NCBI GenBank assembly: GCA_022572465.1
Contig: JACZVV010000003.1
Coordinates: 1-63,458 of the forward strand
DNA from: Chloroflexota bacterium
GTDB taxonomy: Bacteria > Chloroflexota > Dehalococcoidia > SHYB01
Length of the DNA stretch: 63,458 nt
Reading direction: 5' to 3'
Part shown: positions 1 to 63,458 of the stretch, piece by piece
How positions within the stretch are numbered: position 1 is the first letter of the stretch
Layout: every line of letters starts with the position of its first letter
Translations under genes and position numbers: made by a program
The notes under the pieces: model-generated
Seen by the model: the letters and a program-made list of their open reading frames with translations, nothing else
Told to the model about the DNA's origin: nothing
The model's database searches: none

Positions 1-136
1 CCTCGGCGACGGCATATGCGGGCTCCATCGAAAGGGCCAGCTCTTCGCCCAAGGAGAAGGAGGTAAAGGAGGCCAGGCGTCGGCGGACCTTGTCGTATTC
101 CAGGGTTGTGAGCGCACGCCGCCTCAGCCCGGCCAC
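1..136 (-). CDS. mutS2: Endonuclease MutS2, N-terminal fragment
   Basis: Only the first 45 or so codons are in the window; the gene runs off the left edge. The reading frame on the minus strand begins at a GTG at 136 preceded by GGGAG. It reads RALTTLEYDKVRRRLASF and then FSLGEELALSMEP, which matches the conserved MutS2 N-terminus (LExxKV, SxLGxExAxxLxP). MutS2 is a MutS-like ATPase with a C-terminal Smr nuclease domain; it acts on recombination intermediates or rescues collided ribosomes. It lies 90 bp downstream of selA on the same strand and may be co-transcribed. The identification rests on a short piece, and the start codon is inferred. Confidence 0.72.
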   Translation of the reverse strand, partial: MAGLRRRALTTLEYDKVRRRLASFTSFSLGEELALSMEPAYAVAE

Positions 137-225
137 GTCTCTCCCGTGGTTCGCGGATACGGCTTTGGAGCGGGGTTTCGCCTTCGACTCCAATTGCGTC
201 CTCGCGCGGGCGCCCTCAGGATTCC

Positions 226-1626
226 TTAATTGCCGGACCCGGCGGCGCCTAGAGCGGCCCGCAGAGCGTCGATGACGGCATCGTCGTCGGCCGGCGCCAC
301 GGTCCGCGGGTCCAGCAGCAGCGTATCGTGCTCGATACGGGCCAGGACCGGCCTCGCCCCCTGGCGCAGCCTGCGGGCCGTCGTCTCCAGCATCTGCCCC
401 GTCCCTCGGATCGCCAGGGCCCTGGATGGGAGCAGCTCGCCCGGCAGGCTTCCGCCGCCGACCGTCGATGAGGCGTCCGTCACGGTGGCGGCCTCGCCCA
501 CCGCTTTGGCCCAACGCTTGGCCCGCCGGTTCAGCTCCGGCAGTGCGGCGGCGATCATCCGCCACACGGGTATCTCCCGGGTTGCCTCGCCGGTGACGTA
601 GTGGAGCAGCGTTGCTTCCAGGGCGGCCAGCGTCATCTTGTCCAGGCGCAGCGCTCGGACCAACGGGTGCGCCGCCACGGTTCGGACGTGGCCGGCCTTC
701 CCCACGATGATGCCGCACTGGGGTCCGCCGAGGAGCTTGTCGCCGGAAAAAAAGACCAGGTCGGCGCCGGCGGCGATGCTCTCCTGGGCGGTGGGCTCGT
801 GGGCCAGGCCGAAGTCGGCAGTCTCGAGAAGACAGCCGCTGCCGAGATCGTGGAGCGCCAGCGTCCGGTGCTTCGCCGCCGAGGCCGCCAGCTCCCCCAG
901 CGACGCCTCGTGGGTGAAGCCCTCGATGCGAAAGTTGCTGGGGTGGACCTTGAGGAAAGCTGCTGTCTCCTCGGTGACGGCGGCCTCGTAGTCGGCCAGG
1001 TAGGTCCGGTTCGTCGTGCCCACCTCGACCAGGCGCGCGCCGCTCTGTCGCAGGATGTCGGGGATGCGGAACCCGCCGCCGATCTCCACCGCCTCGCCTC
1101 GGGAGACGATGACCTCGCGATCGCGAGCCATGGCGTTCAGAGCCAGCATCACGGCGGCGGCGTTGTTATTGACCGCCAGGCCGGCCTCCGCGCCGGTGAG
1201 GCGGCGCAGCAACCGCTCCACGTGGACGTGCCGCGAGCCTCGCTCGCCGGAGGCCAGGTCGAACTCCAAGTTGCTGTATCCCTGGGCGGTGCGGCGTATC
1301 GCCTCCAGGGCGGCCTTGCTCAAGGGAGCGCGGCCCAGGTTGGTGTGGATCAGAACGCCGGTGGCGTTGATGACCTCCCGCAGCGATGGCTCGCAGAGGG
1401 ACGCCGCGCCGGCCTCGGCCTCGGCGATCAGCTCAGCGGTCGATGGAGCTGGCTCGCCCTGCGCGATGCGCCGGCGCGCCTCGTCCAGCCGCGCCCGGAC
1501 GACGTCGGTGACCGTCTCCCGGGAGTAACGCTGGATGGCGGTCTCCAGCCGGCGGTCCGACAGCAGCTTCTCGACGCTGGGAAGGCTGCGATAGTCCTTT
1601 TCCAACGTTTGCGTTCGTCCTTCCAC
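226..1626 (-). CDS. selA: L-seryl-tRNA(Sec) selenium transferase SelA
   Basis: SelA is a PLP enzyme that converts Ser-tRNA(Sec) to Sec-tRNA(Sec) using selenophosphate. The 466-residue length is normal for the family. The N-terminal tRNA-binding region is followed by INATGVLIHTNLGRAPL (residues 86-102), a hallmark of SelA. The PLP-binding lysine is K297 in FFSGDKLLGGPQ. The start is a GTG at 1626 without a strong Shine-Dalgarno. No selB, selD or selC is visible nearby, and no gene in the window shows an obvious in-frame UGA, so the selenoproteins served must lie elsewhere. The gene is divergent from coaE, with about 220 bp between them. Confidence 0.95.
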   Translation of the reverse strand: MEGRTQTLEKDYRSLPSVEKLLSDRRLETAIQRYSRETVTDVVRARLDEARRRIAQGEPAPSTAELIAEAEAGAASLCEPSLREVINATGVLIHTNLGRAPLSKAALEAIRRTAQGYSNLEFDLASGERGSRHVHVERLLRRLTGAEAGLAVNNNAAAVMLALNAMARDREVIVSRGEAVEIGGGFRIPDILRQSGARLVEVGTTNRTYLADYEAAVTEETAAFLKVHPSNFRIEGFTHEASLGELAASAAKHRTLALHDLGSGCLLETADFGLAHEPTAQESIAAGADLVFFSGDKLLGGPQCGIIVGKAGHVRTVAAHPLVRALRLDKMTLAALEATLLHYVTGEATREIPVWRMIAAALPELNRRAKRWAKAVGEAATVTDASSTVGGGSLPGELLPSRALAIRGTGQMLETTARRLRQGARPVLARIEHDTLLLDPRTVAPADDDAVIDALRAALGAAGSGN

Positions 1627-1722
1627 CCAACCGGCGCGGGGGAGGCCGAGCGTCGCCTGCCCGATCGCCAGACTGAAGGGGACTGCACGAGCTCACCACG
1701 GCTTAGACCCCGGTCTGCCAAT

Positions 1723-1731
1723 ATGGTAGCA
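1723..1731 (-). promoter_or_regulatory. Candidate extended -10 promoter for selA
   Basis: On the minus strand the sequence reads TGCTACCAT, an extended -10 element of the same form as several others in this window. It lies about 97 bp upstream of the selA GTG. No good -35 hexamer is seen, so the call is tentative. Confidence 0.35.
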
Positions 1732-1781
1732 TATGGGTTACGGCGACTGCTTTCGGGCCGTCGCCCGACTCTGAGCTTTTC

Positions 1782-1811
1782 TTGACCCTGTCGACTGAAG
1801 GCTGCTACAAT
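1782..1811 (+). promoter_or_regulatory. Sigma-70-type promoter of the coaE operon
   Basis: TTGACC (1782-1787), an 18-bp spacer and TACAAT (1806-1811), with a TG extension just before the -10. Transcription should begin near 1818, giving a leader of about 30 nt to the coaE ATG. Confidence 0.7.
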
Positions 1812-1849
1812 GCAGCCACCTTCGAAGGGAGCAAGCCACCTGGCCCCTG

Positions 1850-2452
1850 ATGCGTGTCATCGGTCTGACCGGCGGTTTGGGCAGCGGAAAGAGTACAGTC
1901 TCCCAGTTCCTCCAGGAACTGGGCGCTGTTATCTTGGACGCGGATAAGGTGGGCCACCAGACCTACCTTCCCGATACCCCAGCGTGGAAAGATCTGGTTG
2001 AGGCCTTCGGACAGGAGATCGTCGGGGCCGACCGAGTGATCGACCGCAAAAAGCTGGGTCCCATCGTCTTCAGCGACCCGCGCAAGCTGGAGCAGCTCAA
2101 CGGCATCGTCCATCCCCGGATGCGCGAGCTGATGGAGCGGCAGATCGGCGAGCTCAAGCGCCAGGGCGTGGAGTTGGTGGTCCTGGAGGCGGCGATCCTC
2201 ATCGAGGCCAAGTGGCTGCCCTTGGTGGACGAGGTGTGGGTCACCCAAGCGGCTGAAGAGGTCGTGGTCGAGCGGGTGAAGGCCAGGAACAATTGGAGCG
2301 AAGAGCAGATTCGAGAGCGTATCGCTTCCCAGCTCTCTTCCGAGGAGCGAGCGAAATACGCCCAGGTGGTCATCGACACCAACGGGACCCTGGACGAGGT
2401 CAAGGCGCAGGTCGGCGCCTACTGGGACGAACGAGTCGCGGCCAGAGGATGA
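1850..2452 (+). CDS. coaE: Dephospho-CoA kinase
   Basis: CoaE carries out the last step of coenzyme A synthesis, phosphorylating the 3'-hydroxyl of dephospho-CoA with ATP. The protein has 200 residues, normal for the family. The P-loop GGLGSGKST is at residues 8-16, followed by the DADKVGHQ motif that binds the CoA moiety and a typical C-terminal lid region. The ATG at 1850 follows a recognisable promoter. The next gene starts 4 nt after the stop, so it is probably co-transcribed, although no functional link between CoA synthesis and the MoxR/VWA pair is known. Confidence 0.95.
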
Positions 2453-2456
2453 TTTG

Positions 2457-3350
2457 ATGCCAGCGGGCAAGTCCAAATCTCTCTACCGGCAATACATTAT
2501 CGAGGAGTACATCCTGCCGGAGGAGCCGTTCTATATTCCGGTCCAGGACGAGGTGGAGATATTCGAAGCCGCATTCGAACAGAAGATCCCGGTGCTGCTC
2601 AAGGGGCCCACGGGCTGCGGCAAGACGCGCTTCATCGAGTATATGTCCTGGAAACTGGGGCAGCGCGTCGCCGGCAAGAAGGCGAGCAAGGACGGAGCGC
2701 GGGCCAACGGCACAGGCCTGCCCCTGGTGACGATCGCCTGCCACGAGGACCTGACCGCCAGCGACCTGGTGGGCCGATACCTCTTGGAAGGGCAGGAGAC
2801 GAAGTGGATCGACGGGCCCTTGGCCCGGGCCGTGAAGGTGGGGGCGATCTGCTATCTCGACGAGATCGTGGAAGCGCGGAAAGACACCACCGTGCTGATC
2901 CACCCCTTGACGGACCACCGGCGCATGTTGCCGGTGGAGAAACGAGGAGAAATTCTGGAGGCGCACGATAATTTTCTCCTGGTGATGTCCTACAACCCCG
3001 GCTACCAGAGCACGCTGAAAGACTTGAAGCACAGCACCCGGCAGCGTTTCGTTTCGATGGAGTTCGACTATCCGCCCAGGGACATCGAGACCGAGGTCAT
3101 CGCTCATGAAGGCGGCGTCGGGCGCGACATCGCGATGAACCTGGCCAAGCTGGGGGAGAAGGTGCGGCACCTGAAAGAGCACGGCTTGGAGGAGGGGGTC
3201 AGCACGCGGCTGCTCATCTATGCGGCGAAGCTGATCTCCAGCGGCATCCCGGCACGCCGGGCCTGTCAGACCTCCGTGGTCTGGGCCCTGACCGATGACC
3301 ACGAAGTCCAGCGGAGCATCGAAGAGGTCACCTCGACGATCTTCCCGTAG
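2457..3350 (+). CDS. MoxR-family AAA+ ATPase (CbbQ/NorQ-like)
   Basis: This is a 297-residue AAA+ ATPase of the MoxR/CbbQ/NorQ group. Its P-loop is GPTGCGKT near residues 49-56, with a Walker B region [10 protein letters not shown] near 139. The C-terminal part resembles CbbQ. Such ATPases act with a VWA-domain partner to remodel or activate metalloenzymes: CbbQ/CbbO acts on Rubisco and NorQ/NorD on nitric oxide reductase. The large VWA gene immediately downstream fits that pairing, but neither Rubisco nor NOR genes are near, so the client is unknown. The start is taken as ATG 2457; a TTG one codon earlier is possible. The gene is in the coaE operon. Confidence 0.88.
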
Positions 3351-3401
3351 CGCCTTCGGCGTGCTGCGGCCACCCTACGAACGCCAACCAAATAAGGAGC
3401 C

Positions 3402-6400
3402 GTGGGCAGGCCGGGCGCGCAACGGCGAATTCATACGCCAACCCGTTGCCGATCTTTATTCATGGAAGACGAATACGACAGCCCCTCGCTAGAAGCCGAG
3501 CTGCAGCGCTTCCCCGCGTCGGTGGTCAGCGAGTACCACAAAGCGGAGCGTGAGGCGAAGCGCCGGCTGAGGCCGGAAGACCTCGATGCCTGGGCTCGCG
3601 AAGGCATTGCCATCGCCCAGCATTCGTTCCGCTCCTGGGAAGCGGCCACCGAGTACTTCCGCGCCACGCCGGAAGTTGCCGCTCGCATGGCCTTCCCGCA
3701 GCTGTTGAGCTGGGCCCGATGGGGCCGCTCCCTTTCGGCCGATTCGCCCGTTGTCTCCTCGTCTTTCTTCCGCGCCAGTCCCCAAGTGCTGAACTACATC
3801 GAGCCGGAATCGATCGGCCGGTGGGCCACCTACGGGAAGGGTCTCTACAAGGGCACGTGGAAGTCCAGCTCGCTGGCCTCGACCTACTTCGAGTCCAGTC
3901 CAAGGCTGCTCCAGTTCTTGAACCTGAATGAGCTGGAAGAGCTCATCGGCTTTATCGACACGCTGGCCGAGAAGTCCTACGACCTGGCCAACGAATGCCT
4001 GGCCAACGCCGATGGCGTTTTCTCCAAAGTCGAGCCGCCCGACCGGCGCAGCTTCCTGTCGCTGGCCGCGGTCCTGGCCCGGTCCAACTGGCGTGACATC
4101 AAGCCGTTTTTCGAAAACGGGTCTCGAAGCCTCGTCTATCTGGAGAAGAGTCAAAGAAGCCGGTTCCTTTCCCTGGCCGAGCGCCTGGCGAAGGACGGCG
4201 GCGGAAACGCTATCGGGTTCCTCCTGGATGCATCGGCCGCTCTGGGCGAGATCGACCAGTCCAGGCATGTGCAGATGCTGGGCATGGCCGAGCGGCTGGC
4301 CGACGTCTGTCCGCCGGCCGTTGGGGAGTTCCTGCGCAACGCGCCGCAGGTGTTGGTCCGTGTGAAGGACCAGTACCTGGAGCTCTGGTTCGAAGAGGGC
4401 GTGAAGATCCTGCGAGAGAACGAGGACGGCGGCCTGGCCTTCTTCCGGCTGGAGTCGGGGCGGGGCGAGCGCGTGCTGGAGAGTCTGACCAACGGTGTGC
4501 AGCTAGACCGAATCAAGGAAATCATGACGATGTACTGCCGGGCGCTCTCGGGCAGACCGGTGGAGCTGCTGCCCACCCAGGACCTGAAGGAGCGGGGGAT
4601 CGGCTGGAACTCGTCCGAGCAACCGACCACGGAAGGGAACAATATTTATCTACCGGCCTTCGTGGAGCGTTACGGTTCGAAAGAGCTCAATTTCGGTTGG
4701 TTCAAGGTCATCGCCACGCACCAGGTCGCCCACATGGAGTTCGGCAGCTTCGAGTTCCAGTTCGAGCGGCCGTCGTCGCTGTTCGCCGACCAAGATCAGC
4801 GGATGGTGATCGCCGGCGCCAGCAGCAACGGCGCCCATGACCCGGTGACCGACGTCCAACGCTTTTTCGACCTCTTTCCCGACCGGCAGCTGGCGGCCGA
4901 TATCTTCACCCTGGTCGAAGACGGCCGCATCGACCACCGGGTCAAGTGGGAGTATCCGGGGCTCCGCAAAGCCTACGAGGCCGTGCAACGAGAGGCGGTG
5001 GCCCAGCGCCAGGAGCCCAACACGTTGCCCTTGCGGGAGTCGCTGATGGAGGTGCTGGTGCGGCTGAGCCTGGAGGACCCCGACGTGCTGACGGTCCACG
5101 CGGAGCTGCGCGAGCACATCGAAGCCATCGCCAGCCTCGCTAAGGCGGTGCAGCGCTTCGACGCCACCGTCGAGGACACCGCCGAGGTCACCGTTCGCAT
5201 CTACGACATCGTCAGCCAGACGCCCAACATGGAGGCCATTCCCGAGGAGTCCGAGGAGCGCACAACCGACGAGATGGGCCAGAGCCCCGACATGGAGGCG
5301 CTTCAGCAGCTCATACAGGAGCTCCAGGCGGGAGGCAAGGGCCAGGGCGACGCGCCTCCCAAGGGCCGGGTCGAGGAGGAGTATAACCGTCCTCAGCGGG
5401 TGGAGTTCCGGGGCGAGTTCAAGCCCGAGCTGGTGCAAGCGCTGGAGAACCTGAAGCAGGACGCTTCAAAATCCGAGTCCGACATGCGGCAGACGGGCAT
5501 CTCTCCGGAAGACCTGAAGCAGATGCTCCAGAACAGCGCCGAGATCGAGATCTCGGAGGTGGAGCAGGGCGAGATCGACCGGTCGATGGGGATGTTCGTC
5601 GATAATCTGATCAATGAGGCGGCCAAGCAACAGGCTAAAACTCAGCAGGGGACCCAGTTCGCCCATAGCTCCGACGACGATCAGCCCCTCGCCAACCAGG
5701 AGCCGGAGACCTTCCTCTACGACGAATGGGACTTTCGAGCCGCCGACTATAAGCCCCGCTGGTGCTGCGTCCGCGAGAAGCGGATGGAAGAGGGCACCCA
5801 GGACTTCTTCGATAAGACGCTCAAGAGCCACTCGTTCCTGGTTGCCAAGCTCAAGCGGCAGTTCGAGATGCTGGCGCCCGAGAAGCTGCGCAAGGTCAAG
5901 CACCTGCCCGACGGCGACGAGTACGACTTCGACCTCGTCGTCGAGTCGGTTATCCAGAGGATGGCCGGCGACACGCCTACCGACAAGGTCTACTGGCGCC
6001 GCAACAAGATCCAGCGGGACGTGGCCGTGGCCTTCCTCCTGGACATGAGCGCGTCCACCGCCGAGGCCGTCGACGAGGCGCGGCGTCAGTTCGACACGTG
6101 GGACTTTCCCGACGACCCCCGGGACTACATGGCCTGGCTCCGGACCCGGCGTGAGGAGATGAGCCGCCGGACCTACAAGCGGATCATCGACATCGAAAAG
6201 GAAAGCACCATCCTGTTCATCAAGGCGCTGGAGGCCATCGGCGACAGCTACGGCATCTTCGGCTTCTCCGGCTACGGCCGCGAGAACGTCGAGTTCTACG
6301 TGATCAAGGACTTGGACGAGAAGTTCGGCGACCACATCAAGCGGCGGATCGACAAGATCACGCCGATGCACGCGACGCGCATGGGCCCGGCCATCCGGCA

Positions 6401-6704
6401 CGCCATCACCAAGCTGGACCGCCAGGAGGCGCGCACGAAGGTGCTGTTTCTCCTCAGCGACGGCCGGCCTCAGGACCGGGGCTACAGCCGCGAGGGCGTC
6501 GAGAAAGAGTACGCCGTCCACGACACCCGCATGGCGTTGAACGAGGCGCGGCGCAAGAAGATCGTGCCCTTCTGCCTCACCGTCGACCGCTCAGGCCACG
6601 ACTACCTCAAGACGATGTGCTCCGACATGGGGTACGAGGTGGTGACCGACATCCACTCGCTCCCCGAGCGCCTGCCCGCCCTCTACCGCCGCCTCACGCT
6701 GTAG
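3402..6704 (+). CDS. Large VWA-domain protein, NorD/CbbO-like partner of the MoxR ATPase
   Basis: The protein has about 1100 residues. The first 380 or so are helical repeats of a W/Y-F-x-x-S/T-P pattern. A central region contains a NorD-like segment (FTLVEDGRIDHRV) and a long charged, Gln-rich linker. The C-terminal von Willebrand A domain has the MIDAS motif DMSAST near residue 881 and LLSDGRPQD near 1017. NorD and CbbO are usually 600-800 residues, so this one is long. The GTG at 3402 has AAGGAG only 2 nt upstream; an ATG at 3462 without Shine-Dalgarno is the alternative and would remove an unconvincing 20-residue N-terminus. It most likely forms a complex with the upstream AAA+ ATPase. 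Confidence 0.85.
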   Translation: MGRPGAQRRIHTPTRCRSLFMEDEYDSPSLEAELQRFPASVVSEYHKAEREAKRRLRPEDLDAWAREGIAIAQHSFRSWEAATEYFRATPEVAARMAFPQLLSWARWGRSLSADSPVVSSSFFRASPQVLNYIEPESIGRWATYGKGLYKGTWKSSSLASTYFESSPRLLQFLNLNELEELIGFIDTLAEKSYDLANECLANADGVFSKVEPPDRRSFLSLAAVLARSNWRDIKPFFENGSRSLVYLEKSQRSRFLSLAERLAKDGGGNAIGFLLDASAALGEIDQSRHVQMLGMAERLADVCPPAVGEFLRNAPQVLVRVKDQYLELWFEEGVKILRENEDGGLAFFRLESGRGERVLESLTNGVQLDRIKEIMTMYCRALSGRPVELLPTQDLKERGIGWNSSEQPTTEGNNIYLPAFVERYGSKELNFGWFKVIATHQVAHMEFGSFEFQFERPSSLFADQDQRMVIAGASSNGAHDPVTDVQRFFDLFPDRQLAADIFTLVEDGRIDHRVKWEYPGLRKAYEAVQREAVAQRQEPNTLPLRESLMEVLVRLSLEDPDVLTVHAELREHIEAIASLAKAVQRFDATVEDTAEVTVRIYDIVSQTPNMEAIPEESEERTTDEMGQSPDMEALQQLIQELQAGGKGQGDAPPKGRVEEEYNRPQRVEFRGEFKPELVQALENLKQDASKSESDMRQTGISPEDLKQMLQNSAEIEISEVEQGEIDRSMGMFVDNLINEAAKQQAKTQQGTQFAHSSDDDQPLANQEPETFLYDEWDFRAADYKPRWCCVREKRMEEGTQDFFDKTLKSHSFLVAKLKRQFEMLAPEKLRKVKHLPDGDEYDFDLVVESVIQRMAGDTPTDKVYWRRNKIQRDVAVAFLLDMSASTAEAVDEARRQFDTWDFPDDPRDYMAWLRTRREEMSRRTYKRIIDIEKESTILFIKALEAIGDSYGIFGFSGYGRENVEFYVIKDLDEKFGDHIKRRIDKITPMHATRMGPAIRHAITKLDRQEARTKVLFLLSDGRPQDRGYSREGVEKEYAVHDTRMALNEARRKKIVPFCLTVDRSGHDYLKTMCSDMGYEVVTDIHSLPERLPALYRRLTL

Positions 6705-6822
6705 CGCTGGGTGGAACCCCCGCTCTCTACCGCCGCCAGTAGGTGGTCTTACAATTGGAGAGTCGCTACCGACAAGTTTCCACTGAGGCTTTGGTAAATA
6801 GGGCGTTATAGGAGCGCCTAAC

Positions 6823-7383
6823 ATGACAACACCGTCTAATAAGCCGGCATTTCCTCGTGCACCAAAAAGAATGACCCCTGCCGTCGGTTTTTCTTACATC
6901 TCTGAGCGCGCCATAAGAGAAGGATTGGGGCGTAGGGAATTTCGACGTGAAGAGATGGAAAAGGTCAAAGAATGGTTCCGCCAATATGAGCCACAGCCCG
7001 CGTGTGCGTTCTGCGGCAGTTCCACGGTTCAGCGGTGGGATCACCTGATTCCCATCAGAGGCAACGGCGAGACTGTTCTCGGCAACATGGTCCTGGCTTG
7101 CCAACCTTGTGACGATTCAAAAGGCCAAGCTTCTTTCAAAGAGTGGATGAGAGGCACATCAGCCAAGTCACCCGAAACGCGCGGGATCCATGACGTGGAT
7201 GGAAGAATCCGGCGGCTCGAAGGTATTGTGCAAGCGTTTGGATATGTTCCGACTGTCCTTGAAAAGCGTTTAAACGCAGACGAACTGGCTAGGCTGCGCG
7301 GCATTCGCGACGACTTGGACCGGCTTAGGACTGAAGTCGATAGCTTTATCGAAAGCTACAAGAAACGGGTTGGGAAGGGCTGA
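6823..7383 (+). CDS. HNH endonuclease domain protein
   Basis: This 186-residue protein carries an HNH fold. CAFCGS (about residues 62-67) supplies the first zinc pair, RWDHLIPI the catalytic D-H, then GNMVLACQPCDDSKG the Asn and second Cys pair. A helical C-terminus of about 70 residues follows. Such proteins range from phage or defence nucleases to uncharacterised DNases. The coding sequence is visibly less GC-rich than its neighbours, with A/T-ending codons, and it sits alone between operons, suggesting recent acquisition. No recombinase, methylase or other defence gene adjoins it, so no specific system can be named. Confidence 0.8.
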   Translation: MTTPSNKPAFPRAPKRMTPAVGFSYISERAIREGLGRREFRREEMEKVKEWFRQYEPQPACAFCGSSTVQRWDHLIPIRGNGETVLGNMVLACQPCDDSKGQASFKEWMRGTSAKSPETRGIHDVDGRIRRLEGIVQAFGYVPTVLEKRLNADELARLRGIRDDLDRLRTEVDSFIESYKKRVGKG

Positions 7384-7559
7384 CCCAAACGTAATATTAT
7401 TGACGGCAACCCTCAAACGCGCCAACGACTGCATCGTATGCAGGTATTGCCCGCCTTAGTCCCACCTTAACCCGTCCAAGCTCTGCTACTGGGTGAGAAC
7501 AACCAGGGATCGCTCTGCCTCAAGGTACCTTAACCGACCGCAACCCCTGCTTCCGCCCA

Positions 7560-8819
7560 CTAACGCCGCCAGTTGCTGGTCTCGATGCCGTCCAGCTCCA
7601 GCAGCAGGCGGCGCACCTGGAACAGCGTCGTGGCCACGATGCGGTTCTTGATGTCTATACGCCCGCCGGGGTACTTGCCGGTGTGGGAGTGGCGTTTGCT
7701 CTTGTGGTCCACGGTGACGAAGACGGTGCCCACGGGCTTGCCCTCCTGCTCCGAGGGCCCCGCCACGCCGGTGATGCCGATGCCGATATCGGCGCCGAGC
7801 TCGGTCCGCGCAGCCAGGGCCATCGCCGCCGCGACCTCCTCGCTGATGACGCCGTGCTTCTCGATGAGCTGGGGGTCGACGCCGTGGGCGGCCTTGACGT
7901 CGGTGGCGTAGGTGACCAGGCCGCCGCGGAAGTAGGTGGAGCTGCCGGGGACGTCGGTGATGGTGCTGGCCAGCAGCCCCCCGGTGCACGACTCCATGGT
8001 CGCCAGCGTGAGGCCCCGATCGGTGAGCAGCTTGCCGACGTGGGCCTGCATCGTCTCGTCGTCGGTCCCCCAAAGGTTGTTCGCAAAGGTGTCGCGAATG
8101 CGCGCCTCCACGGGGTCCAGCAGCGCCGCGGCCTTCTGCTCGTCGCGGGCCTTGGCCGCGATGCGGACGTGGATGCCATCGGGCTTGGCGTAGACGCCGA
8201 CGGTCGGGTTGGCGGACTTCTTCAGGTCGCCGCACATCTCGTCGACGCCGCCCTCGGAGATGCCGGTGATCTTGAAGGTGCGGCTGACCAGGATGCCGCC
8301 ATCGGACCGCTTCCGCAGCTCGGGCGCGACCTGGTTCTCCCACATTTGATGCAGCTCGCGAGGCGGGCCGGGCATGGCCACGATGATGTTGCCGTCCTTC
8401 TCGGCCCACCAGCCCGGCGCCGTGCCGACGGGGTTGGGGATCGATCGGGCCGATGGGATGAGCATCGCTTGCTTCAGGTTGTTCTCGGGCATGTTCAGCG
8501 CGCGCTGGCCGAAGAACTGGCGAAGCTCCCGCTCCAGCTGGGGATCGATGCTCATCTCTTCGCCCAGGGCCCGGGCCACCACCTCACGGGTGAGGTCGTC
8601 CTCCGTCGGGCCGAGCCCACCGGTGGAGAGGATCAGATCGGAGCGCTCGAGGGCCCGGTGATAGACCTCCAGCAGCCGGTCCAGGTTGTCGCCGACCTGG
8701 TGCATGTAGTAGAGGTCGATGCCGAGGGCCGGAAGCCTCGATGCGATGTAGGATGCGTTGGTGTCGACGATCTCGCCCAGGAGAAGCTCGGTGCCGATGG
8801 AGACGATCTCAGCTTTCAT
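7560..8819 (-). CDS. cinA: CinA family protein (nicotinamide-nucleotide amidase / MoCF domain)
   Basis: This protein is a fusion of an N-terminal molybdopterin-binding-like (MoCF) domain, with STGGLGPTEDDLTREV near residues 69-84, and a C-terminal CinA amidase domain with ATMESCTGGLLA. CinA recycles NMN to NaMN and in some species is ADP-ribose pyrophosphatase-active; it is linked to competence in firmicutes. The length of 419 residues is standard. The start is chosen at ATG 8819, where GAGGA lies 6 nt upstream; a start six codons further up is less likely. The gene is transcribed towards the HNH gene and divergently from the class IV aminotransferase. Confidence 0.93.
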   Translation of the reverse strand: MKAEIVSIGTELLLGEIVDTNASYIASRLPALGIDLYYMHQVGDNLDRLLEVYHRALERSDLILSTGGLGPTEDDLTREVVARALGEEMSIDPQLERELRQFFGQRALNMPENNLKQAMLIPSARSIPNPVGTAPGWWAEKDGNIIVAMPGPPRELHQMWENQVAPELRKRSDGGILVSRTFKITGISEGGVDEMCGDLKKSANPTVGVYAKPDGIHVRIAAKARDEQKAAALLDPVEARIRDTFANNLWGTDDETMQAHVGKLLTDRGLTLATMESCTGGLLASTITDVPGSSTYFRGGLVTYATDVKAAHGVDPQLIEKHGVISEEVAAAMALAARTELGADIGIGITGVAGPSEQEGKPVGTVFVTVDHKSKRHSHTGKYPGGRIDIKNRIVATTLFQVRRLLLELDGIETSNWRR

Positions 8820-8867
8820 GGGTCCTCGTTCCTGCAACGTCGATGCCGTGAACGTTCGAGAGGCCCC

Positions 8868-8876
8868 TAGTATACT
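8868..8876 (+). promoter_or_regulatory. Candidate -10 element for the class IV aminotransferase
   Basis: TAGTATACT, with TATACT at 8871-8876, lies 40 bp upstream of the ATG. It is near consensus for a -10 hexamer; the -35 is weak. Confidence 0.4.
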
Positions 8877-8915
8877 GATTCCTTGCCGCGACGCGAAGCC
8901 GCCGGAGCAAGAGCC

Positions 8916-9794
8916 ATGCCTTCAGCCATCGTCTACCTGAACGGCCGGTACGTTCCCGCCGGCGAGGCGCGGGTCTCGGTCTTCGACCGCGGCCTGCTGC
9001 TGGGCCATGGCGTCTTCGAGACCATGCGGGCCTATGGCGGTGGGGTCTTTCGCCTGGACGAGCACCTGGCGCGGCTGGTGCATGGGGCCGAAAACGTCGG
9101 CATCTTGCTGGGGGGCCAGCAGTCGGTGCTGAGGCAGGCCATCGGAGGCGTGCTCGAGGCGAACCGCCTGACGGAGGCCAGGATCCGCCTGACCGTCACC
9201 GCCGGCTCGAGCCCCGGTGAGCCCCGCTTCCCCGCGCCCGGCGACCCGACCGTCGTGGTGACCGCCGACGCGGTTGAAGCGCCTACGCCCGGGGCCTACC
9301 AACGAGGCTTCCGCGCTATCGTCGCCAGCCGGGCCCGCTCCAGCCAGTCCGCCATCGCTTCTCTCAAGTCGACCAGCTTTCTGGAGAACCTGCTGGCCCG
9401 GGCCGAAGCCCAGGAGAAGGGCGCCGACGAGGCGATCATCCTCAACGAGCAGCGGTTCGTCACCGAGGGCGCCCGAGCCAACGTCTTTTTCGTGCACCAG
9501 GAGCGGCTCCTGACGCCGGCGCTGGAGTGCGGCCTCCTGCGGGGCATCACCCGGGACGCGGTCATCGAGCTGGCCGTCGAAGCGGGCATTGCGGTGGAGC
9601 AGACCTGGGTCTCCCTGGAGCAGATGGCCGAGGCCCACGAGGCGTTCGTCACCAGCTCGGTGATCGAGGTCATGCCCATCGCCAGCATCGACGGACGTCC
9701 CGTCGGCGACGGACGGCCGGGCGACGTCACCGGCGTCCTGGCCAGGGCCTACCGCGAGCTGGTGGCCCGGGAGCTGGGCCTCGACCGGCGGTGA
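8916..9794 (+). CDS. Class IV PLP aminotransferase (branched-chain / aminodeoxychorismate lyase family)
   Basis: This 292-residue fold-type IV PLP enzyme has the N-terminal segment VYLNGRYVP, then FDRGLLLGHGVFET, the PLP lysine in SLKSTSFLENLLAR near residue 149, and FVTEGARANVFF, which holds the catalytic-site glutamate and phosphate contacts. These features are shared by IlvE, PabC and D-amino-acid transaminases, and sequence alone does not pick the substrate. ATG 8916 is preferred over an upstream TTG because the family begins with this motif and a GGAG lies upstream. A palindromic repeat begins 30 bp after the stop. Confidence 0.85.
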   Translation: MPSAIVYLNGRYVPAGEARVSVFDRGLLLGHGVFETMRAYGGGVFRLDEHLARLVHGAENVGILLGGQQSVLRQAIGGVLEANRLTEARIRLTVTAGSSPGEPRFPAPGDPTVVVTADAVEAPTPGAYQRGFRAIVASRARSSQSAIASLKSTSFLENLLARAEAQEKGADEAIILNEQRFVTEGARANVFFVHQERLLTPALECGLLRGITRDAVIELAVEAGIAVEQTWVSLEQMAEAHEAFVTSSVIEVMPIASIDGRPVGDGRPGDVTGVLARAYRELVARELGLDRR

Positions 9795-9823
9795 TGCTTG
9801 CCACCCGTTCGGTTAGAATACCC

Positions 9824-9910
9824 GGTGGCTGAGGCGGCTGAGCCGCAGCAATATTGGGCGGGAATGCTGATGTGGCTCAGCCACCGGCTCAGCCGCCTGA
9901 GCCGCAGCAA
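9824..9910. repeat. Dispersed GGCT[C/G]AGCC palindromic repeat, copy 1
   Basis: The segment holds three copies of GGCT-S-AGCC, each extending to an interrupted palindrome (GCGGCT-G-AGCCGC, GTGGCT-C-AGCCAC, GGCT-C-AGCC). The outer arms, about 9826-9843 and 9887-9904, are inverted copies that match at 17 of 18 positions, so a long hairpin could form. Between them is GGGAATGCTGATGTGG, which recurs in other copies. The element lies between the aminotransferase stop and the crotonase Shine-Dalgarno. A TAGAAT (9814-9819) just upstream would place it in the crotonase 5' UTR. Confidence 0.85.
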
Positions 9911-9925
9911 TGAAGGAGGAGCACG

Positions 9926-11089
9926 ATGTCGGAGCGATTTCAGTTCGAGGCCAGCGTCGACTATCCGGACGCCGGCGTCCGGTTCAACGTCAGTCTCACG
10001 AGGGCATCGGGGAGCGGTGAGCCTCAGTTCAAGCTCACGGTGGACGACATGGCCACGGGACGGCCGGTGGCGTTCAATCACCAGGTCTCGCCGGCCGTCC
10101 ACGACTTTACCCGGGGCTACACCCGCTGGCTGGCGACCAAGGGCATTCGAGCCGCCAGGGGCGAGGCCGACATCAGCGGCCCCGCAAGGCGCGACGCCTC
10201 CGCGGCGCAGCTGATCCAGGCCGTCCACGACGCCGTGGACATGATCGACCAGCGGTTCTCCAACTATCGCGGCCCGGTCGTTGGGTCCGAAGGCTACTCG
10301 GACATCGTATTCGAGAAGCGGGACGGCGTGGCCTACCTCCTGCTGAACCGTCCGGAGACCTACAACGCCAAACGCGGCATCACGATGAACGAGATGGCCG
10401 ATGCGTTGCTCGACGCCGCCGGAGACGACTCGATTCGGGTCGCCGTCATCTCCGGGGCGGGACCCAACGGGTTCTGCACCGGAAACGATCAGAGCTACGA
10501 CCCCAGCCTGGAGGGCGCCGACTACTCCGGGACCGCAAAGGTGAGCTACAGCAAGGTCATCCGTCAGATGCCTCAGCCGGTCATCGCCGCGGTCGACGGC
10601 TTCGCCATCGGCTCGGGGAACATCATGGCCTACGAGTGCGACTACACGATCGCCACCACCCGGTCGCACTTCGGGCAGACGGGCCCTCGGGTGGGGAGCC
10701 CGGCCAACGGCCACACCGTGGCGATGCTGGCGGCGCGGGTGGGCCAAAAGAAGGCTCGGGAGATGTGGATGCTGTGCCAGCAGTTCAGCGCCCAGGAGGC
10801 CTTGGAGATGGGTCTGGTGAACAAGGTCGTCGAGCCGGACCAGCTATGGGCCGAGGTGGACCGTTGGATCGCCGCGATCAAGAACGTGAGTCCGGCGATC
10901 CTTCAGATGCAGAAGATGTCGTTCGCTCAGCACGATGACTTCCAGGCGCCGGAGCGGAGCCCGGGACAGGAGTATTTCCCCAACTATACCGATTCCGAGG
11001 AGTGCAGGGAGCGCCGCCTGGCCTTCCTCGAACGCCGGCCGTTGGACACCTCGAAGAACCTGCCCTACGCCAAGGTGCCCATCGAGTAG
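9926..11089 (+). CDS. Crotonase-family protein, MenB-like, with an N-terminal extension
   Basis: Residues from about 125 to 387 form an enoyl-CoA hydratase/isomerase domain. The oxyanion-hole region is AVISGAGPNGFCTGND, followed by AAVDGFAIGSGN and then GQTGPRVGSPANG and ARVGQKKAREMW. The last two resemble naphthoyl-CoA synthase (MenB) and ring-opening hydrolases. The first 110 residues are an extra domain without a recognisable motif, unusual for crotonases. The ATG has a good AAGGAGG 8 nt upstream. No men genes are nearby, so the substrate is open; a CoA-linked ring or side-chain degradation role is only an inference. Confidence 0.82.
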   Translation: MSERFQFEASVDYPDAGVRFNVSLTRASGSGEPQFKLTVDDMATGRPVAFNHQVSPAVHDFTRGYTRWLATKGIRAARGEADISGPARRDASAAQLIQAVHDAVDMIDQRFSNYRGPVVGSEGYSDIVFEKRDGVAYLLLNRPETYNAKRGITMNEMADALLDAAGDDSIRVAVISGAGPNGFCTGNDQSYDPSLEGADYSGTAKVSYSKVIRQMPQPVIAAVDGFAIGSGNIMAYECDYTIATTRSHFGQTGPRVGSPANGHTVAMLAARVGQKKAREMWMLCQQFSAQEALEMGLVNKVVEPDQLWAEVDRWIAAIKNVSPAILQMQKMSFAQHDDFQAPERSPGQEYFPNYTDSEECRERRLAFLERRPLDTSKNLPYAKVPIE

Positions 11090-11225
11090 CGCCCGCTCGT
11101 CTCGCCGGCAGCGGCTGTTTCTTCATGAGACCATTCGCCCGGCCCTGGCGGCGTAGGGTGGCAGGCGAGGGGCGCCGATGTTCGTTCGGGACGGCGTACC
11201 GAATCACGGATGAAGGAGGCCCTGG

Positions 11226-12155
11226 TTGAAGTTCGGCCTGGGCTTGACGCCCTACTCGCGATTCCCCGACCTGGCATCGTTGCAGCGCACCGTCCGGCTG
11301 GCGGAGAGCCTGGGGTTCCACGCCGTCGGCGTCGGCGACCACGCGGTCATCCCCCATTCCCACGCCTCGACTCTCAGCCCGGTCTGGTACGATCCGCTGG
11401 TGCTGGGCACGGCCGTCGCCGTTTCGACGCAGCGCTTGCGCGTCACGTTCAATACGCTGGTCGCTCCCTACCATCACCCGGTCCGCCTGGCCAAGGCCAT
11501 CGCCAGCCTGGACGTCCTCTCCGGCGGGCGCGTGACCGTGGGAATCGGCGTGGGCTGGATCGAGGAGGAGTTCCAGGCGTTGGGGGCGCCGTTCCATCAG
11601 CGGGGCGCCATCACCGACGAGTGCATCCGAGCGATGAAGGCGCTCTGGACCAGCGACCGGCCATCGTTTCACGGCCGCTACGTTGCCTTCGAAGACGTGG
11701 CCTTCGAGCCTCGGCCCGTACAGAAGCCGCATCCTCCGATTTGGATCGGGGGAGGCGTCGGCCGGACCCTCGAGCGCGTCGCCGAGCTGGGCGACGGGTG
11801 GCACCCGCTGGGCCGGAGCCGGGAGAAGCTGAAGCGCGAGGTCGAGGAGCTACGCCGGCTCCTCGCCGCGCGGGGCCGCCGGATGGACGACCTGGATCTT
11901 TCTTACACGCTCTACCAAGCCAGCGTGGCGGGACAGACGTCGCGGCACACGCGGGCAGCGGGCGGGGACGAGGCGACGGTATTGAGCGGCGACCCTGACC
12001 AGGCCATGGAGGAGATCGCCGCGCTGGAAGGTCTGGGGTTCTCACACCTCACCATGCGCTTCCGGGGCCTCGATCACCAGGAGCTCTGCGAAGCCATGGA
12101 GCGGTTCCAAGAAGACGTGATGGCCCCCATGGGCATCGATCCAGGCCTTGCGTGA
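11226..12155 (+). CDS. LLM-class (F420-dependent) flavin oxidoreductase
   Basis: This 309-residue TIM-barrel protein belongs to the luciferase-like monooxygenase superfamily. It opens MKFGLGLTPYSRFPD and contains VGVGDHAVIP, TVGIGVGWIEEEFQALG and PPIWIGGGVGRTLERV, typical of the F420-using subgroup. The TTG start at 11226 is well supported by GAAGGAGG 6 nt upstream; no ATG lies near. F420 versus FMN use cannot be decided from sequence alone. A second member is encoded at 23.6 kb. It is convergent with the CDF transporter gene. Confidence 0.88.
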   Translation: MKFGLGLTPYSRFPDLASLQRTVRLAESLGFHAVGVGDHAVIPHSHASTLSPVWYDPLVLGTAVAVSTQRLRVTFNTLVAPYHHPVRLAKAIASLDVLSGGRVTVGIGVGWIEEEFQALGAPFHQRGAITDECIRAMKALWTSDRPSFHGRYVAFEDVAFEPRPVQKPHPPIWIGGGVGRTLERVAELGDGWHPLGRSREKLKREVEELRRLLAARGRRMDDLDLSYTLYQASVAGQTSRHTRAAGGDEATVLSGDPDQAMEEIAALEGLGFSHLTMRFRGLDHQELCEAMERFQEDVMAPMGIDPGLA

Positions 12156-12330
12156 ACCGACTCGCGCGAACGAGCCGGGCAGTCCAGACGATGCCGGGCA
12201 GATGACCGAGGTCCCCTTCCGGGTTCGTCGGGCGAAACGGCGGCTGCGACCGTGCCTGGGGGTCCCGATGCATCGGGATGCGCCGCCGGCTGCGTTCCAC
12301 GAAAGGGCCTGGCCCGGACGAAGCCCACCC

Positions 12331-13290
12331 CTAGCGGAGGGCGTGGTCCGGCCCCTCGAGGGGGTGGGGGTGCTCGCGGCAGTATGGCGTCGCGGCGCCG
12401 GTACACCTTGCCCGGCATTGTTCGGCGGGAACCAGGCACGGCTCGACGTGGATGGTGGTGATGGTCCCAGGCATGGCCGCTTCCACGTCGGCCTCGATCT
12501 GGTCCGTCAGCTCGTGAGCCTCGGCGACGGTGACCAGGCGGGGCACCACCAGGTGGAAATCGACGTGCCGATAACGGCCCGAGCGACGGGTGCGCATGCC
12601 GTGGTAGCTCACGAACCGGTCCTGACGCCGCGTCAGGATGTCTCGCACCAGGTTCTCTTCGGTTTCCGGCAATCGCATGTCCAGCAGATCGCGGAAGGAA
12701 CGGCCGAACAGCCGAAATCCCGTCCACGTGACGAACGCGGCCACAGCGAGGGCCACGGCCGGGTCCAGAACCTTGGATCCCGACGCCTGCACGATGACCA
12801 GGCCCACCAGCACGCCCAGCGAGGTGACCACGTCGGAGGTGCGGTGCCTGGCCGTGGCTTCGAGAGCAAAGGAGCCGGTCTGCCGGGCGACTCTCCGCAG
12901 GTGCAACGCCATCAGACTGTTGACGGTCAGCGAAATGGACATGGCGGCGATGCCGAGGTAGACGTTGTCGATGGCCGAGCCTGAATCCAGGCGGCGTATG
13001 GCCTCGAAGGCGATGAACCCCGCGGCGCCGAGGATGAGGAGCGACTCGACGATGCCGCTGACGTTTTCGATCTTCCCATAGCCGTAGGGGTGCTCCCGGT
13101 CCGCGGGCCTGGCGGCCATCCGAATGGCCACCAGGGCCACCATCGCGCCGACGAGGTCCATGCCGCTGTCGACGGCGTCGGAGAGGACGCTGATGCTGCC
13201 GATGGCGAGACCCACGCTCAGCTTGAGCGCTACCAGCGAGACGTTGGCTGCAAGAGAAAGGGCGGCTGCCCCTTGTGCGGTTTTGAACAT
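12331..13290 (-). CDS. Cation diffusion facilitator (CDF) metal exporter
   Basis: This 319-residue inner-membrane antiporter, probably for Zn2+, Fe2+ or Mn2+, has six predicted helices. TM2 carries SDAVDSGMDLVGA, and the loop REHPYGYGKIENVSG is characteristic of the family. The cytoplasmic C-terminal domain has YHGMRTRRSGRYRHVDFHLVV, the metal-sensing ferredoxin-like fold. It is the last gene of the def-cca-secD-secF run, 42 bp after secF. The last 25 residues (about 12331-12405) include several Cys and His (CRARCTG, CREHPH) that could bind metal. Confidence 0.92.
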   Translation of the reverse strand: MFKTAQGAAALSLAANVSLVALKLSVGLAIGSISVLSDAVDSGMDLVGAMVALVAIRMAARPADREHPYGYGKIENVSGIVESLLILGAAGFIAFEAIRRLDSGSAIDNVYLGIAAMSISLTVNSLMALHLRRVARQTGSFALEATARHRTSDVVTSLGVLVGLVIVQASGSKVLDPAVALAVAAFVTWTGFRLFGRSFRDLLDMRLPETEENLVRDILTRRQDRFVSYHGMRTRRSGRYRHVDFHLVVPRLVTVAEAHELTDQIEADVEAAMPGTITTIHVEPCLVPAEQCRARCTGAATPYCREHPHPLEGPDHALR

Positions 13291-13332
13291 GCGCTGCTCC
13301 CGCGGCGGGCCGCTGGGATAGGCGGCTTGGGG

Positions 13333-16020
13333 CTAGGCCGGTTTGCGGCGCGGGCCGAAGGGGTGCCGAAGCCGGCGGAGCTCGCCCTTCTCCCACGACA
13401 CCAGGAAGTTGCCCGCCAGGAACAGCGAGCTGTAGGTCCCGGCCAGAACACCGATCAGCAAGACCAGCATGAAGTCCCGGATGGTCGGGCCTCCAAACAG
13501 GATCACCGCAAGGATTGCCGTGGTGGTCGTCAAGCTGGTGTTCAGGTTGCGGCTCAAGGTCTCGTTCAGGCTGACGTTCACCGAGACCTCGAAATCCCTG
13601 CCTGGGTGGCGGACGACGTTCTCTCTTATCCGATCGAAGACGACGATCGTGTTGTTCACGCTGTAGCCGATGATGGCGAGGATGCCCACGATCATCAGCG
13701 AGTTGACCTCGACGTTGAGAAACTTGGCCATGACGCCGAAGGCCCCCAGCACGATGAGCACGTCGTGGACCAAGGCGAGGATGGCGGCGACGCCGAAACG
13801 AAGCGGGCGGCTGACGCGGCGGAACGCCCACCAAACGTAGACGAGGATGCCGAGGGTCCCGGCCAGGACAGCCCAAAACGTGTTCAGGATGCTGCGGCGG
13901 GCGATCTCCGCGTCGACGGAGGAGAACTCCAGCGTGTCGCGCTGCACCGTCGCCAGCTCCTCCAGCGCCCGGATGATGGTGCTGCGCTGGTCGTCCTGCG
14001 GGCGGGTGCCGCGAAGGAAAAACCCGTTCCCCCTGGGCTCGATAACGAGATCCGTATAACCGAACCCCGGCTCCGCCAGGAATCGACGCAGCGTCTCTTC
14101 CGTCACGGGCTGCTCGATGAACGACACGTTCAAGGCGATCGAGCGGCCGAAGTCGAAGCTTTCCTGAAGGAGCGCCCCGTAGGCCTCGGATAGGGCCGAG
14201 AAGATGCTTTCTTGCTGGGCCAAGGTCAGGCGGTTGGCCGCCAGGAAGATCCCTTCGTCGCCGGCGTCTTGCACGATCAGATCGCGTCTGACCGCCTTTG
14301 CCGCGGCGTCGCGATCGGTGATGGCCGCGGTGAAGAGCTGGGCGGACTCGAAGTCGAACGGCGTCTGTTTGGCCGGCCCGAACTCCTCCTCCAACGTGGC
14401 GATCAGCTCCTCCTGAGCCTCGGCCCCGAAACCCGCGCCCGCGAGGGTCAACGCCGTGCCAGACCCCGGCGTCACCAGGACGCCGGCGATGCCCTGGCGC
14501 CGGAGCTCTCGCCGGAGGATGTCAAGAGTCACCGCCTGCCCGTAGTCGAGCAGCGCCGCGAAGCCGCTTTCGTGGTCGAACTCGGTCCGTTCGATGGGGC
14601 CGAACCGCTGTTCCAGGCTGGTGACCAACCGGTCTTGGGTCTCGGAATCCACGGCCCGGATGCCGATGAAGAACCGGCTCTCCGTGAGCTGCGCCACCAG
14701 CAGCTCGGGAATGCCCTGGGTCTGGAGCTCGGCGATGATCTCCGATTGCTCCGTCGGCACCCCGAAGTCCAGGATGACGGACATATCGCCCTCATCCGAG
14801 AACGTGGTGGCCTTCGCCAGACCGAACCGGTCTTCCAGCCGCGTAAAGAGATCGTCCCGCTGCTCCGACGCGATACCCTCACCGACCAGGGCGAACGCGG
14901 TCTCGGCAAAGAACTCGGCCACCACGTCGTCGAGCCCGCGGCTGGTCGCCTCGATTCGGAAGGTCTGGAAGTCGACCGCGGGGCCGAAGTCCACCGTCAT
15001 CGCCAGGTCGTCGGCACTCTCGAAAGTCGTGAAGTCCAACGGGCCCAGGGTCTGCTCCAAGCGCGAGCGGAGCTGCTCGCCTTGGCTTGGCGTGAGATCG
15101 GCCCCGGTGATGAGGTAGAGGCCCAGGCCGGCCCGCTGGACCACTGCCTGGTCGCCGGCCGCCTCGGTGGCGGGGAAGATGGCCAGCTCGGTCAACACGT
15201 CGTCGAGAGTCGCGGGGTCGGTGAACGCCACCGTGAACATCTGACCGGTCTCGTAGTCGAACGGGGTCTGCTCCACCTCTCCGAACCGCTCGGTGAGAGC
15301 GGTGATCAGAGCCTCGGTGTCTTGCTGCGAGTAGTCCTTGGCGGCGACACGAACGGCGCCGTCGCCGAGGTTGACGACGATGACCGGGGGGAGGCCAGAG
15401 GTGCGCAACTCAGTGGCAGCCGCGCCCGGATCCACGTCGGTGCCGAAGTCCAACGTCAACGCCAAGTCTCCTTCGGCGTCGAACTCGGTGCGCTCGAAGG
15501 CGCCGAACCTCTCCTCCCACGACTCGAAAACCGTCGCCAACAGCTCGTCCGAGAGGTCGGTGGAGGAGACGAAGATCTGGCCCACCGTGACCGTTTGAAT
15601 GATCAGATCGTCGGGCTGGCCTTGGCCGAACTCGACGCGAAGCTCCTCGGCTGGAACGGGGTTGGGAAACGATACGGTCGTCACCAGATCGGTCGCGCCC
15701 TCGAAGCTCGTCGTCTGGACCAGGCCAAACCGCTCTTCCAGCCTGGGGATCAGTCCCTCCTCCACGAACTCGGTGCGGATGAAGAACGACATATCGCCGG
15801 TCTGTTGAATCACCGGGTCGGCCAACCCGATGGCTTCCAACTGGTTCCTGACGTCTTCGGTGTCGACGGCCTCTTCAAAGTCGATGGTGAGCGACGAGCC
15901 GCTGGAGAACTCCAACCCGAACGGGATTCTGGGCGGCGCAATGAGGGCGATGATGGAGCCCACGACCAAGACCGCCGTAAGCAGGTAGAACCATTTTCGT
16001 AGCCGGACGAAATCAATCAC
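13333..16020 (-). CDS. secF: Protein translocase subunit SecF with a greatly expanded periplasmic domain
   Basis: SecF works with SecD in the membrane, using the proton gradient to pull exported proteins through SecYEG. Normal SecF has about 300 residues; this has 895. TM1 is at about residues 11-30, and TM2-TM6 lie between about 711 and 875, with IGYSVNNTIVVFDRIRENV as the SecF signature. Between TM1 and TM2 the single P1 domain is replaced by eight tandem units of about 74 residues, each with an ERFG-like anchor followed by TxF. The open reading frame is uninterrupted and overall coding is normal. It lies 15 bp after secD in the same operon. Confidence 0.93.
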   Translation of the reverse strand: MIDFVRLRKWFYLLTAVLVVGSIIALIAPPRIPFGLEFSSGSSLTIDFEEAVDTEDVRNQLEAIGLADPVIQQTGDMSFFIRTEFVEEGLIPRLEERFGLVQTTSFEGATDLVTTVSFPNPVPAEELRVEFGQGQPDDLIIQTVTVGQIFVSSTDLSDELLATVFESWEERFGAFERTEFDAEGDLALTLDFGTDVDPGAAATELRTSGLPPVIVVNLGDGAVRVAAKDYSQQDTEALITALTERFGEVEQTPFDYETGQMFTVAFTDPATLDDVLTELAIFPATEAAGDQAVVQRAGLGLYLITGADLTPSQGEQLRSRLEQTLGPLDFTTFESADDLAMTVDFGPAVDFQTFRIEATSRGLDDVVAEFFAETAFALVGEGIASEQRDDLFTRLEDRFGLAKATTFSDEGDMSVILDFGVPTEQSEIIAELQTQGIPELLVAQLTESRFFIGIRAVDSETQDRLVTSLEQRFGPIERTEFDHESGFAALLDYGQAVTLDILRRELRRQGIAGVLVTPGSGTALTLAGAGFGAEAQEELIATLEEEFGPAKQTPFDFESAQLFTAAITDRDAAAKAVRRDLIVQDAGDEGIFLAANRLTLAQQESIFSALSEAYGALLQESFDFGRSIALNVSFIEQPVTEETLRRFLAEPGFGYTDLVIEPRGNGFFLRGTRPQDDQRSTIIRALEELATVQRDTLEFSSVDAEIARRSILNTFWAVLAGTLGILVYVWWAFRRVSRPLRFGVAAILALVHDVLIVLGAFGVMAKFLNVEVNSLMIVGILAIIGYSVNNTIVVFDRIRENVVRHPGRDFEVSVNVSLNETLSRNLNTSLTTTTAILAVILFGGPTIRDFMLVLLIGVLAGTYSSLFLAGNFLVSWEKGELRRLRHPFGPRRKPA
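13921..15855 (-). repeat. Tandem protein repeat array inside SecF (about 8 x 74 residues)
   Basis: Anchors fall at SecF residues 97 (LEERFG), 171 (WEERFG), 245 (LTERFG), 324 (LEQTLG), 398 (LEDRFG), 472 (LEQRFG), 546 (LEEEFG) and 613 (LSEAYG), with a weak ninth near 688. Spacing is 74 residues in five of the intervals between anchors. Each anchor is followed within about ten residues by a T/S-x-F. Most units continue with a short strand ending DFG or similar. Copies differ widely in DNA sequence, so the array is old rather than an assembly artefact. Confidence 0.88.
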
Positions 16021-16035
16021 GGAGAGCTCCCGAGG

Positions 16036-17388
16036 TCACAAGCCCAAGGATGGGGATTCGCGGCCTTTGACGTCGGCGAACAGCGTCATACGGCGCGACA
16101 CCGGCGTTCCTACCAGCAGCCGCAGGAACGTCCGGCTGACAAAAAACGCGACGAACATACTGGTGGAGACCGCGATGATCATCGTGAGGGCGAAGCCGAT
16201 GACCTTCGGCTCGCCCAGCTGATCGCCGAACCACCACAGGATGGCCATAACCAGCAAAGTGGTGATGTTGCCGTCTCGTATGGCGGACCAGGCGCGTTCG
16301 AATCCGGTCTCGATGGATGCGCTGAGGCTTCGACCGGCCCGCAGTTCCTCTCGCATCCGCTCGAAGATGATGACGTTGGCATCCACGGCCATGCCCACGG
16401 AGATGACGAAGGCGGCGATGCCCGACAGCGTGAGGGTGATCTCCAGGAACTTGAAGATCGCCATGACCAACACGGTGTAGATGATCAGCGAGAAGGCGGC
16501 GACGACGCCGAGCATTCGGTAGTAGGCCATCATGAACATCATGACGAGCCCGAGGCCGATGGCGGCGGCGATGTAGCTCTTCTGCAGAGAGTCCTCGCCC
16601 AGCGTGGCCGAGACGTCCTGCTCCCGTACCACCCTGATGCTCACCGGGAGCGCCCCGGCGTTGAGCTGGATGGACAGGCGCTCGCCTTCCGAGCGGCTAA
16701 TGCCGGTGATGCGGCCCTGGCTGCTGATGACAGCCTGGATGATGGGCGCCGAGATGAGCTGGTCGTCGAGGAAGATGCCCAGAGGACGCCCCAGAAGCCG
16801 CCGGGTGATCTGCTCGAATATGCGGGCGCCTTCGCGGTTGAACTCGAAGGAGACCACCGGCAATCCGGTGCCGGGGTCGGGGACGACGAAGGAGTTGGGG
16901 CGCATGAACTCGCCGGTCAGGTGCTTGATTACGCCGCCGCTGCCTTCGCCGGTTGCCGGCTCCCATCCGGGGCAGGTCGCTCGGGAGATCGCCGTCGGGT
17001 CGACGCACTGCCGGAAATCGAGCTGGGCGGTGCCGCCGATGAGGGCTTTGGCCTCGTCGATGTCCCGAACGCCCGGGAGCTGGATGACGATCTCGTTGTT
17101 GCCCTTTTTCTGGATCAGCGGTTCGGAGACCCCGAACGAGTTGATCCGGCGCTCGATCACGCTCACCAGGCCGTCCATCTGCTCGCTGGTCACGTTGGGG
17201 TCGTCGGCCCGGTAGACCAGGTGCGTGCCGCCCTGAAGGTCCAACCCCAGACGCAGTCCCAGGGGTCCTTCCTCGGACCCTCGATGGACGCCGGGGATGT
17301 CGATGGTGCGAAACATGAGCGCAGAGGCGGCTAGCCCGACCATGACGACGATGATGGCCAGGAAGATCCGATTTCTCCGCGAACGCAC
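16036..17388 (-). CDS. secD: Protein translocase subunit SecD
   Basis: This 450-residue membrane protein has TM1 at about residues 8-26, then LGLRLGLDLQGGTHLVY, the SecD signature. The P1 domain includes RRINSFGVSEPLIQKKG. TM2-TM6 occupy the C-terminal 170 residues, with AVDANVIIFERMREELR in TM4 and DGNITTLLVMAIL in TM5. With SecF it drives late steps of protein export. Its P1 domain is of ordinary size, in contrast with SecF. The gene starts 3 bp after the cca stop and is followed 15 bp later by secF. Confidence 0.96.
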   Translation of the reverse strand: MRSRRNRIFLAIIVVMVGLAASALMFRTIDIPGVHRGSEEGPLGLRLGLDLQGGTHLVYRADDPNVTSEQMDGLVSVIERRINSFGVSEPLIQKKGNNEIVIQLPGVRDIDEAKALIGGTAQLDFRQCVDPTAISRATCPGWEPATGEGSGGVIKHLTGEFMRPNSFVVPDPGTGLPVVSFEFNREGARIFEQITRRLLGRPLGIFLDDQLISAPIIQAVISSQGRITGISRSEGERLSIQLNAGALPVSIRVVREQDVSATLGEDSLQKSYIAAAIGLGLVMMFMMAYYRMLGVVAAFSLIIYTVLVMAIFKFLEITLTLSGIAAFVISVGMAVDANVIIFERMREELRAGRSLSASIETGFERAWSAIRDGNITTLLVMAILWWFGDQLGEPKVIGFALTMIIAVSTSMFVAFFVSRTFLRLLVGTPVSRRMTLFADVKGRESPSLGL

Positions 17389-17391
17389 AGT

Positions 17392-18843
17392 CTATTCCGT
17401 CCTCGGGGAAGGGTGTGAGCGGCCCCGTTTGAGCAATCGTCTGGCCAGCGCCAAGGCGTCCTTCGCCGTCGACACCTCGCCGGCGGCCAAGGCCTCTTTC
17501 ATCGCTTCCAGCAGATCGCCCACCTGGGGGCCGGGCTCCAGACCCAGCTCTCGCATCAGATCGTGGCCATCAATCAGCTTGGGTGGAAGGGCCTCGGGAG
17601 CCTGGTGCCGCCAGCTATCCAGCATACCATGAATCTGTTCGACGTTCCGGAGCCACTCATCGGCCTCCAGCAGCGGCCCGCGCGCGGCCAGATGGTCCGC
17701 CAGACTCAGATAGAGCGTGTCCACCGCCACATCGCCGGCGTCGCGAAAGAACCGATATACGGCGCGGCGCGAAGGCCCCCCGTCCCGGCTGATGAGGCCC
17801 GGGCGCAGGTGCTCCCGCACCATGGTTACGACGGCGCCGGTCTCGCGGTTTCCGAAACGCAGGCGCTCCATGGCCTCCTGGGTCATCCGGGCGCCCAGCT
17901 TGGGGTGGCCGAGGAATCGAATGCGGCCGTCGGCTTCGATGGTCTTGGTGGCGGGTTTGGCCACGTCGTGGAGCAGCCCCGCCAGCTTGACGAAGAAGCC
18001 TCGGTCGCGTCCGCCGCCGGCCTCCTGAGCGAAGTAGCCGGCGATCTCGTCGTCCCAGGGCGTGGGAAAACGCTGCTCATCGTCGCTCACGTGCCGCAGC
18101 ACCCGCTCGGCGGCGGCGACCGTCTCGATGGAGTGCTGCAAGACGTCCCAGTGATGCTCCTTGGGCTGGGTTACCTCACGGGAGGCCTCCAGCTCGGGGA
18201 GGATGCGCGTCAGCAGGCCCAGACGGTCCAGGAGCCGCAGCCAGACGGCCGCGCCGGGATGCGCGAGGATACGGCAGAACTCGTCCCGGACCCGCTCGGC
18301 AGCGACCGACTCCAGGAGATGAGCGTCGCGGCGGATCAGCGAGCAGGTCTCGTCATCCAGGGTGAAGTCGAGCTCGGCAGCCAGCCGGACTGCTCGCAAC
18401 AGGCGCGCGCCGTCGTCCCGGAACACGCCGTCGCCGACGGCCCGGACCACGCCATCACGCAGGTCGGGGAGGCCTCCGACGGTGTCGATGACTCGCGCGC
18501 CGGCGGGCTCGGCCGCCAGGTCGCCGAGGGCGACGGCCAGGGCGTCGATGGTGAAATCCCGGCGTTGGGCGTCGTCGCCAGGCCCCCCGGCAAGCGGCGT
18601 CAGGTCCAGCACGCCACGGCCTCGGCCGAGGACCAGGCGGAAGGTGCGGCGCCGCTCATCCAGCGCGACCACCGAGGCGGCGAGGGGAGAGCGCAGGGCG
18701 TCGGCCAGGGCCTTCGGGTCGACGGCAACGGCGACGTCGAGATCCCCGATGGGACGGTCCAGGAGCGCGTCGCGCACCGCGCCGCCCACCAGATAGCCCT
18801 GGGCGTTCTGTTGGGCCAGGCGCCGCTGCACGGTGGCCAGCAC
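17392..18843 (-). CDS. cca: CCA tRNA nucleotidyltransferase with HD domain
   Basis: This 483-residue protein adds or repairs the CCA end of tRNAs, or is a poly(A) polymerase relative. The nucleotidyltransferase head has YLVGGAVRDALLDRP (residues 17-31) and the catalytic DLD at 34-36. A GARLLRAVRLAAEL helix follows, and an HD phosphohydrolase domain has LLHDVAKP near residue 290. The GTG at 18843 lacks a clear Shine-Dalgarno, and the frame stays open upstream towards def, so the N-terminus may be slightly longer. The tRNA-Cys in this window already encodes CCA, which suggests a repair role for that tRNA. Confidence 0.9.
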   Translation of the reverse strand: MLATVQRRLAQQNAQGYLVGGAVRDALLDRPIGDLDVAVAVDPKALADALRSPLAASVVALDERRRTFRLVLGRGRGVLDLTPLAGGPGDDAQRRDFTIDALAVALGDLAAEPAGARVIDTVGGLPDLRDGVVRAVGDGVFRDDGARLLRAVRLAAELDFTLDDETCSLIRRDAHLLESVAAERVRDEFCRILAHPGAAVWLRLLDRLGLLTRILPELEASREVTQPKEHHWDVLQHSIETVAAAERVLRHVSDDEQRFPTPWDDEIAGYFAQEAGGGRDRGFFVKLAGLLHDVAKPATKTIEADGRIRFLGHPKLGARMTQEAMERLRFGNRETGAVVTMVREHLRPGLISRDGGPSRRAVYRFFRDAGDVAVDTLYLSLADHLAARGPLLEADEWLRNVEQIHGMLDSWRHQAPEALPPKLIDGHDLMRELGLEPGPQVGDLLEAMKEALAAGEVSTAKDALALARRLLKRGRSHPSPRTE

Positions 18844-18928
18844 GGCCGCGGCTTCGGGAGGGACGGAGATGACTGTGTCTCCCCGTCCTGAGCCGGAGAG
18901 GGCCTTTGAATGGTCCAGCAGAACGTCC

Positions 18929-19450
18929 CTACCCAGCCGCGACCTCCGCGGCTTCGCCGGCCTCGATCTCCGTCAGGGTGTCCAGGGTTCCCTGCTCCTT
19001 CATCCGATCGAGATACAAGATGCCGTCCAGGTGATCGATCTCGTGCTCCAGGGCCTGGGCCATCAGCTCGTCGGCCTTCAACCGCACCTCGTGTCCATCG
19101 CGGTCGAGACCTTTGACCTTGACCCACTCGGACCGGGTAAGCATGCCGCGGTAGCCGGGGATGCTCAGGCAGCCCTCCTCGACCTCGCGTTGTCCGCCCT
19201 TCTTGACGATCTCTGGGTTGACCAGGACGTACTCGTGAACGGTCTCGTCTTCGGCGTCGGGGATGCCCATGACCAGGACACGCAGGGCCACGCCGATCTG
19301 GTTGGCCGCCAGGCCCACGCCGCGGGAGGCGTACATCGTCTCGAGCATGTCGTCGATGAGCTTCTGGACCGAGCCGTCGATCTTGCCGACGCGCTTGGCC
19401 TTGCGGCGGAGGATCGGATCGGGGGCGGTGCGAAGTCTCAGAACGGCCAC
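18929..19450 (-). CDS. def: Peptide deformylase
   Basis: Def removes the N-formyl group from new proteins. All three motifs are present: GVGLAANQIG (residues 44-53), EEGCLS (91-96, metal ligand C94) and QALEHEIDHLDG (132-143, ligands H136 and H140, catalytic E137). The length of 173 residues is typical. It is the first gene of the minus-strand operon and has a good promoter about 100 bp upstream. No formyltransferase gene (fmt) is adjacent. Confidence 0.97.
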   Translation of the reverse strand: MAVLRLRTAPDPILRRKAKRVGKIDGSVQKLIDDMLETMYASRGVGLAANQIGVALRVLVMGIPDAEDETVHEYVLVNPEIVKKGGQREVEEGCLSIPGYRGMLTRSEWVKVKGLDRDGHEVRLKADELMAQALEHEIDHLDGILYLDRMKEQGTLDTLTEIEAGEAAEVAAG

Positions 19451-19548
19451 GTTTTACTTTCCAGTCCGACTACGTCGAGACTCTCGCCGATTCTATCGGG
19501 GGAGCTTCAGGTCGCTTGAAGCCCGAATCAGAGGGGCACACTTGAAAA

Positions 19549-19578
19549 ATTATACGAGAGCGCGCCGTTTCTTGTAAA
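19549..19578 (-). promoter_or_regulatory. Promoter of the def-cca-secDF operon
   Basis: On the minus strand: TTTACA (19578-19573), an 18-bp spacer and a perfect TATAAT (19554-19549). Transcription should start near 19542, giving a leader of about 90 nt before def. Confidence 0.72.
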
Positions 19579-19732
19579 GTTGAGCGCCCTCGATGGTATC
19601 GGGGCGCTTGCTCTCAAAGCGTGCTCCTGCATCGCATCGTCACTCCCCGCCGCATTGGGACCCAGTGTTGGGGCAACCTTTTACCTTATGCCATTTTCAT
19701 GATGAAGGGAGTTCCACGACGGGCGCCGCCGG

Positions 19733-19741
19733 TGCTATCAT
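19733..19741 (+). promoter_or_regulatory. Extended -10 promoter for the A/B-barrel gene pair
   Basis: TGCTATCAT lies 45 bp upstream of the GTG at 19787. The form TGCTAnnnT recurs in this window. TTCCAC 18 bp upstream is a weak -35. The rest of the 336-bp gap between def and this gene shows only the divergent def promoter. Confidence 0.5.
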
Positions 19742-19786
19742 GGCGCCGGATGCCGAGGAGACCTCCATCTGATCCAGGAGACGCCC

Positions 19787-20455
19787 GTGCTGCGACGCTT
19801 CGAAATCTACAAGGTGCGTTCCGACGTCCCCAGCGACCTGGTGGACAAGTTCGAGACCGCGTTGCGCGACTGCGGCAGGTACATCCCCGAGGTGCTGCAC
19901 TCGGTCGTCGGTCGAAACCTCTCCCAGGCCAGCGTCACGCACGTCTGGGAGCACGGCTACGAGAGCCCCGAGAGCTATCAGCGGTACATGCAGCATCCCT
20001 ACCACGCCTGCATCCTCGATCGCTATCTCCTCCACGACAACCCCGAGCGGATCACCGAGGACAACCGGCTGCGAGGCGGCCTTCTGGGCTATGAGATCGA
20101 AAAGCCGGAGTACTACATGGCGGGCGGCGTGCGCCGACTGGTCCTGCTGGCCCTGGCGGGCGACGCTTCCGGCGAGCAGACGCGGCAGCTTCTGGAGACG
20201 CTTCGCCAAACGCCGCGAGACGCGCCGGAGATGACGCTGTCGGTCGTCGGCGAGAACACCATGGGCGCCGCCTGGCGCACCGCGTACTGGACCCATCTCT
20301 GGGAGCAAGGGTTCGAGAGCCTGGAGGCGATGGAGGCCTACCGCGGCGGCGCTTCGACGCTCGCCCGCGAAGAGCGAGCCGGTTGGAAGGAACGCTTCGG
20401 CGGCATCGTAACCGACGCTGCCGACGTCTACTACGAGCTGCACGAGCCGGTGTAG
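19787..20455 (+). CDS. Double A/B-barrel (Dabb-like) protein
   Basis: The 222-residue protein appears to contain two dimeric alpha/beta-barrel units: residues 1-105 (LRRFEIYKVRSDVP ... HVWEHGYESPESYQRYMQHPYH) and 115-222 (RRLVLLALAGDAS ... THLWEQGFESLEAMEAYRG). The matched H/VWExGxES segments in both halves support an internal duplication. Dabb proteins form small barrels of varied or unknown function, including stress response and polyketide cyclisation. The start is GTG 19787 with CAGGAG upstream. The next gene, 17 bp on, encodes a single barrel of related type. Confidence 0.65.
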   Translation: MLRRFEIYKVRSDVPSDLVDKFETALRDCGRYIPEVLHSVVGRNLSQASVTHVWEHGYESPESYQRYMQHPYHACILDRYLLHDNPERITEDNRLRGGLLGYEIEKPEYYMAGGVRRLVLLALAGDASGEQTRQLLETLRQTPRDAPEMTLSVVGENTMGAAWRTAYWTHLWEQGFESLEAMEAYRGGASTLAREERAGWKERFGGIVTDAADVYYELHEPV

Positions 20456-20472
20456 GGGGCCAACGCCGACCC

Positions 20473-20793
20473 ATGGTCTATCTGGTCGACAGCATCCTGG
20501 TCGATCCCGCCGACGCCGGCAGGTATCTGGAGCTGCTGGAGACGATCTACGTGCCGGGGGCGGCCAAGCGAGGGCTCACGCTGGTGGCCTGCTGGCATAC
20601 GCCGGAGGAGCTCGGCGAGGACGTGACCGTGACCGCGATCTGGTCGTTCAGCGACTTCGCCGAGTGGAACGAGATCCGCCGCAAGGCGGTGTTGGACCCG
20701 GCTTGGCACGAGTGGGTGGAGCAGGCGACGCCGCTGCGCAAAGGCGGCACACGCCGGTTCTACTACCCTGCTTCGTTCTCGCCGCTGCGGTAG
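20473..20793 (+). CDS. Small A/B-barrel protein (NIPSNAP/ABM-like)
   Basis: This 106-residue protein begins MVYLVDSILVDPADAGRYLE and contains VACWHTPEELGEDVTVTAIW, the strand-helix-strand layout of antibiotic-biosynthesis-monooxygenase or NIPSNAP barrels. No catalytic residues are assignable. It is 17 bp downstream of the double-barrel gene and almost certainly co-transcribed. ATG 20473 matches the start of the barrel's first strand. It is convergent with the VOC gene, 11 bp away. Confidence 0.65.
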   Translation: MVYLVDSILVDPADAGRYLELLETIYVPGAAKRGLTLVACWHTPEELGEDVTVTAIWSFSDFAEWNEIRRKAVLDPAWHEWVEQATPLRKGGTRRFYYPASFSPLR

Positions 20794-20804
20794 ACGCGCC
20801 GGCG

Positions 20805-21242
20805 CTACTCGAACTTCGTGTCGTCGGTCAGCTCGAAACGGTTGCTGTCGGGGTCCAGCCCGTAGCAAGCGCTGGGCCGGCCTTCCCCCCAGCTGTACGG
20901 CGCCGACTTGAACCGGACGCCCTTGGCGACCATGTCGGCGTAGACGGCGTGAATATCCGAGCAAGTGAAACCGATGTGGAACGAGCCGATGTTGGTGGGC
21001 CGCGTGTCCAGCTTCTGGCCCTTCTTGTTCACGTAGTCCACCAGCTCCAGGACGAACGCACCCATCTTAAGCTTGACCACCTTCATATGGAGCCCTTCGA
21101 ATCCCGAGCCGGTGGCGCTGTCATCGTCGTGCTTCGACTCCGTGGAGTCCACCAGCTTCATGCCGACGATGTCGCGGTAGAAGCTCAGCATGGTGTCCAT
21201 GTCGCTGACGGTGATGCTGGTGTGGTTGTGCCCCGTGATCAT
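20805..21242 (-). CDS. VOC-family (glyoxalase/dioxygenase fold) protein
   Basis: This 145-residue protein has two beta-alpha-beta-beta-beta modules. The first is GHNHTSITVSDMDTMLSFYRD, with a metal-ligand-type His; the second is SFHIGFTCSDIHAVYADMVAKG. The C-terminus is GLDPDSNRFELTD, where E is the usual last metal ligand. The family includes glyoxalase I, methylmalonyl-CoA epimerase and extradiol dioxygenases; the substrate is not determinable. The start is set at ATG 21242, since the additional 13 upstream codons read into low-information sequence. A repeat element begins about 20 bp upstream. Confidence 0.85.
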   Translation of the reverse strand: MITGHNHTSITVSDMDTMLSFYRDIVGMKLVDSTESKHDDDSATGSGFEGLHMKVVKLKMGAFVLELVDYVNKKGQKLDTRPTNIGSFHIGFTCSDIHAVYADMVAKGVRFKSAPYSWGEGRPSACYGLDPDSNRFELTDDTKFE

Positions 21243-21261
21243 GGCTGTTTTCCCTTCGTCT

Positions 21262-21480
21262 CCCCGCGGTGGCTGAGCCACATCGACATTTCAAGTCCAC
21301 GCGGACAGATTAGCATAACGCCGGTGGCTGAGGCGGCTGAGCCGCGGCAACATTAGGCCGGAAAAGCTCACGGGGCTCAGCCAGCGGCCGAACCACTTTG
21401 GCCACGGCCGACAAGAGGCCGGAAAAGTCGGTGTGGCTCAGCCACTGAAAAAGCTGATGTCGCTCAGCGACCGGCTCAGC
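21262..21480. repeat. Dispersed GGCT[C/G]AGCC palindromic repeat, copy 2
   Basis: At least five GGCT-S-AGCC cores occur in about 220 bp, at roughly 21273, 21334, 21374, 21435 and 21472. They are separated by variants of the spacer GGCCGGAAAAGCTGATGTGG. The first stretch, TTAGCATAACGCCGGTGGC, mirrors the left edge of copy 1 (TTAGAATACCCGGTGGC). The right end runs into ygfZ and provides its TGA stop codon. It lies between the VOC gene 5' end and the ygfZ 3' end. Confidence 0.85.
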
Positions 21481-22489
21481 CGCTTGGAGTGAAGGGGAGC
21501 GCCGCTACCTCCGCCTGGGCGGCGTCATCGTCTTCGCCCAGGCTCAGCGTCGTGCCCGGCGCGGCGTAGGCCGTCCGCACGTAGGCCAGGGCGATGGGTC
21601 GCCGCAGCGCCGGCGAGTAGCCGACGGACGTGACAAACCCGCGCTCCTTGCCGTCGGCGTGGAGCTTGGCCCCGCGCTCGACCTGGGGGGCGTCCGGCAG
21701 GCGAAGCCCGACGAGCAGCTTCGACACCTTCTTGTAGGTGTCGAGTCGCGCCACCACCTCCTGGCCGATGTAGCAGCCCTTGTCGAAGCTGATGGATGAG
21801 CGAAGCTCCGCCTCCAACGGATTGAAACGCTGGTCGATTTCGTGCCCGAACGCGGGACGGCCGGCCTCGATCCGGAGCGTCTCCTGGGCTTCCAGTCCCA
21901 GCCTCGTGAGACCCAGGCCGTCGGCCCTGGACTCGAGGGCCGATGCCGCCTGATCGTGGGCGTCGCCCGCGGGCAGCAGCAGGTAGAAGCCGCCGCCCGC
22001 CGCCGACGAATCGTTGGCCAGGGTCGCTTCTATCCCGTCCAGCGAGACGGCCACGTGGCGTCCGGGAGGCAACTCCTCGGCCTCTTCGCTAATCAGGCGC
22101 TGGGCTAGCCGTCCGGCGTTGGGGCCGAAGAAGCGGAGCAGGCCGGTGCTGTCGGTCACGTCGGTCGTTTCGGCATCCTCGATGATGGTGTACTTATCGA
22201 TCCACTCCAGGACGGCCTGGCTGTTGCCGGGAGAGGTCAGGAGCAGCAGATGGTCTGGAAAGAGGTAGCAGGTGACCAGGTCCACGATCCGGCCCTTGTC
22301 GGAGGTGAGGACGGTGGTCGCGCCCTGGCCCGGCTGGAGCGCCAACAGGTCTTGGGTGGTGAGCCGGTGGAGCAGGTCGAGGGAGTCGCTCCCCTTCATC
22401 AGGAGCCGGCCGCCATCGGAGACGTCGGCGAGCCCGATGCCCCGGCTCGCTGCCCAGTACTGGCGCTCTGCCTCTGGAGAGATACTCAT
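21476..22489 (-). CDS. ygfZ: Folate-binding protein YgfZ (GcvT-like, Fe-S maturation)
   Basis: The 337-residue protein has the aminomethyltransferase fold of GcvT and the YgfZ signature KGCYIGQEVVARL near residues 233-245, which is diagnostic. YgfZ binds folate and helps assemble or repair Fe-S clusters in selected enzymes, including lipoyl synthase in mitochondria (IBA57). The next gene upstream in transcription is a HesB/ErpA Fe-S carrier, the functional partner class. The final codons read TTC-ACT-CCA-AGC-GGC-TGA; the last bases belong to the flanking repeat. No other odd features were seen. Confidence 0.9.
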   Translation of the reverse strand: MSISPEAERQYWAASRGIGLADVSDGGRLLMKGSDSLDLLHRLTTQDLLALQPGQGATTVLTSDKGRIVDLVTCYLFPDHLLLLTSPGNSQAVLEWIDKYTIIEDAETTDVTDSTGLLRFFGPNAGRLAQRLISEEAEELPPGRHVAVSLDGIEATLANDSSAAGGGFYLLLPAGDAHDQAASALESRADGLGLTRLGLEAQETLRIEAGRPAFGHEIDQRFNPLEAELRSSISFDKGCYIGQEVVARLDTYKKVSKLLVGLRLPDAPQVERGAKLHADGKERGFVTSVGYSPALRRPIALAYVRTAYAAPGTTLSLGEDDDAAQAEVAALPFTPSG

Positions 22490-22714
22490 AGCCGCCTTGG
22501 GTCGGAAATGCTGATGTGGCTCAGGCGGCTGAGCCGCTTCAGCGATTTCGGCTCAACGTTGTTGCGGCTTAGCCACCGTGGGTCGGGGATACTGGTGCGG
22601 CTCAGCCGCCGGCCAGTGTGGGTCGGGGATACTATCGCTGCTCAGCTGAGAGTGCGCCACCGCCGGCCGGAAAGCCTGATGCGGCTCAGCCGCCTCAGCC
22701 GCCTCAGCCGACGG
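22490..22714. repeat. Dispersed GGCT[C/G]AGCC palindromic repeat, copy 3
   Basis: About 225 bp between hesB/erpA and ygfZ contain three exact GGCT-S-AGCC cores and several degenerate ones. They alternate with GGGTCGGGGATACT and CCGGAAAGCCTGATGCGG spacers. The right part ends in CTCAGCCGCCTCAGCCGCC runs, 6 bp from the hesB stop codon. The array is irregular rather than strictly periodic. Confidence 0.82.
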
Positions 22715-22719
22715 GTGTA

Positions 22720-23067
22720 TTACACGGAGAACGACGTGCCGCAGCCACAGGTCTTCTTGGCGTTGGGGTTCGCGAACACAAAACCCTTGCCGTTGAGCCC
22801 GTCGGAGAAGTCGAGCTCGGTCCCCGCCAGATAGATGACGCTCTTCTTGTCGATATACAGGCGGACGCCGAACTGCTCGTAGACCTTGTCGCCTTCCCGC
22901 TCCTGACTCTCCAGGTCGAGCTCGTACGTCAGGCCCGAGCACCCGCCGCCCTTGACCGCCACGCGAATGCCGTGGTCTGTCAAGTTGTCTTTCATGGCGA
23001 GCTTCTGTATCTGCTTCGCAGCCTTCTCGCTGATAGAGAGGGTAGGCGCTTTAGTCCCGGTGACCAT
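22720..23067 (-). CDS. erpA: HesB/IscA/ErpA-type iron-sulfur carrier
   Basis: This 115-residue A-type carrier accepts an Fe-S cluster and delivers it to target enzymes. The three conserved cysteines are present: C43 in GGGCSGLTYEL, and C107 and C109 in KKTCGCGTSF. The start at ATG 23067 is preferred because GGAGGAGG lies just upstream; an ATG six codons earlier overlaps that Shine-Dalgarno. It is followed by a repeat and then ygfZ. IscA, ErpA and SufA cannot be separated with certainty by sequence alone. LipA and IspG, both 4Fe-4S enzymes encoded in this window, are plausible clients. Confidence 0.92.
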   Translation of the reverse strand: MVTGTKAPTLSISEKAAKQIQKLAMKDNLTDHGIRVAVKGGGCSGLTYELDLESQEREGDKVYEQFGVRLYIDKKSVIYLAGTELDFSDGLNGKGFVFANPNAKKTCGCGTSFSV

Positions 23068-23411
23068 CCATGCCTCCTCCGGCATATCCGACTGAGCTGG
23101 GGCTACTTGATAATGTAGACGATTCCAATCAACTACTACAAGAGAAGTATACGAACGGGGATTCGGCCCGTCAAGCGGGTGTACTCGCTGTCAGCGATGC
23201 CTGCTCTCGATGCCTGCTCTCGATGCCGGCGGCCGCCGCATCTCTGGAGTGACGGGTTGAGGTCTGACCTGCCCCGACGAAGGTCGGGATGGCGGGCTCG
23301 GCAGCACGCCTCGCCGGCAGGGCGCTGCCACCGGCCTTTGCGCTAGCACCTGTCCTTTGGCCGGTAACGGCGTCGGCGCCGTTCGGGCGGCTTTCCGCCG
23401 GCTGGCTTCGG
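23068..23411. other. Intergenic region between the Fe-S carrier and tRNA-Cys
   Basis: About 340 bp with no credible gene. A weak minus-strand promoter candidate (TTGTAG, 18 bp, TACATT; 23141-23112) could serve erpA. A TATACT at about 23154-23159 on the minus strand is a further option. The rest shows nothing recognisable. Confidence 0.35.
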
Positions 23412-23441
23412 TTGCCGGGGCGTCGACGGGTCTGCTATGCT
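23412..23441 (+). promoter_or_regulatory. Promoter of tRNA-Cys
   Basis: TTGCCG (23412-23417), an 18-bp spacer and TATGCT (23436-23441), with a TGC extension. The expected start point is within 10 nt of the mature tRNA 5' end at 23451. Confidence 0.55.
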
Positions 23442-23450
23442 GGCCTTCGC

Positions 23451-23525
23451 GGCGACGTAGCCAAGTGGTAAGGCGGAGGTCTGCAAAACCTCTATACGGC
23501 GGTTCGATTCCGCCCGTCGCCTCCA
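23451..23525 (+). tRNA. tRNA-Cys (anticodon GCA), CCA encoded
   Basis: The acceptor stem GGCGACG (23451-23457) pairs with CGTCGCC (23515-23521), followed by discriminator T and an encoded CCA (23523-23525). The anticodon loop CTGCAAA carries GCA at 23483-23485. The T arm is GGCGG-TTCGATT-CCGCC. The gene is single and followed by a terminator. Confidence 0.96.
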
Positions 23526-23537
23526 GAAGAAGAGCAC

Positions 23538-23563
23538 GCCCGGTGGGTAGCCGGGCTTTCTTG
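23538..23563 (+). terminator. Rho-independent terminator after tRNA-Cys
   Basis: The hairpin GCCCGG (23538-23543), 7-nt loop and CCGGGC (23551-23556) is followed by TTTCTT. It ends the tRNA-Cys transcript before the convergent LLM gene. Confidence 0.75.
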
Positions 23564-23586
23564 TGTCCGGCGGCACCGCGGACCGT

Positions 23587-24495
23587 TCACCCATCCAGCG
23601 CCGCTTTGAACCGGCGAATCGCGTCCAGGTGGTCGTCCGGGGTCTCGAGGCGCGCGTCCATGGTGTTCAGCGTCACGTGGGTGGCGCCGATCTCGCCCCA
23701 CCGGACGGCCTCCTCGGCGCACGCCTCGGGCGATCTGACGTCGGCGGAGAGCCGCCCTCCCGCCGGAGGGCCCCAGTTCATGCTGACGCGGGCTTCGATG
23801 CCGACCTCCGACGGGTCTCTTCCGGCGTCTCGCGTGTATTGACGGAGGCGAGCCAGGATCTCCCGCGCGTTGTCGTCGGGAGGGAACATGGGATACCAGC
23901 CATCGCCTATCCGGGCGACGCGCTTGAGCACCACGTCGGCGAATCCGCCGATCCATATCGGGATGGGGCGCTGCACCGGCAAGGGGTTGAGCCCTGCCGC
24001 CGTGATCTTGTGCCATCGCCCGTCGAACGTGACCACTTCCTGAGTCCACAGCGCCCGCAACACCTCGATCTGCTCTTCGCACCTCGCGCCTCGCGTGTGG
24101 AAGTCTTCGTTCAACGCCTCGTACTCCACCGGGTTCCACCCCGTGCCGATGCCCAGGCGGAGGCGGCCACCCGTGAGAACGTCGACCTCGGCCGCCTGCT
24201 TGGCGACCAGCACGGTCTGCCGCTGCCCCAGGATCAACACCGCGGTATTGAGCTCGATGCGCTGGGTTACCGCGGCGAGGAACCCGTAGAGGACCATGGG
24301 CTCGTGGAACAGGCTGGCGTTGTCATAAGCCCACCGGACCCGTTTTGAGGAGTGGGCGCTGACGTCGACCCCCAATACGTGGTCGTAGACGGTGATGTGG
24401 TCGTAGCCCAGGTCCTCGGCCGTCTGGGCGAACGACGTTATAACTGCCGGGTCGGTCCCGATCTCCAGCTGCGGAAAGGTCACCCCGATCTTCAT
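23587..24495 (-). CDS. LLM-class (F420-dependent) flavin oxidoreductase
   Basis: This 302-residue luciferase-like TIM barrel begins MKIGVTFPQLEIGTDP. It contains TVYDHVLGVDVS, VDVLTGGRLRLGIGTGWNPVE and PIPIWIGGFADVVLKRVAR, strongly matching the F420-dependent group. ATG 24495 has GGGAGGA upstream and matches the family N-terminus; an ATG-less extension upstream is not needed. It is downstream of a SnoaL-like gene on the same strand, with about 118 bp between, suggesting a shared catabolic context without proof. The substrate is unknown. Confidence 0.9.
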   Translation of the reverse strand: MKIGVTFPQLEIGTDPAVITSFAQTAEDLGYDHITVYDHVLGVDVSAHSSKRVRWAYDNASLFHEPMVLYGFLAAVTQRIELNTAVLILGQRQTVLVAKQAAEVDVLTGGRLRLGIGTGWNPVEYEALNEDFHTRGARCEEQIEVLRALWTQEVVTFDGRWHKITAAGLNPLPVQRPIPIWIGGFADVVLKRVARIGDGWYPMFPPDDNAREILARLRQYTRDAGRDPSEVGIEARVSMNWGPPAGGRLSADVRSPEACAEEAVRWGEIGATHVTLNTMDARLETPDDHLDAIRRFKAALDG

Positions 24496-24613
24496 GGCGT
24501 CGGTCCTCCCGCCGGCGCGCCGCGCCGGCAAAGCTCCATGGGGTCGTCTCGCTCTGCGCGGTTATCGCTTGCCCGCGTCGCCGCCGGTCCAGCCCAAGGG
24601 CGCGCGAGCCGTC

Positions 24614-25078
24614 TCATGGGCCCAACACGGGTCCGGGCGAATCCGCAACGGGGTCCAGGCGGCGCCAGTCGGTGTGCATGACGCGGGCGGCGATCCGCCA
24701 CTCGCCGTCTTGCCGCACGAACTGATCGACGTAGCGAAGACCGCCGGTCATGTCGTATTCCTTGCCATCGACGGTGTAACGCAGATGGTCCTTGGCGTAG
24801 GTCTCGACGTCCGCGCGGTCGTCGTGGAGGTCGATGATCTGGTCTCCCATGAAGTGCATGGTGAACTGAAAACGCTCGACCACCTGCACCGTCTCAATGA
24901 TGCGATCGATGCCGTGGACCTTCTGGGCGCCGGCGCCATAGTCAGCGGTCGCGTCGGCGGTGAAACAGGTCCTCACCAGGTCGAAGTCTCGCCGGTCGAG
25001 GCCGCGGGCGTATCGGACCATCACGTCACGAATTGCGGCGCGGTCGATCAGCTGCTGGAGCGCGGAGGCGTCAGCCAT
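24614..25078 (-). CDS. SnoaL-like / NTF2-fold protein
   Basis: The 154-residue protein belongs to the SnoaL-like group (nuclear-transport-factor-2 fold). It opens LQQLIDRAAIRDVMVRYARGLDRRDFDLV, where only the first part is needed for recognition, and ends WRIAARVMHTDWRR. Such proteins include polyketide cyclases, dehydratases and ring-hydroxylase small subunits; many are uncharacterised. A GGGAGGG Shine-Dalgarno precedes ATG 25078, and a TATCGT -10 is seen on the minus strand about 20 bp further up. It is likely co-transcribed with the LLM gene that follows. Confidence 0.8.
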   Translation of the reverse strand: MADASALQQLIDRAAIRDVMVRYARGLDRRDFDLVRTCFTADATADYGAGAQKVHGIDRIIETVQVVERFQFTMHFMGDQIIDLHDDRADVETYAKDHLRYTVDGKEYDMTGGLRYVDQFVRQDGEWRIAARVMHTDWRRLDPVADSPGPVLGP

Positions 25079-25323
25079 CGTGTCTACCCTCCCGGATCAA
25101 ACGATAGCGAAAGGATACACCGGCGGAGCAAGGCTCGCGAGCACAACGACGCCTTCGATCGGACGCCGGGGCTTCGTCCCTCTGGACTCCCTTCTCAGCG
25201 GCCTGCTAGGTGCATGCAAGTAGCCGAATTGATGGGCGCTTGGTTCGCGTCCCTGGCTGCGGAGGCTATCTTATCAAACGTAATAGGCCGTGCCGGTCCG
25301 AGTTGTCTGAGCGGCCCGAGGTG

Positions 25324-26118
25324 ATGGTTATGCGCGAGACTCAAGCGGTTCGAGGGATCATGTCGGTGGCGCGCGACCTGCGGATCCTTCTCGCCGAAGA
25401 CGATAACGTATCGCGAAAGCTCATCACGCGGGTGTTGGAGAAGATGGGCCACCGGGTGGTTGCCGTGGGCGACGGCGCCGTTGCCGTCTCGGTGATCGAA
25501 TCCCAGTCCTTCGATCTCGTCTTCATGGACATCCGGATGCCGGAGATGGATGGCCTGGAAGCGGCACGCCAGATCCGTCAGCGGGAGCGCGCGATGGGCG
25601 GCCACATTCCGATCGTCGCTGTCACCGCCCATGTTCTGTCAGGGTACCGGGAGCTTTGTCTGGAGGCCGGCATGGACGACTATCTCACCAAACCGCTGGG
25701 CGAGGGCGACATCGCTGCGGCCATCGACCGGCATATCTCGCCGCGCCAGAACGGTATGACCTGTTCGGAGGCTGGGGTGGTCGACCTGACCCAGCTGCTG
25801 GCGACCGTCGACGGCGATCGAGAACTGGTGAAGGAGCTGGCAGGCGATTTCATCGAGGAATACCACTCGCTGCTGCAGAACCTCCACCGAGCCATCGAAG
25901 AGAACGACGGCGAGACGTTGTCTCGACAGGCCCATACCCTCAAGGGGGCTGCCAGCCATTTCCGGGCTGTCGACGCGCAAAGCTCGGCCGCTCAACTCGA
26001 GCAGATCGGCTCCCATTGCCGTCTGGATGAGGCGCCCGGGGTCTTGGCGACGCTGGAAGAGGCGATGCGCCGGGTCCTCGATTGCTTCTCGGAACCCGGC
26101 TGGGAGCAACGCATATGA
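25324..26118 (+). CDS. Response regulator receiver with C-terminal HPt domain
   Basis: Residues about 19-135 form a receiver domain with acidic pair D26-D27, phospho-acceptor D69 in FMDIRMPEMDG, and lysine in LTKPL. Residues about 160-264 form a histidine phosphotransfer (HPt) domain with H204 in RQAHTLKGAASHF. There is no DNA-binding output domain, so the protein probably relays phosphate. The combination is common as the tail of hybrid kinases but is separate here. Start: ATG 25324, with another ATG two codons on. It overlaps the next regulator by 4 nt (ATGA). No histidine kinase is encoded nearby. Confidence 0.9.
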   Translation: MVMRETQAVRGIMSVARDLRILLAEDDNVSRKLITRVLEKMGHRVVAVGDGAVAVSVIESQSFDLVFMDIRMPEMDGLEAARQIRQRERAMGGHIPIVAVTAHVLSGYRELCLEAGMDDYLTKPLGEGDIAAAIDRHISPRQNGMTCSEAGVVDLTQLLATVDGDRELVKELAGDFIEEYHSLLQNLHRAIEENDGETLSRQAHTLKGAASHFRAVDAQSSAAQLEQIGSHCRLDEAPGVLATLEEAMRRVLDCFSEPGWEQRI

Positions 26119-26579
26119 AGATCCTGATCGCCGAGGATGAAGTGATGACGAGAAAGCTCCTGGACTTCACCTTGAGGAAACACTCCTACGAAACGCTCTT
26201 GGCCGTCGATGGGCTAGAGGCCCTGGACCTGCTGCACACCCACAGTGACATTGGTCTGGTGATCGCCGATATCATCATGCCCAAGCTCGATGGGATTGAG
26301 CTGTTAGCCGAGATGCGAGCCGAACCGGCAACGCGTGACATCCCCGTCATCGTCGCGACCGTGATGGCTGAAATGGACACGGTCCGGATCGTCGCCAAGC
26401 TGGGATGCACCCGGTATCTGGTCAAACCGGTGTCCCCGGACGACCTGCTGACGGCCGTTCGCGAGGCCCTGGGCGAGCCGGCGCCCGTTCTGGCCCCGAC
26501 ACGTCAGGGCGACTTGCCCGCCAGTCGAGGCTACGACCTGGACGATCTTCTGGCAGACGAGGCCGGCCTGGCCGCCTAA
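26115..26579 (+). CDS. Single-domain response regulator (CheY-like)
   Basis: The 154-residue protein has a receiver domain at residues 1-122, with acidic residues E7-D8, phospho-acceptor D52 in VIADIIMPKLDG, and YLVKPVS containing the conserved lysine. A short 30-residue tail ending in an acidic DLDDLLADEAGLAA follows. Its ATG overlaps the TGA of the preceding receiver-HPt gene, so translation is probably coupled and the two are likely partners in a phosphorelay. No output domain is present, so it may act by protein contact. Confidence 0.9.
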   Translation: MKILIAEDEVMTRKLLDFTLRKHSYETLLAVDGLEALDLLHTHSDIGLVIADIIMPKLDGIELLAEMRAEPATRDIPVIVATVMAEMDTVRIVAKLGCTRYLVKPVSPDDLLTAVREALGEPAPVLAPTRQGDLPASRGYDLDDLLADEAGLAA

Positions 26580-26657
26580 TATCCCAGAACCGACGCCCTG
26601 CACCGCCGTTCCCGCTTCGACACGACTGGCCCCTGGCCGGCCTCTTCCCGCCCTGGG

Positions 26658-26686
26658 TTGCGTCCGGCGAGCTTCGCCCCTACACT
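26658..26686 (+). promoter_or_regulatory. Candidate promoter for the 98-residue gene
   Basis: TTGCGT (26658-26663), a 17-bp spacer and TACACT (26681-26686). It lies 82 bp upstream of the ATG at 26769. Confidence 0.45.
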
Positions 26687-26768
26687 TGCTCCCGATCGTC
26701 CCCGTTTCGTCGTGGGGCGACCCGACCCCCAACGGTGGCGGGGCGCAAAGAGTCGCCGGAGGCCGCGC

Positions 26769-27065
26769 ATGGAGAAGATCGAGGTCGCGATTCCTCGGAG
26801 TCCCAGCTACCGGGCGACCGAGATGGTGGCCGATCTCCGTAACGCCGCCGAGACGCTCTTCTTCCCTATGCACGTGGTGGGCTATTGGGATGCCCCGTCG
26901 GGCGACCACCTCTGCCCGCAAGCGCAACGCCGGGCTCGCTGTCCCCACGCGCTTGCCTCCGACGACCCGGGCCACGAGGACTATCTGGCGACCGTCGAGC
27001 GGGACCTGGAAGGTGTGCTGGAGGTCTCGTTCCCCCACGCCAGCGTCCAGCTTTTTCTGTCGTAG
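26769..27065 (+). CDS. Small hypothetical protein (98 residues)
   Basis: I do not recognise a family. The gene has a strong GGAGG 6 nt upstream of its ATG, a plausible promoter, and codons with the same G/C third-position bias as the neighbours, which argues that it is real. The sequence is soluble and slightly acidic, with a possible fold starting MEKIEVAIPRSPSYRATEM. It has three Cys/His residues in the middle (HLCPQA, RCPHA) but no clear zinc motif. It lies 39 bp upstream of the methyltransferase gene and is probably co-transcribed with it. Confidence 0.5.
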   Translation: MEKIEVAIPRSPSYRATEMVADLRNAAETLFFPMHVVGYWDAPSGDHLCPQAQRRARCPHALASDDPGHEDYLATVERDLEGVLEVSFPHASVQLFLS

Positions 27066-27104
27066 CGTCCACTGCAAGCACCGAAGCTCCCTGGGAGGCT
27101 CGGA

Positions 27105-27842
27105 ATGAACTCCCACGATCGCCACGATTGGCATTCGGCGGAGTATGTTGAGGAATGGGTGACGCGCTCCCGGCAAGAGGACGACGCCCGGCTGGCCCGC
27201 TTCCGGCTCATGGCCGACCTGGTGCCGCACCTGAAAGATGCACCGATCACGATCCTCGACGTCGGGACCGGGTACGGGCCGGTGGCCAACGTCATGCTCG
27301 AAGCCTTTCCCCAGTCGCGGGTGGTCGCCCAGGACTACTCGGAGCCGATGTTGGCCCACGCCCGCCGGACCCTGGCCAGCCATGCGAGCCGGGTGACCTT
27401 CGTCCAGGCCGATCTCATGTCCGCCGATTGGGTCGCGAAGGCCGGCGGGCCGTTCGACGCCGTGGTGTCGTCCATCGCTATCCACAACCTCCAGTCCGCG
27501 CCTCGAATACGAGAGATCTACCGCGAGGTCTGTCTCGCCGTGAACGACGGCGGATGTTTCCTGAACCTGGACCTGGTGAACGCGCCGACGCCGGCCCTTC
27601 AGCGCCGCTACTGGGAGGTCATGTCGTCCAGGCGGGAGGCCCGGTCCCCCACTGGCTCGCCTAGCCGTGGTGGGACCGCCGACCTGGCACGGATGCCGGC
27701 CGCGGACGCTCAAACAGACGACCGGCCGCCGTTTCCAGCCTCGGTGGACGACCAGCTGGCCTGGCTGCGAGAGGCCGGCTTCAGCCAGGTCGATTGCTTC
27801 TGGAAAGAGATGGGCCTGGCCCTGGTCGGCGGCTACAAGTAG
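27105..27842 (+). CDS. Class I SAM-dependent methyltransferase
   Basis: This 245-residue Rossmann methyltransferase has motif I ITILDVGTGYGPVANVM (residues about 48-64), the acidic residue binding the SAM ribose in VVAQDYSEPMLAHAR, and motif IV FDAVVSSIAIHNL. The C-terminal region contains PPFPASVDDQLAWLREAGF and ends in FWKEMGLALVGG, as in small-molecule methyltransferases of the UbiE/Tam type. The substrate is not assignable. The gene starts 39 bp after the small hypothetical gene and ends 60 bp before the mog start. Confidence 0.88.
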   Translation: MNSHDRHDWHSAEYVEEWVTRSRQEDDARLARFRLMADLVPHLKDAPITILDVGTGYGPVANVMLEAFPQSRVVAQDYSEPMLAHARRTLASHASRVTFVQADLMSADWVAKAGGPFDAVVSSIAIHNLQSAPRIREIYREVCLAVNDGGCFLNLDLVNAPTPALQRRYWEVMSSRREARSPTGSPSRGGTADLARMPAADAQTDDRPPFPASVDDQLAWLREAGFSQVDCFWKEMGLALVGGYK

Positions 27843-27871
27843 CTCCTGGGCCGTCTTCGTGGAGGGCCCTG

Positions 27872-27880
27872 TGCTATCAT
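27872..27880 (+). promoter_or_regulatory. Extended -10 promoter near the mog start
   Basis: TGCTATCAT (27872-27880), identical to the element at 19733. It overlaps the ATG at 27879. If it is used, transcription begins near 27887 and the true start codon must be the GTG at 27903. Confidence 0.45.
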
Positions 27881-27902
27881 GGGCCAACTGAAGGCGGCTC
27901 TC

Positions 27903-28454
27903 GTGATCACCGTCGGTATCCTCACCATCAGCGACGCCGTGTCCCAAGGCAAGCGCCACGACGCCAGCGGCGACAACATTCAGCGCCTGGTCCTTCACCA
28001 GATGAAGGACGCCCGTGTCCACGCGCGCGAGGTGGTCCCCGACGAGCGGGGCCAGATCGCGGACCGCATGATCGAGTGGGCGGACCGCCAGGGGGTCGAC
28101 TTGATTCTGACCACCGGCGGAACGGGACTGGCGCCGAGAGACGTGACCCCCGAAGCCACCAGGGACGTCATCGACCGCGAGGCGCCCGGCCTTGCCGAGC
28201 TGATGCGGATCGAGAGCGCCAAGCACAACATCCACGCCGTTCTCAGCCGCGGCGTCGCCGGCGCCCGGGGACAGGTCCTCATCGTCAACCTGCCCGGCAG
28301 CCCCAGGGGCGTCGAAGAGATGCTGCAGATCGTGTTGCCCGTATTGCCCCACGCCATCGATATCCTCAAAGGTAAGCAGGCCGACCACGCGCCGCCTTCC
28401 CATGACCACGAACCCCAGGACGACAGCCATGGTCACGGACATCGTCACGAGTAG
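27903..28454 (+). CDS. mog: Molybdopterin adenylyltransferase-type protein (MogA/MoaB) with His-rich tail
   Basis: This MoCF-fold protein adenylylates molybdopterin before metal insertion. It begins VITVGILTISDAVSQGKRHD and carries TTGGTGLAPRDVTPEAT, the substrate-binding motif. The last 20 or so residues are His/Asp-rich (HDHEP, then SHGHGHRHE), unusual for the family and likely to bind metal. GTG 27903 is preferred: GAAGG lies 8 nt upstream and it matches the family N-terminus. The ATG at 27879 would add eight residues but overlaps a -10 element. No other moa/moe genes are in view. Confidence 0.87.
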   Translation: MITVGILTISDAVSQGKRHDASGDNIQRLVLHQMKDARVHAREVVPDERGQIADRMIEWADRQGVDLILTTGGTGLAPRDVTPEATRDVIDREAPGLAELMRIESAKHNIHAVLSRGVAGARGQVLIVNLPGSPRGVEEMLQIVLPVLPHAIDILKGKQADHAPPSHDHEPQDDSHGHGHRHE

Positions 28455-28475
28455 CCGCTCGTGGGACCCACGCCG

Positions 28476-29222
28476 ATGCGCATCACCATCCTGACCCTGT
28501 TCCCCGCGATGTTCGATGGAGCGCTGGGGGAAAGCATCCTGCGGCGGGCCGTCGACCAGGGCGCGCTCCAGGTGGAGCGGCGCAACATTCGCGACTACGC
28601 GCAAGACCGGCATCATGTCGTCGACGACTCCTCCTACGGCGGGGGTCCCGGCATGCTGATGAAGCCCGAGCCCCTGTTCCGCGCGGTCGAGGACGTCCGT
28701 TGCCAGGCCGGCGAGAGCGGGACGTGGGTCGTTCTCATGAGTCCCCAGGGCAGGACGTTCACGCAGAAAACGGCGGCGGAGCTTGCAGGCAAGCCTCATC
28801 TGGTCCTGGTCTGCGGCCACTACGAAGGTGTCGACGAGCGGTTCCGAGAGCACGGCGTCGACGACGAGATCAGCATCGGCGACTACGTGCTGACGGGTGG
28901 CGAGCCGGCGGCCCTGGTGGTGATGGACGCCGTGGCCCGCTTGCTTCCCGGCGTGCTGGGCGACCCGACCTCGTCCGAGATGGACTCCTTTTCCGCCGGC
29001 CTGCTGGAGTACCCTCAGTACACCAGGCCGGCGCAGTTCCGAGCGTGGAAGACGCCGCCGGTGCTGCTCAGCGGAGACCACCAGGCCATCGCTCGATGGC
29101 GGCGGCGGCAGGCGATCCTGCGCACGTTGCGACGCCGGCCGGAGCTGCTGGACACCGCCGGTCTCTCGCCCGATGAGATCGCCGACGCCCTGGGGCCGGA
29201 CCCGGAGGGCGACGCGGCATAA
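28476..29222 (+). CDS. trmD: tRNA (guanine37-N1)-methyltransferase
   Basis: TrmD methylates G37 next to the anticodon to prevent +1 frameshifting. The protein has 248 residues and begins [15 protein letters not shown]. The trefoil-knot SAM site is present: [15 protein letters not shown] and [16 protein letters not shown]; substrate-contact [11 protein letters not shown] is also seen. ATG 28476 matches the family; an upstream GTG at 28461 is unlikely. It is 21 bp after mog and followed by rplS, the usual trmD-rplS order, although rpsP and rimM, often upstream, are absent. Confidence 0.97.
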
Positions 29223-29247
29223 GGCTCTACCGAGTCTCGGGGAATTA

Positions 29248-29256
29248 TGGTATTCT
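29248..29256 (+). promoter_or_regulatory. Extended -10 promoter for rplS
   Basis: TGGTATTCT (29248-29256) fits the extended -10 form and would start transcription near 29263, about 50 nt before the L19 ATG, allowing rplS expression independent of trmD. Confidence 0.42.
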
Positions 29257-29312
29257 GAACCTGTTGACCTGTTGGAGTGCTTGGTCAAATTTCGTCAGCG
29301 AGTGGACCGATC

Positions 29313-29678
29313 ATGGATATGCGCGAGATACAAGAGCTGATTCCTAACCCCGCCGTGGAGGACATGAACCCTGGCGACACCGTGAAGGTCAACGCCCAGA
29401 TAAGAGAGGGCGACCGGGTTCGGACCCAGACGTTTCAAGGAGTAGTGATAAAAAAGGGCGGCGGCGGCCCCAGCGTCTCCTTTACCGTCCGGCGCATCGC
29501 TCACGGCGTTGGCGTCGAACGGACCTGGATGATTTACTCCCCCCTGCTCCAATCGGTCGAAATTGTGCGGCGTGGGAAGGTGCGGCGGGCGAAGCTCTTC
29601 TACCTGCGGGGACGCTCGGCTCGCGACGCCCGAATCAAAGAGAAGGACCGCCCGCGCCCAGCGCCCAAGCCGAAGTAG
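29313..29678 (+). CDS. rplS: 50S ribosomal protein L19
   Basis: This 121-residue protein has the L19 core: PGDTVKVNAQIREGDRVRTQ, then FQGVVIKKGGGGPSVSFTVR, GVGVERTWMIYSPLLQSVE and VRRAKLFYLRGRSARDARIKE. L19 sits at the 30S-50S interface. The first 12 codons of the longer open frame are excluded because the conserved protein starts MDMREIQELI. The C-terminal tail is Lys/Pro-rich. trmD is upstream and priA follows 48 bp later. Confidence 0.97.
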   Translation: MDMREIQELIPNPAVEDMNPGDTVKVNAQIREGDRVRTQTFQGVVIKKGGGGPSVSFTVRRIAHGVGVERTWMIYSPLLQSVEIVRRGKVRRAKLFYLRGRSARDARIKEKDRPRPAPKPK

Positions 29679-29725
29679 CCCGGCAGATCGGGCCGGTGGA
29701 CGCCCCGGCAACCGAGGGCGCGCGC

Positions 29726-32449
29726 ATGGCATACGCCGACGTCGCGGTCGGGGCCCCCGCCCAACCCGGCAAGACCTTCAGCTACTCGATACCCTCGGAT
29801 ATGCGCGTGCGCGTGGGCCATGCGGTCCAGGTCCCCTTCGGCCCACGGCAGCTCCCAGGCTTCGTGTTCGCCGTCACCGAGCTTCCCGGCTACCACGAGA
29901 CTCGAGACATCGCCCGGGTCATCGACGACGACCCCTGGCTTTCGCCGGTCCAGGTCGAGCTGGCCCTCTGGATCAGTGAGACCTATCGGGCGCCCCTGTT
30001 TCAAGCGGCGTCGCTGATGATCCCGCGCGGCTTCCGCCAGCGAGTGCTGGCGGTCTATTCGCCCGTCGACGAGCCGTCGGCGGCTGCCCTGAAACGCCTC
30101 GGAGATGCCCCGAGAGAGGTCCTGGACTACATTCTCGGCCACGGCAAGGTCGATCAGCGCGAGTTGGAGAGAAAGTTCGGGCAGCGAAATGCCATCGCGA
30201 TCCTCGGCCAGCTCGTGCGAAGAAAGCTGGTCGAGCGCGCGTGGGCTTGGCAACGCCCCAGCGTTCGGCCCAAGCTGGTCCGGCACGTGCGCTTGTCGGT
30301 GACGCCGGAGGTCGCGTCGGAGGAGCTCGCGCGGCCAGCGGGGGCTGCGGCCCCGAAACAGCGAGAGCTGCTTCAGGCCATCGCCGAGGCCGGCGACCGG
30401 GGCGTCCCGGCACCCGAGCTCATCCGCCGTTTCGGCGCTTCGGCCGGCGCGTTGAAAGCCCTCAAGGACCGCAAGGTTGTCGTCTCGGTCCAGGCGCCCG
30501 CGGGCGAGGCCACCGGACCCGGCTCGGGCAAACGTCCCAAGAGCGTGCCGCGCCTGCGTCTGGCCGTGAGCCAGGAGGAGGCCCGCGAGGAGCACGCTCG
30601 GCTCGGAGGCTCGCTCGCCCCAAGCCAACGGACGATGTTGGCGGCCATCGCCGAGGCCGGGCCGGAGGGCATCGCCGTGCCCGAGCTGGGCCAGCGGGTT
30701 GGCTCGCCCGGGCCCGCGCTGTCCGCGCTGGTGGACCAGGGCCTGGTCGCCACGTACGAGGTGCGCGTGACGCGCGACCCCTTGGCCGACCGCGACTATC
30801 CCGTGACCAGGCCTCTCCGGCTGACGCCACATCAAGAGCAGGCGTGGCGCCGCATCGCCGAGTCGCTCGACGATCGATCGGGCGACCCGCATGTATGGCT
30901 CCTTTTCGGTGTGACCGGCAGCGGCAAGACGGAGCTGTATCTTCAGGCGTTGGAGAAGGTCGTCGCCCAGGGGAAACGGGGAATCGTGCTGGTGCCGGAG
31001 ATCGCGCTGACGCCCCAGACGATCCAGCGCTTCTCCGGACGATTCCCTGGCCGGGTCGCCGTTCTGCACAGCCACCTCTCCCCGGGCGAGCAGTTCGATG
31101 AGTGGTGGCGCATCCGCGAGGGAGAATTCGACGTGGTCATCGGGCCGCGAAGCGCTGTCTTCGCGCCGCAGCCCGACCTGGGCCTCATCGTGGTCGACGA
31201 AGAGCACGAGTGGACCTACAAGCAGCAGGAGCAGCAGCCTTACTACCACGCGCGGGACGTCGCCATCAAGCTCGGGGAGCTGACCGGCGCTCCGGTCATC
31301 CTGGGCAGCGCGACTCCTTCCCTCGAGAGCTTCTATCGAGCTCGCCTCGATCGGTACCGGCTGCTGGAGCTCCCGGAGCGCATCATCGATGATGCCAGCG
31401 CAGTGGAGGCCGTGGCGGGCAGCTTGCCCACCATCGAGGTCGTCGACATGCGGGAGGAGCTGAAAAGCGGCAACCGGAGCATCTTTAGCGTCGCCCTGCG
31501 GTCCGGCATCGACAGCGCGCTGGAGTCCCGTGAGCAGGTCATTCTTTTCCTGAACCGCCGGGGCTCGGCAACGTTCGTGATGTGCCGCGATTGCGGATAC
31601 GTGGCCCGATGCCGCCGGTGCGACTCGACGCTGACCTACCACGGCGACGAGGCGAATCTCCAGTGCCACCAGTGCAACCATCGCTCGCGTCCGCCCCGGA
31701 ACTGCCCGGAGTGCTTCGGCAAACGCATTCGCTATCTGGGATTGGGGACCCAGCGTCTGGAGGTGGAGGTGGCCCAGAATTTCCCTCGCGCCAACATTCT
31801 GCGGTGGGACCGGGACGTGACCAAAGGCCGGGACGCCCACGAGGCTATTTTGAAGCAGTTTCAGGACCATGAGGCCGACATTCTCATCGGCACCCAGATG
31901 CTGGCCAAAGGCCTGCACCTTCCCAACGTCACCCTGGTGGGCGTGGTGAACGCCGACATCGGCCTCCACCTGCCGGACTTTCGCGCCGCAGAGCGGGTCT
32001 TCCAGGTTCTGTGCCAGGTCGCCGGCCGATCGGGGCGCGGTCCCGCCGGCGGGCGGGTGATCATTCAGACGTACTCGCCCGATAATCCGGCTATCGAAGC
32101 CGCCGCCCGTCAGGACTACCTGGCGTTCTACGAAGAGGAGATCGCCTTGCGGATGGAGCGGTCGCTGCCGCCCTTCACCCGCCTGATTCGGCTGGTGTAT
32201 CAGCACACCAACGGCCTCGCCACCCGGCGGGAGTGCGAGCGGGTGTACCGGCTGCTGATGGAGCGATTGCAGACGTGGGGCTTTCCCAATACCAAGGTGG
32301 TGGGCCCGGCGCCCGCGCCCTACGAACGGCTTCGGGGCCGCTTCCGGTGGCACCTGGTCGTCGAGGGGCCCGAGCCCATGCGGATGCTGGACGAGCTGAT
32401 CCTTCCCCAGGGCTGGACCGTGGACGTCGACCCGGTCCAGCTTCTGTGA
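29726..32449 (+). CDS. priA: Primosomal replication-restart helicase PriA, with three winged-helix units
   Basis: PriA is a 3'-5' helicase that reloads the replisome at stalled forks. This 907-residue protein has the N-terminal 3'-binding domain (residues 1-110), then three winged-helix-like segments at about 126-171, 209-255 and 297-345. The helicase core has GVTGSGKTELY near 394-404 and DEEH near 490. The zinc domain has eight cysteines in CRDCGYVARCRRC, CHQCNH and CPECF (about 618-665). Canonical PriA has one winged helix, so the region is enlarged. Start: ATG 29726, with GTG 29696 possible. Confidence 0.94.
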   Translation: MAYADVAVGAPAQPGKTFSYSIPSDMRVRVGHAVQVPFGPRQLPGFVFAVTELPGYHETRDIARVIDDDPWLSPVQVELALWISETYRAPLFQAASLMIPRGFRQRVLAVYSPVDEPSAAALKRLGDAPREVLDYILGHGKVDQRELERKFGQRNAIAILGQLVRRKLVERAWAWQRPSVRPKLVRHVRLSVTPEVASEELARPAGAAAPKQRELLQAIAEAGDRGVPAPELIRRFGASAGALKALKDRKVVVSVQAPAGEATGPGSGKRPKSVPRLRLAVSQEEAREEHARLGGSLAPSQRTMLAAIAEAGPEGIAVPELGQRVGSPGPALSALVDQGLVATYEVRVTRDPLADRDYPVTRPLRLTPHQEQAWRRIAESLDDRSGDPHVWLLFGVTGSGKTELYLQALEKVVAQGKRGIVLVPEIALTPQTIQRFSGRFPGRVAVLHSHLSPGEQFDEWWRIREGEFDVVIGPRSAVFAPQPDLGLIVVDEEHEWTYKQQEQQPYYHARDVAIKLGELTGAPVILGSATPSLESFYRARLDRYRLLELPERIIDDASAVEAVAGSLPTIEVVDMREELKSGNRSIFSVALRSGIDSALESREQVILFLNRRGSATFVMCRDCGYVARCRRCDSTLTYHGDEANLQCHQCNHRSRPPRNCPECFGKRIRYLGLGTQRLEVEVAQNFPRANILRWDRDVTKGRDAHEAILKQFQDHEADILIGTQMLAKGLHLPNVTLVGVVNADIGLHLPDFRAAERVFQVLCQVAGRSGRGPAGGRVIIQTYSPDNPAIEAAARQDYLAFYEEEIALRMERSLPPFTRLIRLVYQHTNGLATRRECERVYRLLMERLQTWGFPNTKVVGPAPAPYERLRGRFRWHLVVEGPEPMRMLDELILPQGWTVDVDPVQLL

Positions 32450-32523
32450 CGGCCATGGCCACGCGGCGCTACGCGTTCGGAGACACCGCGAACAGGTGCG
32501 ATCGGCATCCCCGGAGGTACGCA

Positions 32524-33327
32524 ATGCTGAAGTATTCGATGGACCAGGCCACGACCCTGAGCTGGCCCTTCGACCGGGACATTCGCTACTACGTGGAGCA
32601 AGGCATCCCGGCGGTGGGCATCCAGCGGCGGAAGCTCGAGGAGTACGGCGTGGACAAGGGCATCCGCCTCCTGAGGGATGCCGGGATGGACGTGTCGTGC
32701 ATGCTTTCGACCGGCTTCTTCTCGCTGGACGATGACGCGCAGTGGCCGGGCCAGATCGAGGAGGCCAAACGGGCGATTGCCCTGGCCGCCCGCGTGGAGG
32801 CCGACTGCCTGGTGCTGCTGTCCGGCGGGTGCGGCGCCTTGAGCTACGAGGAGGCCGAGTCGCGCTTCCTGGACATCCTGGGGAGGCTCTTGCCCGAGGC
32901 CGAGCGGATGGGGCAGCGTCTGGCCCTGGAGCCCAACAACTGCCTCCGGGTCGATTTGGGGTACATCCACACGCTGAACGACGCCCTGGACCTGGCCGAC
33001 CTGGTGGACTCGCCCTACTTCACGGTCTGCTTCGAGACGAACAACGCCTGGATCGAGCGGCGGCTGTACGAGAACATCCGGCGCCGCGCCGGGCGCATCG
33101 GCCTGGTGCAGATCAACGACTTCCGGGCCGGGACCACCTGCACCCCTTCCCGGGCGCCCCTGGGCGATGGCATCATCCCCCTGGAGCGCATCCTCAATGC
33201 ATTCGAGGAGGCGGGATACGACGGCTACTATGACGTCGAGCTGGTGGGGCCGGAGATCGACGAGATAGGCTACGAGCAAGCCGTTGCGCGCTCGCTGGAG
33301 TTCTTGAGGCGGCTGTCTGTGGGCTAG
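32524..33327 (+). CDS. Sugar phosphate isomerase/epimerase-like TIM barrel
   Basis: This 267-residue xylose-isomerase-like TIM barrel (AP endonuclease family 2) has LALEPNNCLRVDLGYIHTL, which supplies a metal-binding Glu, and GRIGLVQINDFRAG and GYYDVELVGPEI, the last Glu ligand. A His seen in many relatives in the QINDxxxG segment (usually H-x-K-D) is not obvious here. The ATG has a strong GGAGG 6 nt upstream. It follows priA by 74 bp. The family covers inosose dehydratases, hydroxypyruvate isomerases and epimerases; the substrate is open. Confidence 0.8.
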   Translation: MLKYSMDQATTLSWPFDRDIRYYVEQGIPAVGIQRRKLEEYGVDKGIRLLRDAGMDVSCMLSTGFFSLDDDAQWPGQIEEAKRAIALAARVEADCLVLLSGGCGALSYEEAESRFLDILGRLLPEAERMGQRLALEPNNCLRVDLGYIHTLNDALDLADLVDSPYFTVCFETNNAWIERRLYENIRRRAGRIGLVQINDFRAGTTCTPSRAPLGDGIIPLERILNAFEEAGYDGYYDVELVGPEIDEIGYEQAVARSLEFLRRLSVG

Positions 33328-33456
33328 TGGTCAGCTCAAGCAGTCCTGCGTACTCTGTCGTTCCGACGAGGAATCTGGGGTGGGGAAGCTCTCGCAAGAC
33401 GTACCGGTGAGACCGGCCACCGCCACCCCAGCTCCTCGCGCTCGCCGAGCCCGTCT

Positions 33457-34617
33457 CTACCCCTGCTTGTACTTCTTGAGCAGGTTGCGGGCGATGACCA
33501 GCTTCTGGATCTCGCTGGTCCCCTCGCCGATGATCATCAGCGGCGCATCCCGATAGTAGCGCTCCACGACGTAATCCTTGAAGTAGCCATAGCCGCCGTG
33601 GATGCGCATGGCCTCCATGGCCACCTCGGCGCACATCTCGCTGGCGAAGAGCTTGGCCATCCCCGCTTCTAGATCACAGCGTTCGCCGGCGTCCTTTTTA
33701 GCCGCAGCCTGGTAAGTCAGCAAGCGCGCGGCCTCGATCTTGGTGTACATATCGGCCAGCTTGATCTGAATCGCCTGGTGCTCGGCGATGGGCTTGCCCA
33801 TGGTGCGGCGCTGCTGAGCATAGGCGATGGCCGTCTCGAACGCCGCGGTCGCCACGCCCACGGCGCGAGCGGCGATGTTGATGCGGCCTACTTCCAGGGC
33901 GCTCATCATCTGGTAGAAGCCCTGGTTCTCCTCGTCGCCCACGAGACTCGTTGCCGGCGCGTGAAAATCTTCGAAGATCAGCTCGGAGGTGTCGATGCCG
34001 CGATAGCCCAGCTTCTCCAGGTGGCGGCCCGATCGGAACCCGGGGCCCTTCTCCAGAATGAAGCAGCTGATGCCCCGGTGCCCCGGCCGCACCTCCTTGT
34101 CGGTCTTGGCCAGGACGGCGAAGGTGGTGCCCTGCTCGCCGTTGGTGATCATCATCTTGTTGCCGTTGATCACGTAGTCGTCGCCGTCGCGCACCGCGCT
34201 GGTCTCGATGGCCGCCACGTCGCTGCCGCAGTTGGGCTCGGTGAGGGCGATGCCGCCGCGCTTCTCGCCGCTGGCCATCGCCGGAAGGTAGGCCCGCTTC
34301 ATATCGTCGGAGCCGTAGGTCTGCACGATGTAGGCCATGATCAGGTGCGAGTTGATCACCCCGGCGATGCTCATCCACCCTTTGCAGATCTCTTCGATGA
34401 TCATGGCGTAGGTGGTGTAGTCGAGGCCCATCCCGCCGTACTCTTCATCGATGATGCAACCGAAAAGACCCAGCGTCTTCATCTTCTCCACGATCTCTTG
34501 GGGGTAGATGTCGTCGTGGTCCATCTCGCTGGCAACGGGCTCGATGTCGCGCTTGACGAAGTCGCGGATCATCGCCACGATCTGCTTCTGGTCTTCAGTC
34601 ATCGTGTCAGGGGCCAT
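33457..34617 (-). CDS. Acyl-CoA dehydrogenase
   Basis: This 386-residue FAD enzyme oxidises acyl-CoA to enoyl-CoA. The signatures GIALTEPNCGSDVAA and GYGYFKDYVVERYYRDA are present. The catalytic base is E365 in GEGTSEIQ, the position used by short- and medium-chain enzymes. AAGGAGG precedes ATG 34617. Its own promoter lies in the 108-bp gap after the SDR gene. The two together could form part of a fatty-acid or branched-chain acid oxidation route; the chain length is not inferable. Confidence 0.93.
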   Translation of the reverse strand: MAPDTMTEDQKQIVAMIRDFVKRDIEPVASEMDHDDIYPQEIVEKMKTLGLFGCIIDEEYGGMGLDYTTYAMIIEEICKGWMSIAGVINSHLIMAYIVQTYGSDDMKRAYLPAMASGEKRGGIALTEPNCGSDVAAIETSAVRDGDDYVINGNKMMITNGEQGTTFAVLAKTDKEVRPGHRGISCFILEKGPGFRSGRHLEKLGYRGIDTSELIFEDFHAPATSLVGDEENQGFYQMMSALEVGRINIAARAVGVATAAFETAIAYAQQRRTMGKPIAEHQAIQIKLADMYTKIEAARLLTYQAAAKKDAGERCDLEAGMAKLFASEMCAEVAMEAMRIHGGYGYFKDYVVERYYRDAPLMIIGEGTSEIQKLVIARNLLKKYKQG

Positions 34618-34673
34618 GTGACGCCTCCTTGGGGCTGACGCAACGCTGGTAGAAAAAGGGGCAACAGCACCTC

Positions 34674-34702
34674 ATGCTAGCAACGGGGCTGGCAAAAGGC
34701 AA
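34674..34702 (-). promoter_or_regulatory. Promoter of the acyl-CoA dehydrogenase gene
   Basis: On the minus strand: TTGCCT (34702-34697), a 17-bp spacer and TAGCAT (34679-34674), with a TGC extension (TGCTAGCAT). It lies 57 bp upstream of the start. Confidence 0.6.
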
Positions 34703-34725
34703 CGGGAACAATCGCGGGCGAGACC

Positions 34726-35529
34726 CTAATGCATGCGCATGCCGCCGTCGACGTCGATGGCCTGTGCGGTGATGTTCTTGGCCAGGTCCGAGGCGAGGAA
34801 CGCGGCCATGTTGCCGATATCCTCCGGTGTCTGGCCCCGGCCCAAGGGGATTCGCTCCTCTGCCTTGCGGAAGATCTCCTCGTTGCTCAGCTCGGCGCGG
34901 CTCGTGTCGCGCACCTTGCCCTGGTCGTGGATTCCTCGAATCATGTCGGTGAACAGGATCCCGGGCAGGATGGCGTTGGCGTTGATGCCGAAGGGGCCGA
35001 GCTGGAGGGCCAGCGACTGGGTGTAGTTGATGTCGGCCGCTTTGCTGGCGCAGTAGTGGGGAATGACCGAGCTCCCCTGAAGGCCGCCGATGGAGGCGAT
35101 GTTCACGATCTTGCCATAGCCCCGCTGCTTCATGTGCGGGATGACGGCTTCGGAGCAGTAGACCCTCGACATAAGGTTGACCCGCAGGACCTCGGCCCAG
35201 TCCTCGTCCGACGGCTCGGCCCGGTCCTGCCAACCCGGTGCGCCGACCACGCCCGCGTTGTTGACCAGGATGTCGACCTTGCCGAAGGCTTCGAGCGCCG
35301 CCTGCACCAGGGTCTCGGCGCCCTTGCGGGTCCCGACGTCGCATTCGAGAGCGATGGCCTTCCGCCCCTTCTCACGGACCTCCTGAGCGACCGACTCCGC
35401 GTTGGCGAGGTTGATGTCGCCGATGGCCACGTCGGCGCCTTCCCGCGCCAGGCACAGGGCGATCCCGCGGCCGATCCCCCGGCCGGCGCCGGTGACGATG
35501 GCCGAGCGGCCGGCGAGCATCTCATCCAT
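34726..35529 (-). CDS. Short-chain dehydrogenase/reductase (FabG-like)
   Basis: This 267-residue classical SDR has the cofactor motif TGAGRGIG (residues 13-20), NNAG (90-93), catalytic S146 in NIASIGG, and Y159 and K163 in YCASK. The acidic GDIN after the second strand favours NAD(H) over NADP(H). GGAGGAGG precedes ATG 35529. The C-terminus AQAIDVDGGMRMH is typical. The substrate is unknown; the acyl-CoA dehydrogenase downstream suggests hydroxyacyl or related oxidation, which is inference only. Confidence 0.92.
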   Translation of the reverse strand: MDEMLAGRSAIVTGAGRGIGRGIALCLAREGADVAIGDINLANAESVAQEVREKGRKAIALECDVGTRKGAETLVQAALEAFGKVDILVNNAGVVGAPGWQDRAEPSDEDWAEVLRVNLMSRVYCSEAVIPHMKQRGYGKIVNIASIGGLQGSSVIPHYCASKAADINYTQSLALQLGPFGINANAILPGILFTDMIRGIHDQGKVRDTSRAELSNEEIFRKAEERIPLGRGQTPEDIGNMAAFLASDLAKNITAQAIDVDGGMRMH

Positions 35530-35723
35530 GGTGTCCTCCTCCTTTTGTGTTCACGCCAAGCGTCCCAATGGCGAAGGCCTGACGGCGTTCTCCTCGCAAC
35601 CAGGCGATTTCTTCCATGCCGCAAGCCCTCGGCGCGAGATATCGCGGGTTGAGCCTCAGACCCGGAATGTGGGGGGCGCCAACCCCTCGACACTCCCCGA
35701 GACGGGACCGGTCGCGGAAGGTC

Positions 35724-37061
35724 TCAGTACTCCGTGGCGCCGGTGAAGCTCCAGGCCCCGATCTTCAGCGACGGCACGCGGTTGGCGGCGAAAAACTCCC
35801 GGACCAGCTTGGTCTCCTTGCCGATGAGGCCGACGTTGCCCATCGCCTCGACGTAGCTCTGGGTGAACCGGAGGTTCTTGACCGGCCCCGCGATCTCACC
35901 GTTCTCGATGAGGAACGTCCCGTCGCGGGTCATCCCGGTCATGGTAACCGTCAGGGGATGGACGACCCTGGTGTACCAGAAACGGGTCACCAGCAGGCCT
36001 CGCTCGACCGACGCGATGAGCTCTCCGGCGGTCGCCTCACCGGGTTTGAGAAACATGTTCATGGGCATTGGGCCGATGGTGTAGGCCGGCGGCAGCGCAT
36101 GCCCCGTGGACGTGGCGCCGTCCTTGGCCGCGGTGCGGCGGTCGTGGACCGGCGATCGAGCGACGCCGTCGACGATCATATCCACCCGCCTCGCGGGCAC
36201 TCCTTCGTAGTCGAAGGGGCGCACCACTCCCGAAGGGTCCAGCCCATCGTCGGAGATGGAGACGTTGGCGCCCATGAGGCGCTGGCCCAGCTTCCCGGTC
36301 ATGAAACTGCGGCCTTCCTGGAGAGCCATGGCGCCCATCCCGGTATAGGCCAGGAAGTCCAGCATGTCGCTGACGGCGTAGGGCTCCAGCACCACGTCAT
36401 ACTCGCCGGGCTCGAGGGTTCGGGGGTCGCGTCCACGGCGGGCCTTGCCCACGGCTTCCGTTGCCACTTGCTCCGGGTCGATCTCGGCCACGTCAACCGC
36501 CAGCCATCCGGCGTGTCCCGAGCTGTCGTCGGACATCACCACGGTCATCAGCTCGGCGGTGGTCGACTCGTGGTGCGCGAACAGGCCAAGGGAGCTGCCG
36601 ATCGTGTGACCGCCGATATCGACCCGGAAGGCGCCGGCGGCCGAGAGGCCCTGCTCTTGCGCCTGCTGGCAAATGGTCCGCACCCCGGCGGCCCGCTGCT
36701 GAGGACCGAACTCGGCGGTGCCGACGTTGTACCCGTTGAGCGCCGCTAGCTTCTGCGGCTCGGGCAAGGGCAGAAAGTCGTCCAACTCGGGCAGCGTCCT
36801 GGCGATGGCCGTCGCCTGGTCCACCATCTTTTCCAGCCCCGCGTCGCTGACGTCGTTGGTCGAGGCGAGACCGTAGCGGCGCTTCAACCCAATCCGCACC
36901 GAGACGCTGGTATCCCGCTCGGCGACGTTCTGGTGGATCTCGTTGTTGGCGAACCGGGTCAGCGATGAGTCCACCGTGTGGACCGAGACCTCGGTCTGCT
37001 CTGCTTTGGACAGCCTGAGGACGGTGTCGATGAGGCGCCGCGCCTCGCGCTCAGTCGGCAT
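35724..37061 (-). CDS. pmbA: TldE/PmbA-family protein
   Basis: This 445-residue protein is one subunit of the TldD/TldE metalloprotease type. TldD/E together process microcin and act on CcdA. The N-terminal part reads TRFANNEIHQNVAERDTSVS, typical of PmbA. The HExxxH zinc motif of TldD is absent, as expected for the E subunit. No tldD gene is present in the window, so its partner must be encoded elsewhere, or the protein works alone. The C-terminus GNVGLIGKE and following residues match the family. Confidence 0.87.
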   Translation of the reverse strand: MPTEREARRLIDTVLRLSKAEQTEVSVHTVDSSLTRFANNEIHQNVAERDTSVSVRIGLKRRYGLASTNDVSDAGLEKMVDQATAIARTLPELDDFLPLPEPQKLAALNGYNVGTAEFGPQQRAAGVRTICQQAQEQGLSAAGAFRVDIGGHTIGSSLGLFAHHESTTAELMTVVMSDDSSGHAGWLAVDVAEIDPEQVATEAVGKARRGRDPRTLEPGEYDVVLEPYAVSDMLDFLAYTGMGAMALQEGRSFMTGKLGQRLMGANVSISDDGLDPSGVVRPFDYEGVPARRVDMIVDGVARSPVHDRRTAAKDGATSTGHALPPAYTIGPMPMNMFLKPGEATAGELIASVERGLLVTRFWYTRVVHPLTVTMTGMTRDGTFLIENGEIAGPVKNLRFTQSYVEAMGNVGLIGKETKLVREFFAANRVPSLKIGAWSFTGATEY

Positions 37062-37506
37062 CTGTTGGCACCTCGAGCGGTTCGTGGGCGCTCGCCGGCG
37101 GTGGAGAGCCGTCCAGCGGGCGCGGGCCGCCTCGCCGCGAAGGGAGAAACCGGCCGTGCATCAGGGCAAACGGGAGCCTAGCAAGCGGCGCGGCCTGTTG
37201 TCAAGGTGGCGCTTGGCGCCGCCGTCGCGGGTGACCGGGTCATGCCATCGGCTCCAGGACCGGCGGTCGCAGCGGCCATGTGGACTCCGCGTCGACGAAG
37301 CCACGAAACGCCGGTCGCATAAACGCGTTGGGCCGACGCAAGCAGCTACACAGCTTTGCTAAGCGGCCGGCACGGGAAAGGCGCTTTCCGTGTGCGTTGC
37401 TCGATGGGAACGGTCGAGCGGACCCAACCTGGTCTCGCAGCCGCCTAATCCATCAACGGAAGAAAAAGGAGCAACTCGGCGGCTGTCGGCGATTTGGGAC
37501 GGAGGG
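37062..37506. other. Intergenic region of 445 bp
   Basis: It lies between the tldE start and the 67-residue gene. It is GC-rich at first, then mixed. I see no tRNA, no credible gene with Shine-Dalgarno, and no strong terminator. It may contain the tldE promoter. Confidence 0.4.
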
Positions 37507-37710
37507 TTATCCCTTCTTCAGGAGTGGGAGACCGGTCCGCTCGTTCTCGACGACGATATAGCCACTGGGGAGCGCGTCGATGGCATTGCTTTTCGCGTCC
37601 CCGGCAAAGTAGTAGATTGTTTGTCTCTGGCCACCTTTGAGCGTTACGACCTTCGAATGTAGGTAGTAGGTCTTCCCGGACTTCTTGCTCACGGTACTGT
37701 ATGTTGCCAT
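37507..37710 (-). CDS. Small conserved hypothetical protein (67 residues)
   Basis: The sequence opens MATYSTVSKKSGKTYYLHSK and closes with GYIVVENERTGLPLLKKG. I recognise this pattern (YYLHSK, QTIYYF, ENERTGLP) as a widespread small protein of unknown function in bacteria. It is basic, with predicted beta strands and no membrane segment. It has a well-formed promoter overlapped by a palindrome and a long structured leader, so it appears to be individually regulated. It lies between tldE and the end of the pdh operon on the same strand. Confidence 0.75.
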   Translation of the reverse strand: MATYSTVSKKSGKTYYLHSKVVTLKGGQRQTIYYFAGDAKSNAIDALPSGYIVVENERTGLPLLKKG

Positions 37711-37764
37711 GGAGCCCCCCTCTCAGGGATTGATGCGAGTCTCAAAATGACTCGAAGCGCGACA

Positions 37765-37793
37765 ATCTTATCATACGTGTCTATACCTGTAAA
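37765..37793 (-). promoter_or_regulatory. Promoter of the 67-residue protein gene
   Basis: On the minus strand: TTTACA (37793-37788), a 17-bp spacer and TAAGAT (37770-37765). Transcription should start near 37758, leaving a leader of about 48 nt that contains the inverted repeat CGAGTC/GACTCG (37736-37741 and 37749-37754). Confidence 0.6.
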
Positions 37794-37799
37794 TACAGG
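37786..37799. promoter_or_regulatory. Palindrome CCTGTA-AA-TACAGG, candidate operator
   Basis: A perfect 14-bp palindrome (6-bp arms) covers the -35 hexamer of the adjoining promoter. Position and symmetry suit a dimeric repressor site. It is not a terminator for the pdh operon since it has no GC-rich stem or T run. Confidence 0.5.
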
Positions 37800-37848
37800 A
37801 GTGTCCCTTCACGTTACAGCCAGGTTACAGAAGGAGGAGCCGGATCGG

Positions 37849-39102
37849 TTACAACAGAAGGCGAACGGGGTTCTCCAGAAGCGCGCGGATTTCGCCGACA
37901 AACCTGGCCCCTTGAGCGCCATCGGCGACCCGATGGTCGATCGAAAGGGTAACGCGCATCACGTCGGCGATCGTCACCTGGTTGTCGGTCACCACCGGCT
38001 CCCGTTGCACCGAGCCGACCGCCAGCGCGGCGGCTTGCGGTGGCGTGATGATCGCGCTGAAGCTCTCGACACCGTACATGCCCAGGTTCGTGACGTTGAA
38101 CGTCGCCCCGGTGTACTCCGCGGCGCCCAGCTTGCCCGAGCGGGCCCGCTCGGCCAGCGATTTGCTCTCCCGGGCGATCACTGCCAGACTCTTGCGGTCG
38201 CAGTCCAGGATCCCAGGGGCCACCAGGCCGGCGTCCAGGGCGATGGCCATGCCGATGTTGACCCGTTGGTGCACTTCGACCCCGGCGTTGGTGTAGCTGG
38301 CGTTGAATATGCGGTGCTGGAGGATGGCCATGGCGCAGGCCTTGATGACCATGTCGTTGATGCTGACGCGAGCGCCCTCCTCCAAAGCGTCGTTGAGTTG
38401 CCGGCGGAGCCGCACCGCCTCGGTCATATCGATGGCCGAGGTGACGTAGAAGTGGGGAATCTCTTGCTTGCTGCGGCTCATGCTGCGGGCGATGGCCTGG
38501 CGCATGCGGGTCATCGGGAGCAGCTCGCCCGGCGCCGGTGCGGCCGGCGCTGGAGCCTGGGGCATGGCGGGGGCCGCTGCTGGCGCCGCTGGCGCCGCGG
38601 CCGGTGCGCCTTGCTCCGCGAAGGCCACGACGTCCTTCCGGGTGATCCGCCCGGCGGGGCCGGTGCCGGCGACCTGTGCCAGGTCGATTTGACGCTCCTG
38701 GGCAACCTTCCGGGCCAGCGGCGAGGCCTTGATGCGCTCGCCGGCGGGCCTTGCCGGGGCCGCGGCTACCGCCGCCTGCGCGGGCTCGGCCTCGGGAGCA
38801 GGGCCCTCGGCGGCCATGTCGGTGATGGCGTGGCCCGGCGGGGCCTCGTCGGGGACCTCCTCGTCGGGCGCTCCGATGATGCCGATGACGTCGCCGACGG
38901 GCACCGTCGTTCCCTCGGCAATGTACACCTTGCGCAGCACACCAGAGTCGTAGGACTCGATCTCCACCACGGCCTTGTCGGTCTCGATCTCCGCCACGGC
39001 CTCTCCCTTGGTCACCGCGTCACCTTCCGACTTGATCCAGCGCACCACGGTGCCCTCTTTCATGTCGAAGCCCATCTGCGGCATGATGATGTCGGTGGCC
39101 AC
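37849..39102 (-). CDS. pdhC: Dihydrolipoamide acyltransferase (E2) of the pyruvate dehydrogenase complex
   Basis: This 417-residue E2 has a single lipoyl domain with lipoylated K43 in IETDKAVVEIES, an Ala/Pro-rich hinge, the peripheral-subunit-binding domain KASPLARKVAQER ... GPAGRITRKDV (about 130-170), a second Ala/Pro linker, and the catalytic domain ending in HRVADG (H390, D394). It moves the acetyl group from E1 to CoA. The start is a GTG at 39102. It lies about 75 bp after pdhB and ends the lipA-lpd-pdhA-pdhB-pdhC operon. Confidence 0.94.
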   Translation of the reverse strand: MATDIIMPQMGFDMKEGTVVRWIKSEGDAVTKGEAVAEIETDKAVVEIESYDSGVLRKVYIAEGTTVPVGDVIGIIGAPDEEVPDEAPPGHAITDMAAEGPAPEAEPAQAAVAAAPARPAGERIKASPLARKVAQERQIDLAQVAGTGPAGRITRKDVVAFAEQGAPAAAPAAPAAAPAMPQAPAPAAPAPGELLPMTRMRQAIARSMSRSKQEIPHFYVTSAIDMTEAVRLRRQLNDALEEGARVSINDMVIKACAMAILQHRIFNASYTNAGVEVHQRVNIGMAIALDAGLVAPGILDCDRKSLAVIARESKSLAERARSGKLGAAEYTGATFNVTNLGMYGVESFSAIITPPQAAALAVGSVQREPVVTDNQVTIADVMRVTLSIDHRVADGAQGARFVGEIRALLENPVRLLL

Positions 39103-39176
39103 GGCTCAGCGACCCCTTTCGGGTCCGACCGTTCTCGACGGCCGAAACGCCTCTCGGCGGGAGTGCAGCATCGAGT

Positions 39177-40148
39177 TTACACCAGCGACTTGACCGCCGC
39201 GACCACGTCGCCGGGGCGCGGGATGGCCGCCTGTTCGAGGTCACGGTTGTAAGGCATCGGGACCTCCTGGCCGGCGACGCGGGCCACCGGCGCGTCGAGG
39301 TAGTCGAACGAATGCTCCATGATCGAGCTCACCACCTCCGCGCCAAAGCCCCCCGTCTTCCAGCCCTCCTCCACCACGACGGCCCGATTGGTCTTCATCA
39401 CCGACTCGTTGATCGTATCGGTGTCCAGGGGCCGCAACGAGCGCAGGTCGACGACCTCGGCCTCGATCCCCTCCTCGGCCAGCTCCTCCGCCGCCTGAAG
39501 GGCGACGTGGACCATCCGAAGGTGGGCGACGATGGTAACGTCCGAGCCCACGCGCTTGACGTCGGCTTCGCCGATGGGCACGGTGTAGTACTCGTCGGGC
39601 ACCGGCCCCCTGAAGTTGTAGAGGAGCGAATGCTCGACGAACATCACCGGGGTCTCTTCGGCTACGGCGCTCCTCAGAAGCCCGCAGGCGTCGTAGGGGG
39701 TTGAAGGAGAGACGACCTTGAGGCCGGGCACCTGGGCGTACCAGCCCTCCAGGCACTGGGAATGGCTGGCGCCGAGCTGGTTTCCGCCGCCGCTCACCGT
39801 GCGGATAATCAGTGGAACGGTGATCTGGCCTCCCGACATGAACAACATCTTGGCGGCGGCGTTCACGATCTGGTCCGAGGCCAGCAGACTGAAGTTGATC
39901 GTCATCAGCTCCACGATCGGCCGGAGGCCGCCCATGGCCGCGCCGATGCCGGCCCCCACCAGGACCGATTCGGCGATGGGCGAGTCCTTCACGCGCTGCT
40001 CGCCGAACTCGGCCAGGAGCCCTTGGGTGACGCCGTAGGCCCCCCCGTAGGCGCCGATATCCTCGCCCATGAGAAAGACGCGGTTGTCGTTGTTCAGCGC
40101 CTCTCGCAGGGTCTCACGGATAGCTTCTCGATACGTTAACTCTGGCAT
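39177..40148 (-). CDS. pdhB: Pyruvate dehydrogenase E1 component, beta subunit
   Basis: This 323-residue transketolase-like subunit begins MPELTYREAIRETLREAL. It has VFLMGEDIGAYGGAYGVT, the TPP-contact Glu region, and IAESVLVGAGIGAAMGG. It forms the alpha2-beta2 decarboxylase with PdhA. The start at ATG 40148 is chosen because it matches the family and sits 10 bp after pdhA; the open frame upstream overlaps pdhA and is not real. A branched-chain or acetoin substrate is possible but the context favours pyruvate. Confidence 0.94.
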   Translation of the reverse strand: MPELTYREAIRETLREALNNDNRVFLMGEDIGAYGGAYGVTQGLLAEFGEQRVKDSPIAESVLVGAGIGAAMGGLRPIVELMTINFSLLASDQIVNAAAKMLFMSGGQITVPLIIRTVSGGGNQLGASHSQCLEGWYAQVPGLKVVSPSTPYDACGLLRSAVAEETPVMFVEHSLLYNFRGPVPDEYYTVPIGEADVKRVGSDVTIVAHLRMVHVALQAAEELAEEGIEAEVVDLRSLRPLDTDTINESVMKTNRAVVVEEGWKTGGFGAEVVSSIMEHSFDYLDAPVARVAGQEVPMPYNRDLEQAAIPRPGDVVAAVKSLV

Positions 40149-40158
40149 AGCGTAGGGC

Positions 40159-41142
40159 TCACTCCCGGTAGATATCCTTGAACATTTCGTCGTGGGCCGG
40201 ATTGGGGCTGGCATCCGCGAAGGCCACGGCCTCGGCGATCTCCTCGTCCACGCTGTGCTCGATCTTGGCGATATTCTCCTCCGAGGCGGCCCGGCTTTGG
40301 AGCAGCTCTCGACGGAAAGTGACCACGGGGTCGCGGCGTTTCCATTCTTGCTCTTCTTCTTTATCTCGATACGCCACGGGATCGGCCATGGAGTGCCCCC
40401 GGAACCGATAGGTGATGGCCTCCAGGAAGAAGGGACCCTTGCCAGAGCGGACGTGGTTGATGGCGCGAATGGCGGCCTCGCGCACCGCAAGGACATCCAT
40501 CCCGTCCACCATCTCGCTCGGGATGCCAAAGGCGTCGGCCAGGTGGCACATCTCTTTGCCGGCGTGGGCCCGCTTGACGGAGGTGCCCATGCCGAAGCCG
40601 TTGTTCTCCAGAAGAAAGAGCACCGGCAGGTTCCAGAGCGCCGCGAGGTTGAAGGACTCGTGAAACTCGCCTTCGTTCACGGCGCCGTCGCCGAAGATGC
40701 ACAGGCAGATGCGTCCTTCGTCCCGGTAGTTGCTGGCCAGGGCCAGTCCGGTGGCGATGGGCATCATGGCGCCGACGATGGCGTAGCCGCCCATGAATCC
40801 CTTGGAGGCGTCGAACAGGTGCATCGAGCCGCCCTTGCCCTTGCTGGTGCCGGTGGCCTTGCCGAACAGCTCGGCCATGATGCGCCGGGTCTCCAGGCCC
40901 CGGGCCAGGGCGTGCCCATGCTCGCGGTAGTGGGTGACGATGTAGTCGCGCGGCTCCAGCGGAGGGATGGTGCCCACGGCGACCGCCTCCTCACCGATGT
41001 ACAGGTGGAGAAAGCCGCCGATCTTCGCCCGCCCGTACATTTCGCTGGCCTTCTCTTCGAACCGGCGTATCAGGACCATCTTGCGATACAGATCCAGGGC
41101 GACCGGTTTCTTGATCGCAAGCTCTTTCAACGTCATGGCCAT
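40159..41142 (-). CDS. pdhA: Pyruvate dehydrogenase E1 component, alpha subunit
   Basis: This 327-residue TPP-dependent decarboxylase subunit has the TPP/Mg motif GDGAVNEGEFHESFNLAA followed by LFLLENNGFGMGT. It also contains GKGGSMHLFDASKGFMGG and YRFRGHSMADP, the phosphorylation-loop region of E1 alpha. GGGAGG precedes ATG 41142. Together with pdhB, pdhC and lpd it forms a full 2-oxoacid dehydrogenase complex that makes acetyl-CoA from pyruvate. Confidence 0.95.
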   Translation of the reverse strand: MAMTLKELAIKKPVALDLYRKMVLIRRFEEKASEMYGRAKIGGFLHLYIGEEAVAVGTIPPLEPRDYIVTHYREHGHALARGLETRRIMAELFGKATGTSKGKGGSMHLFDASKGFMGGYAIVGAMMPIATGLALASNYRDEGRICLCIFGDGAVNEGEFHESFNLAALWNLPVLFLLENNGFGMGTSVKRAHAGKEMCHLADAFGIPSEMVDGMDVLAVREAAIRAINHVRSGKGPFFLEAITYRFRGHSMADPVAYRDKEEEQEWKRRDPVVTFRRELLQSRAASEENIAKIEHSVDEEIAEAVAFADASPNPAHDEMFKDIYRE

Positions 41143-41172
41143 GGTGGGCCTCCCAGGTAAGCAAGCATCGAT

Positions 41173-42558
41173 TTAGACGTTCAGCGATTCTCCTATGGCG
41201 CCCAGCCCCGCTTCCATCAGGGCCTCCGACATGGTGGGATGAGCGTGCACCGTCTTGCCCAACTCGCGAACGGTGCCCTCCAACATACGGGCCATCGAAA
41301 GCTCGGCGAGCAGCTCGGTCACGTCGTGCCCGATCAGGTGGGCGCCCAGAATCTCGCCGTGCTTCGCGTCGGCCACGATCTTGACGAAACCCTCGCTGTC
41401 GCCCAGGGCTACCGCCTTGCCGTTGGCCGAGAAGGGGAACTTGCCGATCTTGACCTCGTGTCCCCGCTCTTGGGCCGCCCGCTCCGTCAGGCCCATGCTG
41501 GCTACCTGAGGTTGGCAATAGGTGGCCCTGGGCATGTCTTCGTAGGCCAGCGGCGGAGGCTCGCGGCCGGCGATCGCCTCAACGGCGGTCACGCCTTGCG
41601 CCGACGCCACGTGGGCCAGAAGCATTTTGCCGGTGACGTCGCCGATGGCATAGACCCCGGCGACGTTGGTCTCCATGCGGTCGTCGATCTTGACGAAGCC
41701 GCGGTCCGTCTCCACGCCCAGCTCCTCCAGGCCGATGTCGCCGGAGTTGGGTTCGACTCCCACGCCCAGGAGCACCGTATCGCATTCCACCTCTCCGCCC
41801 TCGCCCGCCGGGCCCAGGGTCAGCTTGACGCGCCCGTTGACCCGTTCCGTCCTCTCGACGGTGAAACCGGCTTTGACCGCGATCCCCTGGCGGGACAAGG
41901 CCCTTTCCAGCTGTCTGCTGATCTCCTCGTCCTCGGTAGGCAGCAGATGGGGCAGCATCTCGATGATCGATACTTCGGACCCATAGGCCCGGTAGTAGTA
42001 GGCAAACTCGACACCGACGGCGCCGCCGCCGATGATGGCGATCGAACCTGGCGGCTCTCGAAGCTCCAGGGCCTCCCGGCTGGTGATGATCGTCGAGCCG
42101 TCCGCCTCGAGGCCCGGCAGGTCCTTGGCCCGGGCGCCCGTGGCGATGATGACGCTCTTCGCCTTCAATCGCTGCCCGTCGCCATCGATGACGACCTCGC
42201 CGGGGCCGGTCAGCCGGCCGGTGCCGCGGACCAGGTCGATCTTGTTCTTCTTGAAGAGATACGCGACACCCTTGACCATCTTCTGGACGACCTTGCGGCT
42301 GCGATCGACGGCGGCCCCCAGGTCGTACTGGAGATTGTCGTAGGTGATGCCGAACTCGCCGGCCCGGCGGAACAATCGGAGGACCTCGGCGCTGCGAAGC
42401 AGGGCCTTGCTGGGGATGCAGCCCCAGTTCAGACAGACGCCGCCGAGCTGGTCGCGCTCCACCACCGCGGTCTTCAAACCAAGCTGGGCGGCCCGGATAG
42501 CGGCGGTATAACCGCCGGGCCCGCCGCCGAGGAGCACCAGGTCGTAGTCGTTAGCCAA
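41173..42558 (-). CDS. lpdA: Dihydrolipoyl dehydrogenase (E3)
   Basis: This 461-residue flavoprotein reoxidises dihydrolipoamide with NAD+. The FAD motif GGGPGGYTAA is at residues 11-20, the redox disulfide C42/C47 is in GGVCLNWGCIPSK, the NAD-binding motif is GGGAVGVEFAYYYRAYG, and the catalytic HAHPTMSE near the C-terminus includes the active-site His. It overlaps lipA by 8 nt and is followed by pdhA after 30 bp, so translation with lipA is probably coupled. Confidence 0.96.
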   Translation of the reverse strand: MANDYDLVLLGGGPGGYTAAIRAAQLGLKTAVVERDQLGGVCLNWGCIPSKALLRSAEVLRLFRRAGEFGITYDNLQYDLGAAVDRSRKVVQKMVKGVAYLFKKNKIDLVRGTGRLTGPGEVVIDGDGQRLKAKSVIIATGARAKDLPGLEADGSTIITSREALELREPPGSIAIIGGGAVGVEFAYYYRAYGSEVSIIEMLPHLLPTEDEEISRQLERALSRQGIAVKAGFTVERTERVNGRVKLTLGPAGEGGEVECDTVLLGVGVEPNSGDIGLEELGVETDRGFVKIDDRMETNVAGVYAIGDVTGKMLLAHVASAQGVTAVEAIAGREPPPLAYEDMPRATYCQPQVASMGLTERAAQERGHEVKIGKFPFSANGKAVALGDSEGFVKIVADAKHGEILGAHLIGHDVTELLAELSMARMLEGTVRELGKTVHAHPTMSEALMEAGLGAIGESLNV

Positions 42559-43447
42559 CCAACGTCCTCTCTCGCTCGCCGGGAGGAGTGGCGACGTGCT
42601 CGTGGGCGTGGTAGGAGCTGCGGACCAGAGGGCCCGACTCCACGTGCCGGAATCCCATGGCCAGTCCCTGGCGCTTCAGCTCGGCGAACTCGTCGGGATG
42701 GTAGAAACGGTCGATGGCGATGTGCTTCGGCGAAGGCTTCAAATACTGGCCGATCGTCAGCACGTCGCATCCGGCCTCGCGGACGTCGAACATCGTCTCC
42801 AGGACCTCGTCCTTGGTTTCACCCATGCCGAGGATGATCCCCGATTTGGTCACCATCTCGGGCTCCCACTCCTTGACCTGGGCCAGAAGCTCCACGGAGC
42901 GCTGGTAGGAACCCTTGGGACGCACTCGTGGGAACAATCGGGCGACGCTCTCGATGTTGTGGTTCAGCACGTCCGGCGCCGCATCGACGACGGTCCGCAA
43001 GGCCTCTCGCGAGCCGGCGAAGTCGGGGATGAGCACCTCGACGGCGCAGCCGGGCGCTCGGGACCGGATGCGGCGGATGGTGGACGCAAAAACAGCGGCC
43101 CCGCCGTCGGGCAGATCGTCCCGATTGACGGAGGTGACCACGGCGTGGCGGAGGCCCAGCGTGTGGACCGCGCCGGCGACGCGCTCCGGCTCGCCCAAAT
43201 CGAGGCCGTGAGGCCGGCCGCTGGTGACGGCGCAGTAGGCGCAGGCCCGGGTGCAGACGTCGCCCAGGATCAGGAACGTGGCCGTGCCGTACTCCCAGCA
43301 CTCGCCCATGTTGGGGCAGCGAGCCTCTTCGCAGATGGTGTGGAGCTTCTCCTGCCGCACCAGCCGCTTCAACTTGACATAGTTATCCCCGCCGGGAAAG
43401 CGGACCTTGAACCACGGAGGCAGTCTGCGTTGAATCTCGGCGCTCAT
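42551..43447 (-). CDS. lipA: Lipoyl synthase
   Basis: This radical SAM enzyme inserts two sulfurs into octanoyl groups on E2. Both cluster sets are present: CEEARCPNMGEC (C39, C44, C50, auxiliary cluster) and CTRACAYC (C65, C69, C72, radical SAM). The protein has 298 residues from ATG 43447; a GTG three codons earlier is possible. It is the first gene of the pdh operon, tying cofactor synthesis to the complex that needs it. LipB or LplA is not in the window. Confidence 0.96.
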   Translation of the reverse strand: MSAEIQRRLPPWFKVRFPGGDNYVKLKRLVRQEKLHTICEEARCPNMGECWEYGTATFLILGDVCTRACAYCAVTSGRPHGLDLGEPERVAGAVHTLGLRHAVVTSVNRDDLPDGGAAVFASTIRRIRSRAPGCAVEVLIPDFAGSREALRTVVDAAPDVLNHNIESVARLFPRVRPKGSYQRSVELLAQVKEWEPEMVTKSGIILGMGETKDEVLETMFDVREAGCDVLTIGQYLKPSPKHIAIDRFYHPDEFAELKRQGLAMGFRHVESGPLVRSSYHAHEHVATPPGERERTLVG

Positions 43448-43493
43448 CGCTCTCACGCCATCGAAACCAACAAAGCTTAACTTCTATGATAAA

Positions 43494-43520
43494 AGTATAT
43501 CACGGGCGCTTCCGTTGCAA
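43494..43520 (-). promoter_or_regulatory. Promoter of the lipA-pdh operon
   Basis: On the minus strand: TTGCAA (43520-43515), a 15-bp spacer and TATACT (43499-43494), with a TG extension (TGATATACT). The short spacer is offset by the extended -10. It lies 47 bp upstream of lipA. Confidence 0.55.
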
Positions 43521-43702
43521 CAGGAGTGTCGTTGGAGGCCATCCCGCACTTGTCGACAGGTTATCCCTCAACTTCGACACCCTGGGTGGAACGGCCCCAC
43601 CCCCTTCGCCGAAATCCGGCGTGCCAGGTGGGCGCGGTCGCGCCAGCCATAAGGGTTGGATGCAGGAACCTGTGTCCAGAAATCTCGCCTGCGACGCGGC
43701 AG

Positions 43703-45181
43703 CTACTCCGCCTCGTCGCGCAGGCGGATGTATCTGATGAGCCGCGGATGCACGTTTTCAATGTGCCTGTGCATCTGTCGTGCCAATTCTTGGATCGTGA
43801 AATGTGCTTGACTCGACAGCCTGAGTTTCAGGAGATGGTAACATTCGCGGAGATTCAGTTTTGCGAGTGTCCGGGTCATATGGGCATGAGTTACCAAGTA
43901 ACGAGCAACCGAGGGATGAACTTTCTCAACCTGGCGGAAAGCGTGATCCGTCTTCTTAATGGCTTCACGAAAAAGCCGACCTGCACCCGCCCTTTCGATC
44001 AATCGAGGGACGAGGTGTCCATACCGCGCATTAAGCGGTTGCGAAAGGGTTGTTTGCATGCGATGGCGCTTGTATTCACGGTAGGCCCCGTAGTCCATCT
44101 CGAGCTCAAACAGATAATCGATGTTTTCCAGCTCCCTCAAGGGGGGATCGAAATCACCAAGACCGCTCAGCGCCATGTCAATCAATTCGGTTTTCTGCCG
44201 CTCGCTCATTCGACGTACTGAATACTCCACTCGCTTGTAGGGCCTACCGGAAACGCGGTAAAGCAAGGCTTCCACTAGCCGATCCACGGCAGAACGATCG
44301 AAATAGACGAGAGTCGCCTTTACCTGCGCGACATCAACTTCGGTTCCTAAAGAATCGAACGAGAGTTGCGATCCGTTGTTGTCCGATTCTTTCTCGATGG
44401 AATTCCAAAACCTCTCCCGTCGCTTCCGATCAAAAGCCCACTGATTCTTCTGTGCGCCGATGAAATATTCGCTGTCCTCCGCGTACTTGACCAGCGTCGG
44501 TGCGATCTTTCGTCCCTCCGCTCGGAGCCGCTTCCCGATTTCGCGGCTCTCGGCCAGCTCCGAGCTCAGCAGCTTGGTGATGGCATGCTCCAGCGACCGC
44601 GCGTTCATGGTGACGCCCACGTTGGTCAGGGTGGCGGCGGGCAGGACGAAGCGGCAGCTATCGGTGGCCTCACGCCGGATGCGCAGGTTGTAGGCCCCGT
44701 CCCGCTCGCCCTCCCGCTGTGGGTGCTGGGACTTCAGGTACGCCTGAGTCTTCTCCAGCAGGGCGTGATACGTCTCGAACAGGAAGTCGCAGGTCTCGGT
44801 GAAGGTCCGCTCCAGCTCGTGGCCGCGAAGCTCGGCGGGGACGTGGTAGCTGCCCCGCTCCAGCACCTGGTAGCGGGACGACTTCTCGGTGAAGGACGCC
44901 AGGCGGTTGTCCTCCAACTCATCGCACGCGAGACGGGAGATATTCTCCACCGCCATGTGGATGACGGCGTGCTCGGCCACCGAGGCGTGGCCGTAGCCCA
45001 CCACCCACTTCTCGTTGAAGTCGGCCGCCTTGGCCTCGGTGACCCGTTCCTTGATCTCGTCGAAAGCCTCGGGGCTTCGAGAGGTCATGGCGAAGATGAC
45101 GGCGATCTGCTCCTGGGTCAGCTCCTGGGGGTCCAGGGGGTAGACCCGCATCTCGTGGGCGGTCCGGTGCGTGGTGGTCAT
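43703..45181 (-). CDS. Tandem two-domain ThyX-like protein (alternative thymidylate synthase family)
   Basis: This 492-residue protein carries two ThyX-related domains. Domain 1 (about 60-230) has GHASVAEH, SFTEKSSRY and LPAATLTNVGVTMNARSLEH, but its QxxRHR position reads ELEDNR. Domain 2 (about 285-480) has KRHRMQTTLSQPLNARYG and LNLRECYHLLKLR, keeping RHR but with the Ser-rich part altered. Classical ThyX is about 220-250 residues and homotetrameric. The DNA for domain 2 is about 50% GC, whereas that for domain 1 is about 65-68%. Start: ATG 45181. FAD-dependent dUMP methylation is likely for the family but not certain here. Confidence 0.8.
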   Translation of the reverse strand: MTTTHRTAHEMRVYPLDPQELTQEQIAVIFAMTSRSPEAFDEIKERVTEAKAADFNEKWVVGYGHASVAEHAVIHMAVENISRLACDELEDNRLASFTEKSSRYQVLERGSYHVPAELRGHELERTFTETCDFLFETYHALLEKTQAYLKSQHPQREGERDGAYNLRIRREATDSCRFVLPAATLTNVGVTMNARSLEHAITKLLSSELAESREIGKRLRAEGRKIAPTLVKYAEDSEYFIGAQKNQWAFDRKRRERFWNSIEKESDNNGSQLSFDSLGTEVDVAQVKATLVYFDRSAVDRLVEALLYRVSGRPYKRVEYSVRRMSERQKTELIDMALSGLGDFDPPLRELENIDYLFELEMDYGAYREYKRHRMQTTLSQPLNARYGHLVPRLIERAGAGRLFREAIKKTDHAFRQVEKVHPSVARYLVTHAHMTRTLAKLNLRECYHLLKLRLSSQAHFTIQELARQMHRHIENVHPRLIRYIRLRDEAE

Positions 45182-45301
45182 TCCACTATTTTTTTGAGGC
45201 AATGCGGGCCATCGTCATGGGTTTGCGCCGCTGGACGCCGTCGAACGAATCGAATCGTAGCCCCGAGTACGGAGGCCGTCAACAGCCAACCAGAGCGGGA
45301 T

Positions 45302-46735
45302 TCAAGGGGAGTCGATCGCTGTCCCCAGGGCCTCGTCCAGCACGGCCAACGCATGCTCGAGCTGGGGCCTCGTGATCGTCAGGGGCGGCGTCAGCGACAG
45401 GACGTTGCCGCGAGAGCCGCCGGCCAGCAGGATGACGCCTCGCTCCAGGGCCGCCCGGATTGCCGCCGACGCCTCGGCCGATGCCGGCGCCCTGGTCTGC
45501 CGGTCCGTGACCAGCTCGATGCCCACCATCATGCCCAGGCCCCGTACGTCGCCGACGACCTCGTGCCGCTGCTGGAGCTCGCGGCATCGCCGCAGCAGCC
45601 ACCCGCCGAGCGCCGACGCCCGCTCGGGGATGCGCCTCCGCTCCATCTCGTCGATGACGGCCAGGGCCGCCGCGGCCCCAAGCGGGTGTCCCATGAACGT
45701 GCTGGAGTGGGGCGCTTCCGGCTCGTCGTGCGCCCAGGCGTCCATCACTTCGCCCCGGGCGATACAGGCGGCGATGGGCATGCCCCCCGCCATCGCCTTG
45801 CCCACGCACATGATATCCGGCTCCACGTCCCAGTGGTCCACCGCGAACCACGCGCCGGTGCGGCCAAATCCGGTGATCAGCTCGTCGACGATCAGCAGGA
45901 CCTCCCGCCGGGCGCACGCTTCTTTGAGCCGCGGCAGGTAGTCGGGCGGCGGGACGATCTCGCCCTCCCGGCCCTGGACCGGCTCGATGACCACGGCCCC
46001 GATGGGTCCAACGCCGGCCGGTGGACTGTCCAGGGCCTGCTCCACGGGCGCCAGGCAGGCGATATCGCACGTTGGGTAGGTCAGGCCCAAGGGGCAGCGG
46101 TAGCAGTAGGGGTAGGGCGCTCGGGCGACGCGCGGGTTGAGCTGGGGAAGGAACGGTTGGCGGAACTGCTCGCGGTCGGTGACGGCGAGCGCGCCGTAGG
46201 ACTGACCGTGAAAGCCGCCGGTGAAGGCCAGGACGCCGTGCCGGCCCGTCGCCAGCGTTGCCGTCTTCAACGCCACTTCGACGGCTTCGGAGCCGCTGGT
46301 GCAGAAGATGACCTTGTTGCCGCTGCCCGGCGCAAGCTCCGCGAGGCGGCGGGCCAGCTCGACCTTGACGACGTTGGGATGAACGTCGCCCAGCCCATGG
46401 AGCATCGCCCGGCTCTGCTTGCGGACCGCGGCGGCCACCCGAGGATTCGCGTGACCCAGGTTCGCGACGCCGAAACCAGCCGTGAGGTCGATGTAGACGT
46501 TGCCGTCGGCGTCGAGCACGTTGGCGCCCCGCGCCCGCTCCCACACGATGGGCAGGTCGCCTGTGCCGATGGTGGAGACGCCGGGCGACTCGAATCGCGC
46601 CAGCTCGCGGGCGAGCCGCTTCGACGCTGGGCCTGGCGGCCGGGTCCGCATGCTCGGCAGCATGCGTCCGAACGGGCGCGATGTCGTCGCGGACGGCGCT
46701 CGATTGGGCATGGCCGGGCGTCCCTCTCGAATCAC
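45302..46735 (-). CDS. Class III PLP aminotransferase (4-aminobutyrate aminotransferase-like)
   Basis: This 477-residue ornithine/GABA-type aminotransferase has [13 protein letters not shown] (phosphate cup), [13 protein letters not shown] and the PLP lysine in [12 protein letters not shown] Cys-rich stretch, [16 protein letters not shown] and DIAC, precedes the large-domain core. It starts at a GTG that overlaps the stop of the ABC ATPase gene (GTGA), so it is the last gene of the transporter operon; ATG 46711 is an alternative start. The context suggests it acts on the amino acid imported by that system. Confidence 0.9.
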
Positions 46736-47487
46736 AGGATCTGCGAAAGGAAGAGCTTGGTTCGCTCGTGCTGCGGGTTGTCGAAGACCTGCGCCGTCGT
46801 TCCCTCTTCGATGATGGTGCCCTCGTCGAACATGGCCATGCGGTCGGCGACCTCGCGGGCAAATCCCATCTCGTGGGTCACCACGATCATCGTCATGCCG
46901 GACCCGGCAAGCTCCCGCATCACGTCCAGCACCTCTTTGATCATCTCGGGGTCCAGGGCCGACGTCGGCTCGTCGAAGAGCATGATCTTGGGTTGCATCG
47001 CCAGGGCCCGGGCGATGGCCACCCGCTGTTGCTGCCCGCCCGAAAGCTCGGCTGGATACTTGGCCGCTTGCTCGGGGATGCCCACCCGCTCCAGGAGCTC
47101 CATCGCCTGCTTCTCCGCCTCCGACCGAGGCCGGCGCAGGACTCGCATCGGAGCGAGCGTAATGTTCTGCATCACCGTCAGATGGGGAAAGATGTTGAAC
47201 GACTGGAACACCATCCCGACTTCCCTGCGCACCAGTTCCACGTTCCGGATGTCATGGGTCAGCTCGATGCCGTCGACGATGACGTCGCCCCGCTGATGCT
47301 CCTCCAGGCGGTTGATGACGCGAATGAAGGTCGATTTCCCCGAACCCGACGGGCCGAAGACGACCACCACGTCGCCCCGCTTCACCGTGATGCTGAGACC
47401 CCGCAGCACATGGAAGTCACCGAACCACTTGTGCACTTCCCGGCAAACGATGATGTCGTCGGCCGCCGGACGCTCTTCACCCGTCAC
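46732..47487 (-). CDS. Polar amino-acid ABC transporter, ATP-binding protein
   Basis: This 251-residue ABC ATPase of the GlnQ/HisP/AapP group has the Walker A motif [10 protein letters not shown]-loop in [14 protein letters not shown], signature [15 protein letters not shown], Walker [16 protein letters not shown] and H-loop TH. It starts at GTG 47487 with GGAGGAG upstream. It powers the two permeases encoded before it. The stop overlaps the next gene's start. Confidence 0.95.
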
Positions 47488-47559
47488 GGGACTCCTCCAA
47501 TCGGTCGCGGACGACCCGCCTCGTTAGCATGCGCACCCTGGTCGAGCCGGCAACGGCTT

Positions 47560-48789
47560 CTATCGCCGGCCAACGCCCAGCGCCTCTTCCAGTCTACGGC
47601 TGGCATAGGACATCGAGTAGGTGAAGATCCAGAAGACCGCCGCGAGGAACAGGTACACCTCGCGTTGGGAGCCTCGCCACTCCACGTTCCCCAAGATGAT
47701 CGACCTCCCGATGCCGACGATGTCGAGCAAGGCCACGATAGCAACGAGGCTCGTGTCTTTCAAGAGCGTGATGAGCTGGCCGACGATAGCGGGGATCACC
47801 GCTCGCAAGGCCTGGGGCAGAACGATGTAGAGCGTGACGTTGAACCCGTTGAGGCCCAGCGCCTTGGCCGCGTCGATCTGACCCAGCGGCACGGCCTGGA
47901 GCCCTCCGCGAACGTTCTCGGCCATGTAGGCGGCGCTGAACACGGTGATGGCCACGAACGCCCGCATGACGCGGTCGCGGACGATGAAGTCGAGGAACGT
48001 GTCTTGCGGCAGCACCAGCGGCAGAATGATCTGCGTCATGAACAGCAGCGTAATCAGAGGAACGCCCCGGATCAGCTCGATGAACAAGGTGCAGAACATG
48101 CTGACCGCTGGCAGCGAGCTGCGGCGTCCCAAGGCAAGGAGAACCCCGAGGGGGAAAGAGGCCACGATCCCCACCACGGACAGGAGAATGGTGAGCATGA
48201 GCCCGCCCAACTGGGTGGTCCTGACCTCGGGGAGTCCAGGCATCCATCCGGAACCGCGGAGCAGGAACAGGACCAACACGAACGCCGCGGCCCAGGCGAT
48301 GATGAGCCGGCCAGGCGGAACGTTGATCACCCGGGCGAGCAAGTAACCCAGCCCGATCACGAACGGATTGGCAAGAATCCAGAGCCTGGCCTCGACGTCC
48401 AAGGAGTCGAGGCTCAACGGAACGAAGGCCATGGCGACGAAGATCACCCCTCCGGCTCGCGCGAAGGTCCGCGCGACGCCGCTCCACACCCTCCAAGAGA
48501 GTCCTGCGAGCAACGAGACGATGAGCACCACGACGCCGACCCGCCACATCTCGTCCGAGGGGTATTGGCCCACGGCGAACAGCTTCAGGTTGGAGGTGAC
48601 GGCGGCCCATTCCGCGTCGAAGAACAGCCAGGTGAGGGATGGCCTCAGCAAAAAATAGAGGAGCGCGATCACGACGACGGTGAGCAGCGCGTTCAAACGG
48701 GTGCTGAACAGGTTGGTCCTGATCCAACCTATGGGGCCCGTAGTGATGACGGGCGGCTTCAGAATTTCGGGGGAGGTTGTCACCGTCAA
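47560..48789 (-). CDS. Polar amino-acid ABC transporter permease (AapM-like)
   Basis: This long-form permease of 409 residues has an extra N-terminal membrane region (about eight helices in all) and the conserved EAA-type loop ENVRGGLQAVPLGQIDAAKALGL followed by RAVIPAIVGQLITLLKDTSL. The first listed codon is TTG overlapping the previous stop (TTGA); a GTG two codons later could also serve. It pairs with the permease at 48786 as AapQ/AapM do in general L-amino-acid uptake. The gene before the ATPase is 73 bp away. Confidence 0.92.
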   Translation of the reverse strand: MTVTTSPEILKPPVITTGPIGWIRTNLFSTRLNALLTVVVIALLYFLLRPSLTWLFFDAEWAAVTSNLKLFAVGQYPSDEMWRVGVVVLIVSLLAGLSWRVWSGVARTFARAGGVIFVAMAFVPLSLDSLDVEARLWILANPFVIGLGYLLARVINVPPGRLIIAWAAAFVLVLFLLRGSGWMPGLPEVRTTQLGGLMLTILLSVVGIVASFPLGVLLALGRRSSLPAVSMFCTLFIELIRGVPLITLLFMTQIILPLVLPQDTFLDFIVRDRVMRAFVAITVFSAAYMAENVRGGLQAVPLGQIDAAKALGLNGFNVTLYIVLPQALRAVIPAIVGQLITLLKDTSLVAIVALLDIVGIGRSIILGNVEWRGSQREVYLFLAAVFWIFTYSMSYASRRLEEALGVGRR

Positions 48790-49961
48790 CGCTCCGTGAA
48801 CCGCACTCGCCGGTTGTAGATGTTCCCGATGATGGCGTAGGTCAAGCTCATGGCCAGATAAGCGGCCATGATCAGCAGCATGATCGGCACCGCTCGGCCG
48901 GCCTGATTGATCATGATCCTGCTGATGGCGTACAGGTCGGGATAGCCGATGGCTATGGCCAGGCTGGAGTTCTTGGTCAGGTTCAAGAACTGGCTAATCA
49001 TCGGCGGGATGATCACCCTCAAGGCCTGGGGAAAGACGATGGACAGGAGGGTTTGCGCATCGCTGAGGCCAAGGGCCCGCGCCGCCTCGGTTTGGCCGCG
49101 CTGGACCGATTGAATGCCGGCGCGCACGATCTCGGCGATGAAGGCGGCGGTGTACACCACCAGGCCGGTGAGCAAGGCCGCGAACTCGGGCGTTACCCGC
49201 GCGCCGCCAACGAAGTTGAAACGCTCCAGAACGGGCGTCTCGCGTATGAGAGGGCTCTCCCCCACCAAGAACCACCCCAAGGTTGGCAGGAGCACCAGGG
49301 CCAGCGCCGCGGCCACGTTGGGATGCGTGTTTCGGCCGGTCTCGATCTGGATCCGGCCCAAGATCACCCTCACCGCCACGGCGAGCACGACTCCGCCCAG
49401 AACGAACAGCAGCCACGAATCGAACGACGACGTGGTGTTGGCCCACACCGAAAAGACGCCCCGGTTGTTGACGTAGATGGGGCCCGGCAGGCGCAGGCTT
49501 TCCTGGACCACCGGCAGCAGCAGAAAGATCCCGAAGTACCAAAAAAAGAGCTGCACCAAGAGGGGGACGTTTCGAATGATCTCGACGTAGACGCTGGTGA
49601 TGCTCTTGACCAACCAGTTGCTGGAAAGCCGCGAAACGCCCACGATGAGGCCCAGCACGGTGGCGGCCACGATTCCTATCAGGGCCACCTTGATGGTGTT
49701 GACCACTCCCACTATGAAGGCGTGCCGGAAGGAGTCCGACTCGGTGTAGCCGATGACCGATTCCGCGATGGGAAAGCCGGCCTCCTCCTCGAGAAAACCG
49801 AAGCCCAGCTTCAGGCCACGTTCATCCGCGGCTTCGAAGACGTTCCTGACGAAGTAGACGACGATGGCGACGACGATGACGACGAAGACGATCTGGGTGA
49901 CAGCGCGCAGCACGCGGGCGTCGCGCCAGAGAGGAGTGCCACGGTACGTTAGGATGCGCAT
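48786..49961 (-). CDS. Polar amino-acid ABC transporter permease (AapQ-like)
   Basis: The permease has 391 residues. N-terminal helix at about 20-40, insertion of periplasmic sequence including LGFGFLEEEAGFPIAES, as in AapQ. The EAA loop reads AEIVRAGIQSVQRGQTEAARALGL, written here only to mark its type, followed by PQALRVIIPPMISQFLNLTKN. ATG 49961. It is separated from the binding-protein gene by a strong hairpin terminator at 49991-50032, which should lower its expression relative to the binding protein. Confidence 0.92.
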   Translation of the reverse strand: MRILTYRGTPLWRDARVLRAVTQIVFVVIVVAIVVYFVRNVFEAADERGLKLGFGFLEEEAGFPIAESVIGYTESDSFRHAFIVGVVNTIKVALIGIVAATVLGLIVGVSRLSSNWLVKSITSVYVEIIRNVPLLVQLFFWYFGIFLLLPVVQESLRLPGPIYVNNRGVFSVWANTTSSFDSWLLFVLGGVVLAVAVRVILGRIQIETGRNTHPNVAAALALVLLPTLGWFLVGESPLIRETPVLERFNFVGGARVTPEFAALLTGLVVYTAAFIAEIVRAGIQSVQRGQTEAARALGLSDAQTLLSIVFPQALRVIIPPMISQFLNLTKNSSLAIAIGYPDLYAISRIMINQAGRAVPIMLLIMAAYLAMSLTYAIIGNIYNRRVRFTER

Positions 49962-49990
49962 CCGAGCGTTTGGCCCCGCGACCGCATATG

Positions 49991-50032
49991 AAAAAGCACA
50001 TACAGGCCCGGCCTCCCGAGCCTGTATGTGCT
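49991..50032 (-). terminator. Hairpin terminator or attenuator between the binding protein and permease genes
   Basis: A 13-bp perfect stem AGCACATACAGGC (49995-50007) pairs with 50020-50032 across a 12-nt loop. On the minus strand it is followed by five T residues (49995-49991). It lies 20 bp after the binding-protein stop and 30 bp before the permease start, so partial read-through is expected. Confidence 0.85.
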
Positions 50033-50052
50033 CACTTCATCGACCGTGCGAA

Positions 50053-51138
50053 CTAGCGAAGGGGCGGCGCGTAGACTAGGCCGCCGTTGGTCCACAACTC
50101 GTTCTGCTGCCGCGGGAGCGTGAAGGACTCGCCGTTGGGGCCCATGTACCGGTCGTAGATCTCGCCGTAGTTGCCCACTGCCTTGATGACGTCCACGGCA
50201 AAGGTCGCTTTCAAGCCCAGATCGGACTGCCCGAACTCGCCCTCGACGCCCAACATCCGTCGGATCACGATGTTGTCGCTGCCCCGCTGCTGCTCCACGT
50301 TGGCCTGGGTAACTCCCAGCTCCTCGGCGTTGATCAGCACCCACATGACCGTCTTGACCAGGTCGAACCACCCGTCGTCCCCATGAGCGACGACCGGGGT
50401 CAGGGGCTCCTTGGAGATCGTCTCAGGCAGGATGACGTGGGCGTCGGGGTCGCTGAAGCCGCTTCTAATGGCGGCCAGCTGCGACTTGTCGCTGGTGGTG
50501 GCGTCGCAGCGACCCGCCTCGTAGGCTCCATAGACCGAGGCGGTGTCCTCGAAGACCACGGTCTCCAGATCCAGATTGTGTTGCCGGAAGAAGTCGGCCA
50601 GGTTGAGCTCGGTGGTGGTGCCACTGGTCACGCAGACGGTGGTGCCGTCCAGGTCCAGGGCGCTGTCGAATCCGAGCCGTTTGGGCACCATGAAGCCCTG
50701 TCCGTCGTAGAACATGATGGTGGTGTAGTTGCCCCACTGGGAATCGCGAGTCGAGGTCCAGGTCACGTTCCGGGACAGGACGTCTACCTCGCCGGCTTGA
50801 ATCGTGGGGCCGCGCTCGGATGCCGTGATGGGCACGACTTCCAGGGCGTTGCCATCACCGAAGATGGCGGCCGCGATGGCCCGGCAGAGGTCGATATCGA
50901 AGCCGCGGTTGATGCCGGCCGAGTCCAAGAACCCAAATCCGGCGAGGTCGGTTCGTCCGGCGCAGATCAGCCGGCCGCGGTCTTGGACGACATCCAGGCG
51001 GTTGGATACCGGCTCGGGCGTCGCCTGCACGATAACCGTTTGCACCACGGGCGTCGCGTCGCCGCCGTTACAGGCCGCGACCACGATGGCGATGACGACC
51101 AAGAGGCTTCCGAACGCTACGAACCTTTTCTGTTTCAT
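50053..51138 (-). CDS. Polar amino-acid ABC transporter, substrate-binding lipoprotein
   Basis: This periplasm-facing binding protein of 361 residues has a signal peptide MKQKRFVAFGSLLVVIAIVV followed by lipobox AAC-N (lipidated Cys) and a Val/Thr/Gln-rich linker of the type common in Chloroflexota lipoproteins. The mature protein has GFDIDLCRAIAAAIFG, the family signature, and ERGPTIQAGEVDVLSRNVTWT. Start: ATG 51138, with GGAGGAG 4 nt upstream; the longer frame is not needed. It resembles AapJ general amino-acid binding proteins. Transcribed first in the operon. Confidence 0.93.
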   Translation of the reverse strand: MKQKRFVAFGSLLVVIAIVVAACNGGDATPVVQTVIVQATPEPVSNRLDVVQDRGRLICAGRTDLAGFGFLDSAGINRGFDIDLCRAIAAAIFGDGNALEVVPITASERGPTIQAGEVDVLSRNVTWTSTRDSQWGNYTTIMFYDGQGFMVPKRLGFDSALDLDGTTVCVTSGTTTELNLADFFRQHNLDLETVVFEDTASVYGAYEAGRCDATTSDKSQLAAIRSGFSDPDAHVILPETISKEPLTPVVAHGDDGWFDLVKTVMWVLINAEELGVTQANVEQQRGSDNIVIRRMLGVEGEFGQSDLGLKATFAVDVIKAVGNYGEIYDRYMGPNGESFTLPRQQNELWTNGGLVYAPPLR

Positions 51139-51208
51139 CAGCTCCTCCAGAATGGAATCTTTTGCGGGAAGCCCCGGCATCCGGTGAACCCGGCTCCTCC
51201 GCCGCGGC

Positions 51209-51239
51209 ATTATACGCTCTAGCCATTAGGGAAAGTCAA
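51209..51239 (-). promoter_or_regulatory. Promoter of the amino-acid transporter operon
   Basis: On the minus strand: TTGACT (51239-51234), a 19-bp spacer and a perfect TATAAT (51214-51209). The start point near 51202 gives a 64-nt leader. Confidence 0.65.
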
Positions 51240-51468
51240 GAGCTTTCACTGGGGTGGCGCGCGCGGGCGTCTTTAAATCTTTCTTACAATGTCTGCCGGC
51301 GCATGTGGCAAACGAGTCCCGGCGCCTCCCTTCCCACGAGACTCTGCGTCCCGGCAAGCCCCGCGTCCCGCGGGAGAGGTCGGGGCTCAGAGCCTGCACT
51401 GAGCGAAGCCGAAGGGGTGGCAATGAAAAGACCCCGGGCCGACCCCGAGGACGCCTCGCACGAGCGGA
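51240..51468. other. Intergenic region with a short dispersed-repeat-like sequence
   Basis: No convincing gene. It contains a TGCACTGAGCGAAGCCGAAG sequence at about 51395-51414 of a type (GAGCGAAGxCGAAG) that I recall as a dispersed repeat in some bacterial genomes, and an ATG-bearing frame around 51420 without a Shine-Dalgarno. Confidence 0.35.
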
Positions 51469-51477
51469 TGCTATAGT
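51469..51477 (+). promoter_or_regulatory. Extended -10 promoter of the aldo/keto reductase gene
   Basis: TGCTATAGT (51469-51477), 58 bp upstream of the ATG. No strong -35. Confidence 0.5.
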
Positions 51478-51534
51478 TGAGGCAGCCGCCGGTTCGCGCG
51501 GCTCATTCACCCGCAGGAAAAAGCGAGGAAGCCC

Positions 51535-52533
51535 ATGAGATATCGTAAGCTCAACCGGACGGGCCTGAATCTGTCGGAGGTCGGTTTCGGCGTATGGACG
51601 GTCGCCACCAACTGGTGGGGCGTCGAAGACGAGACCCACGGCGTCAAGCTGCTTCAGAAGGCCCTGGACCTGGGGATCAACTTCTACAACACTGGCGACA
51701 CCTACGGCAACGGCATGGGCGAGACGATTCTGGCCAAGGCGTTCAAAGGCCGCCGCCACGACATTGTCATCGCCACCAAGTTCGGCTACGACTGGTACAC
51801 CTACGCCGGCGAGCGCACCGGCCACAAGGAGCTTCCCCAGGACTGGTCGCCCGAGTTCATCCGCAAAGCTTGCGAAGAGAGCCTGAAACGGCTGGACACC
51901 GACTATATCGATCTCTACCAGCTCCACAATCCCCGTATCGATGCCATCGGTGACGATGCCATCTTCGACACCCTGGAGCAGCTCAAGAGAGAGGGCAAGG
52001 TCCGCTATTGGGGCTCTTCCCTGGGCCCCGACATCGGCTGGTTCGAGGAAGGCCAGGCGTCGATGGAGGAGCGTCACGTCGACTCGGTGGAGATCATTCA
52101 CAGCATCCTGGAGCAGGAGCCGTCGCGGCGTTTCTTTCCCATCGCGGAGGCGACCGACACGGGCCTGCTCTCGCGGGTGCCTCACGCCAGTGGGCTGCTG
52201 GACGGCACCGTGGACGAGAACACGGTGTTCCCCGAGAGCGACCATCGCTCCCACCGCAAGAAGGAGTGGCTCGATACGAGCCTCATGAAGGTCAAGCAGC
52301 TGGGGTTCCTCGCCGAGCACTACGACATGACCATCGGACAGGCGGCGGTGCAGTTCTGCCTGGCTGAGAAGAACATCGTCTCCGTTCTGCCGAACCTGAC
52401 CAACGAGCCCCAGCTCTTGGAGTTCGCCGCGGCGTCGGACCTGGAGGCGATCTCCGCGGAAGACCTGGCCCGGCTCTACGAACTGTTCGACAACGATTTC
52501 GACCTGGCGCCGGTCTCGTCCAGCCAAGCCTAG
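51535..52533 (+). CDS. Aldo/keto reductase
   Basis: This 332-residue TIM-barrel oxidoreductase uses NADPH to reduce carbonyls or oxidise alcohols. It opens [19 protein letters not shown]. The catalytic positions are Y57 (in NTGDTYGNG), K82 (IATKFGY) and H131 (LYQLHNP). The Asp that normally lies five residues before the Tyr is N52. GAGGA precedes the ATG. It is upstream of the CoA-transferase pair on the same strand but has its own promoter. Confidence 0.88.
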
Positions 52534-52611
52534 CGCCCGCCCCGCCTCCGCATAGTCCTTCCGCCTCGTTCCTGTTCCTTGCCCCTTGTTCCTTCTTGGC
52601 ATCCACCCGCG

Positions 52612-52617
52612 TATAAT
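52612..52617 (+). promoter_or_regulatory. -10 element of the CoA-transferase operon
   Basis: A perfect TATAAT, 29 bp upstream of the TTG start; the hexamer 17 bp further up (TTCCTT) is a poor -35. Confidence 0.5.
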
Positions 52618-52645
52618 TGGGCGAACTTGCCGCTGGGAGGGAACG

Positions 52646-53863
52646 TTGGCCACGCCGCCGCAGGCTCTGAGCGGAGTCCGGGTCCTCGACCTGACCCAGA
52701 TCATCTCCGGCCCCTACGGAACCAAGCTGCTAGCCGATTACGGCGCCGACGTCATCAAGATCGAGCGTCCGGGGATCGGCGACCTGGCGCGGCGGATGGG
52801 ACCCTTCGCCGGCGACGACGTCCATCCCGAGAAGAGCGGCCTCTTTCTTCACCTGAACACCAACAAGCGAAGCGTCACGCTGGACCTCAAGACCGCCACC
52901 GGCAAGAAGCTCTTCTTCGAGCTGCTCGAGGGCGCCGACGCAGTGGTGGAGAGCTTCGCTCCGAGAGTCATGCCGTCGCTGGGGCTGGACTTCGAGACTC
53001 TGCGGGCCCGCAACCGGCGGCTGGTGATGACCTCGGTGTCCAACTTCGGCCAGAGGGGGCCGTATCGCGACTGGAAGTCGGCCGAGATCGTCACCTACGC
53101 GACGGGAGGCCCCATGTGGGCCACCGGCCTTCCGGAGCGCGAGCCGATGAGCCTCGGCGACAACGTGGTCCAATACCAGGTCGGCGCCGCGAGCGCCGTG
53201 GCGACCTCCATGGCCCTGTATTCGGCCGAGGCGTCGGGCCAGGGCGACCACCTCGACGTGTCGCTGTTCCGCACCCAGGCGTCCTCCCAGGACCGCCGCA
53301 CTACCATGCTGATCGGCTACCAGTACACCGGCGAGCGGAACGTGCGGAGTCCCGTGGGCGCTTCCACGGCTGTGGGCGTCCGGCCCTGCGGCGATGGCTA
53401 CGTCAACATCATGGGGTCGTCGCACCGCTTCGAAGACGTTCTCCGCATGATGGGCCAGCCCGAGCTGGTGGAGGACCCCCGATTCAGCGACCTCGTCGCC
53501 CGCTCCCAACCGGGGGCTTCCGAGGAGTTCGACGCCTACTACATTCCCTATCTAATGGAGCACACCAAGCGGGATCTCTTCCAGATTGCCCAGAGCCACC
53601 GTCTTCCATCGGGCCCGCTGTACGACTCGGCGGACCTCTTGGCCGACGGGCACTTCCAGGAACGCGGGTTCTGGGCTACCGTGGACCATCCGGTCGCGGG
53701 CGTCGTGACCCAGCCGGGCCGTCCATTCATCATGAACGAGACGCCCTGGCAGCTCCGCAATCCGGCGCCGGTCCTGGGGGAGCACAACGAGGCCGTGTTC
53801 GGCGAGATGCTGGGCTACGATCGCCAGGCCCTGGTCCGGCTCAAGCGCATGGGCGTGATCTAA
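52646..53863 (+). CDS. Family III CoA-transferase (CaiB/BaiF)
   Basis: This 405-residue enzyme moves CoA between carboxylic acids. It has GVRVLDLTQIISGPYGTKLLAD, shown in part as VRVLDLTQIISGPY, then GADVIKIERPG and FGQRGPYRDW; the C-terminal HF-QERGFW and PVLGEHNEAV are family-typical. The catalytic Asp position (residue 147) is Glu in SAEIVTY. Start is TTG 52646, with GGGAGGG 5 nt upstream. A second family III gene follows after 12 bp; the two may form a heteromeric enzyme or act in the same acyl-CoA route. Confidence 0.9.
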   Translation: MATPPQALSGVRVLDLTQIISGPYGTKLLADYGADVIKIERPGIGDLARRMGPFAGDDVHPEKSGLFLHLNTNKRSVTLDLKTATGKKLFFELLEGADAVVESFAPRVMPSLGLDFETLRARNRRLVMTSVSNFGQRGPYRDWKSAEIVTYATGGPMWATGLPEREPMSLGDNVVQYQVGAASAVATSMALYSAEASGQGDHLDVSLFRTQASSQDRRTTMLIGYQYTGERNVRSPVGASTAVGVRPCGDGYVNIMGSSHRFEDVLRMMGQPELVEDPRFSDLVARSQPGASEEFDAYYIPYLMEHTKRDLFQIAQSHRLPSGPLYDSADLLADGHFQERGFWATVDHPVAGVVTQPGRPFIMNETPWQLRNPAPVLGEHNEAVFGEMLGYDRQALVRLKRMGVI

Positions 53864-53875
53864 AAGAGGCAACCC

Positions 53876-55177
53876 ATGGCGCTTCCCCTCGACGGCATCC
53901 GGGTTCTGGACCTGACGGCGGTGTGGGCCGGCCCCCACTGCACCATGCTGCTAGCCGATTGGGGCGCCGAGGTCATCCGCATCGAGTCGATTCAAGTCCT
54001 TCAGCCCAGCACCAGGGGCCACATGGCCCATCCTCCCAAGGAGCTGCCGCGCCTTCGCAAGAGCTGGGGCATGACCTACCCGGATTGGGACCCGGGAGAC
54101 CAGCCCTGGAACCGGTACCCAATCTTCCAGAGCCACGCCAGAAACAAGCTCAGCATGACGGTGGACCTGCGCCTCCCCGAAGGCCTCGATCTCTTTCATC
54201 GGCTGGTCAACATCTGCGACGTCTTCGTGGAGAACAACGTGCCCGAAACCATCGAGAAGCTGCACGTAACCTACGAAGAACTGGTCGAGCACAGGCCGGA
54301 CTTGATCGCGCTCCGGATGCCGGCCTACGGCCTCAGCGGGCCGTACAAGAACTATCGCTCCTTCGGCGTGCAGCTCGAAGGGACGGCGGGCCACTCCCTG
54401 CTGCGAGGGTATCCGGACATGGACCCGGCAACGGGGCGCGACGACGTCTACTTGGGCGACGCCGCGGCGGGAGTGAACGGAGCCCTGGCGGTGGTCATGG
54501 CGTTGCGTCACCGCCGCCGCACCGGCAAAGGGCAGCTTATCGAGCTGGCCCAGGCGGAGAACTTCGTGCCCTATCTCGGCGAAGCGGTGATGGACTACAC
54601 CATGAATCGCCGCGTCCGCGACACCATCGGCAACCGTCATCCGTCGGCGGCGCCTCACGGCGTCTACCGTTGCCGTGGCGACGACCGCTGGGTTACTATA
54701 GTGGTGGGAAGCGACCGGCAGTGGCAGGGCCTGTGTCGAGCCATAGGCAATCCCGCCTGGTGCGGCGACCCACGGTTCGCTACCGGAATCGGCAGGTGGA
54801 AGAATCAGGACGAGATGGACACCTCCATCGAGGAGTGGACTCGGGAGCGATCGCCGGACGAGGCGATGAGGCTGCTCCAGGCCGAGGGGGTCCCAGCGGG
54901 GGCGGTGCTGGACGATCGCGACCTGTACAACGACCCGCAGATCAACGGGTTCGGCTTTTTCAAAGAGCTGACCCACGCCGATGCCGGGACCCACAAGTAC
55001 CCGGGCATCATGTGGTCGGCCTCGGAGACGCCCAACGAGATCCGGACGCCGCCCGTGAGGCTGGGCGAGCACAACGAGTACGTCTACCAGGAGCTGCTGG
55101 CGATGAGCGCCGGCGATATTATCGATTTTGAGAAGAAGGGCCACATCGGAACGCGGTATCCGGAGCACCTACCGTAG
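53876..55177 (+). CDS. Family III CoA-transferase (CaiB/BaiF), second copy
   Basis: This 433-residue protein begins LDGIRVLDLTAVWAGPHCTM and has GAEVIRIES and VNGALAVVMALRHRRRTGKG. It is distinct from its neighbour: it has a longer insertion at residues 40-95, and the catalytic-Asp region reads YRSFGVQLEGTAGH (G164 at the aligned position), as in a divergent subgroup. The C-terminus has GFFKELTHADAGTHKYPG. It is 12 bp after the first gene and ends the operon apart from the small gene that follows. Confidence 0.88.
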   Translation: MALPLDGIRVLDLTAVWAGPHCTMLLADWGAEVIRIESIQVLQPSTRGHMAHPPKELPRLRKSWGMTYPDWDPGDQPWNRYPIFQSHARNKLSMTVDLRLPEGLDLFHRLVNICDVFVENNVPETIEKLHVTYEELVEHRPDLIALRMPAYGLSGPYKNYRSFGVQLEGTAGHSLLRGYPDMDPATGRDDVYLGDAAAGVNGALAVVMALRHRRRTGKGQLIELAQAENFVPYLGEAVMDYTMNRRVRDTIGNRHPSAAPHGVYRCRGDDRWVTIVVGSDRQWQGLCRAIGNPAWCGDPRFATGIGRWKNQDEMDTSIEEWTRERSPDEAMRLLQAEGVPAGAVLDDRDLYNDPQINGFGFFKELTHADAGTHKYPGIMWSASETPNEIRTPPVRLGEHNEYVYQELLAMSAGDIIDFEKKGHIGTRYPEHLP

Positions 55178-55218
55178 GGACTGAATGGCGGCCGTTTTGG
55201 CGGGCCATGGAGGGGGCG

Positions 55219-55635
55219 ATGCCCGAGAAGTTCGAAAAAGAGATCGACGAGATCATGCGGCAGAGCGGGGACCTGACGCCCCGGCAATCAATGGGTCAGC
55301 TTTTCAAAGACGCTCAGCAGCGGTTCAAGGAGGGGGTCGGGCTGGAGCTCTTCAGGCTGCTGCGATGGCTGACGCCCACCAAGGCCGGCTTCACCGGCGC
55401 CCTGGTGCTGGTTGTCGCGCTGGTCATGAGAAGCCCCCCCATCGCGATCCTGGGCCTCGGCCTGCTGCTGGGCGCTTACTTCCTTGCCGTTATCCGCGGC
55501 GGACGCACGTTCGAAGAGACGACGGGATACGGCAAGTCCTGGCGGGGCCGGCCCATCGACGACTCGCCCGGCGGCCCCGAACGGCCGCCAGCCAAGCGAG
55601 GACTGTTCCGTCGCTGGTTCGGTAGGAAGGGCTGA
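55219..55635 (+). CDS. Small two-helix membrane protein of unknown function
   Basis: The 138-residue protein has a soluble charged N-terminus (MPEKFEKEIDEIMRQSG), two hydrophobic segments at about 56-72 and 76-92, and a basic Arg/Pro-rich C-terminus ending in RWFGRKG. I do not recognise a named family, though similar small membrane proteins (PEKFExEIDEI) are frequent in Chloroflexota. ATG 55219 has GGAGGGGG just upstream. It follows the CoA-transferases by about 40 bp on the same strand; no functional tie is evident. Confidence 0.68.
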   Translation: MPEKFEKEIDEIMRQSGDLTPRQSMGQLFKDAQQRFKEGVGLELFRLLRWLTPTKAGFTGALVLVVALVMRSPPIAILGLGLLLGAYFLAVIRGGRTFEETTGYGKSWRGRPIDDSPGGPERPPAKRGLFRRWFGRKG

Positions 55636-55643
55636 TCGCCCGT

Positions 55644-55925
55644 CTACTGGAGCATCTGCTCGATGCGATCGATGGCCGCGTCGATCGTGGCCCGAGCGTC
55701 GTCTGAGTCGGCCTGGCTCAGCGTGTCCTTGAGTTGGGCTGCGACGTTCAAGCAGAACCCCTTCCACTCCTCGTAGGTGCCGCCCATCGGCATCGCCAGT
55801 CCCGTCTGGCTGATCTTCTCCTGGCCCTCTTTCCGGCGAGGGTCAGCCAGCTCCAGCATATCGGCCAGGTGGACCAGGCCCTCTTCGAAATGGACGGCGT
55901 CCTGCGGTTCGTTCTCGATAGCCAT
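55644..55925 (-). CDS. Small hypothetical protein (93 residues)
   Basis: An acidic, mostly helical protein starting MAIENEPQDAVHFEEGLVHL and ending in ARATIDAAIDRIEQMLQ. I do not recognise it. Codon use fits the genome. It overlaps nothing and is convergent with the small membrane-protein gene, 8 bp away. The upstream open frame is longer, but the ATG at 55925 marks the change from low-complexity Arg-rich codons to protein-like sequence. Confidence 0.55.
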   Translation of the reverse strand: MAIENEPQDAVHFEEGLVHLADMLELADPRRKEGQEKISQTGLAMPMGGTYEEWKGFCLNVAAQLKDTLSQADSDDARATIDAAIDRIEQMLQ

Positions 55926-56084
55926 GGCCTTCGTTTTGCCTCCGGCGTCGCGGAAAAGTGTACCACGTCGAGTCGCCGTCGCGGAACGCCGCTCATCGCT
56001 CGCCGAGGGCCTTTCAACTGTCACCCTTCGTCCCGATTACATCGGGCTCAAGCATGACAGTTCAAACGGACGACCCATGTGATT

Positions 56085-56190
56085 GGGCGACGTGGGCCGG
56101 AGAAGCTGGTGTGGCTCAGGCGGCTGAGCCGCTTCGACATTGGTCCGGAAACGTCGACGTGGCTCAGCCACCTCAGCCGGCGCCAGCGGT
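56085..56190. repeat. Dispersed GGCT[C/G]AGCC palindromic repeat, copy 4
   Basis: The sequence GGCCGGAGAAGCTGGTGTGG, then CTCAGGCGGCTGAGCCGC, then a second spacer GGTCCGGAAACGTCGACGTGG and GTGGCTCAGCCACC (cores near 56123 and 56162). The layout parallels copies 1-3. Its right end provides the TGA stop of the DNA methyltransferase gene. Confidence 0.83.
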
Positions 56191-57378
56191 GGCGGACAGC
56201 AGATCGAACGGCCCGTGACGAGGCATGGACGTCAAGCGGCGCCGGGCGATGTCGATGGCGGCAAGGCTGGAGTCGCAAGCGATCCATCGGCGGCCCAAAC
56301 GCTCGGCCACCGCGGCCGTCGTCCCCGAGCCGCAGAAGAAGTCGGCCACCAGATCGCCCGGTTTGGACGACGCCTCGATGATCCTGGCCAAGAGCGCCTC
56401 CGGCTTCTGGGTCGGGAAACCGGTGCGCTCGGCGGCGGGCGCGTGCATCATGTCGCCGATGTCGTCCCAAACATCGCCGAGCAGCTTTTCGTCCAGGACG
56501 TGGCCACCTTCGACGGGGAGGAAATACTTGACGCGCTCTCTGCCCGTCCGCGTCCGGTAGATTCGGCCCTCCTGCTCCAACCGGCGGATGCTGGCGTCGG
56601 TGTAGTCGCCCCGAGGCGCCGTCTTGAACCACCGTCCGTCGGCGTCGCGGCGATAGCCTCTGCGGGGCGCTTCCTCAACCGGCACCCGCCGGACCTGCCG
56701 CAAACGGTTGAAGGCAGCCCCGGGCGACTTGGCGTAGACGAGGAGCATGTCGTGGTTGCGGGGGAACTGGCCCGCGATGGCCTTGGCACCTCGGCCTCCG
56801 TAGTGCCAGACGATGGTGTTTCGGAACGCGGGCCGGCCGAAGAGCTCGTCCAGCATCACCCTGGCGTAATGGCCGGCCCTCCAATCGACGTGGAGGTAGA
56901 GCGTGCCTCGCTCGGCCAGCAGCTCCCGCATCAGGGCCAAACGCTCGTAGAGCATCTGGAGGTACGACGCTAGCCCCGGCCCCCAAGCGTCGCTGTAGGC
57001 CGTCTCCCCGGCCTTGCTCCCATCGGGCCGCCGGAGCCGGAACTCGCCGCCGGTGGCAAAAGGAGGGTCGGCGTAGATCAGGCCGACCTCGCCCCGATAC
57101 GTTGGGGCCAGCGACGCCAGAGCGGTCGCGTTGTCGCCGTGGATGAGCTTGTTGGTCCACCCGTCCGGTACGCCCGGCGCCTCGCCCTCGCTCTCGGCTC
57201 CACCCTCGCCCGTGGCTCTGCCCTCGCCCTTGGCTCTAATGGTCTCCACCAGCGCGAGGGGGCGGGGCCGCCGCTTGGAAGGAGCTGCCTTGCCTTCCCA
57301 GACCAGTTCGACGTCGCTGACGTTTGCCCGGCCTTGGCCGGGGTTTCTTGGCACGGAGGTATGCTGCTTGCTCGCCAC
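56173..57378 (-). CDS. Site-specific DNA methyltransferase (N4/N6 amino type)
   Basis: This 401-residue beta-type amino-methyltransferase has the catalytic motif IV DPPF (in LIYADPPFATGG) ahead of the SAM-binding motif VADFFCGSGTTAAVAERLG near the C-terminus. The region between holds the target-recognition part. The start is GTG 57378, with AAGG about 8 nt upstream; a longer TTG-initiated frame is possible. No restriction endonuclease gene adjoins it, so it is likely an orphan regulator-type methyltransferase. The stop codon falls within a repeat. Confidence 0.88.
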   Translation of the reverse strand: MASKQHTSVPRNPGQGRANVSDVELVWEGKAAPSKRRPRPLALVETIRAKGEGRATGEGGAESEGEAPGVPDGWTNKLIHGDNATALASLAPTYRGEVGLIYADPPFATGGEFRLRRPDGSKAGETAYSDAWGPGLASYLQMLYERLALMRELLAERGTLYLHVDWRAGHYARVMLDELFGRPAFRNTIVWHYGGRGAKAIAGQFPRNHDMLLVYAKSPGAAFNRLRQVRRVPVEEAPRRGYRRDADGRWFKTAPRGDYTDASIRRLEQEGRIYRTRTGRERVKYFLPVEGGHVLDEKLLGDVWDDIGDMMHAPAAERTGFPTQKPEALLARIIEASSKPGDLVADFFCGSGTTAAVAERLGRRWIACDSSLAAIDIARRRLTSMPRHGPFDLLSATAGAG

Positions 57379-57509
57379 TATGGGCCTTCGCTCTCGACCG
57401 GCATGTCCAATCGCCTCGACCAATCGTTCGCCGACCAACGCGTTGGCGCGCTGGGAGGGTATGGAAATACGACTCCGGCGGATGGGCTACGGCGGGCAGG
57501 CGCGACCTC

Positions 57510-59033
57510 CTATAGCGTGTCGGTCATGCCCTTCAGGCCCTCGCCCACCGCCAACCATCGCTGATAGTGCTCCTCGTACTCCAACTGCATCACCGGGTCA
57601 GGCGTCACCGGCGGGGCAAGCCTGGCCATCGCCTTGGCGGCGGCGCGGAGGTCTGCGTAGGCCCCAACGCCCACCGCGGCGGCCATCGCCGCGCCCAGGC
57701 TCGTCACCTCGTGGGCGCGAGGTCGCTGGATCTCCCTCCCCAGGCAGTCGGCGACGATCCGCCGGAACGTGGCGCTGCGGGCCATGCCGCCGCCGAGGGC
57801 GACCTGTTCCGCCCCGGCTCCCACGATGCTCTCCAGCTGGGCCACGTTGGCTTTGATCGCGAAGGCGACGTTCTCCATGACGGCCCGCACGAGCTGGCCC
57901 CGGTCGATGGGGCCGGTGGGCGAAGGCACCGGGAAGAGGAGACCGCCCCAACGGGGCCCCGGATCCCGCATGTGGGCCAGGCGCGGGCCCACGAAGGCCA
58001 GCACGCCATCCGAGCCCGCCGGCGAGCGCGCCGCCATCCGCTCGATGGCGCGAAAATCTCGAGCCGTGGCGCCCGGCGCGACGGTCTCGACGACCCATTC
58101 GAACGCGGTGCCCGCCTGCCCGATGTTGCTCTCCAGGACCCACGTGCCGGGCAACAGGTGCAAGCTGCTCCACGTGCGACGTTCGTCGTCGAGCACCAGG
58201 CGGTCCAGCGCCATCTGCACCGGCGCTGTCGAGCCGGCGACGATACCCACCTGGCCGGCGCCGACGACGCCCATGCCCAGAAGTCCGCACTGGGTGTCGG
58301 GCCCGCCCGCGACCACCGGCGTCCCGCGAGGCAGCCCGGTTCGAGAGGCGGCGCTTTCGCCGATCTCGCCAACGGGCTGACCGGCCTCGACCAGGCGCGG
58401 AAGAATGCCGCCGGGCACGCCAAGACGTTGAAGCAGGTCCGTCGCCGGGTCGCCTCGGGCCACGTCCAGCATACCGATCTCCGCCGCCGCCGAGCGCTCG
58501 ATCACCGGCTCGCCGCTCAGCTTGAACAATATCCAGGAGTCCAGGCTGAGAACGGTCCGGATGCGCTCGAATAGCTCGGGTTGGTGGAGCCGAAACCACC
58601 GCAGCTTGGCGGGAACGAAGAGAAGGGACGGGACGTGGCCGGTGACGCGGTAGACCTCGTCTCCATGCTCGTCGTCGATGGCCTGGCCCTCGAAAAACGC
58701 TCGGGCGTCCGAGTTGGGGCCGGCGTAGAGCTCCACGCCGTCGGCGTCGAGAAGGACGATCCCCTCCCGCTGGCTGGTGGCGGTGACCGCGGCCACCTGC
58801 CGGGGCCGCACGCCGGCATCTCTCAGCGCCGACCTCACCAGCCGGGCGATCAGCTCCCACGTGCGCTTCGGATCGATGGCCCGGCCAACGGGCGCCAGCT
58901 CTTCGACGACGTCGGGCGCCCACTCGGCGAGGCTCAGGCCGGCGATCCGGCCCCGCAGGTCGACCACCAGGCAGCGGAGGCGGCTGCTCCCCATATCGAT
59001 AGCCACGACGTGGCGTTCGTCAGGCCGGGCCAT
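57510..59033 (-). CDS. FGGY-family carbohydrate kinase
   Basis: This 507-residue sugar kinase (xylulokinase-like) begins VVAIDMGSSRLRCLVVDLRG, with the ATPase phosphate motif DMGSS, and has TATSQREGIVLLD, GPDTQCGLLGMG and ALGGGMARSATFRRIVADCLG. FGGY enzymes phosphorylate pentuloses, glycerol or AI-2. It overlaps the preceding dehydrogenase-like gene by 14 nt and ends the hopanoid operon; the substrate is unknown. Confidence 0.9.
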   Translation of the reverse strand: MARPDERHVVAIDMGSSRLRCLVVDLRGRIAGLSLAEWAPDVVEELAPVGRAIDPKRTWELIARLVRSALRDAGVRPRQVAAVTATSQREGIVLLDADGVELYAGPNSDARAFFEGQAIDDEHGDEVYRVTGHVPSLLFVPAKLRWFRLHQPELFERIRTVLSLDSWILFKLSGEPVIERSAAAEIGMLDVARGDPATDLLQRLGVPGGILPRLVEAGQPVGEIGESAASRTGLPRGTPVVAGGPDTQCGLLGMGVVGAGQVGIVAGSTAPVQMALDRLVLDDERRTWSSLHLLPGTWVLESNIGQAGTAFEWVVETVAPGATARDFRAIERMAARSPAGSDGVLAFVGPRLAHMRDPGPRWGGLLFPVPSPTGPIDRGQLVRAVMENVAFAIKANVAQLESIVGAGAEQVALGGGMARSATFRRIVADCLGREIQRPRAHEVTSLGAAMAAAVGVGAYADLRAAAKAMARLAPPVTPDPVMQLEYEEHYQRWLAVGEGLKGMTDTL

Positions 59034-60051
59034 CCGTGACCCTCTGACGCCTCGATTGGCGTCGCTCCCACGCCTCGGGATTCACCAGGCGCACCGGCCG
59101 CCGGCCTTGCACGGCCAGCAGCACGTCCTCGGCGATCATGGCCGACTGGCGCTCGACGGTCTCGTCGGTCGCGCCCCCGATGTGCGGCGTCAGGACCACA
59201 TTTTGAAACAGCCGGAGGCGGCTGCTCTCCGGCAGCGGGTGGCCTTCGAACACGTCCAAAGCCGCGCCGGCGATGCTCCCCTGCTCCAACGCCTGGGTCA
59301 GCGCCGCTTCGTCGACGACGCCGGCGGCGGAGCTGTTGACCAGATAGGCCGTGGACTTCATCGCCGCCAGCTGAGGACCGGCGATCATGCCCATGGTCTC
59401 TTCGTTCGCCGTGGCATGGACGAGGACGTAGTCGGACTGGGCCAGCAGGTCCTCCAGGCTAACGGGCGTCGCGCCGATCTCTTGAATCCGCTCCGGTTCG
59501 AGAAAGGGATCGTGGGCGCAGAGGCGCATCTCCATGGCGAGCAGCCGGCGGGCGACCAACCTGCCGATGGCGCCCAGGCCGACGATGCCCGCCGTCTTGC
59601 CCGCCAGCTCCGTTCCCCGAAACGCCCGGTAGCCGCCGATGGGGTCGTCCCAACGCCCCGCCTTCACGTAGGCGTCGGCGTCGGCGATGCGGTGAGCCAG
59701 CGCCAGCATGAGCCCAACCGTCATCTCGGCGACGGAGATGGCGTTCCTCCCCGGTGCGTTGACCACCAGGATGCCTCGATCGGTCGCGGCGTCGACGTCC
59801 ACGTGGTTCAGAGCGTTGCGGCAGATGCCGATCAGCTCCAGCTCCGGCGCCTGTTCCATCGTCTCCTCGAACACGAAGTCGCCTTCGACCACCAGGAAGT
59901 GGATGCTTTCCCGGCGCAAGCGCCGCGCCAGCTCCTCGGGGTCGTAAAGGAGGGCGCTATCCAGCCAGCTCTCGTAGCTGACGCGGACCGATCGCCGCAG
60001 CCGTTGCAGATGCCGGTCCGAGAAGGGCGCCAGGATGAGGGCGTTCTTCAT
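59020..60051 (-). CDS. D-2-hydroxyacid dehydrogenase-like protein lacking the catalytic arginine
   Basis: This 343-residue protein has the fold of 3-phosphoglycerate dehydrogenase. The NAD motif GIVGLGAIGRLVARRLL is at about 155-171, the Glu in ALDVFEGHPL (E269) and the His in VVLTPHIGG (H290) are present. In the usual NtaRG segment the protein reads VNSSAAGVV, so the substrate-binding Arg is Ala242. Its ATG overlaps the stop of hpnE (ATGA), and it overlaps the kinase gene. It may bind a 2-hydroxyacid without the classical chemistry, or use another residue. Confidence 0.85.
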   Translation of the reverse strand: MKNALILAPFSDRHLQRLRRSVRVSYESWLDSALLYDPEELARRLRRESIHFLVVEGDFVFEETMEQAPELELIGICRNALNHVDVDAATDRGILVVNAPGRNAISVAEMTVGLMLALAHRIADADAYVKAGRWDDPIGGYRAFRGTELAGKTAGIVGLGAIGRLVARRLLAMEMRLCAHDPFLEPERIQEIGATPVSLEDLLAQSDYVLVHATANEETMGMIAGPQLAAMKSTAYLVNSSAAGVVDEAALTQALEQGSIAGAALDVFEGHPLPESSRLRLFQNVVLTPHIGGATDETVERQSAMIAEDVLLAVQGRRPVRLVNPEAWERRQSRRQRVTDGPA

Positions 60052-61439
60052 GCCGCTGTCGCGATCGCCCGGGCCGCGTTTTCGCCGCTGCGCACGGCGC
60101 TCTCCATGGTGGAAGGCCAGCCGGTGTCGGTCCACGCGCCGGCCAGGAACAGATTTCGTACCGGAGTCCTGGACGGCAGCCGGTAGGCGGCCGATCCGGG
60201 CCGGGGCGCGAACGTAGCGTAGCGCTCTCGCACGACGATGAACCGGGTCACCGACGCCTCGCCCGTCGCCGGAATGGCCCGGCGCAGCTCGTCGACCACC
60301 AACCGGTACAGCTGGTCTTTGGGCATGTCGATGAACTTGTGGGCGGCGCTGAGCGAGATGCACAAGCGCTGCCCCTGGCCGCCGTCCTCGCCGTAGATCG
60401 CCGTCTTGTTGAAAACCCACTGGACGTCGTTGTCCAGGAAAGCGGCAAACTCCAGATCGGTCACCTGGCGATCGAACCACAGGTGAACGTTGACGATGGG
60501 CGACATGGCCAGCCGGCTGGCGCGGTCGAAGAACTCGTGCTTGCGCAGCGTCTCGGGAAGCAGCTTGCCCAGCTGCCGAGGCGGCACCGCGAGGAGATAG
60601 GCGTCGGCTCCGATGGACGGACCGCTGTAGAGCCGCGCGCACCGGATGCCCTGCTGGTCGCCTTCGAGGCTTTGGAGGCTCTTGCCAACGATCACCTTGC
60701 CGCCCCGCTGCTCGATATACCGTTGGGCCTCGCCCGCGAGGAGGCTCGAGAGGCCAACGGTCGCGTACCCGATATCCGCCGCGTGACGGCCGCCAAGGAA
60801 GCCGTCCTGGAAGACCATGATGGCCTGGGATGCGCTGACCCGCCGGGAATCGTCGTTGCACACCGGCAGAATGATCAGGTCCCAGAAGGCCTCGATCGCC
60901 CGGGCCGACTGGCCCCGCGCCGACAGCCAATCGCAAAAGCTGATGCCGTCCAGCTCCTTCCGCCGGCCCTCCGACATGCGCCGTATGGCGAAGGCCGCTC
61001 GCGCGATCGCCGCTTTGTCGCCCCAGCTCAGGTGCCGGTAGCGCAGGAACGACAACACCAGGTGAAACGGCGCAGGCAACATCGAGCTGTACAGGGCCGA
61101 GGGCCGGCGCTGGGCGTCGTAGACGGTGACGCGCATGCGGGATTGAAGGTAGGTCTTGTGCCGGACGTTCAGGCGGTCGAGGAGGCCGATGTACGCGGTG
61201 CAGGACTTCATGAAGATGTGCTGTCCGTTGTCGACCTCGGAGTCCGTCTGTTTGTCGAAGAAGGAATAGGTTCGCCCGCCGAGAAAAGGACGCTTTTCGA
61301 GAAGGGTCACTCGGTGGCCCAAATCGGCCAGCTCGCAGGCGGCCGAGATGCCGGCCAGCCCGCCGCCTACGACGAGGACCGTCCCAGCGGCAGCAGGCCC
61401 TTGAGCGTCGTTGTCATCCATAGCTTCCCGGCGAGCCAT
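60048..61439 (-). CDS. hpnE: Hydroxysqualene dehydroxylase HpnE
   Basis: HpnE is an FAD-dependent amine-oxidase-fold enzyme that reduces hydroxysqualene to squalene in the HpnC-HpnD-HpnE route. The 463-residue protein has the dinucleotide motif VLVVGGGLAGISAACEL and the family pattern KRPFLGGRTYSF, with the DNGQHIFM segment typical of HpnE. Start ATG 61439 overlaps the end of hpnD by 73 nt; ATG 61421 would shorten it by six residues. It is followed at once by the dehydrogenase-like gene. Confidence 0.9.
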   Translation of the reverse strand: MARREAMDDNDAQGPAAAGTVLVVGGGLAGISAACELADLGHRVTLLEKRPFLGGRTYSFFDKQTDSEVDNGQHIFMKSCTAYIGLLDRLNVRHKTYLQSRMRVTVYDAQRRPSALYSSMLPAPFHLVLSFLRYRHLSWGDKAAIARAAFAIRRMSEGRRKELDGISFCDWLSARGQSARAIEAFWDLIILPVCNDDSRRVSASQAIMVFQDGFLGGRHAADIGYATVGLSSLLAGEAQRYIEQRGGKVIVGKSLQSLEGDQQGIRCARLYSGPSIGADAYLLAVPPRQLGKLLPETLRKHEFFDRASRLAMSPIVNVHLWFDRQVTDLEFAAFLDNDVQWVFNKTAIYGEDGGQGQRLCISLSAAHKFIDMPKDQLYRLVVDELRRAIPATGEASVTRFIVVRERYATFAPRPGSAAYRLPSRTPVRNLFLAGAWTDTGWPSTMESAVRSGENAARAIATAA

Positions 61440-62272
61440 AATTTCTCTCGAGCGGCCAGGCTGACCCGGCCCTGGTACACGTCGAAACCTCGCGCTTCTA
61501 TCCGGCGCAAGACCTCACTATAGAGGCCCCGCAATATCGCGGGGCACACCCTGGTGCGCAGCGGCACCAGCGGCAGCAGCCGGCCACCTTCGTCGAAGTA
61601 ATGCCGCGCCCGTTGCGCCTGGTGCTTCATCAGCTCGACGAAGGGCTCGTTCGTCACGCCTCCAAAGAGGTCCGACTCGGCGTAGCCGAACCGGCGCAGC
61701 TCGTCCAACGGCAGGTAGATGCGGCCCTGCTCCGCATCCTCTTTCACGTCGCGCATGATGTTGACCAACTGCATGGCCAGGCCCAGCGCGATGGCGTGCT
61801 CCTTGGCCTTGGGGTCCGAGTAGCCGAAGATCTCGATGCAGATGAGGCCCACCACCGAGGCGACCTGGTAGCAGTACCGGTACAGGTCGTCGAAGGTCTC
61901 GTACCGGCTCACGGTCAGGTCCATGAGCACGCCATCGATGAGGCTGTCGAAGTACTCGCGGGGAATGCCGTAACGTTCGATGGCATCGGCCAGGGCCGTG
62001 AAGACCGGCCCGGAAGGACGGCCGTCGAAGGTCTCATGGAGCGTGCGCCGGTGGCCCTCCAGCAGCTCCAGCTTGCGCTGGTTCTCGGTGGGCTCGTCGG
62101 CGTAGTCGTCGCAGGCTCGACTGAAGGCGTAGGCGGCGTAGATGGCCTGGCGCTGTGGGCGAGGCAAGGGGAAGAACGCGTAGTAGAAGTTCCCCGCGCG
62201 CTCTTTCGTCAGGGCCTCGCAATACCGGTAGCTCTCCTCCACGGCGCCATCCCGGCGCGCGACGCTAGCCAT
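61367..62272 (-). CDS. hpnD: Presqualene diphosphate synthase HpnD
   Basis: HpnD condenses two farnesyl diphosphates to presqualene diphosphate. This 301-residue squalene/phytoene synthase family protein has the two Asp-rich motifs: DDYADE in FSRACDDYADE and DVKED in NIMRDVKEDAEQGRIYLP. The YFDSLIDGVLMDL segment is typical. Overlap with hpnC is 8 nt and with hpnE 55-73 nt, so the three are a coupled set. HpnD versus HpnC is assigned by the KEDAEQGRIYLP pattern and gene order. Confidence 0.9.
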   Translation of the reverse strand: MASVARRDGAVEESYRYCEALTKERAGNFYYAFFPLPRPQRQAIYAAYAFSRACDDYADEPTENQRKLELLEGHRRTLHETFDGRPSGPVFTALADAIERYGIPREYFDSLIDGVLMDLTVSRYETFDDLYRYCYQVASVVGLICIEIFGYSDPKAKEHAIALGLAMQLVNIMRDVKEDAEQGRIYLPLDELRRFGYAESDLFGGVTNEPFVELMKHQAQRARHYFDEGGRLLPLVPLRTRVCPAILRGLYSEVLRRIEARGFDVYQGRVSLAAREKLWLAGKLWMTTTLKGLLPLGRSSS

Positions 62273-63161
62273 GGCCGCGCCCGCCCGTGAAGCGCTGCGC
62301 CGCGAGTCGGACCGTCGCGGACGCCATCAGCCGCAGCTTCCTGGCCTTGGAGACCACCGGCCGGCGCGACAGCACGTCGTAGTCCTGCTTCTCGATGGCG
62401 TCTAGAACGGACATGCCGCCCATCGTGAAGAGCTTCAGGTCCACCCGCAGCTCGCCGTCGACCATGTCGACCAGCTTCACGCCCTCACGAAACAGCTCTC
62501 TCGCCCGGTCGACCTCGAAGGCCATCAGGCTCCGGAAGCGGTCGTTGACCACGCCGGCTTGGAGCTCGCTCTCCGAGTAGTCGAAGCGCGCCATGTCCTC
62601 CAGAGGGAGGTAGATACGGCCCATGTCGAAATCGCGTCGCACATCCTGCCAGAAGTTCGCCAGCTGCAACGCGGTGCAGGTGGCGTCGGACAGCCGCTGG
62701 CGCTCCTCGTCGTTGTAGCCGAAGACGGAGAGCACCATCCGGCCGACGGGGTTGGCCGAGTGATCGCAGTAGTGGAGAAGATCGTCGTAGGCCGGGTACC
62801 GTTGGGTGCGCTGGTCCATGCGGTTGGCCTCGACGAGCTTGAGGAAGGGACTCAACGGCATGGCGTGCTCTTCGATGGTCCGCTGAAGGGCCTGCAGTAT
62901 CGGGTGGCGAGGAGCGCCGTCGACGGTCCGGCGGAGGTCGTCCTCCCATTCGTCCAGCAGCGCCAGGCGGTCGCCCTCGGCCTCGTCTCCCAGGTCGTCG
63001 GTGTGGCGGCAAAAGGCGTAGACGCTATACATGGCGTGCCGCAGCCGCCGGGGGAGGAAGCGCGTGACGACGCTGAAGTTCTCGTAATGGGACCTGGCGA
63101 GGCCCTCGCAATAGGAGTAGGCCTCGTCGAGGCTCGTCGTGGGGGCGGCGGTCTGTGCCAT
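62265..63161 (-). CDS. hpnC: Hydroxysqualene synthase HpnC
   Basis: HpnC converts presqualene diphosphate to hydroxysqualene. The 298-residue protein has YAFCRHTDDLGDE with the first Asp-rich motif and LANFWQDVRRDFDMGRIYLP with the second. Start ATG 63161 is chosen from the family N-terminus (SLDEAYSYCEGLARSHYENF). It lies 35 bp after ispG and overlaps hpnD by 8 nt. No squalene-hopene cyclase (shc) is in the window; it may lie elsewhere. Confidence 0.9.
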   Translation of the reverse strand: MAQTAAPTTSLDEAYSYCEGLARSHYENFSVVTRFLPRRLRHAMYSVYAFCRHTDDLGDEAEGDRLALLDEWEDDLRRTVDGAPRHPILQALQRTIEEHAMPLSPFLKLVEANRMDQRTQRYPAYDDLLHYCDHSANPVGRMVLSVFGYNDEERQRLSDATCTALQLANFWQDVRRDFDMGRIYLPLEDMARFDYSESELQAGVVNDRFRSLMAFEVDRARELFREGVKLVDMVDGELRVDLKLFTMGGMSVLDAIEKQDYDVLSRRPVVSKARKLRLMASATVRLAAQRFTGGRGHG

Positions 63162-63196
63162 GACAGTGGTAGTGTACGACCGAGGGGGGCCGGACG

Positions 63197-63458
63197 CTAC
63201 CCGCCCCATCGCTTCTCGACGTACTCTTCGACCATGTGAACGAAATCGGTGGCGATGCCTGCGCCTTCGAGAAAGCCCACTCGCTCGCCGTCGACGAAGA
63301 CCGGGGCCCGCGGCGACTCGCCGCTGCCCGGCAGCGATATCCCGATGTGGGCCGCCCTCGACTCTCCCGGCCCGTTGACGACACACCCCATGACGGCGAC
63401 CTTCAACTCCTCGGAGCCGGGGTATCGTTCCCGCCATTCCGGCAGCAGTTCGTCGAGG
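63197..63458 (-). CDS. ispG: (E)-4-hydroxy-3-methylbut-2-enyl-diphosphate synthase IspG, C-terminal fragment
   Basis: The gene enters from the right edge of the window. The visible C-terminus has [15 protein letters not shown], which contains the third cluster-binding Cys region and the NGPGE hallmark of IspG (GcpE), then [11 protein letters not shown]. IspG is a 4Fe-4S enzyme in the MEP isoprenoid pathway. It precedes hpnCDE on the same strand, linking isoprenoid supply to squalene/hopanoid synthesis. Confidence 0.93.

Follow-up and report, generated by a model that had tools for sequence, protein, structure and literature searches.

A SecF protein with nine tandem copies of its soluble domain in a family of Dehalococcoidia

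The window analyzed here, i.e., the whole stretch of 63,458 nucleotides of contig JACZVV010000003.1 (a Chloroflexota bacterium of the class Dehalococcoidia), carries an ordinary secD gene followed by a secF gene whose product is far longer than usual. Both genes belong to a same-strand cluster (12331-19450, minus strand) which also encodes a peptide deformylase, a CCA-adding tRNA nucleotidyltransferase, and a CDF-type cation efflux protein. Elsewhere in the window, an open reading frame of 1100 residues (3402-6704, plus strand) has a von Willebrand factor A domain (PF00092, 1.6e-7) at its C-terminus, the remainder having no Pfam match. Most bacteria have SecF, whose layout is generally regarded as fixed, with one soluble domain between TM1 and TM2 and a length of about 300-350 residues. 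Here this soluble domain is named P1; structural studies call it P4. The features of the locus are the following:

16036-17388, minus strand: secD, 450 aa, ordinary, 15 bp upstream of secF
13333-16020, minus strand: secF, 895 aa, GTG start (PF02355, 6.5e-50; TIGR00966, 1.1e-76; PDB SecDF 5xan, 8.7e-44)
15940-16011, minus strand: SecF TM1, residues 4-27 (helix in the model; TIGR00966 N-terminal piece)
15688-15897, minus strand: unit 1, residues 42-111, GG-like motif immediately before (51-54% identity inside the family)
15466-15687, minus strand: unit 2, residues 112-185 (unit HMMs)
15244-15465, minus strand: unit 3, residues 186-259 (unit HMMs)
15007-15243, minus strand: unit 4, residues 260-338, with an extra loop (unit HMMs)
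14785-15006, minus strand: unit 5, residues 339-412 (unit HMMs; AlphaFold2 pair model, pLDDT 88.4)
14563-14784, minus strand: unit 6, residues 413-486 (unit HMMs; AlphaFold2 pair model)
14341-14562, minus strand: unit 7, residues 487-560 (unit HMMs)
14143-14340, minus strand: unit 8, residues 561-626, the shortest (unit HMMs)
13912-14142, minus strand: unit 9, residues 627-703, joining TM2 (54-59% identity inside the family)
13390-13902, minus strand: SecF TM2-TM6, residues 707-877, with VVFDRIREN (65-70% identity inside the family)

By its sequence, its operon, and its membrane part, the 895-residue protein is a true SecF by descent. PF02355 matches residues 688-878 with 169.6 bits (cut-off 20.5), and TIGR00966 matches the whole protein with 258 bits (cut-off 160), the array dividing this match in two; the N-terminal piece of the model (positions 1-89) falls on the N-terminus of the protein (2.1e-12). 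The nearest solved structures by sequence are the SecDF proteins of Deinococcus (8.7e-44) and Thermus (1.8e-39). Like Thermus SecDF (3AQP), Deinococcus SecDF (5XAN), and E. coli SecF (5MG3 chain F), the protein has a six-TM RND-type membrane part with VVFDRIREN, the succession TM1, soluble part, and TM2, the secD-secF gene order, and a ferredoxin-like soluble unit. It differs from them by having nine such units instead of one and 895 residues instead of about 300-350, and the single soluble domain is the sole defining feature of SecF that it does not present. The motif before the soluble part reads GLEFSSGSS; its GG is degenerate, and Pfam Sec_GG gives no call. The original prediction, made from the letters of the window, held that the membrane part and the VVFDRIREN signature are intact and that SecD is normal; the PF02355 match and the ordinary domain content and length of SecD agree with both statements.

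In the loop between TM1 and TM2, the soluble domain proper to SecF is repeated nine times in tandem. An HMM of P1, trained on about 50 SecFs of the class that have a single soluble domain and not on the 895-residue SecF, finds nine successive matches in the loop (161.5 bits in total, against 7.2 for the best of 300 shuffled loops). With an iterated unit HMM, each of the nine units is called at E ≤ 2e-10. The profile of the seven inner units matches the single-P1 profile with E = 4.8e-17, against 0.07 or worse for column-shuffled controls. In the autocorrelation of the protein, the top peak lies at a lag of 74 residues (z = 11.5), followed by 301, 227, and 148, at or close to multiples of 74. 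The tandemly multiplied P1 and the 74-residue spacing that had been predicted are thus recovered by the protein self-comparison and by the HMM search, both of which had been proposed as checks, and the predicted fold described below agrees with them. The count, on the other hand, has to be revised. Eight units and a weak ninth had been proposed, between residues 56 and 700 (13921-15855); the HMMs place nine units over residues 42-703. The eight ERFG anchors correspond to the ends of units 1-8, and unit 9, devoid of FG, is together with unit 1 the best conserved unit within the family.

The fold was predicted with AlphaFold2. For units 5-6, using an alignment of eleven non-overlapping unit pairs from three genomes, the model (pLDDT 88.4, pTM 0.80) contains two beta-alpha-beta-beta-alpha-beta units set in a defined orientation to each other, and its nearest matches in the PDB are ferredoxin-like folds in tandem. 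The full-length model, made with three sequences, is poor (pLDDT 52, pTM 0.28), so that the arrangement of the nine units in it is of low confidence; it contains the beta-alpha-beta-beta-alpha-beta pattern nine times, with edge strands partly absent in units 4, 8, and 9, and its top PDB matches are, at this low confidence, SecDF structures. A repeated P1-like fold, whose presence in a structure prediction had been proposed as a further check, is found in both models, and each unit is predicted to adopt a ferredoxin-like fold of the P1 type. In Thermus SecDF, the soluble domain of SecF (P4) and the base of SecD P1 both have a ferredoxin-like fold and join in an almost continuous sheet (PMC5141469).

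The nine-unit SecF is conserved in all four genomes of the family that were examined (G000-G003, three genera), where it is colinear with 43-45% identity. Three of these proteins are full length (895-906 aa) and the fourth ends at a contig end. No other SecF is present in G001 and G002, which are 97-98% complete; the nine-unit protein would thus have to do the normal job of SecF with the enlarged loop in place. Conservation is uneven along the protein: identity inside the family amounts to 65-70% in the TM part, 51-54% in unit 1, and 54-59% in unit 9, and to 21-38% in units 2-8. For 23 of the 27 units compared, the best match is the unit at the same position in another genus. Within the inner units, 10-19% of the positions are identical across the three genera, chiefly core residues and the FG turn. 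Unit number and order are therefore kept while the inner sequence drifts, which suggests that the end units may hold the working contacts and that the inner ones may act as spacers, maintaining length and fold; the drift also fits weak or no selection on the inner units. High acidity was considered as a special trait of the array and rejected: the array of the window bears -11.8 net charges per 100 residues, those of its relatives -2.4 to -3.6, and single P1 domains -8.9 on average. Among the family members, G001 (L092, SHYB01000004.1) is a Dehalococcoidia MAG from Lake Baikal, and G003 (L091, CAMAVV010000099.1) is titled Thermoflexus hugenholtzii JAD2, a name which is probably wrong, its SecF being that of the Dehalococcoidia nine-unit family.

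Outside this family, the copy number changes. The sister family (G004, the only other family of the same order examined) possesses an ordinary single-domain SecF in an open frame of 351 aa, and among the 41 nearest relatives and a survey of 400 genomes of the phylum, the array, searched at full length, matches the nine-unit family only. A search of genome contigs with the single protein as query gave no match; with an alignment as query, it gave again two members of the nine-unit family together with two single-unit SecFs. Other enlarged SecFs were selected with a SecF family model in a survey of 393 genomes of the class. Inspection of the loci revealed two-unit SecFs in about a dozen families and a five-unit SecF in one family (L009 in G033, open frame of 676 aa), a second genus of which is represented by a contig-end fragment (L146 in G060) with 62% identity to L009. 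These two- and five-unit proteins (L011, L020, L082, and L009) resemble the nine-unit SecF in the kind of unit, its tandem layout, and its place, and differ from it in having two or five units and in not grouping with it in a tree of the membrane part, so that the expansions are probably separate events. The state changes 13 times between one and several units on this tree; for the two-unit group, at least six changes are forced by well-supported branches, many deeper branches being weak and the exact number uncertain. The best explanation for the array is that tandem duplication, in the ancestor of one Dehalococcoidia family, raised the number of P1 copies from one to nine.

Loop length alone was rejected as a sign of repeats, since in the families f3 and f115 the loop is long but free of them. 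In their long SecFs (L079, L085, and L128), the TM1-TM2 loop is also enlarged (184-262 residues), but it holds one P1 unit and a low-complexity insert instead of nine tandem units. In f3 (L079, L080, L085, L087-L089, and L133-L136), the insert of about 100-170 residues lies between strand 3 and helix 2 of P1. In f115 (L125-L132; genomes of about 4-11 Mb), a P1-like first unit precedes a second part that matches poorly, within a loop of 184-262 residues; several of these SecFs also have a Thr/Ala/Pro-rich spacer.

The proposed count among relatives thus yields nine units in the family, one in the sister family, and two or five elsewhere in the class. It had been stated that no SecF of this kind was described, and we likewise found no earlier report of a multi-domain SecF in the literature searched, subscription papers being mostly outside reach. 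The case is not isolated, however: the nine-unit SecF is one extreme of a graded series (one, two, five, and nine units) within the class. As far as could be found, its form is new, and the functions proposed for it are putative. This natural series offers a ready test of the role of a little-understood soluble domain, and could show how far from the membrane SecDF acts.

How might such a protein work? The original prediction saw in the array a long arm reaching out from the membrane. The array does lie outside the membrane, but it begins at TM1 and returns to TM2, so it forms a loop or arch and cannot be a free arm; at best it could extend to about half its contour. The uses suggested for such an arm, catching exported proteins at a distance from the translocon or bridging to a surface layer, are conjectural. 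The reading that we favor, with a probability of roughly 0.45, is that of a working SecF whose P1 domain was multiplied to nine, the end units keeping the contacts of the ordinary domain and units 2-8 serving as spacers which enlarge the arch. The partner of the nine-unit SecF would be the product of the secD gene that precedes it. The two end units, unit 1 at TM1 and unit 9 at TM2, would probably go on touching the membrane part and the base of SecD P1. Units 2-8 would probably be folded and fairly rigid, so that the loop, otherwise short, becomes a several-fold larger arch. The benefit would be that proton-driven movement acts at a greater distance from the membrane, or on more of the space around the exit of SecY. 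A more ambitious version, which we hold as tentative and on balance doubt, would make the nine-domain loop a novel functional component of the Sec machinery, i.e., a proton-driven arch of many domains handling or guiding long secreted chains at distances well past those that ordinary SecDF attains. It would have evolved by stepwise P1 multiplication, with independent shorter versions in related families.

The array could instead handle substrates. Each unit would offer a weak binding edge, and nine of them would form a multi-site holdase opposing backsliding and keeping large exported proteins unfolded outside the membrane. SecDF is indeed thought to grip emerging chains, chiefly via the head of SecD P1 (PMC8669966), ferredoxin-like edges are able to extend sheets, and repeats commonly multiply weak binding. 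But the inner units have no common surface motif, their few identical positions lying mainly in the core and the FG turn, and a foldase of the PrsA/PpiC type is already present in the family; we consider a holdase unlikely. The expansion could also be nearly neutral, tandem duplication of the P1 region being easy and tolerated in the class and the array bringing no added function. The recurrence of two-unit SecFs on the tree argues for it, as do the low-complexity inserts of other families, which indicate that this loop tolerates insertions. On the contrary, useless repeats are expected to shrink or to differ in number, and here nine units and their 74-residue phase have been kept in three genera down to 43-45% identity, with the fold residues conserved, which makes neutrality improbable in our eyes.

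A link with the envelope, in which the loop extends to the cell wall or a surface layer so as to anchor the translocon or set its position there, seems to us quite unlikely. The periplasmic domains of E. coli SecDF contact the BAM complex across the periplasm (PMC7695460), so SecDF can be a spanning element. No Omp85 protein was found in six genomes searched, those of the nine-unit family included, which makes a bridge to an outer-membrane BAM complex unlikely; a larger loop could do something similar in a cell without outer membrane. The array, however, has neither a wall-binding motif nor a conserved distal unit, and the middle units 4-6, which would lie farthest out, are among the least conserved. 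Lastly, that the array is an artefact of assembly or gene calling can be practically dismissed, Tandem Repeats Finder finding nothing in the DNA, the units being at most 71% identical to one another in DNA, and the frame being open in four independent genomes.

In the spacer reading, the proton-driven membrane engine would probably run as in other SecDF. SecD D336 and SecF R824 are kept (Thermus SecD D340 and SecF R671). At the position of Thermus SecF D637, which we take to be a residue of the proton path, the nine-unit SecF differs from that of Thermus in having Asn (N790; 13651-13653, minus strand), and this holds for all four family members. Asn also occupies this position in 11 of the 73 single-unit SecFs surveyed; a link between the substitution and the expansion is thus not supported, and the substitution is not tied to the array. 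Proton coupling could nevertheless differ from that of other SecDF. Several families of the class have secD and secF fused in a single open frame of about 800-930 aa (L016, L017, L022, L030, and L072).

Follow-up and report, generated by a model that had tools for sequence, protein, structure and literature searches.

A two-domain ThyX of a Chloroflexota bacterium with active-site residues divided between its fused halves, probably a homodimer that mimics the tetramer of ordinary ThyX

Introduction

The classical ThyX proteins of T. maritima (TM0449), M. tuberculosis and H. pylori are homotetramers with four identical active sites, each of which is shared by three subunits. The chain-by-chain contacts have been described for the M. 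tuberculosis and H. pylori enzymes (PMC6514825). In the M. tuberculosis site subunit A supplies the RHR triplet at residues 95-97 and Arg199 (R78-H79-R80 and R174 in T. maritima), subunit B supplies Ser71 and Arg190 (T55 and R165 in T. maritima), and subunit C supplies the backbone of Gln103, Arg87, Ser105, Arg107 and the lid residue Tyr108 (PMC6514825); the T. maritima equivalents used here for the C-role residues are E86, S88, R90 and Y91. R174 serves in dUMP activation in ThyX, and mutants of S88, R90 and Y91 are slow in methylene transfer (PMC8316439).

A domain duplication in the ThyX of most Chloroflexi, where it is the sole thymidylate synthase, was reported by Valas and Bourne (2009) for a protein that was then uncharacterised; the report gives no residue analysis, split site or mechanism (PMC3224940). 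The protein in question almost certainly belongs to the same family as the fusion described here. This was the only account found in a literature search for tandem, fused or duplicated ThyX (subscription papers were outside its scope), and no description of a split site was found in that search. The architecture was thus already known; the split-site mechanism, the strictness of the residue partition and the breadth of its occurrence appear to be new.

Two further systems are close in some respects. The atypical ThyX of Corynebacterium glutamicum (3fnn, 3ge9) resembles the fusion in having the ThyX fold with unusual features, but it is a single-domain protein which, according to its title, the host does not need for making thymidylate; in the genome of the fusion no other synthase was found. 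The ThyX of Thermus was considered as a two-domain relative and rejected, the solved protein (6j61, 270 aa) being single-domain with an extra C-terminal domain. Bimodular QueF consists of two fused, complementary, degenerate halves. It shares with the fusion the principle of a fused homo-oligomer with divided site residues, but its fold and chemistry are unrelated and the likeness is one of analogy only.

Sequence sets and numbering

The gene was identified in a window of 63,458 nucleotides, the whole stretch of DNA analysed (contig JACZVV010000003.1 of assembly GCA_022572465.1, a draft genome of 83% completeness). Two-domain ThyX sequences were collected from 400 Chloroflexota genomes (128 of which matched at E <= 1e-20), from plasmids and from one phage, and gave an alignment set of 115 full-length two-domain proteins. 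A second set comprised 39 proteins from viral contigs, for a total of n = 154. Residues are numbered according to T. maritima ThyX (checked against the sequence of PDB 1kq4) unless the residue is that of the window's protein, and D1 and D2 denote domains 1 and 2.

Gene and domain architecture

The open reading frame begins with an ATG at position 45181 of the minus strand and encodes 492 residues. The Pfam model Thy1 (PF02511) matched it in two stretches (E 1.8e-50, 171.8 bits, cut-off 24.8), and the protein also scored above the cut-off of the thyX model TIGR02170 (101.8 against 87.9 bits). A full-length AlphaFold2 model built from an alignment of 53 relatives had a mean pLDDT of 91.2 and a pTM of 0.88, with confident relative placement of the domains. 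D1 modelled alone was superimposed on M. tuberculosis ThyX (3gwc) with Z 16.7 and an rmsd of 3.5 A over 205 residues, and D2 on T. maritima ThyX (1o26) with Z 17.8 and an rmsd of 2.3 A over 193 residues. Judged by these superpositions each half is a complete ThyX fold, the fold common to the classical enzymes, at only ~14% identity between D1 and D2. The features are listed in Table 1.

Table 1. Features of the two-domain thyX gene and its protein; coordinates refer to the window. Tm, T. maritima; Mtb, M. tuberculosis.
Feature	Position	Strand	Evidence
Two-domain ThyX, 492 aa + stop	43703..45181	-	ORF and translation, PF02511 in two stretches, TIGR02170 above cut-off, AlphaFold2 model
Domain 1, residues 17-245, B- and C-role residues	44447..45133	-	D1 model vs 3gwc
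Linker, residues 246-283, helix then low-confidence loop	44333..44446	-	pLDDT 56-78 at residues 241-290 of the full-length model
Domain 2, residues 284-492, A-role residues	43706..44332	-	Superposition on 1o26
Domain 1 motif DNRLASFTEKSSRY, residues 91-104; R78/H79 lost, E86/S88/R90/Y91 present	44870..44911	-	Translation, homologue alignment
Ser67 (= Tm Thr55, Mtb Ser71; B role), domain 1	44981..44983	-	Ser in 115/115 homologues
Arg177 (= Tm Arg147), domain 1	44651..44653	-	Arg in 115/115 homologues
Domain 2 RHR, residues 372-374 (= Tm R78 H79 R80; A role)	44060..44068	-	R and H in 115/115, R80 in 113/115
Arg454 (= Tm Arg174, dUMP activation; A role), in domain 2 only	43820..43822	-	Arg in 114/114

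Third-position GC within thyX changes from ~0.92 in codons 1-200 to ~0.5-0.6 in codons 250-492 (window positions 43703-44480); in two close relatives (L036 and L040) it is, by contrast, even along the gene. Directly downstream, at 39177-43456 on the same strand, the translations look like two pyruvate dehydrogenase E1 subunits, a dihydrolipoamide dehydrogenase and a lipoyl synthase.

Division of the active-site residues between the domains

The motif region of D1 reads ELEDNRLASFTEKSSRY; it is without R78 and H79 and has R80, S83, E86, S88, R90 and Y91. That of D2 reads YKRHRMQTTLSQPLNARYG, in which RHR is present (stretch YKRHRMQTTLSQPLNARY) and the half containing S88, R90 and Y91 is gone. 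An intact RHRxxSxxxxSxR, the rule of thumb for classical ThyX, thus occurs in neither domain, D1 having its second half and D2 its first. Across the whole protein the set of FAD and dUMP ligands is complete, with R78, H79, R80 and R174 in D2 and S55, E86, S88, R90, Y91 and R147 in D1, the same FAD, dUMP and activation residues that classical ThyX has. As read from the sequence, the FAD ligands are shared out between the domains and not lost. Profile matches, fold and ligands therefore place the fusion in the ThyX family, yet it breaks the rule of one intact motif per domain, which weakens the case for calling it a classical ThyX.

The original prediction of a two-domain ThyX with complementary loss of the signature motif was borne out by the two PF02511 stretches, both folds and the motif readings, as was its statement that the two domains jointly carry one full set. 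Some details need amending. D1 was said to have lost RHR and kept the second half of the motif, which is correct for R78 and H79 and for the second half, but Arg80 is still there and occurs in both domains. D2 does have RHR and a degenerate second half, but its 'ARY', which we considered as a remnant of R90-Y91, was rejected because its register does not fit and relatives do not share it. The loss of Arg174 from D1, which the prediction did not mention, adds to the division. Finally, the alignment it had proposed, of both domains to ThyX and to other long ThyX-like proteins, showed that the ligands divide along chain lines in 152/154 proteins.

The partition is strict among the 115 aligned homologues. 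D1 has retained Ser55, E/Q86, S88, R90 and R147 in all 115 and Tyr91 in 112 (Phe in the other three). R78 and H79 are missing from almost every D1, and R174 from essentially every one. Leu or Met stands at D1 position 174 in the ungapped alignment, a register-sensitive reading, as MAFFT can, by opening one gap, shift onto it the K/R found at the adjacent position 173 in 113/115 D1s. In D2 the retained residues are R78 and H79 (115/115 each), R80 (113/115) and R174 (114/114 readable sequences), and S55, E86, S88, R90 and Y91 are lost, as is R147 in most. The viral-contig proteins (n = 39; 22-45% identity to the query) follow the same division: S88, R90 and R147 each occur in 39/39 D1s, and R78, H79 and R174 in 39/39 D2s. 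The RHR count of this set is not fully independent because one of the two patterns used to collect it contains RHR; the D1 counts and the R174 count are independent of that pattern. A joint set of S/T55, S88, R90, R147, R78, H79 and R174 was complete in 152 of the 154 proteins (the exceptions being one masked residue and one T55N), and the full A set was found in none of the 154 D1s.

An alignment of 53 rows examined without regard to function had 18 invariant columns, which were dominated by ligand residues: S34 (= S30), S67 (= T55), S101 (= S88), R103 (= R90), R177 (= R147), R372-H373-R374 and R454 (= R174). Eight contact residues are present in one domain only; all three A-role residues among them are in D2 and all five B- or C-role residues are in D1, a sorting expected once in 56 under random assignment; with its recurrence in the 154 homologues, this puts the pattern beyond chance. 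The partition is not total, as R165 (B role) and R80 (A role) occur in both domains, and the contact made by Arg87 in M. tuberculosis is present in only ~41% of D1s. In one clade (L103-L105 and L108) D1 has RHR (QHR in L104) together with S88 and R90, but is without Arg174, and this clade may perhaps represent an intermediate state in the division of the site.

Further variation was seen at several positions. His53, which contacts folate and flavin in T. maritima, corresponds to residue 65 in D1 of the window's protein (44987-44989). Asp occupies this position in 56/115 members, mostly the longer forms of 516-663 aa, and catalysis may therefore be tuned differently in those members; the T. maritima enzyme carrying an H53D mutation has been crystallised (4kar, 4kas). 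In proteins encoded on plasmids of the Bacillus group and on related viral contigs (L145, L146, L153, L154, L157-L161, L164 and L167), D2 has RHN in place of RHR (Arg80 to Asn). Two arginines of D2 that are outside the classical ligand set, Arg349 at the Thr55 position (44135-44137; 113/115) and Arg437 (43871-43873; 113/114), hardly vary across the 115 aligned proteins, most of which come from Chloroflexota, and Arg349 is not retained in viral members.

A proposed split-site dimer

In a tetramer with 222 symmetry the subunits at one site are A, its partner B by one dyad and its partner C by another, and the third dyad relates B to C. With D2 as A and D1 as both B and C, the third dyad would become the true twofold of a homodimer, so that the geometry is consistent. 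We consider it very probable that the protein is a ThyX with active-site residues divided between two fused domains, most likely functioning as such a homodimer, a pseudo-tetramer that copies the 222 symmetry of ordinary ThyX. Two of the four pseudo-sites per dimer would be live. In each of these D2 would provide RHR (FAD phosphate and flavin) and Arg174 (dUMP activation) in the A role, D1 of one chain would provide Ser55 in the B role, and D1 of the other chain the dUMP-binding loop E86-S88-R90-Y91 in the C role; R147 would likewise come from D1 only. The other two pseudo-sites, left with only R80 and R165 as the ligands common to both domains, would be dead. Since the dead sites would need A from D1 and B and C from D2, the losses would be harmless where they fall. 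Where classical ThyX is a tetramer with four identical sites, the fusion is thus predicted to be a dimer in which two sites are live and two are dead, with its ligands split by domain.

The chemistry would be that of ThyX, in which the methylene of CH2-folate is passed via flavin N5 to dUMP with NADPH as the reductant; the product would be THF, and DHFR would hence not be needed. A grouping of A- and C-role residues in one domain would contradict the proposal, and the sequences appear to contain no such grouping. A site formed within one D1-D2 pair was rejected, because B and C are both in D1 and two chains are involved under 222 symmetry; three domains from two chains would make up each site and the working unit would be the dimer, not the single chain. 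The idea put forward in the original prediction, that a pseudo-symmetric fusion assembles one site from two degenerate halves, is supported by the division of residues along the published chain lines but has to be extended to two chains.

It is conceivable, though rather unlikely, that the two vacated sites of each dimer have been reused, for example as an allosteric pocket for a nucleotide or reductant, which would make the protein a half-of-sites ThyX with built-in regulation; the suggestion comes from the new D2 residues fixed in Chloroflexota (Arg349 and Arg437). The idea that Arg349 generally plugs the dead site was considered and dropped, as viral members do not retain this residue.

Thymidylate synthases in the host genomes

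Profile searches of the window's genome, 83% complete, returned no other Thy1 match, no ThyA above the cut-off and no DHFR; the best match to the ThyA model PF00303 scored 10.6 bits (cut-off 24.3) and was on a different contig. Among 78 genomes with the fusion, 75 had no match to ThyA and the other three had weak or partial matches (29-53 bits); among the 69 with a completeness of 90% or more and a contamination of 5% or less, ThyA was absent in 66. No separate single-domain ThyX occurred among the Thy1 matches listed for the fusion genomes, all of which were long two-domain frames except one cut by a contig end; in two genomes (G085 and G133) there is a third Thy1 match beyond those listed. 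The synthesis of dTMP is essential and, to our knowledge, is accomplished de novo only by ThyA and ThyX. In the absence of another synthase the fusion should therefore be active in most of its carriers, and in the window's genome it is most likely still working and the cell's only source of thymidylate. A classical thyX or thyA elsewhere in the genome, together with loss of the FAD ligands, had been named beforehand as evidence against a functional split site; neither gene was found in the 83% complete genome, and the ligands are divided. The other ground named for refutation, modelling in which neither half could contribute to a common site, did not arise either.

Alternative interpretations

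If D1 alone were catalytic, as a homotetramer in which R80 and the basic residue at position 173 stand in for RHR and R174, D2 would be a structural or regulatory copy. The better conservation of D1 (68-70% identity to the nearest relatives, against 45-48% for D2) would fit this, as would the dUMP loop and R80 in D1 and the K/R beside position 174 in 113/115 sequences. R78 and H79 are however gone from nearly all D1s and Leu or Met stands at R174, whereas in D2 R78, H79 and R174 are invariant in 154 proteins despite fast divergence elsewhere. A purely structural copy would not conserve these residues, and we regard catalysis by D1 alone as very unlikely.

We also weighed that the protein might not be a thymidylate synthase at all but a degenerate or repurposed homologue, such as a uracil methylase or a nucleotide binder, with the real synthase encoded in the missing 17% of a genome that is 83% complete; PolB (4p5a/4p5b) is indeed a ThyX homologue with other pyrimidine substrates. 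This is highly improbable given that 66/69 good-quality fusion genomes are without ThyA and no single-domain ThyX was among the matches listed, that the substrate and flavin ligands are all present once the domains are combined, and that the gene adjoins a dCMP deaminase gene in phage Tunturi_5. The fall in third-position GC from ~0.92 to ~0.55 in the second half of the gene might suggest an assembly chimera, a pseudogene or a chance likeness of motifs, but all 492 codons are open, the architecture is shared with more than 100 further genomes, plasmids and phages, and the columns of ligand residues do not vary. As D1 and D2 are moreover closest to the same genomes, a chimera or domain swap was rejected, and we attach next to no weight to any explanation of this kind.

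Implications

Since every site of ordinary ThyX draws on three subunits of the homotetramer, one role can hardly be altered without altering all four sites. The split-site fusion would separate these roles, with flavin holding and dUMP activation in one domain and dUMP binding and lid closing in the other. Each role would then occur once per live site and could be mutated separately, and cooperation between sites would become testable. In most carrier genomes no other thymidylate synthase was found, and the fusion also occurs on plasmids of the Bacillus group and of actinobacteria and in large phages, so that a large branch of this essential enzyme family, a drug target, is still uncharacterised. 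The fusion is also a warning for annotation software that relies on finding a single intact motif in each protein.

Distribution and origin

The two-domain form was present in about a third of the Chloroflexota genomes sampled, and the nearest named relatives of the window's protein were Chloroflexota MAGs. It was also found in plasmid records of Bacillus, Paenibacillus, Miltoncostaea, Euzebya and Parabacteroides, under the plain annotation FAD-dependent thymidylate synthase; phage Tunturi_5 has it too. In a quick tree of the domains, which has some long branches, the D1s formed one group (SH-aLRT 99) and the D2s another (100), and the family therefore probably goes back to a single fusion event. 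One genome (G162) has two different two-domain thyX genes on separate contigs (C10 and C4; L096 and L097).
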